From positions 1 to 21,453 of IMG/VR virus record IMGVR_UViG_3300025093_001524: DNA of 21,453 nucleotides; one strand, given 5' to 3'. This document shows positions 1 to 21,453 of the stretch, piece by piece. The translations under genes and the position numbers were made by a program. The stretch is from a virus. Every line of letters starts with the position of its first letter. Within the stretch, counting starts at the first letter, position 1. The notes under the pieces are model-generated. The model was not told where the DNA came from. It saw nothing but the letters and a program-made list of their open reading frames with translations, and made no database searches.

Positions 1-814
1 TTAAACCTAAGTTTACCAAATCAGTTTTTCTTTCTTGTAAAACTTCAAATAACTCTTTTGCATCCAAAAACCCTGGGTTAACAACATTATATGTACCGGG
101 GTATACTTCATCTGCAATAACCATATTATAAACAAAGTTAAACAAATCGTAAATATACGTTACAGAATTTTTTTCTGATAGAATTGTGTCGTAGTTTAAT
201 AATTTATTAATAAGATTGCGTTTGTGATTAATTTCACCAATAGGCATTCTAATACGTAAGTTCATTATATTACTAAACGACGATGATGTAATAAGTTCTG
301 CTGCATGCTTTGTTTTACTATAATAAGACGAATCATCATCAAACATACCAAAGTTAGGTACATCTGATTCCAACCACGCTCTTTGATTTTCACCCTCTTT
401 AGTCTCAGGTGCACCGTCAAAAATACAACCCGACATAATATTAATAACTCTTGCAACGTTAAATTCTTGTGCAACTGAAGCGAGTGTAACAGGAAAAACG
501 GTATTAAGCAAAAATGCTAATTCTTTATCATTTTCTGCATCATCAATGTTTGTATCGCCGGTATAACCAACAGCATTTACAATTGTATCGAATACAATAC
601 CTTCTTCTGAAAACTGATACAAAAACCCAGCCAACGTATTTCTATCTAAATAATCAACTTGATCTCTACTAATGTTGTGTACTTCCAGATTTTCATTATC
701 AGTAGATAAAAATGTAGATAAATTTGATCCCACATAACCTTTACCGATAACCAATACCTTAATTGTACCATCGCTTTGTTCTAGTTCAGGTGTAATGTCA
801 ACTATTTCACTCAT
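1..814 (-). CDS. NAD(P)-dependent sugar reductase/epimerase, RmlD-like (partial, runs off left edge)
   Basis: The frame opens with ATG at 814 and reads without a stop for 271 codons to the left edge, so the C-terminus is missing. The N-terminus has a Rossmann nucleotide-binding loop, GKGYVGSNL (residues 24-32), after a strand of hydrophobic residues. The short-chain dehydrogenase catalytic pair is visible as Y165-x3-K169 in YYSKTKHAAE. An MSGCIFDG segment (128-134) sits where dTDP-4-dehydrorhamnose reductases have their SSDYVFDG-type motif. The extended SDR family is secure. RmlD-type activity (reduction of a dTDP-4-keto-sugar) is an inference, helped by an rmlA homologue at 14385-15134. A UDP- or GDP-sugar reductase is possible. 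A promoter-like element ends 6 bases before the start, with its -35 box in the last codons of the upstream gene. Confidence 0.85.
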   Translation of the reverse strand, partial: MSEIVDITPELEQSDGTIKVLVIGKGYVGSNLSTFLSTDNENLEVHNISRDQVDYLDRNTLAGFLYQFSEEGIVFDTIVNAVGYTGDTNIDDAENDKELAFLLNTVFPVTLASVAQEFNVARVINIMSGCIFDGAPETKEGENQRAWLESDVPNFGMFDDDSSYYSKTKHAAELITSSSFSNIMNLRIRMPIGEINHKRNLINKLLNYDTILSEKNSVTYIYDLFNFVYNMVIADEVYPGTYNVVNPGFLDAKELFEVLQERKTDLVNLGL

Positions 815-820
815 ATAAAA

Positions 821-848
821 TATATAAATTAGATACAGTTAAATTCAA
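821..848 (-). promoter_or_regulatory. Promoter-like element for the RmlD-like gene
   Basis: On the minus strand TTGAAT (843-848) and TATATA (821-826) are separated by 16 bases. Only 6 bases lie between the -10 box and the ATG at 814. The predicted transcript would start at or within a base or two of the start codon. The spacing matches that of several other gene starts in the window. Confidence 0.55.
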
Positions 849-1171
849 GCTTTTTTTCTGTAATATGGTGAAGTTTTGTTATCGTTACTAACTTTAAATT
901 CAGTTAATAATTTTTCAACAATAACTTCCATGGAAGATGTACTTAATTTAAAGGGTATTTTATGTAACGAGTCGTTAAACTCAAAAATAGGGGAGTCAAA
1001 ATCGTGTTCTAATTTACAAGTTATAATAACGCTTTCTTGACTAGGGTTAACCATGACAGTCCATTTTCGATTATCTTGATCCCCATAATTTTTAAATAAG
1101 TCTAAAATAATAAACCCGTTATCCTTTAAACGTTTTTTAAAATAACCTAATGTAGAAATTTTATTCTTCAT
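845..1171 (-). CDS. Small conserved-looking T4-like phage protein, unknown function
   Basis: A 108-residue soluble protein with no signal peptide or membrane segment. Its start overlaps the stop of the clamp gene in an ATGA arrangement, so it is probably translationally coupled to gp45. The stretch RKWTVMVNPSQESVIITCK (residues 36-54), preceded by KRLKDNGF, resembles from memory small hypothetical proteins of T4-like cyanophages; I cannot confirm this without a search. The mix of charged residues and short beta-like stretches suggests a compact alpha/beta fold. I do not recognise a catalytic motif. Its position right after the clamp would fit an accessory replication or transcription role, but that is only context. 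Confidence 0.8.
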   Translation of the reverse strand: MKNKISTLGYFKKRLKDNGFIILDLFKNYGDQDNRKWTVMVNPSQESVIITCKLEHDFDSPIFEFNDSLHKIPFKLSTSSMEVIVEKLLTEFKVSNDNKTSPYYRKKA

Positions 1172-1887
1172 TGTTGTAACCCAGATACAATATACTTAAG
1201 TTTTGATACCCCATTATCTACTTCAAACAAACAAAACCCCATTTCGGTATTAATTTTTACTGTTACTTCTTCACCTGAGGTATTTGCTAGTAGTCTTACA
1301 ATATCGAAATGTACTGGAAATGATTTTTCAACATTAACATTTTCTTCAGTAAGAAGAATTGAATAACTATCTACTGATGAATTTGACTTATCAGTTATTT
1401 CACCATGTACCCCTTCACTTGAAAGGTTGAAATATAATTTATCTGATTCAGAAACAAATGCAGCACCTTTAGCTAATTCAGAAATTTTAGAATAATCAAT
1501 TTTAAATTCAATCTCACTAGTAAGTGAGTTAATTTTATTCATGCTTAATTTAGGAGATTGAATAATATTATCGTCTAGAAAATGGTATTTAAATCGAATT
1601 TTTTTATCTTTGTAAGATAGTGCATTAGCTTTATAATCTAACTTAAGATCGTCAGTTTCTATAAAGGAGATTACCTTCTCCAAACGTTTAACATTAGGTA
1701 TGTTAAGTTGTATTGTATCATTTATACCTGTATTATAGGTAGCACATAAAATAAGACCTTGTTCGTTATTTGCAATACAAATAAACTGCTTATTAACGTT
1801 TTTAATAACAACAGACTCAGTCAAAGCACTAATAGGTCGTAGAAAACTATTAACAAATTGACTCTTATTTTCGATATTAATGACCAT
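1168..1887 (-). CDS. 45: DNA polymerase sliding clamp, gp45-like
   Basis: A 239-residue protein; T4 gp45 has 228. It has the repeating beta-rich pattern of clamp half-domains, with segments such as RFKYHFLDDNI (about 98-108) at the junction between the two halves, and a C-terminal strand ending in LKYIVSGLQQ. Known role of the family: a trimeric ring that tethers gp43 to DNA and, in T4, also acts as the mobile activator of late transcription with gp33 and gp55. It lies downstream of gp32 and the proline-rich gene. It has its own promoter-like element, and a hairpin covers its AAGG and start codon, which suggests separate control of its translation. The clamp loader genes 44/62 and regA are not in the window. 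Family identification rests on pattern and context and is likely but not certain. Confidence 0.85.
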   Translation of the reverse strand: MVINIENKSQFVNSFLRPISALTESVVIKNVNKQFICIANNEQGLILCATYNTGINDTIQLNIPNVKRLEKVISFIETDDLKLDYKANALSYKDKKIRFKYHFLDDNIIQSPKLSMNKINSLTSEIEFKIDYSKISELAKGAAFVSESDKLYFNLSSEGVHGEITDKSNSSVDSYSILLTEENVNVEKSFPVHFDIVRLLANTSGEEVTVKINTEMGFCLFEVDNGVSKLKYIVSGLQQ

Positions 1888-1906
1888 ACCTTATTATAGA
1901 AGGTAT
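1886..1906 (-). promoter_or_regulatory. Hairpin over the gp45 ribosome-binding site
   Basis: A perfect 7-base inverted repeat, ATACCTT (1900-1906 on the minus strand) and AAGGTAT (1886-1892), flanks a 7-base loop CTATAAT. In the mRNA the 3' arm contains the AAGG Shine-Dalgarno-like sequence and the AU of the gp45 AUG. Pairing would hide the initiation site in transcripts that enter from upstream. Confidence 0.55.
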
Positions 1907-1920
1907 CTACTTTTTTACAA
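1893..1920 (-). promoter_or_regulatory. Promoter-like element for gp45
   Basis: TTGTAA (1915-1920) and a perfect TATAAT (1893-1898) on the minus strand are 16 bases apart, and 5 bases separate the -10 box from the ATG at 1887. The -35 box lies inside the end of the upstream proline-rich gene. The -10 box forms the loop of the RBS-hiding hairpin. Confidence 0.55.
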
Positions 1921-2434
1921 CTGGCTTTTTTTTAGGTGGCGTTAAATTTTCAACTAATTTTGTAAGTTTGTTTAATTTAGCCTCTAAATTATCAAGCTTA
2001 TTAAAAATATCTTGTGCTGTAGCGGTATTATCAAAATTTAATGTAAGCTGATTTGGATCTTCTTGAGGTTGTGGTGGTAACTCTGGTTGAATTTGTACTT
2101 GAGGTAACGGTGCACCGTTAGTTTGTGGTTGAGGTTGTGGTATTGGCTGAGGTATTGGTTGGGGTTGTTGAATTTCCGGGGGTAAATGCGGGTCATTACG
2201 TTGCTGACCCATAATTTCACTTACTCCTTTTTCTAAAATTCTACGAGGATCTATTTTTTTTAAAGAAGTAGATTCAGCAACCATATTTTCATTCACGTTT
2301 TGATGAAATTCACTGGCTACTGAACCAAGTAAAGCCTTAAAAGCCATGGCATCGTCCATGGGGTCACTTGGACCCATAGAGTCCAAGTTCACCGCTTCAT
2401 AATTTACTTCCGTTTTTTGAGGTTGTTCTGACAT
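1907..2434 (-). CDS. Proline/glutamine-rich protein with a clamp-binding-like hexapeptide, unknown function
   Basis: A 175-residue protein between gp32 and gp45, 4 bases after the gp32 stop. Visible organisation: an acidic N-terminal part (1-60), a basic patch around IDPRRILEKG (61-70), a low-complexity Pro/Gln linker (about 85-125) with a repeated PQPIPQ unit, the peptide QLTLNF (129-134), a predicted coiled coil with leucine/lysine heptads (about 143-164), and a basic Lys/Pro tail ending KKKPVVKK. QLTLNF fits the bacterial beta-clamp hexapeptide consensus QLxLxF. Together with the location beside the clamp gene, this suggests a flexible adaptor touching a clamp and DNA or polymerase. It could instead be a scaffold or a transcription co-activator in the place of gp33; the sequence does not look like T4 gp33. 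Function unknown. Confidence 0.8.
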   Translation of the reverse strand: MSEQPQKTEVNYEAVNLDSMGPSDPMDDAMAFKALLGSVASEFHQNVNENMVAESTSLKKIDPRRILEKGVSEIMGQQRNDPHLPPEIQQPQPIPQPIPQPQPQTNGAPLPQVQIQPELPPQPQEDPNQLTLNFDNTATAQDIFNKLDNLEAKLNKLTKLVENLTPPKKKPVVKK

Positions 2435-2438
2435 TTGT

Positions 2439-3311
2439 TTAGAGATTATCTAAACTAGCCAACAAGTCATCAATATCTTCTTCACTTGAAACCTTTTCCG
2501 TGGTTTCAGTTGCAGGTTTTGTTGCAACTTGTTCGACTGCTGCTGCAGTTGCTGTTGCAATACTTGCTGCTGCTACTGGAGACGTTGTTGTACTAGATTC
2601 ATCATTACTTACGCAATAAAAATGTTCGTTCAAGACCTCTTTTAGTTCATCATACGATCTTACCGGGTTAACGCTTTCAAGATCAAAGATATTATCTAGA
2701 ATTCCACTAACACCACCCGGGTAATCCGACTTAAACGGCTTTGGCATACTAAACTTAGATGACACATAAGTTGGAAAATCACCTTGCTTTTCAACTTTGA
2801 TACGGAAATCACATCCTTCGTCACTTAGTTTAAAGATTCTTGCACCCAATTCTTCAGCTTCTTCACCAACCATTGCTTCCATAATGATTTTATGTAGCTG
2901 TCGACCGAATCGCAAGATCTTAATCGTGCCATTGTTATCAGGATTAACAGGGTCGTTTACAACATACACGTTTGTAATCCATTGCGTACGTTTTGTAACT
3001 GTTGCTGCCTTATCCTTATCTTCGTCACTACCTGAAGCTTTGATACGATACATTGCTTCTTGAATAGGACAACGTTCCTTCCATGTAATAGGACTAACTA
3101 CACCGGTATATTGACCGGTTGCGAATGAAGTCCAACCAAAAGACGTGTATTCATAAAACGTCTTGTTAATATCTTCTTTATTAGGAATAATCCTAACCGT
3201 ATAAGTATTACCTACTTCAGTTTTTAGATATTGCCCGCGTTGAGACGACGGACCCTTTTGTAATTTTTCGACCATGCTACCAAACATGCTGTCTACATCT
3301 AGTTCTTTCAT
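2439..3311 (-). CDS. 32: Single-stranded DNA-binding protein, gp32-like
   Basis: A 290-residue protein close to T4 gp32 (301). The OB-fold core is recognisable by RTQWITNVYVVNDPVNPDNNG (about 108-128), followed by FGRQLHKII, which matches the T4 segment containing NILVVKDP and RFGKKIWDKI. A T4-like basic stretch (TKRTQ, 106-110) precedes it. After about residue 235 there is an Ala/Thr-rich linker, then an acidic tail ending EEDIDDLLASLDNL, like the protein-interaction tail of gp32. Role in the family: cooperative coating of ssDNA in replication, recombination and repair, and recruitment of the helicase loader. Unusual: only C81 remains at the T4 CPVC position (here CPIQ), and no Cys or His occurs in residues 1-80, so the zinc site is absent. 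It has its own strong promoter and a long leader. Confidence 0.9.
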   Translation of the reverse strand: MKELDVDSMFGSMVEKLQKGPSSQRGQYLKTEVGNTYTVRIIPNKEDINKTFYEYTSFGWTSFATGQYTGVVSPITWKERCPIQEAMYRIKASGSDEDKDKAATVTKRTQWITNVYVVNDPVNPDNNGTIKILRFGRQLHKIIMEAMVGEEAEELGARIFKLSDEGCDFRIKVEKQGDFPTYVSSKFSMPKPFKSDYPGGVSGILDNIFDLESVNPVRSYDELKEVLNEHFYCVSNDESSTTTSPVAAASIATATAAAVEQVATKPATETTEKVSSEEDIDDLLASLDNL

Positions 3312-3410
3312 ATTATTTTTTTAGTATAATTGTTATTATTATGTTTTGTATATAGGTAACACCCGTTACCGTAACAGAAATTATTATACATACGACCGCT
3401 TAAAGTCAAC
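3312..3410 (-). promoter_or_regulatory. gp32 leader with 5' hairpin and unstructured A/U-rich tract
   Basis: The 99-base gap upstream of gp32 holds a promoter, then on the minus strand a hairpin GGTAAC-GGGT-GTTACC (3355-3370). About 40 bases of almost pure A/U sequence then reach the ATG. A second dyad, GTTAC-G-GTAAC (3365-3375), overlaps the first arm. There is no good Shine-Dalgarno sequence. In T4, gp32 represses its own mRNA by nucleating at a 5' pseudoknot and spreading over an unstructured leader. The same layout here suggests autogenous control, although I find no partner for the GGGT loop that would make a pseudoknot. Confidence 0.5.
3383..3409 (-). promoter_or_regulatory. Promoter upstream of gp32
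   Basis: TTGACT (3404-3409) and a perfect TATAAT (3383-3388) on the minus strand are 15 bases apart. The predicted start near 3376 leaves a leader of about 65 bases. It shares the pattern TTGACTTTA-N3-GGT-N2-TATGT with the uvsX promoter. Confidence 0.65.
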
Positions 3411-4049
3411 TTATGCTTTTTTACAGATATTAAAAACATCATTAAAGAAATTTTTTGTTTCTTGATTGCAATTATAAAATTTTGCTCTCAATTTTGATAC
3501 ATCATCTACAATATCACCTAATATAAATTTTCTCATTTCTACATCCAGTGTTTTCATTTGGGAATCAAATTGCGAAAACATAAAAAGAAAATAAATTGAT
3601 ACTTTCCCGTGTTTTAAATGATCAAAAAATGAATTCATTTCATTTTCTTTTTTGTATAAAATGTAATCACCGAACTTTATGTTGTTAAGTTTACAAAATT
3701 TAAGGACAAATTTTGCACTTCGTCTAAAAGCTTCTTTTGAATCATCAGAATCTGCATTTTGTCTGTTTAGTTTATTAATATACTCTCTGTAAAGCTTAAT
3801 TGCTTTCATAGAAAGATAAAAATCCAAACCATGATGAGATTTATCTTTATAAATTTTATATGGAGCTTGAAAAAAGTTTTTTAAATCAATAGAACGGTGT
3901 TTTTTGAAAAAATTAGATAACTTTAAAAGATAAAGTTTAGTAGATTCATCAACTTTATCAAAATTTTCTCGTCTTTTGTATGGTTTATTTTGACCTTTTC
4001 TTGTTTCAGCAAGATAAACGTTATAGATAAGTTTTTCGAAATCGGTCAT
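3411..4049 (-). CDS. Unknown protein, candidate gp59-type helicase loader
   Basis: A 212-residue, lysine-rich, largely alpha-helical protein immediately upstream of gp32. T4 also has gene 59 (217 aa) right upstream of 32. From memory, LYREYINKL here resembles FYREYIGRL of T4 gp59, and the C-terminus TKNFFNDVFNICKK resembles AKNVFIETVKSCKY. The rest aligns poorly, so this is a candidate and not an assignment. If correct, it would load gp41 helicase onto gp32-coated forks. The segment FFQAPYKIYKDKSHHGLDFY (about 59-78) is the most distinctive one and could define a different phage family. It has a textbook copy of the recurrent promoter element just before its ATG. Confidence 0.75.
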   Translation of the reverse strand: MTDFEKLIYNVYLAETRKGQNKPYKRRENFDKVDESTKLYLLKLSNFFKKHRSIDLKNFFQAPYKIYKDKSHHGLDFYLSMKAIKLYREYINKLNRQNADSDDSKEAFRRSAKFVLKFCKLNNIKFGDYILYKKENEMNSFFDHLKHGKVSIYFLFMFSQFDSQMKTLDVEMRKFILGDIVDDVSKLRAKFYNCNQETKNFFNDVFNICKKA

Positions 4050-4055
4050 TAACTA

Positions 4056-4083
4056 ATTATAAAATATATCTCTACAAAATCAA
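4056..4083 (-). promoter_or_regulatory. Promoter-like element for the gp59-candidate gene
   Basis: TTGATT (4078-4083), 16 bases, a perfect TATAAT (4056-4061), then 6 bases to the ATG at 4049, all on the minus strand. The -35 box spans the last codons of the upstream 97-residue gene. This is one of the clearest copies of the window-wide element. Confidence 0.65.
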
Positions 4084-4365
4084 TTTCTTTCTTTTGCTGT
4101 TAACATATTTCATAATGTATTTGCTTTTATATAATGAAGGTTCAAAGAATAAAAACAGTTGAACTAGTTCAAAATCGGTTTGTATATCTAAAAGATCTTT
4201 TAAAATCGTTCTAAGTTTATTATCTTTAAGCAATAATATAAAAATATTTGGTAAATTTACTTTTTTATTATGAATAATTGAAATAAAAGAACAAAACCCC
4301 ATAAAAATTTGAGTCACCTCCTGTAAATGGGTAGATTCAATTGGGTTAGTGTTGTTTAGTTTCAT
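4072..4365 (-). CDS. Small hypothetical protein (97 aa)
   Basis: A 97-residue protein whose start overlaps the stop of the DHH phosphoesterase gene (ATGA), so the two are probably co-translated. It is rich in Leu, Ile, Phe and Lys and is predicted to be helical. The hydrophobic runs around FMGFCSFISII (21-31) and NIFILLL (40-46) are broken by polar residues and are too short to be convincing membrane helices. The C-terminus is basic (YVNSKRKKLIL). It sits where gene 33 lies in T4, but I see no similarity to gp33. Function unknown. Confidence 0.65.
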   Translation of the reverse strand: MKLNNTNPIESTHLQEVTQIFMGFCSFISIIHNKKVNLPNIFILLLKDNKLRTILKDLLDIQTDFELVQLFLFFEPSLYKSKYIMKYVNSKRKKLIL

Positions 4366-5258
4366 ATTTTTTTAAAAAGTTTGGAAAATTTAATAAACGT
4401 TTTGTTTAAGGAACCACCCGCTGAATCAAAATGACCCCCTCCTTCACATAACTTAGCTGCAAGTTTGTTTAAGTTAACCGAACACTGTTTACTTTTACGC
4501 AAACTTACACTTTTACTCTTTAAATTGACAACTATTCCAATGTCTGCATTATATTTGTTAATAATGCCGTGTGCGACTTCATTAATGTTGTGATCACAAA
4601 AGGTACTTACAATTTTGCTTTCTTTTCCATCAATAGGTAAAGTTAAACTAAACGCTTGATACGTTTCAACAGCTTCTTCGACCTTTTTCTTAGCTATTGA
4701 TATCATATTAATTTGGAACTTTGTAAAAGTTCTAAACCCATCATAAAACTCTTCTATAAATTTTTGTACTCTATTACCGGTGTAACTCCAAAGCACTGTG
4801 TTAATACCTAAACTGTTGGGGTCTTTTAGTTGATAACTGTCGTAATCGTCAATTAAAGTGATAAGTTTAGCTTTTGGTACAGAAAGTTTAGATTTTAAAT
4901 CGGGATTATTTTGAAGTAAAGTTTTTAAAACTAATTTTGTTGTACTTGTACATTTTTGGTCTAACACCAACGTTGCTTTTTTGTAACCGGTGTAACCATC
5001 TTTACCATTATGGTGATCAATAATGACAACATTATCATAATCGAGTAGATCACTATATTCAGCAACGTTGATATCGAATATATATACTTTTTCATAATCC
5101 TTAACTTTATTAAGTTTATTCCACTTAACAAAATCTTCATGAAAATTTTTAACTGTAGTAGTTGTAAAAGGCATATCATTATCAATAAGCCATTTACTAA
5201 CTAAGTAACTACCGACACCATCTAAGTCTGAATCTGTAAAAACATAACTCTTAGACAT
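4362..5258 (-). CDS. DHH/DHHA1-family phosphoesterase
   Basis: A 298-residue protein with the signature of the DHH superfamily: motif I TDSDLDGVGS (8-17) with the metal-binding D-x-D-x-D, motif II around FDIN (61-64), motif III DHH (81-83), and a C-terminal DHHA1 domain with GGGHFDSAGG near residues 274-283. The family includes RecJ exonuclease and NrnA-type nanoRNases or cyclic-dinucleotide phosphodiesterases. A two-domain protein of about 300 residues is closer in size to NrnA than to RecJ (over 500). Likely substrates are short oligonucleotides, ssDNA ends or signalling nucleotides. It lies between helicase and SSB genes, which favours a job in DNA or RNA-primer turnover. All metal ligands appear intact, so activity is expected. 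Confidence 0.88.
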   Translation of the reverse strand: MSKSYVFTDSDLDGVGSYLVSKWLIDNDMPFTTTTVKNFHEDFVKWNKLNKVKDYEKVYIFDINVAEYSDLLDYDNVVIIDHHNGKDGYTGYKKATLVLDQKCTSTTKLVLKTLLQNNPDLKSKLSVPKAKLITLIDDYDSYQLKDPNSLGINTVLWSYTGNRVQKFIEEFYDGFRTFTKFQINMISIAKKKVEEAVETYQAFSLTLPIDGKESKIVSTFCDHNINEVAHGIINKYNADIGIVVNLKSKSVSLRKSKQCSVNLNKLAAKLCEGGGHFDSAGGSLNKTFIKFSKLFKKI

Positions 5259-5264
5259 TGTTAT

Positions 5265-5292
5265 TAATTAGGAAAGATACTTGCATCTTCAA
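5265..5292 (-). promoter_or_regulatory. Promoter-like element for the DHH phosphoesterase gene
   Basis: TTGAAG (5287-5292), 16 bases, TAATTA (5265-5270), then 6 bases to the ATG at 5258 on the minus strand. The -10 box is weaker than TATAAT but the spacing is exactly that of the other copies. The -35 box lies in the end of gp41. Confidence 0.45.
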
Positions 5293-6620
5293 CTTTTAGC
5301 TAACCCTTCAATAGCACCCATAACGTTAGCTGATGCATCTTCAATTGAACCAACACCACTATCGGAAATAGTTAAGGTTGGGTAATGAATACTAAACTCG
5401 TTTGTACCGTGATTAGGTCCAAAACGATTTTTCATAACACCCATTCGAATAATATCTAAATCCTTATCTTCTTCTTTCTGAAATACGGAAAAGATTGCAT
5501 CGGCACCCATTGCTAACCCCATACTCTCACCAATCGTATCTAAACTAGGATTTTCTGTATCATAACCTGAACGATTTAACTGAGTAGCAGTAATAATAGG
5601 GCAATTAAACGTATAAGACATTGCACGGACTTGTTCTGTTGCATGTTTAACTCTTTCATAACTATTATTTCCAATTGGCGAATGCATAAGGTTAACATAA
5701 TCTAAAACTATAGCATCAATGTTAATTCCGTTCTGTTGTAGTTTCTTAATAAAGGCCCCTAATTGAGCTGTCGTAATGGTACTAGGAGGAAACTCTTTAA
5801 TAAGCAATCGGCTAGTTGGATTTGAAGTAACAAATTCGGAAAGTTTATCATTTAATTGAGGTATTTCGTGTCTTAGATTATTAATCTCAATTCCTGTAAG
5901 ATTACCAGCCAATCGTTTAGCATATACCATTTCTGACATTTCTAAACTTACTAATAATACCGTTTTGCCTTGTTTAGCAATATTGCATGCAATATTTCCT
6001 AATACAATAGACTTACCAACATTAGTTTCACCTGCAAAGATATAAATGGCCCTACCGTTTTCTAAGAAACCACCATCTAACTTGTTATCAAGCCATTCCC
6101 ACTGTGAAGATATAGTAGGTTCTTCAACTTGCAAGTCTTCAATTAACCTTGAATAGTCGTTTAAGAAGTCGAAACCACGATCTACTGATAAATTAATACT
6201 TGTACACTTTTCAAACTTATCGAATATATCAGCAGGATCGATATTTCCTTTTGCACATTCATTAGCAACATCAGTCATTGTATAATAGACTGATTTTTCT
6301 TTAAGAAACCGTTCTGTGTTTACATATAACTCATCATTGTTAAGTTTTTTATCAATGTCTTTTATCTTTTCTATTGTCTTCTTGAATGCATCTTTTAATT
6401 CAGGTGTATTACAAAAAGATAAGAGTTCTGTTCTAGTAGGTACAGTATATCTCTTTTGAAAGAATGAAGTAATTAAAGTAAAAGTCTTTTTAAAATGTTC
6501 ATCTGAAAAGAATCGCGGTTGTATGTGGTCTATAACTGATGCTAGATATCTATCGTCAGTAAGACTTTTATATACAACTACCTTTTCAAAGAAATCTAAG
6601 TCTAAGTTTTGCTTACTCAT
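5289..6620 (-). CDS. 41: Replicative DNA helicase, DnaB-like, gp41
   Basis: A 443-residue hexameric-helicase protein; T4 gp41 has 475. The N-terminal helical domain (about 1-150) precedes a RecA-like ATPase domain with Walker A GETNVGKS (197-204), the H1a-like VSLEMSE (224-230), Walker B IDAIVLDYVNL (about 301-311) and an ATQLNRSGY motif H3 (about 343-351). Role: 5'-3' unwinding of the lagging-strand template, working with primase gp61 and loader gp59. The primase gene is not in the window. The C-terminus is short. The gene follows the sugar-epimerase pair and has a candidate promoter of its own in the 35-base gap upstream. Confidence 0.93.
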   Translation of the reverse strand: MSKQNLDLDFFEKVVVYKSLTDDRYLASVIDHIQPRFFSDEHFKKTFTLITSFFQKRYTVPTRTELLSFCNTPELKDAFKKTIEKIKDIDKKLNNDELYVNTERFLKEKSVYYTMTDVANECAKGNIDPADIFDKFEKCTSINLSVDRGFDFLNDYSRLIEDLQVEEPTISSQWEWLDNKLDGGFLENGRAIYIFAGETNVGKSIVLGNIACNIAKQGKTVLLVSLEMSEMVYAKRLAGNLTGIEINNLRHEIPQLNDKLSEFVTSNPTSRLLIKEFPPSTITTAQLGAFIKKLQQNGINIDAIVLDYVNLMHSPIGNNSYERVKHATEQVRAMSYTFNCPIITATQLNRSGYDTENPSLDTIGESMGLAMGADAIFSVFQKEEDKDLDIIRMGVMKNRFGPNHGTNEFSIHYPTLTISDSGVGSIEDASANVMGAIEGLAKS

Positions 6621-6632
6621 ATATTAAAGATG

Positions 6633-6659
6633 ATTATAACGATGACTTTAACTTATCAA
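6633..6659 (-). promoter_or_regulatory. Candidate promoter upstream of gp41
   Basis: TTGATA (6654-6659) and a perfect TATAAT (6633-6638) on the minus strand, 15 bases apart, with 12 bases from the -10 box to the ATG at 6620. Predicted leader about 5 bases, with no Shine-Dalgarno sequence. Confidence 0.5.
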
Positions 6660-7462
6660 GTTAAGTTTTCATTTAACCATTGGATAATTTTATTGTCAGG
6701 TTTCCATTTAAGTAGTTTATATAGATCAGAAGTATCAGCTATAGATGTTACTATTTCACCGGGCCTGGGAGGTTCATATTCCTTAAATTTACCTATCAAA
6801 TTAGCAATGTCTTTTATCAATGTTCCTTCCCCCGTACCAATTTGAATTGAGTCTACAGGAATTTTATTCCAATTTAAGTTTAAATTAGCTAATTTGTAAA
6901 TAGACTCACATACATCGTCAACATGAACAAAATCTCTTACATTATTACCATAATTGTATAAATGTATGATTTTATTTTTATCTCTTATATTTTTAAACAA
7001 GTTAATAACACTATCACTAGTATCACCATCACCATATACATTAAAAAACCGAAGAGCCAAAGCATTAACACCCCAATTTTCCCTAAAATGTTTTATATAC
7101 TGTTCATTTACTTGTTTAGTAAAACCGTAAAAGGTAGAAGACATTTTATCTGTTACAGCTGCTGAAGATGCATGAAAAAGTTGTATACTTTTATTAAATC
7201 TAAGACTGTTTAATATATTAAAAAGACCTGTAACGTTAGTATCGTGATAATTTTTTAAATTACACTCACCAAAATTAGTTTTTAACCCAGCTAGATTTAC
7301 TACAATATCATGATCTTCGATAATTTTAACTTTTTTACTATCAAATTTTGTTATATCGAAAGTATCTATATCAACAGCGGTAACAGTTTGATTTTTATCG
7401 AGTAAAAACCTACTTAAATTTTTACCAATAAAACCTTTACCGCCAATTAAAAGGTATTTCAT
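6656..7462 (-). CDS. NAD-dependent sugar epimerase/dehydratase, extended SDR
   Basis: A 268-residue protein with Rossmann loop GGKGFIGKNL (7-16), a VVNLAG strand (54-59) typical of nucleotide-sugar epimerases, a HASSAAV segment (98-104) carrying the catalytic Ser region, and Y112-x3-K116 (YGFTK). RFFNVYG (about 150-156) and RDFVHVDDV (about 183-191) are family hallmarks of GalE-like enzymes. It is somewhat shorter than a typical GalE (about 330). Substrate unknown: UDP-glucose/galactose or another NDP-sugar. Its start overlaps the stop of the GDP-mannose epimerase gene (ATGA), so the pair are translated together and may act in one pathway. Confidence 0.88.
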   Translation of the reverse strand: MKYLLIGGKGFIGKNLSRFLLDKNQTVTAVDIDTFDITKFDSKKVKIIEDHDIVVNLAGLKTNFGECNLKNYHDTNVTGLFNILNSLRFNKSIQLFHASSAAVTDKMSSTFYGFTKQVNEQYIKHFRENWGVNALALRFFNVYGDGDTSDSVINLFKNIRDKNKIIHLYNYGNNVRDFVHVDDVCESIYKLANLNLNWNKIPVDSIQIGTGEGTLIKDIANLIGKFKEYEPPRPGEIVTSIADTSDLYKLLKWKPDNKIIQWLNENLT

Positions 7463-8529
7463 TTATCGAGGTCGATTTGCTGCTTTATCCATCTATAAGT
7501 TGTTTGCAACCCATCTTTTAGCCGGTATTTGGGTGACCATCCAAGTTTTTCTTGAATAAGAGTATTATCGCTATTTCTACCCTTAACGCCTGTTGGAGCA
7601 TCGAGTTTATATTCCCGTTTAACGGTGAATCCTTTGATAGATTCCAATACAGTGACCATATCATTAATAGACACCATTTCATCTGAACCAATATTTACCG
7701 GTCCTGTAAAATCAGATTGCATTAATCTACGAATACCTTCAATACACTCTCTAATAAACAAAAATGAACGGGTTTGTTTACCATCACCCCAAATTTCTAA
7801 CGTTCCGCCTTTTTCGATTTCAGCAAATTTACGACATAGTGCAGCAGGGGCCTTTTCTCTCCCTCCTTTATATGTTCCCTCAGGTCCGTAAATATTATGA
7901 AAGCGTGCAATACGAACGGGAATACCCCTATTCCTATTATAAGCAAGGTATAACCTTTCGCTAAATAGTTTTTCCCATCCATATTCACTGTCTGGGTTTG
8001 CTGGGTATGCTGAACTTTCTTCACAGTTAGGGTTCTCCGGGTCTAATTGGTTATGTTCTGGGTACATACACGCAGAGCTACTGTAGAAAATTTTAGTGTC
8101 AATAGGTTCGTAAGAAATATGATTTAAACGAGCTTCATGATACCAATCAGATCGAACATACTGGTTCAATTCATCTACAGCCTTTAATATATTTAAGTTG
8201 ATAGATGCCGAGTTCTGCATAACAGCTGCATCGTTCTCCCCAGTGAAAATATAACCAGCTCCTCCCATATCAGCAGCAAGTTGGTAAATTTCGTCAAATT
8301 GTTCTCTATATTGTTTAGGAGTACTACTATAAAAATCTCCTGTAGCTACTATTTCTTTTACAAAATCATAATTAGTTAAATCACCACCAATAAATTCATC
8401 AGCGTCTGTTTTCGAAAATTCAGGTTCTTTTAGATCCACTGCTCGAACCCAGTAACCTTCTTCTTTAAGACGGGTAACAAGGTGACTTCCAATAAAACCA
8501 CCTCCACCGCAAACTAGTGCTCTTTTCAT
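7459..8529 (-). CDS. GDP-mannose 3,5-epimerase
   Basis: A 356-residue extended SDR with strong resemblance to plant GDP-mannose 3,5-epimerase (GME). It has CGGGGFIGSHL (7-17), LAADMGGAGYI (84-94), SSSACMYPE (150-158), YGWEK (183-187), RFHNIYGPEGTYKGGREKAP (209-228), then WGDGKQTRSFLFI and PVNIGSDEMVSIN. The residues known as catalytic in the Arabidopsis enzyme (C145, Y174, K178, K217) all have counterparts at a constant offset of 9: C154, Y183, K187, K226. The reaction expected is conversion of GDP-D-mannose to GDP-L-galactose and/or GDP-L-gulose, in the cytoplasm. The likely use is L-galactose-type units for a glycan or a DNA modification, together with the adjacent epimerase and glycosyltransferase. 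It has its own promoter-like element. Confidence 0.93.
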   Translation of the reverse strand: MKRALVCGGGGFIGSHLVTRLKEEGYWVRAVDLKEPEFSKTDADEFIGGDLTNYDFVKEIVATGDFYSSTPKQYREQFDEIYQLAADMGGAGYIFTGENDAAVMQNSASINLNILKAVDELNQYVRSDWYHEARLNHISYEPIDTKIFYSSSACMYPEHNQLDPENPNCEESSAYPANPDSEYGWEKLFSERLYLAYNRNRGIPVRIARFHNIYGPEGTYKGGREKAPAALCRKFAEIEKGGTLEIWGDGKQTRSFLFIRECIEGIRRLMQSDFTGPVNIGSDEMVSINDMVTVLESIKGFTVKREYKLDAPTGVKGRNSDNTLIQEKLGWSPKYRLKDGLQTTYRWIKQQIDLDK

Positions 8530-8536
8530 ATAAAGT

Positions 8537-8564
8537 ATTATATCAAATAATCTTATTAGATCAA
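8537..8564 (-). promoter_or_regulatory. Promoter-like element for the GDP-mannose epimerase gene
   Basis: TTGATC (8559-8564), 16 bases, a perfect TATAAT (8537-8542), then 7 bases to the ATG at 8529 on the minus strand. The -35 box overlaps the last codons of the amidotransferase gene. Confidence 0.62.
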
Positions 8565-9167
8565 TGCAAAAGGGTTATTACTTTTAAATTTACCCACCGC
8601 AGTAATAGTATCCTTAATAAGATAAACAACTCCATCTTTTAAAGATTCGCTATTTTCAAATTTTACTGATGAAAATGTATCCTTATTGTAAAATAATGTA
8701 CTTCCTTGTTTAACCAAATACATATTACCACTTAATTTATTAATTATCCAACAAGCAAAAGTACCTTCTAATAAACTACATACATTTTCTATAGAACTTA
8801 GTTCTCCTTTATTCTCCTTATCGAGAAGAGCTGGTATATAACTACTATCGATATCACAATTATGTTCTTTTAAAAGACTTCTATGATTTGTTAAAACACC
8901 GTTATGAGCTACTGCCCACTCACTTAAAACAAATGGGTGTGATGTACTAAAATCATAATTTCTAACTGATGATGTAGGTGCTTGATCATGTGTGAGTATG
9001 TATTTTGCATTGTTTAAAGGTTTAATATACCCCCTACCTCTAGTAGTCATAAATTTATTATCTTTATTCTTAAAGACAGCACTAAATGCAAAACCACCTC
9101 GTTTATGATTCAATTCATACAATGAATCGTATTGTTTTTTATCACTTGTTCCAAATATTGCACACAT
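8556..9167 (-). CDS. Stand-alone class II glutamine amidotransferase domain
   Basis: The start is placed at 9167 because the family needs a cysteine straight after the initiator Met as nucleophile, and the protein then begins MCAIFGT. An in-frame ATG 24 bases upstream would bury that Cys. The 203-residue protein has RGGFAFSA (23-30), THDQAPTS (59-66), AHNG (87-90) with the oxyanion-hole Asn and Gly, and EGTFAC (134-139). The family releases ammonia from glutamine and channels it to a partner domain. No synthetase domain is fused here, so a partner protein is expected. Candidates are the QueC-like enzyme two genes upstream or an unseen sugar or amide synthase. The Arg of the GlmS-type HTRWAT motif is replaced by Gln62. 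The stop of the preceding gene and this ATG are one base apart, with GGAA as a weak ribosome-binding site. Confidence 0.87.
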   Translation of the reverse strand: MCAIFGTSDKKQYDSLYELNHKRGGFAFSAVFKNKDNKFMTTRGRGYIKPLNNAKYILTHDQAPTSSVRNYDFSTSHPFVLSEWAVAHNGVLTNHRSLLKEHNCDIDSSYIPALLDKENKGELSSIENVCSLLEGTFACWIINKLSGNMYLVKQGSTLFYNKDTFSSVKFENSESLKDGVVYLIKDTITAVGKFKSNNPFALI

Positions 9168-9168
9168 A

Positions 9169-9846
9169 TTATTTTTTCCATTTAGTATCATGAATTTTAC
9201 AACAACCTTCAGTCATGTTATAAAAATCACCTTCATTAATATATCGATGGGACTGACCATTTAAATGATAAACTTGAGTGCTTGTAATTAATGCATGTTT
9301 ATAGTCAGGTTTCTGCTTTTTTAATGAATTTACCATGTCATTATCTTGACACCAAAATATAAATTTTTCATCTAAAGGTAAAATTTTATCTAAAACAGAT
9401 TTTTTAAAAATTACACACCACCCGCAAAAATGAGTCCCAACTTCGTCACCTAATACGTACGGTCTTTCTAAACCTTTATGTTTTTCGTGCTTTGGACACA
9501 ACGGAGATGCAGAATCTAAATCTAATTTTTTAATAGTTCTTATTGACCTATCATACCAACCTTCTGAAAACACAAGATCGTTATTAGATATAATTATTAT
9601 ATCAGATTTACAATGTTTGAGACCAATATTAAGAGCTTTATTATAATTAAATTTTTCTTCTAACAAAATTACATTAGCATCTTTATATTTTCGTTTAACG
9701 TCTTTTTCGTAGTTAGAATTAGATTCTATTAAATTAATGTTAAACTTAAATTTTGATTCACTCGAAAGTAAAGATTTAATGCAATTCTGTGTCATTCTAA
9801 ATGACTCTAAATCTTTAGTTACGGATAACATGACTACATCAATCAT
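9169..9846 (-). CDS. Glycosyltransferase, GT-A fold, family 2-like
   Basis: A 225-residue protein with the GT-A layout: an N-terminal strand IDVVMLSVTKDL, an NLIESNSN segment (38-45), NYNKALNIGL (68-77) typical of family 2 enzymes, and SDIIIISNNDL (81-91), where NND (88-90) stands in for the metal-binding DxD. A later FIFWCQDNDM segment fits the acceptor or catalytic-base region of this family. There are no membrane segments, so it is probably a soluble cytoplasmic enzyme. Donor and acceptor are unknown. The neighbours suggest a product of the GDP-mannose epimerase or RmlA branch as donor. The promoter lies inside the start of the divergent plus-strand gene. Confidence 0.85.
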   Translation of the reverse strand: MIDVVMLSVTKDLESFRMTQNCIKSLLSSESKFKFNINLIESNSNYEKDVKRKYKDANVILLEEKFNYNKALNIGLKHCKSDIIIISNNDLVFSEGWYDRSIRTIKKLDLDSASPLCPKHEKHKGLERPYVLGDEVGTHFCGWCVIFKKSVLDKILPLDEKFIFWCQDNDMVNSLKKQKPDYKHALITSTQVYHLNGQSHRYINEGDFYNMTEGCCKIHDTKWKK

Positions 9847-9857
9847 AACAATAAATA
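9830..9857 (+). promoter_or_regulatory. Promoter-like element for the plus-strand gene
   Basis: ATGACT (9830-9835), 16 bases, TAAATA (9852-9857), then 6 bases to the ATG at 9864. The -35 differs from TTGACT by one base. It overlaps the divergent promoter of the glycosyltransferase gene. Confidence 0.4.
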
Positions 9858-9884
9858 TAATAGATGAAAGACAAAGATACTCAA
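9857..9884 (-). promoter_or_regulatory. Promoter-like element for the glycosyltransferase gene
   Basis: TTGAGT (9879-9884), 16 bases, TATTAT (9857-9862) on the minus strand, with 10 bases to the ATG at 9846. It lies largely within the first codons of the plus-strand gene. Confidence 0.42.
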
Positions 9885-10412
9885 TTCTTATTTGAATCTT
9901 ATTTAAAGTCTTTAGAAGAAGGCAGAAAAAAGACTTTCAAAGACAGAGAACGTAAAACTGTTATTGATCCTGATACGGGAGAAGAAAGAAAAGAGTCTTA
10001 TTATGAAATGATGATGAGACTTAAAGGTAAGGGTACGGGTGCAAGAACTAGAGCTTTAAGACAACAAAAAGAAAAAACTAGTTCTAAAGTTAAATTAGGA
10101 AAAAGAGAATTTAAAGTAGCGGACAAAGCTTATGAAGAAAGACTTAACACAGGTCAAAAAGATATTATAAGATTTATTGAAGCAGATGATACCGCGAAAG
10201 CAAGTGATATTCTAAAATTCTTAAAGAAAACAGGAATGGATGCTAAAGAAGCGGAAGTTTTATTAGGTGGCATGATAACTGACGGATTCATAGATGAAGT
10301 ATTTGGTGATACACAAGAAACAGTTAGTGATGAAGATAAAGCGGTAGATATTGAACCTACCGCTATGTTAGACACTGAATACGATGATGGTGACGATTTA
10401 GAAGATATTTAA
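9864..10412 (+). CDS. Unknown 182-residue protein, only plus-strand gene, possible winged helix
   Basis: A highly charged soluble protein. The N-terminal helix TQFLFESYLKSLEEG (6-20) resembles the start of many small T4-like phage proteins. A basic region (about 21-90, with KGKGTGARTRALRQQKEK at 54-71) follows, then a segment at about 98-146 whose helix and turn pattern could be a winged helix-turn-helix: KDIIRFIEADD, ASDILKFLKKTG, DAKEAEVLLGGMITDGFI. The tail is strongly acidic (TEYDDGDDLEDI). DNA binding is therefore plausible but unproven. Codon use looks like that of the neighbours. It is divergent from the glycosyltransferase gene (17 bases between start codons) and convergent with queC, sharing the bases TTAA for both stop codons. 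It could be a regulator or a small virion protein. Confidence 0.85.
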   Translation: MKDKDTQFLFESYLKSLEEGRKKTFKDRERKTVIDPDTGEERKESYYEMMMRLKGKGTGARTRALRQQKEKTSSKVKLGKREFKVADKAYEERLNTGQKDIIRFIEADDTAKASDILKFLKKTGMDAKEAEVLLGGMITDGFIDEVFGDTQETVSDEDKAVDIEPTAMLDTEYDDGDDLEDI

Positions 10413-11206
10413 GAACCTCGACTACCGCCTTTACTTAAAAGAAAATCTACCGGACACGGTTTAGCGTCATATTCTTCCCAAAACACACTAAGGTCTTGTT
10501 TGTATGGTTGAGGGTCAATATACCCAGCTTCACCAAAGCCTTTAATTCTCAAAGCACTACTTGGGGTGGTAGCATCAGCAAGTTCATTTCCACTATAACA
10601 TGTATATGTTTGTGAAAAGTCCACCTTATGTTCTATACCATACTCAATAATATCCTTCTTATCCATGTTAAGCAATGGACACTCAAGAGTAATTCTATTA
10701 GTTCTATTTAGCGCAATAAGTTCACCAAATTTAGTTCTAAATTCTTCACTACCATCCCAGTAACCAGCTAAACTATCAACTTTAGTAGCACCGTGATAAA
10801 TTTTACTTGCACCAATATTTTCTGCATACATTGCAGCAAAGGTTAGAAACAACTGATTACGAAATGGTACATAACTAGCTGGTTGAGCTTCACCCACCAT
10901 ATCATTTACATCGGGATTATCAATATCTTCATTAGTAAGTGAACTAACGTTACTAGTTAATTCTTTTAATACTTGTAAATCAATCGTTTTGTGTACAATT
11001 TTATGATGTTCAAAAGCATGACTAAACGATAAAATTTCAGCTTGTTCAATTTGAGTTTTTGCACACTCAAGTTCCCTTTTATGCCGTTGTCCGTAATCAA
11101 AAGTTAAAAGATGTAACTCATTAACACTGTACTGTTGCATTCGTAACAATACAGCACTATCCATACCACCACTAAACGGCATTACAGCTTTAGTAATTTC
11201 ACTCAT
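10409..11206 (-). CDS. queC: QueC-like PP-loop ATPase (7-cyano-7-deazaguanine synthase family) lacking most of the zinc site
   Basis: A 265-residue protein. The PP-loop SGGMDS (12-17), TFDYGQRH (35-42), YVPFRNQLFL (112-121), YHGATKVDSLAGYWDG (137-152) and ECPLLNMDKKDI (175-186) all fit QueC, which converts 7-carboxy-7-deazaguanine, ATP and ammonia to preQ0. QueC normally ends with four zinc cysteines spaced C-x7-8-C-x2-C-x2-C. Here C203 of TCYSGNEL is kept but the next three positions are D211, T214 and S217, with no gap in the alignment, and the following LRIKGFGEAGYIDP is intact. The enzyme may work without zinc or have changed substrate. No queD, queE, folE or tRNA/DNA transglycosylase gene is in the window. 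Host metabolism or other phage genes would have to supply the precursor. Confidence 0.88.
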   Translation of the reverse strand: MSEITKAVMPFSGGMDSAVLLRMQQYSVNELHLLTFDYGQRHKRELECAKTQIEQAEILSFSHAFEHHKIVHKTIDLQVLKELTSNVSSLTNEDIDNPDVNDMVGEAQPASYVPFRNQLFLTFAAMYAENIGASKIYHGATKVDSLAGYWDGSEEFRTKFGELIALNRTNRITLECPLLNMDKKDIIEYGIEHKVDFSQTYTCYSGNELADATTPSSALRIKGFGEAGYIDPQPYKQDLSVFWEEYDAKPCPVDFLLSKGGSRGS

Positions 11207-11212
11207 AAAATG

Positions 11213-11240
11213 ATTATAGTACCGTTACCAATATTTACCA
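11213..11240 (-). promoter_or_regulatory. Promoter-like element for queC
   Basis: A perfect TATAAT (11213-11218) on the minus strand, 6 bases from the ATG at 11206. The hexamer 16 bases further up is TGGTAA (11235-11240), a poor -35. The -10 position matches the other copies. Confidence 0.4.
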
Positions 11241-12829
11241 TAGTAAAAATCTTCAATTACTAGATAATCCATTTGTGAGTTATTAAGAACCCACATTGCA
11301 TCAGCAATAGTATTAAGAATAGGTTTACCTGCAATATTAAATGAGGTATTTAGAAGAACTCCATGGCCTGCTTTTTGTTCAAAAACCGTTAAAAGATCAT
11401 ACAACCATTCATTTTGTTCTCTTGTTACTGTCTGTAATCTTGCTGTTCCGTCAACATGTGTAATAGATGATAATTTTTCTTGCCATTCTTCTCTTACCCT
11501 TGGGCAATATAACATATGGCGTGATTCACCTTCCCACTCAAAATATTTCGATGCATCTTCTAATCTACAAACAGGTGCAAAAGGTCTATACCATTCACGA
11601 TGTTTTACTTTATGATTAAGAATATCTTTCATTTCGGGGAATGCGGGGTTGCAAATAATGGACCTGTTCCCCAACGCCCTTGGTCCATGTTCACACCTTC
11701 CTCTTGCAACCCCAAAAATTTTACCATTACACAATTCATTAGTTATAATTTCATGTGTTGCAGGTCTTGCTACATTACTTTCAATCCACGCTGGGTATGT
11801 ATTTTTATCTATTAATTCTGTACCACCGTACGTAATATCAATAGGGGTATCGGGCTTATTCCAACCTGCCAAAAGACCCACAGCAATTCCACAGTCATTA
11901 GTATTAGGAGCCACGAAAACACCCCGCTCAGGATAACGTTCTCGTAAGTCAGTACTAAGTAAAATATTAAGGCCGCAGCCACCAGTAATAATAATTGGTA
12001 AGTCATTATATTTGTCTAAGTAGGGTTGAGCTACTTCGTAAAAACATTCTTCAAAAGCCTTTTGTGATGTTGCTGCAACGTCCCAACTTAATTCACTTGC
12101 AAGTCTATTGTTTTCATCAAATACTAACCCACAAGGATCACCAATATAATCTTTCAAATATTGAATATAATTTTCCCCATCAGGTTTAGCATAATAAAAT
12201 TTCTTGAAATGAGGTAACCATTCTTCTCTTACTTTTCCAAAGTTACATAACCCCATTATTTTTCCACTATAAACTAGATTACCATCCGAAATCCATTCTT
12301 GTTTAATATCGGTACAAAAATGAGCAAAACACATGTAAGGAAATCCGAAATCGTAATCGTAATTAGTTCGTTCGGCGGGGTTGGTTTTATCAAGATATGT
12401 AACACCATTGGCTCTATCGGCTGTAAAAATATTGAAAAAACCATCATTACCACCGCCGTCGAAACTAAAAATTAAAGCTTTATTAAAATCTGATTGGTAA
12501 AACGAACCACTTGCATGAGCATGATGATGCCAACCTTCATATACATTTTTAGCAGGAATATAATCTTTATAACTGTAAGTTATATCATCATGTACACATT
12601 CGGTGTTAATATGAATCATATTTTCAAATGGACCTTTTAACCCAAGTTCCTTATCAATATAATCCAGTATAGCGTATACAGCCTCTTCACGATAGCGAAG
12701 AGGCTTATACTGAGCTAAACCGATATTTTTTACATTAAAAAATCGTTCGAATTCAATAACGTGATACTCACCATTATTTTCTAATGCGATCGCGCCATTA
12801 TGAGAGCCGTATATTGCGATGTTAGCCAT
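11225..12829 (-). CDS. O-carbamoyltransferase, NodU/CmcH/TobZ family
   Basis: A 534-residue two-domain enzyme. The N-terminal Kae1-like domain has HHHAHASGSF (101-110) and SFDGGGNDG (122-130), the metal- and nucleotide-binding motifs of this family. GGCGLN (283-288) follows, and the C-terminal YrdC-like part shows GRCEHGPRALGNRS (377-390), a family hallmark. The family uses carbamoyl phosphate and ATP to place a carbamoyl group on a hydroxyl of a sugar, antibiotic or similar acceptor. Size matches NodU-like enzymes (about 550-600). T4-like cyanophages often carry one, target unknown. Here it stands between uvsX (6-base gap) and queC (18-base gap), with sugar genes nearby, so a phage glycan or modified base is the probable acceptor. 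Confidence 0.92.
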   Translation of the reverse strand: MANIAIYGSHNGAIALENNGEYHVIEFERFFNVKNIGLAQYKPLRYREEAVYAILDYIDKELGLKGPFENMIHINTECVHDDITYSYKDYIPAKNVYEGWHHHAHASGSFYQSDFNKALIFSFDGGGNDGFFNIFTADRANGVTYLDKTNPAERTNYDYDFGFPYMCFAHFCTDIKQEWISDGNLVYSGKIMGLCNFGKVREEWLPHFKKFYYAKPDGENYIQYLKDYIGDPCGLVFDENNRLASELSWDVAATSQKAFEECFYEVAQPYLDKYNDLPIIITGGCGLNILLSTDLRERYPERGVFVAPNTNDCGIAVGLLAGWNKPDTPIDITYGGTELIDKNTYPAWIESNVARPATHEIITNELCNGKIFGVARGRCEHGPRALGNRSIICNPAFPEMKDILNHKVKHREWYRPFAPVCRLEDASKYFEWEGESRHMLYCPRVREEWQEKLSSITHVDGTARLQTVTREQNEWLYDLLTVFEQKAGHGVLLNTSFNIAGKPILNTIADAMWVLNNSQMDYLVIEDFYYGKYW

Positions 12830-12835
12830 ATAAGG

Positions 12836-13924
12836 CTATTTACCGTACTTATAGGCAGATTTCAACTTTTTATCCAATTCTGGAATGATAAATTTTTCCC
12901 AAAGATCTTCATCTTTACGCCAATTTTTGTAATAACCAATTTTATCACCCACTTTACGCTTACCGTCTTCACTCTCAATACCAATTTGAAAGGTAGAACC
13001 AGTTTGGGTAAGTATTCCATGGTTAACAGCCATTTCTTTAATACCACTATATTTGTCTAGACCTGATTTATAGTTAAGATAAATTTCTGCTTGCAACAAA
13101 GGGGGTACAAAACGATTCTTGGTAGTTAAAAATCTTAGAGTAGTACCAGAATAGTTACGAGCTTCTGGTAGAATTTCATCTTCATCGTTACTTGCATCCT
13201 GACGTTCGTTTTTCTTAGCAAGCTGACATAGAATAGAAGCCATATATTGTGGTCCACTTCCACCTGCTGCTTGTTTAATCAACGAAGGCATCAAAGCAGA
13301 TGGGTCATCATAGGTATGGTTACTGAATAAAATAGTACAACCAGCAGCTCCTGCTTTATAAGTAAGAATACGCATCATAGATTTAAGTTGTTTAGCTCTA
13401 AGACCCATATCCATTGCAGACTTATCTTTAGCAGCGTCATCTACTTCTTTTTGAGATGCAAGATTACCTAATGAATCAATAGAAATAATAAATTTACCTT
13501 GCAAACCTTTTTCTACAATTGAATCTAAAAATGCGACTACTTGATTTCTACATTGTTCTACGGTATAAACGGGTACATATTTTGTTTTACTTGCATCAAG
13601 ACCCACACCTTCAGTACTTGCAGCATCTACTGCAAACTCAGTATCAAAAATAACAGGGTGTACTCCTTGTTTTTGAGCATTACCTAGAATTTTATTAATG
13701 ATAAAAGTTTTACCTGATTGAGACGGGCCTGCAAACCCTACTAACCTACCTTTTGGTACTCCACCTTCACGACAACTACCACCTAGAATAGCATTTAAGG
13801 CATAACAACCGGTGTCGTACCACGTATCTACATTAGATAAAGAATTTTCACTCAAATATGTTGCTTCGGGATTAAGTTTATCTAAACTTGCAAATACATC
13901 ACTAAATTCATCTTTTTTTGCCAT
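12836..13924 (-). CDS. uvsX: RecA-like recombinase UvsX
   Basis: A 362-residue RecA-fold protein; T4 UvsX has 391. Walker A is GPSQSGKT (66-73) inside GFAGPSQSGKTFIINK. Walker B is FIISIDSLGNL (about 145-155), and LFSNHTYDD (about 199-207) sits at the RecA L1/motif region. Its N-terminus is short and lacks a long oligomerisation helix. Role: ATP-dependent strand exchange on gp32-coated ssDNA, with UvsY (not seen here), for repair and recombination-dependent replication. It begins a new transcription unit directly after a strong terminator and has one of the best promoter matches in the window. Confidence 0.93.
   Translation of the reverse strand: MAKKDEFSDVFASLDKLNPEATYLSENSLSNVDTWYDTGCYALNAILGGSCREGGVPKGRLVGFAGPSQSGKTFIINKILGNAQKQGVHPVIFDTEFAVDAASTEGVGLDASKTKYVPVYTVEQCRNQVVAFLDSIVEKGLQGKFIISIDSLGNLASQKEVDDAAKDKSAMDMGLRAKQLKSMMRILTYKAGAAGCTILFSNHTYDDPSALMPSLIKQAAGGSGPQYMASILCQLAKKNERQDASNDEDEILPEARNYSGTTLRFLTTKNRFVPPLLQAEIYLNYKSGLDKYSGIKEMAVNHGILTQTGSTFQIGIESEDGKRKVGDKIGYYKNWRKDEDLWEKFIIPELDKKLKSAYKYGK
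12837..12865 (-). promoter_or_regulatory. Promoter-like element for the carbamoyltransferase gene
   Basis: TTGAAA (12860-12865), 17 bases, TAAATA (12837-12842), then 7 bases to the ATG at 12829 on the minus strand. It is embedded in the 3' end of uvsX. Confidence 0.4.
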
Positions 13925-13930
13925 ACGAGT

Positions 13931-13958
13931 ATAATAACATATAACCAGATAAAGTCAA
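13931..13958 (-). promoter_or_regulatory. Promoter for uvsX
   Basis: TTGACT (13953-13958), 16 bases, TATTAT (13931-13936) with a TGT extension on its upstream side, then 6 bases to the ATG at 13924 on the minus strand. The -35 box abuts the U-tract of the preceding terminator. It shares TTGACTTTA-N3-GGT-N2-TATGT with the gp32 promoter. Confidence 0.65.
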
Positions 13959-13959
13959 T

Positions 13960-13990
13960 AAAAAACCCCGTAGACCGAAGCCTACGGGGT
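13960..13990 (-). terminator. Rho-independent terminator before uvsX
   Basis: In the minus-strand RNA an 11-pair stem (ACCCCGUAGGC with GUCUACGGGGU, including one G-U pair) closes on a UUCG tetraloop with the stabilising C-G closing pair. It is followed at once by a run of U ending at about 13960. On the opposite strand there is no T-run, so it acts leftward. It ends transcripts from the small 122-residue gene and the genes upstream of it. Confidence 0.93.
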
Positions 13991-14004
13991 AAACGTTTTA
14001 TAGA

Positions 14005-14373
14005 TTACTCATCAAACAATTTTACGACTTCACCACTATCACCTGCGGGTGCTTCATCGGGAGCTGCAAAATTAGCAACAATTCCATCATACTGAGTCTT
14101 AAGTTTAGTATCTAGGAATTGAGCAGCATCACTATCAGTGATTGAATCCTTTCGAAAGGTAAATGTTGTACCTTTTTCTCTTCCATCAATAGTCAAAAAT
14201 TCCTTAAAGAAAAGAGGAATTGTTTGAACTTGAAGTTGACCTTGTTCATTAGGTTGAACAAAAATTGTACAAGGGTTTTTGAGCTTGTAAGCTACTTCTG
14301 TATCTTCTACAAGCTCACCGATAATAGTACGACCAACATGATCTACTAGAATTTTAATATTAATGTCTGACAT
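14005..14373 (-). CDS. Small conserved-looking phage protein (122 aa), possible Sm-like beta fold
   Basis: A 122-residue protein with alternating short hydrophobic strands, for example NIKILVDHVGRTIIGELV (5-22), and a distinctive VQPNEQGQLQVQTIPLFF stretch (39-56). The tail is Asp/Glu-rich (AAPDEAPAGDSGEVVKLFDE). From memory, a similar family (VGRT-IGE, then QP-GQL-VQT-P) occurs as a hypothetical protein in T4-like cyanophages; a search is needed. The short beta-barrel-like pattern would fit an LSm/SH3-type fold, but I see no proof. It is the last gene before the strong terminator, with a candidate promoter 10 bases upstream. Confidence 0.82.
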   Translation of the reverse strand: MSDINIKILVDHVGRTIIGELVEDTEVAYKLKNPCTIFVQPNEQGQLQVQTIPLFFKEFLTIDGREKGTTFTFRKDSITDSDAAQFLDTKLKTQYDGIVANFAAPDEAPAGDSGEVVKLFDE

Positions 14374-14383
14374 ATGTAAATAT

Positions 14384-14410
14384 ATTATATTGTTATCTGA
14401 GTATTTCCAA
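14384..14410 (-). promoter_or_regulatory. Candidate promoter for the 122-residue gene
   Basis: TTGGAA (14405-14410), 15 bases, a perfect TATAAT (14384-14389) on the minus strand, and 10 bases to the ATG at 14373. Weaker -35 and different spacing from the main set. Confidence 0.4.
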
Positions 14411-15134
14411 CCACTCTTGCTGTTCTATTTTGAATAGCTTTAACATAATTACCAGCTTCTAACAAATGGTCGTGGGTTCCGCAATCAAACCAAGCCATAT
14501 CTTCCGGAAGAATAGTAACACCCATTTTACCTTCATCTAAATACATGTTAATAAGATCAGTAATTTCAATTTCACCTCTTGCTGACGGTTTTACTTGCTT
14601 TGCTTTTTCAATAACTGTGTTATCAAAATGATATAATCCAGGCACTGCTTTATCTGACGGTGGTATTTCTGGTTTTTCAATAATACGTTTAATTACACCT
14701 AAATTATAATCGATATCCAATACACCGTAAGCTTTAGGGTCCTTCACCGTTACCCCGTAAATAGTATTTACAGAACCTAAAAAAGGAAATTCGCCGTCAA
14801 ATATATTATCTCCAAGTATCAATGTTACGTTTGAATCACCAACAAACTTTTCACCTACAATAAATGCATCACTCAATCCTTTAGGTTCATGTTGTATTTC
14901 ATATTTAAAATTAACATCTTTTATCGGGTATGTAGCTTCAACCATATGCTCAAGATGCATAGACGAAGGTCCTATAATTAATATTTCTCTTATACCAAAC
15001 CCTAATAATGTGGATATAGGGTAATATAATAGTGGTTTATCGTAAACCGGTAATAGAGCTTTTGTTGTCCCGTAAGTTAAAGGGTAAAGCCTAGTACCTT
15101 TACCACCTGCTAAAATTATACCTTTTCTATTCAT
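14385..15134 (-). CDS. rmlA: Glucose-1-phosphate thymidylyltransferase-like nucleotidyltransferase
   Basis: A 249-residue sugar nucleotidyltransferase. The N-terminal pyrophosphorylase loop is LAGGKGTRLYPLT (8-20) with K25 downstream. LILGDNIFDG (about 105-114) holds the metal-binding Asp. WFDCGTHDHLLEAGNYV near the C-terminus matches the W-x-DTGT-x2-SLLEA motif of RmlA. RmlA proteins usually have about 290 residues, so the C-terminal allosteric part is trimmed, as in RmlA-like and RffH-like short forms. The expected product is dTDP-glucose (or UDP-glucose), the entry to deoxysugars. The start is one base after the gp43 stop, and its strong AGGAG site lies within the last gp43 codons, so its translation should track that of the polymerase. 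Confidence 0.9.
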   Translation of the reverse strand: MNRKGIILAGGKGTRLYPLTYGTTKALLPVYDKPLLYYPISTLLGFGIREILIIGPSSMHLEHMVEATYPIKDVNFKYEIQHEPKGLSDAFIVGEKFVGDSNVTLILGDNIFDGEFPFLGSVNTIYGVTVKDPKAYGVLDIDYNLGVIKRIIEKPEIPPSDKAVPGLYHFDNTVIEKAKQVKPSARGEIEITDLINMYLDEGKMGVTILPEDMAWFDCGTHDHLLEAGNYVKAIQNRTARVVGNTQITI

Positions 15135-15135
15135 A

Positions 15136-17724
15136 TTATTCTCCTAATAGGCTAAACAAATCACATTGCACTGCTTGATTGGGTAAATAACACTTCCAAT
15201 TTACAGCTTGATAAAAACGTTCAATCGGTTGAAAGATAAGTTTCTCGAAAATTTTATCATAATCAGGTTTAAAGAACTTATCGAATTCTTCAGGCCATTC
15301 ATACTTAAAAGCAATACTATCGATATTGTACTTATTTGGTTTCTTAACATAAAAGAATCTAACTTTGTCACCTGATCCTATAGTTTCATACTTCTTACCA
15401 AGTTTATTAGCCTTTAATAGTTTATTATAAAAGTAACTTGCTTTACAATGTATAGGCATACCTTTTACTGTTGTCATACCATCACATTGAGATGCATATT
15501 TTTCATAACCTTTGATACCCATAACTGATGCTATTTCATTAATTGTAAGTTCTTTAAATTTATCATACACAACTTTCATTGCATCATTAGTTTTTGTATA
15601 ATCTTGAGTACTAAGCATAGTCTCAATCACGTTTTTCATATACGGTTTTAATGAATTCGGCAAGGTAGTTCTAACAACTTCTACCCCAGTATACTTCGTT
15701 TTGTTAATCTTAGCACCTTCGTCATCAAGTATGTTAAGAACGTAACGTTTCTTCTGTAGGAAGATACCAACTTCACCAATACATTCTCGTTTGAACATAA
15801 ATCGACAATCTTTACTATTGAATGTCTTTTTACCCCAAACCATAATTTCTTTGTTTAGATATTCAACCAACTCATCTTCAAGTTTATATATGTCCTCATG
15901 TACTTCTCCTTTTTCATTTTTGAAGGTAAGTCCCAAATGTTTGATAAGTAACTCAATCGAGGCATACGATGAATCCGTGTCGTTGTAAATAATAGGGTCT
16001 TTTTTCTTAAGATCTTCATCTGTTAATCCTGTCTTTAGTTTGATAAAATCTCTAATGATAACATTGCTTTGTTTAATCACTGCTTGACCACTCAACGTAA
16101 CTGATGATGCAATATCGTCATCCCCAATTGGTGCATTCTTGTTACCAAAATATCCATATATTGAGTTAATCAAAATCTTTACTGTTAACTGCTTTGTACC
16201 AGATCGTTGTACGTCTACCCCAAGTTGTTCGTATTCAGGGTCACTTTTATCCATTTCAGCATGCTTTTTCTTTAATTCTACATACTCATCTTTAAACCCT
16301 TTACGTTTTTGATAATAGTAATCAACAATTTCAGGAATGATACCTTTTTCTTTTTGATGAAATACAATATTAGCCTTACTGATAGTTAAGTTATAATCTT
16401 TCACCATCTTACTAAAGATAGGTATTGTGTATTCTTTAACTTTACCGTTAACCATTTCCATGGTTATCGTATCATCCGTCTTTTCTAAGATTTTACCTAT
16501 CTTAGTTTCTGGTGATAAGTTAAGAGTAATCATCACATTCGGGTACAGACTATTGGCATCAAACGAAAGTACATAATTCTGAAAACCTTGTTGAGGTTCA
16601 CCAACATAAGCACCTGGATTTTTACCTGTATCTTCACCACGAATGAAAGTAGGTATAACTTGCTTACGGTGTCTTGCACGAATACAAAACGCACCATTAA
16701 TTACCGACAACGCTCCCATTGCAGCATCAAAAGTAGTGCAACCAACATAAGCTAACATACGCACCAGTCCAAGGTACTGTAACTTTTCTTCTAACCGTAC
16801 TAGTAGATTTACGTCCTGAACGTTGTAATCGATAAACTTATTCCAATCTTTTTCAGATAATGTAGCTAAGTCCATACCACCATAATCCACTTTGCGTTCA
16901 CCTAACTCAAGCTCACCAATAGCATCAAGTTTGTATGATTCACGTAACGGTGCAAACTTACGATATATATCTAAGTAGTCTAACAAAGCGATACCTTCGA
17001 TAAACCATTTGATTTGTTGTCTGCCAAATTGACCCATTATACTTCTATAATGAACGTTACCTACAGGAGATAAACGTTTCATGTCATTTTCACCCATTAT
17101 ACGTTCACAACGTTTGATAATATACGGAATATCAAAGAATTCAGAGTTCCACCCACTCAAGATATCAGGATAATCTTTTTCAAGATAATCTAAAAACTCA
17201 GCAAATAGTTGTCGTTCCGTAACACAATACTTGTAAACCAAATCTGGTCTACCTTTACCTGTGTATTCTTTAGTACCCCACGAATAGAATTTTTTCTCTA
17301 AGTTATCATAAACAGTAATAACGTTAATAGGGTGGTTAGCATTTTCGACGCTTGGAAAGCTATCTGGTGAGTAAGTTTCGATATCAAGCAAAAGCATCTT
17401 GATATCATTCTTAGTAAAATCTGAAGTTTCATTTACCTGCCAAAAGTTATCTAATAAAAACTGTTGCTTCTCTGGTAAGTTTTCAAATAGTCTTTTTACC
17501 CCATTATTTCTAATAAACTGTCTACGATCAGACCCACGTCTAAAAGTTAATTTACGTAATGGAGTTTTGTAAATAGATTCACCAGTTGAGTGTCTTTTGT
17601 CTTTAGGTTCGATATAAAGATATGGATTGTAGCTTTGAGTTACAACAATACGATTACCGTCTTCGTCCCAAGTAAACAATCGCATTTGTTCTTTAGCAGC
17701 TTCATAAACTACATTTCTATACAT
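15136..17724 (-). CDS. 43: Family B DNA polymerase, gp43
   Basis: An 862-residue single-chain replicative polymerase; T4 gp43 has 898. The 3'-5' exonuclease motifs are intact: LLLDIETYS (D114, E116), GWNSEFFDIPYI (191-202) and DYNVQDVNLL (299-308, D304). The polymerase motifs are DANSLYP (389-395, motif A), KILINSIYGYFGN (516-528, motif B) and YNDTDS (580-585, motif C with both catalytic Asp). Motif A has Asn391 where T4 has Cys or Ser, and motif C starts YND where many have YGD. The C-terminus ends CDLFSLLGE, a hydrophobic peptide placed like the clamp-binding tail of T4 gp43. No intein or split is present. Confidence 0.97.
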   Translation of the reverse strand: MYRNVVYEAAKEQMRLFTWDEDGNRIVVTQSYNPYLYIEPKDKRHSTGESIYKTPLRKLTFRRGSDRRQFIRNNGVKRLFENLPEKQQFLLDNFWQVNETSDFTKNDIKMLLLDIETYSPDSFPSVENANHPINVITVYDNLEKKFYSWGTKEYTGKGRPDLVYKYCVTERQLFAEFLDYLEKDYPDILSGWNSEFFDIPYIIKRCERIMGENDMKRLSPVGNVHYRSIMGQFGRQQIKWFIEGIALLDYLDIYRKFAPLRESYKLDAIGELELGERKVDYGGMDLATLSEKDWNKFIDYNVQDVNLLVRLEEKLQYLGLVRMLAYVGCTTFDAAMGALSVINGAFCIRARHRKQVIPTFIRGEDTGKNPGAYVGEPQQGFQNYVLSFDANSLYPNVMITLNLSPETKIGKILEKTDDTITMEMVNGKVKEYTIPIFSKMVKDYNLTISKANIVFHQKEKGIIPEIVDYYYQKRKGFKDEYVELKKKHAEMDKSDPEYEQLGVDVQRSGTKQLTVKILINSIYGYFGNKNAPIGDDDIASSVTLSGQAVIKQSNVIIRDFIKLKTGLTDEDLKKKDPIIYNDTDSSYASIELLIKHLGLTFKNEKGEVHEDIYKLEDELVEYLNKEIMVWGKKTFNSKDCRFMFKRECIGEVGIFLQKKRYVLNILDDEGAKINKTKYTGVEVVRTTLPNSLKPYMKNVIETMLSTQDYTKTNDAMKVVYDKFKELTINEIASVMGIKGYEKYASQCDGMTTVKGMPIHCKASYFYNKLLKANKLGKKYETIGSGDKVRFFYVKKPNKYNIDSIAFKYEWPEEFDKFFKPDYDKIFEKLIFQPIERFYQAVNWKCYLPNQAVQCDLFSLLGE

Positions 17725-17730
17725 ACAAAT

Positions 17731-17758
17731 AGTATATGAACTCTCTAAAATACATCAA
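17731..17758 (-). promoter_or_regulatory. Promoter-like element for gp43
   Basis: TTGATG (17753-17758), 16 bases, TATACT (17731-17736), then 6 bases to the ATG at 17724 on the minus strand. The -35 overlaps the stop of the upstream oxygenase gene. No Shine-Dalgarno sequence is present in the short gap. Confidence 0.58.
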
Positions 17759-18549
17759 CCATAAACGAAATGTTTGGAACTAGCAGTACCTGGATTAAAA
17801 ATTTCATCTTGCAGATATCTACCATTAAATGCAAGAGATATTCTTGTTTTATCAGTAGGGTTCGGGTCTACATAATGCATTAGCCAAGAAGGAAAAATTA
17901 CCAATTTACCTTCTTCGGGTTCATATGTATGTACACTTGCATCATATTTATTTTTTACTGCATAGCCGTTAGTTTCGGATTCTGAATCCGGTTCAGGGGA
18001 TGAAAATCTATGTGCTGATCTTGGATCCAAAAAGTTTATATTACCTGAACCTTTAGGTGTATGTATATAATAAGTACCCGAATAGTGTCTGTCTGGGTGA
18101 ATATGAGGTGGGTTATAACCACCGGTTTTGTTTACGTTAAGCCAATACTCAACTTGCCACCTACCTTTTTCCCAGACATGAGATGATTCAATTTGCTGTA
18201 GTGATTTTTTTAAAGATGAATCAATTAATTGTTTTAGTGGTTTTAGACTATGTTTTATATAACCACCATTACCTTCAACGTAATATTCGTCTTCTAATTC
18301 TAATTCAAAACCACCATATGTTGTAGTAGATGGATTTTTATCCTTCCATTCTTTAAACTCTTCTGCAACCGTGTAAGAGTTTATATAATGCATTATTGCT
18401 TTTTTAACTTTTTCATGATCTGGTAAATCTAGTTCCCAAAGTTCGGTTACAAACAAATCATTCTTTTTAATAGTTAACGGGGGTTTAGCTTTAGGTATTA
18501 ATTTATTTTTAAAAGGTGATGGAAATTGTGATCTATTATTAATTAGCAT
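17755..18549 (-). CDS. 2-oxoglutarate/Fe(II)-dependent oxygenase, PF13759-like
   Basis: A 264-residue protein with the double-stranded beta-helix motifs of this phage-common oxygenase family: YNPPHIHPDRHYSGTYYIH (145-163) carrying His149/His151-x-Asp153, INFLDPR (171-177), and KLVIFPSWLMHYVDPN (215-230) with His225 as the distal iron ligand. Arg236 in TRISLAFN binds 2-oxoglutarate. The N-terminus has a helical part of unknown role. Expected chemistry is hydroxylation of a protein or small molecule using O2 and 2-oxoglutarate. T4-like cyanophages have several such genes, substrates unknown. Its first 11 bases overlap the end of the glycosyltransferase gene, so the two are probably co-translated. 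Confidence 0.9.
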   Translation of the reverse strand: MLINNRSQFPSPFKNKLIPKAKPPLTIKKNDLFVTELWELDLPDHEKVKKAIMHYINSYTVAEEFKEWKDKNPSTTTYGGFELELEDEYYVEGNGGYIKHSLKPLKQLIDSSLKKSLQQIESSHVWEKGRWQVEYWLNVNKTGGYNPPHIHPDRHYSGTYYIHTPKGSGNINFLDPRSAHRFSSPEPDSESETNGYAVKNKYDASVHTYEPEEGKLVIFPSWLMHYVDPNPTDKTRISLAFNGRYLQDEIFNPGTASSKHFVYG

Positions 18550-19741
18550 ATGTTAAAAACTTTCTATTAGGATCACCTTTAGCATACATATAACTTTCGA
18601 AAAATTTACCTATATTTTCTTCTCTTTCTAAAAATCTTGATTCGGCAAATCGACGACCATTAACCGACTCTTTAATATACCGTCTTTCATCTTTCAATAC
18701 TTCTTTTATTCTATCAATCATTTCATCACCTGTTTTGAATTTTATAGGTGCATTTTCATATGTGCACATATCTTGACATGCAATAGGTATACCTAGAGTA
18801 CTAGCTTCTAAATATTTTAAATCACTTTTAGCTCTATTGAAATTGTTTTCAGCTAAAGGTGCAATAAACATATTAATATTCAACGTAAATAATTTTTCTG
18901 GGTAGTTATAAAGCTTGCTCCATGGTACCCATTCTATTTTACCCGAACGTACTAAATCAGCTAATTCGTAACTAATACCACCATACATTACCCACTGAAA
19001 ATCATTTACCGTTTTACGTACAACATCATTAATATGATAAAAATCATCTTTACCTTTTATACGCCTATCTACATCAAAGTGCGCACCCGAACCAGGCCAA
19101 CAAATTCGTGGTTTATTTTTATGTTTACTGTAATTTTCTTCAATTAGTTCCCTATTATAAAAATTACCCATCCAAAACTTAGGTATATAGTTAGGTATAA
19201 CGTCAATTTTCACATGGTCGGCTAATTTTGATTGAAAATAATCTTTCATGAAATTATTTGTAACAGTCATATTACCGCACATTTCCATAATTTCTTGAAT
19301 ATTGTTTCTTATTTCATCGCTTGCAAAAGCCGTTCTATGTTTATTGTAATGAGGTATATCTTCGATAAACGGGATATCATCAATATCGTAGATAACTCTA
19401 AAATCTTTCTTTTCACCTAATTGACATAAAAATTTTACGAATTCTTTTTGATTACTAGATGCTTGTCTTTGTATTTTTATTGACTTAACGTTAAAATAAT
19501 AATTAGGGTCCCACGCCATTACAGTGGACGTATGCACCATGCATTTTTCTTCATTATTCAACAAGTATTCTGGCCATATAATTCTCCAAAAACCACAACC
19601 ACCGTAATCAGCAACGTAGTTCATAAACCGTGGTGGTAGTTCCTTACTATTTACCGGGGCTTTTTTATTATCTGGTTTAGGTGTGCTTCCAAACGGACTA
19701 GGACCAAAGGGATTAGTAGCTTTTAGATTACCAACGAACAT
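18539..19741 (-). CDS. Glycosyltransferase, GT-B fold (GT4-like)
   Basis: A 400-residue protein. It begins with a proline- and asparagine-rich stretch, then YVADYGGCGFWRIIWP (42-57), a donor/acceptor loop like the GGxG start of GT-B enzymes. VIYDIDDIPF (117-126) resembles a motif in phage and bacterial GT4 proteins. The C-terminal domain has NRAKSDLKYLEAS (302-314), the nucleotide-sugar-binding region of family 4 (E-x7-E-like), and GIPIACQDM. Donor and acceptor unknown. It is followed directly by the oxygenase gene, overlapping 11 bases, and preceded by gp46 with a 9-base gap. Confidence 0.84.
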   Translation of the reverse strand: MFVGNLKATNPFGPSPFGSTPKPDNKKAPVNSKELPPRFMNYVADYGGCGFWRIIWPEYLLNNEEKCMVHTSTVMAWDPNYYFNVKSIKIQRQASSNQKEFVKFLCQLGEKKDFRVIYDIDDIPFIEDIPHYNKHRTAFASDEIRNNIQEIMEMCGNMTVTNNFMKDYFQSKLADHVKIDVIPNYIPKFWMGNFYNRELIEENYSKHKNKPRICWPGSGAHFDVDRRIKGKDDFYHINDVVRKTVNDFQWVMYGGISYELADLVRSGKIEWVPWSKLYNYPEKLFTLNINMFIAPLAENNFNRAKSDLKYLEASTLGIPIACQDMCTYENAPIKFKTGDEMIDRIKEVLKDERRYIKESVNGRRFAESRFLEREENIGKFFESYMYAKGDPNRKFLTYAN

Positions 19742-19747
19742 TGCTTT

Positions 19748-19775
19748 TATTTACTCTGAATACTTTACTCTTCTA
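19748..19775 (-). promoter_or_regulatory. Weak promoter-like element for the GT-B glycosyltransferase gene
   Basis: TAGAAG (19770-19775), 16 bases, TAAATA (19748-19753), then 6 bases to the ATG at 19741 on the minus strand. Both boxes deviate from consensus but the spacing repeats that of the better copies. It lies within the 3' end of gp46. Confidence 0.33.
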
Positions 19776-21453
19776 GTGATGCCATTTGATTTTTCTAAAT
19801 ATATCACATCACCTTGAGCTGCTTTTACGCTTTCTTTTCTGTGACTTATAACCATTACACACTCATTATATTGTTCTACTCTATCTCTTAAAATACCAAC
19901 GACTAATTCAACACCACGTTCATCTAAACTACTATCAAACAACTCGTCATACATACTAAAGTTAAATGTAACATCGCCTTGTAGTCTTCTTATATCCATA
20001 AAAGCAAATAAACAAGCCAAATCAATATTTTTCCGCTCAGCTCCAGAAAAATTAAAATACGAGCAAATCTTTCCTTTTTCATTTATTATTTGTTCTTCAA
20101 AATATTCATTAAACACACAGACACAATTACTATCCATCTTTTTTAGATAATGAGCAAGTCTGCTATTAAACAAAGTTAACATTTTTTTAACAATGTATGA
20201 TTTTACACCTTCTTCAGATACAACATACTTGACAACATCAAGCATATTAATTTTTTTCTTGGTAATATCTAATGTAGATTTTACTTTAGTAAGTTTGTTA
20301 TCATACTCTTCAATAACTTTATCTAAACCTGAATCGGTCTTTTTTAGTTCCTTAATATCTAACTTAAGTTGGTTTTGCCACTCAACTAATTGTTTAGCTT
20401 TTTCTCTCAAAAGCTTTTGATCGTTTATTTGTTGTATAATATTAGTATTACTTTGATTTAATTCATTAATTGTTAGATTTAGTTTTTTAATACCTTCATC
20501 TATCTTAGTTATACCTTGTTGTACTTTAAGTTTAAGATTACCATTTTCTTTAATCTTATCTTGAAGTTTATTCTTTTCATTTTCTATATGATCTCTATCG
20601 TCATTATCTATAACATGCAAACACATCGGGCATTTATCTTCGTCGGTTCCCAATTTTTCATAATCAGTTTTGTATTGATCTGTTTTTAAGTTTATTGTTG
20701 TTACTTTTTGTAGTAAAGAATCTCTTTTAGAGTTATAATCGGGTATCTTTTCTTGTAATTGTTTTATCTTAGCTAAATTTGTTTTAGTTATTTCGATATC
20801 TACGTCTTTAACGTTACTTTTAATCTCAAGTAGTTCTCTTTTGTTATTTTCTTCACGTTGTTTGTAACGTTCTAATTTATCTTTACGTTCGCTAAGAATA
20901 TTAGAATGTTGTTCCTTATAACTCTTAAGAGAGTTTTCTGTTTCAGTATAAACAGTAGAATCTATATCAAAAACTTTTTTAGTTTCATTATAATCCGAAC
21001 GTAAGTTTGATATCATATCACTAAAAACTCCAAGATTAAAAATACCTTCAATAAATTTACGTTTTTCAACCTTCTTTTTAGCCATAAACGGTATTGTATT
21101 ATTAAGTGTCATAATAACACAATTTTGAAACACATCTTCACTGCAGTTTATTAACGTCTGTATATATTCATTAGTATTAATAATTGAATCTCTTGTAATA
21201 TCCTCTTCATTTTTATAAATGTAACATTTAGACGGTGAAATAGTTCTTACAATAAGATATTCATTAGAGCTTTGAGGGGTAATAACTTTAAACTTAAGGT
21301 TTACAGAACACGTATCGTTAGTAAGGTTGTTTTGAATAAGATCTTTTTTAAGTTCACGTAATGTATTACCAAAGATAGCAAAATTTATTGCATCTGCTAC
21401 GGTACTTTTACCAACACCATTACGTCTATCAACTTTATCCTTGTTAAGACCCG
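19751..21453 (-). CDS. 46: gp46 recombination endonuclease subunit, SbcC/Rad50-like ATPase (partial, runs off right edge)
   Basis: The frame is open from the right edge to 19751 (567 codons including the stop), so the N-terminal few dozen residues are missing. A GTG at about 21133 is in frame but is not the start, because the ATPase loop NGVGKST lies upstream of it near 21400-21420. Long coiled-coil segments flank a zinc-hook CPMC (within KCPMCLHVIDND, around 20610-20640). The C-terminal half of the ATPase has the ABC signature-like FSGAERKNIDLAC, Walker B and D-loop MYDELFDSSLDERG, and ISHRKES. T4 gp46 has 560 residues, so this protein is similar or slightly longer. With gp47 (Mre11-like, expected further right) it resects DNA ends for UvsX-driven recombination and degrades host DNA. 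Confidence 0.94.
   Translation of the reverse strand, partial: GLNKDKVDRRNGVGKSTVADAINFAIFGNTLRELKKDLIQNNLTNDTCSVNLKFKVITPQSSNEYLIVRTISPSKCYIYKNEEDITRDSIINTNEYIQTLINCSEDVFQNCVIMTLNNTIPFMAKKKVEKRKFIEGIFNLGVFSDMISNLRSDYNETKKVFDIDSTVYTETENSLKSYKEQHSNILSERKDKLERYKQREENNKRELLEIKSNVKDVDIEITKTNLAKIKQLQEKIPDYNSKRDSLLQKVTTINLKTDQYKTDYEKLGTDEDKCPMCLHVIDNDDRDHIENEKNKLQDKIKENGNLKLKVQQGITKIDEGIKKLNLTINELNQSNTNIIQQINDQKLLREKAKQLVEWQNQLKLDIKELKKTDSGLDKVIEEYDNKLTKVKSTLDITKKKINMLDVVKYVVSEEGVKSYIVKKMLTLFNSRLAHYLKKMDSNCVCVFNEYFEEQIINEKGKICSYFNFSGAERKNIDLACLFAFMDIRRLQGDVTFNFSMYDELFDSSLDERGVELVVGILRDRVEQYNECVMVISHRKESVKAAQGDVIYLEKSNGITRRVKYSE

Follow-up and report, generated by a model that had tools for sequence, protein, structure and literature searches.

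The question raised by this locus is what becomes of a QueC-family enzyme once most of its zinc site is gone. A recent survey of QueC describes zinc as something the enzyme cannot work without and regards the Cys4 motif as the family's hallmark (PMC13329287), which counts against the reading favoured here, that the protein still makes preQ0. The window, by which we mean the whole 21,453-nucleotide stretch of viral DNA under analysis (IMG/VR record IMGVR_UViG_3300025093_001524), encodes the protein with the following sites.

10409..11206, minus strand: QueC-family ATP pyrophosphatase, zinc-less, 265 aa (PF06508, E=6.8e-50).
11156..11173, minus strand: PP loop SGGMDS, residues 12-17, with G13, G14, D16 and S17 invariant within the clade.
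10751..10762, minus strand: YWDG, residues 149-152, where canonical QueC has YPDC; invariant in zinc-less proteins and their nearest zinc-kept relatives.
10595..10600, minus strand: C203-Y204, the first zinc cysteine and the next tyrosine, both kept and invariant in the marine relatives and the outgroup examined.
10556..10576, minus strand: D211-x2-T214-x2-S217 replacing CxxCxxC; 86 of 103 distinct homologues read C/D/[TSN]/S (one of them C/S/T/S).
10454..10456, minus strand: C251, a cysteine of the C-terminal extension; zinc-kept relatives are without a tail cysteine.

A sequence-only reading of this DNA had claimed that the last three zinc cysteines are D211, T214 and S217 in a clean frame, and both claims are borne out. 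There is no frame problem in the open reading frame at 10409-11206, the codons are C203 (10598-10600, TGT), D211 (10574-10576, GAT), T214 (10565-10567, ACC) and S217 (10556-10558, AGT), and the zinc motif C(x)8CxxCxxC falls on these four residues free of gaps when the window (CYSGNELADATTPSSALR) is aligned with the zinc-bearing homologue L066 (CYEGKDKACGECTSCSSR). A read error or frameshift behind D/T/S is excluded by the recurrence of the pattern in 86 distinct sequences. The PP loop and the substrate-side motifs had also been described as intact, which is true of SGGMDS, of YGQRHxxE (YGQRHKRE, residues 38-45; YxQxHxxE in the family) and of VPFRN (113-117; VPxRN) but not of YPDC, which reads YWDG: of that motif the aspartate remains, as does the tyrosine that E. 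coli QueC cannot do without. Since YWDG is also found in the nearest four-cysteine relatives, the change in YPDC preceded the loss of zinc. The residues Y35, R99, Y131 and Y189 that are essential in E. coli QueC (Libby et al., 2026; PMC13329287) have their equivalents in Y38, R116, Y149 and Y204 of the window protein, Y204 being the counterpart of the essential Y189.

Solved QueC structures are matched by the window protein at E=1e-25 (2pg3) and E=1.6e-19 (3bl5), and structure prediction, proposed earlier as a check, gave a model of mean pLDDT 80 whose best match is indeed a QueC, that of B. subtilis (3bl5; Z 18.7, rmsd 3.1, 189 residues), followed by Cap9 9nto (Z 18.5), E. carotovora QueC 2pg3 (Z 17.6) and QatC 9y01 (Z 16.7). 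The fold match to LarE, of which the hallmarks are presumably a sulfur-transfer cysteine or Fe-S cysteines and larB/larC neighbours, is weaker (Z 11.7 against 18.7), and no lar gene was recognised among the named neighbours. Canonical QueC (TIGR00364; 3bl5, 2pg3) and the window protein have in common the fold, the pathway context, the PP loop together with YxQxHxxE and VPxRN, and the zinc-loop Cys-Tyr; the window protein differs in having D/T/S for three zinc cysteines, YWDG for YPDC, and an extra cysteine-bearing C-terminal tail. Scored with TIGR00364, the NCBIfam QueC equivalog (cut-off 150.3), the window protein reaches 145.3, zinc-less L008 156.8 and zinc-kept L066 186.1; the L008 score speaks for a retained preQ0 synthase, the narrow shortfall of the window protein against it. 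Because it has neither the zinc motif nor YPDC, the window protein is filed as one that works like QueC but is a divergent variant, not canonical QueC.

Homologues were gathered by a viral-contig scan, which gave 75, and by a profile scan, which gave 507 confirmed homologues, 80 of them kept. The homologue search, proposed earlier as a check, shows that the D/T/S pattern marks a conserved phage clade of one origin: the 103 distinct proteins, nearly all from metagenomic viral contigs, comprise 72 that read C/D/T/S, 12 C/D/S/S, one C/D/N/S, one C/S/T/S and 17 CCCC, with no intermediate between CCCC and the zinc-less state among them. With the motif columns left out, the tree requires one label change and places 45 zinc-less rows together at 99/99, L073 (C/D/N/S) being a poorly supported neighbour of that group, and the median dN/dS of QueC is 0.097 (381 pairs, dS 0.2 to 1.0), indicative of purifying selection. 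Given the single origin on the tree, this selection and the shared pattern, the zinc-less state is old and maintained. No relative was confirmed in bacterial genome contigs, which were scanned with just two peptide patterns and thus provide weak evidence of absence. A 17-kb contig, IMGVR_UViG_3300030107_007843 (L007 and L030), apparently carries two QueC genes about 14 kb apart, possibly through an assembly join. Locus L078 (CAKLQF020000007.1, 'Acinetobacter phage MD-2021a') is labelled as phage, yet its QueC surroundings (dapD, a sulfate transporter, queE-queC) resemble a bacterial chromosome.

The contigs with QueC are T4-like, carrying UvsX, gp32, a gp41-like helicase, DNA polymerase and a gp46-like protein (named from sequence and position), and the gene order is UvsX, QueC, one short opposite-strand gene, class II glutaminase and helicase. 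Around QueC the window contains the following genes.

8556..9167, minus strand: stand-alone class II glutamine amidotransferase (MCAIFG..., 203 aa); GATase_7 match, phrog_12378.
9864..10412, plus strand: 182-aa open reading frame between QueC and glutaminase, conserved in the window's own subclade only (7 loci).
11225..12829, minus strand: carbamoyltransferase (NodU/TobZ-like; PF16861/PF02543), the upstream neighbour in the window's subclade only (7 loci).
12836..13924, minus strand: UvsX/RecA-like recombinase, named from sequence, a constant upstream neighbour of QueC (73 of 80 loci).

The glutaminase belongs to the QueC operon at 64 of the 80 loci; most of the others end shortly past QueC, an exception being L030, where no glutaminase was found near QueC. 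Its near-invariant residues include C2 (the nucleophile), R23, H88-N89-G90 (the HNG oxyanion motif) and D107, and the protein encoded at 8556-9167 is the probable ammonia source for QueC. Counted against a preQ0 synthase fed in this way is a glutamine in the marine glutaminase where GlmS-type enzymes have an arginine, presumably a substrate-binding residue. The QueC-glutaminase pair also occurs in KVP40, nt-1 and Vibrio phage 2.275.O, and the same operon is found in the zinc-less loci and in the zinc-kept marine loci L068, L071 and L075, which indicates that it was unchanged when the zinc ligands were lost. KVP40 and nt-1 resemble the marine loci in that QueC is followed by a class II glutaminase of phrog_12378, but their QueC keeps four cysteines and these phages use DpdA2, which was not found in the marine contigs. 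In the Gat-QueC of phage NP1 and archaea, as in the marine pair, a glutaminase works with a QueC module; there the two are fused in one chain with the zinc cysteines kept, whereas the window has separate genes (8556-9167 and 10409-11206). The pair is best seen as a split Gat-QueC, in which the glutaminase would feed ammonia to QueC.

Of the remaining pathway the 21-kb window, a fragment, reveals nothing beyond QueC and glutaminase, which is another point against the favoured reading. Five long zinc-less contigs span the region: G001 (154 kb), G002 (171 kb), G012 (93 kb), G021 (197 kb) and G045 (185 kb). Each of the five encodes QueD, QueE, QueF, a small kinase-like ATPase and, by six-frame search, a single QueC. 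The phage QueF matches PF14819 and PF14489 and keeps SNCRVTSQPDWG, HFHEE and IVESKS, and SNC..QPDWG, HFHEE and ESKS are present in all five spanning contigs; we take SNC..QPDWG, HFHEE and IVESKS to be the catalytic and NADPH motifs of a nitrile reductase. A formyltransferase-like gene (PF00551) adjoins QueF in three of the five (G001, G002, G021), and FolE is present in G021, G045, G033, G034 and others. Within the window's own subclade, FolE, QueD and QueE are found in G033 and G034, and QueE in G035. Immediately upstream of the zinc-less QueC of L054, L055 and L076 lies a canonical HGH-type QueD. Elsewhere there is a QueD-like protein reading [AC]FRQ...SHCxx[IL]HGY where QueD of CAjan and NP1 has GHRV...SKCxHLHGH, so that two of three usual zinc histidines look to us to be replaced (G001:87403-88023, G002:94239-94847, L081-L089, L263, RHEph05 gp049, Iggy gp46); both zinc-less-QueC phages and two marine phages with a zinc-kept QueC (G017, G018) have it.

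The enzyme that would insert the base was located in the relatives through a comparison with Campylobacter phage CP220 and through structure.

G001:146098-146880 (example): TGT-fold gene of the relatives, assigned by Foldseek and VIA-align.

This 261-aa protein belongs to phrog_19058, a PHROG that has no assigned function, is present in all five long zinc-less contigs and is 48-50% identical to a CP220 protein. A model of the L150 homologue, identical to the G001 protein, has pLDDT 86; its top 50 Foldseek matches are TGTs only, and VIA-align places the DNA preQ0 insertase DpdA 7ui4 first (Z 17.3, rmsd 3.2, 226 residues), with TGTs tied within 1 Z unit. We take the phrog_19058 transglycosylase to correspond to DpdA3 (Cui et al. 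2023), a group reportedly associated with formyl-preQ1. Searches for DpdA1 (phrog_887, phrog_7068), DpdA2 (phrog_10773) and PF01702 gave no match in the long contigs that matter; two weak phrog_7068 matches (G009, G011) fell in a short open reading frame and were judged to be chance. Comparison of the transglycosylase by hhalign with two DpdA1 sequences, from shallow alignments, lent no support, solved structures searched with a profile gave no match, and a viral scan for DpdA1 returned three loci only. Near the transglycosylase, QueF is clustered with a formyltransferase-like gene and a NadR/AAA_28-like small kinase (L165:3001-5538, L166, G001:137657-139753, G002:137258-139366), which makes these genes a candidate route to a formylated preQ1 base in DNA. 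In L165 and L166 a single cluster unites the transglycosylase and a zinc-kept QueC with QueE, FolE, QueF, the formyltransferase-like gene and the kinase-like ATPase.

With a probability of roughly two in three, the window QueC is a preQ0 synthase of a marine T4-like phage, devoted to DNA modification, fed by a glutaminase and operating without the canonical Cys4 zinc site. The PP loop of the zinc-less enzyme would adenylate 7-carboxy-7-deazaguanine (CDG), ammonia would be channelled from the stand-alone class II glutaminase of the same operon, and preQ0 would be made via the amide. In relatives with longer contigs the phage QueF would convert preQ0 to preQ1, the base would in some phages pass to the formyltransferase, and the DpdA-type transglycosylase would put it into phage DNA. 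Presumably D211, T214 and S217 take the place of the zinc knuckle through hydrogen bonds, perhaps aided by C203 and the new tail cysteine. The sequence-only reading had offered a changed reaction, a changed partner or stabilisation without zinc, and it is the last of these that survives best. A changed reaction fits poorly with an operon that is the same on either side of the zinc loss and with the co-occurrence of QueD, QueE, QueF and a DpdA-fold gene; because QueD and QueE make CDG and QueF needs a nitrile, loss of zinc without a change of reaction is the simplest reading; were QueC unable to make preQ0, the phage QueF would have to rely on the host. Counted against it, a host QueC could supply preQ0, the phage protein then being free to drift or change.

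The unchanged-reaction reading is strengthened by a second zinc-less case in cultured phages. All four cysteines are replaced in QueC of RHEph05, RHph_I36, ART, 83AMN, ply2008005c, Pa-X and Iggy (for example SHTAYDGKYPP....HASVLRA), and QueC of immuto is a third, divergent zinc-less case. The tree of zinc loss needs four changes, of which well-supported branches alone force at least three, and the loss in cultured phages is, judging from these sequences, independent of that in the marine clade. Rhizobium phage RHEph05, Achromobacter phage ART, Pseudomonas phages Iggy and Pa-X, Vibrio phage 83AMN and Stenotrophomonas phage ply2008005c resemble the marine phages in having lost the zinc motif amid preQ0-pathway genes. 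They differ in that the first cysteine is also gone (SHT[AS]YDG and similar), YPDC or a YPDC-like motif is kept, the C-terminal extension is another one and, in the two wider loci viewed (RHEph05 and Iggy), no stand-alone glutaminase is annotated next to QueC. RHEph05 and Iggy have QueE, QueC, QueD, FolE and a DpdA together, and Iggy is described as a dPreQ0 phage (PMC11008142, where Olsen 2023 is cited for it); this supports zinc-less preQ0 synthesis, short of proof because a QueC may also be present in the Iggy host. The siphophage loci with zinc-less QueC (L302:6001-6837, RHEph05; L309:4001-5062, Iggy; L303, L304, L305, L307, L300) have their own C-terminal extension, PDPLVLRxW..G[LM]M.LP and similar, and are publicly annotated as plain QueC.

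Every complete marine zinc-less protein (84 of 84) has at least one tail cysteine, against none of the 14 zinc-kept proteins with a readable tail, within an extension motif of NNCKxC and variants (C251 in the window). This gain, newly noted here, points to a possible re-wired metal site or to a purely structural role of the tail, and its conservation since the gain is, as a sequence pattern, informative. A broader proposal, less likely than not, would join at least three zinc-site losses with preQ0 synthesis kept, a marine site rebuilt via the tail cysteine (as a metal centre or a thiol partnership with C203) and a QueD short of two zinc histidines into a zinc-sparing 7-deazaguanine DNA-modification pathway. 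The narrower one, somewhat doubtful in our view, is that zinc or some other metal is bound by C203 and one or two tail cysteines (CxxC in about half of the clade), possibly joined by D211, while the reaction is still preQ0 synthesis. Apart from the 84 to 0 association, it could draw on the invariance of C203 despite the loss of its three partners. Yet cysteine loss and gain share one part of the tree, and the association may for that reason be one event; the window protein has a single tail cysteine (C251) and no His-rich replacement, and the siphophage zinc-less QueC is without even the first cysteine.

Other end points are harder to sustain. That QueC goes no further than the amide (ADG), and that the transglycosylase inserts this into DNA, would accord with the 48-50% identity of the transglycosylase to a protein of CP220, a dADG phage whose guanines are reported to be fully replaced by dADG (PMC8306585). 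It is nonetheless unlikely, for the zinc-less phages carry a QueF that acts on a nitrile, and QueC of CP220 keeps its four zinc cysteines, by which a link between zinc loss and dADG is excluded. Less likely again is that QueC and the glutaminase, as a split Gat-QueC, make the archaeosine-type formamidine (G+) from preQ0. Around its catalytic motifs the glutaminase does resemble the Gat domain of Gat-QueC, it is operonic with QueC (in KVP40 and nt-1 also), and nt-1 DNA holds a trace of dG+; but the nt-1 base is mostly dPreQ0, its dG+ is tied to ArcS (PMC6884629), and QueF of the same genomes has a complete nitrile-reductase signature. Least likely of all, and very improbable, is a protein deazaguanylase of the Cap9 or QatC kind, or a non-catalytic QueC with a host enzyme doing the work: QueC relatives with protein substrates exist and the host may have a QueC, but in Cap9 and QatC the zinc cysteines are still present (PMC13329287, PMC13279940), the catalytic residues of the phage protein are conserved under the low dN/dS given above, and no partner gene was recognised nearby. 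The changed partner suggested earlier is likewise unsupported, as no CD-NTase, QatA, QatB or QatD was recognised among the genes identified beside QueC. Cap9 (type IV CBASS) and QatC share the QueC fold with the window protein, but they keep zinc cysteines and have protein partners of a kind not recognised here. The window QueC lacks the cysteine triad of the Cap9 motif CE(x)6CxxCxxC, and no CD-NTase was recognised among its named neighbours; at 265 aa it is also unlike QatC (about 400 aa, N- and C-terminal extensions, C(x)19CGxC, qatABD), with that motif absent and no qat gene recognised among the named neighbours.

If preQ0 synthesis without the canonical zinc site is indeed what these proteins perform, repeated loss of that site with the other pathway genes intact would mean that the zinc site of QueC is structural and replaceable, and the role of zinc would become testable with natural enzymes, those of cultured phages included. 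The same reading predicts 7-deazaguanine DNA, probably of preQ1 type, in these widespread marine T4-like phages, for which no earlier description of such DNA was found, and it would place glutaminase-fed QueC enzymes on offer for nitrile making. A separate observation concerns the genes interleaved with the replication genes of the window: sugar-nucleotide epimerases, a glycosyltransferase, a nucleotidyltransferase and the NodU-like carbamoyltransferase (2-814, 6656-8529, 9169-9846, 11225-12829 and 14385-15134) are arranged as if surface-sugar genes had been inserted between core T4-like genes.
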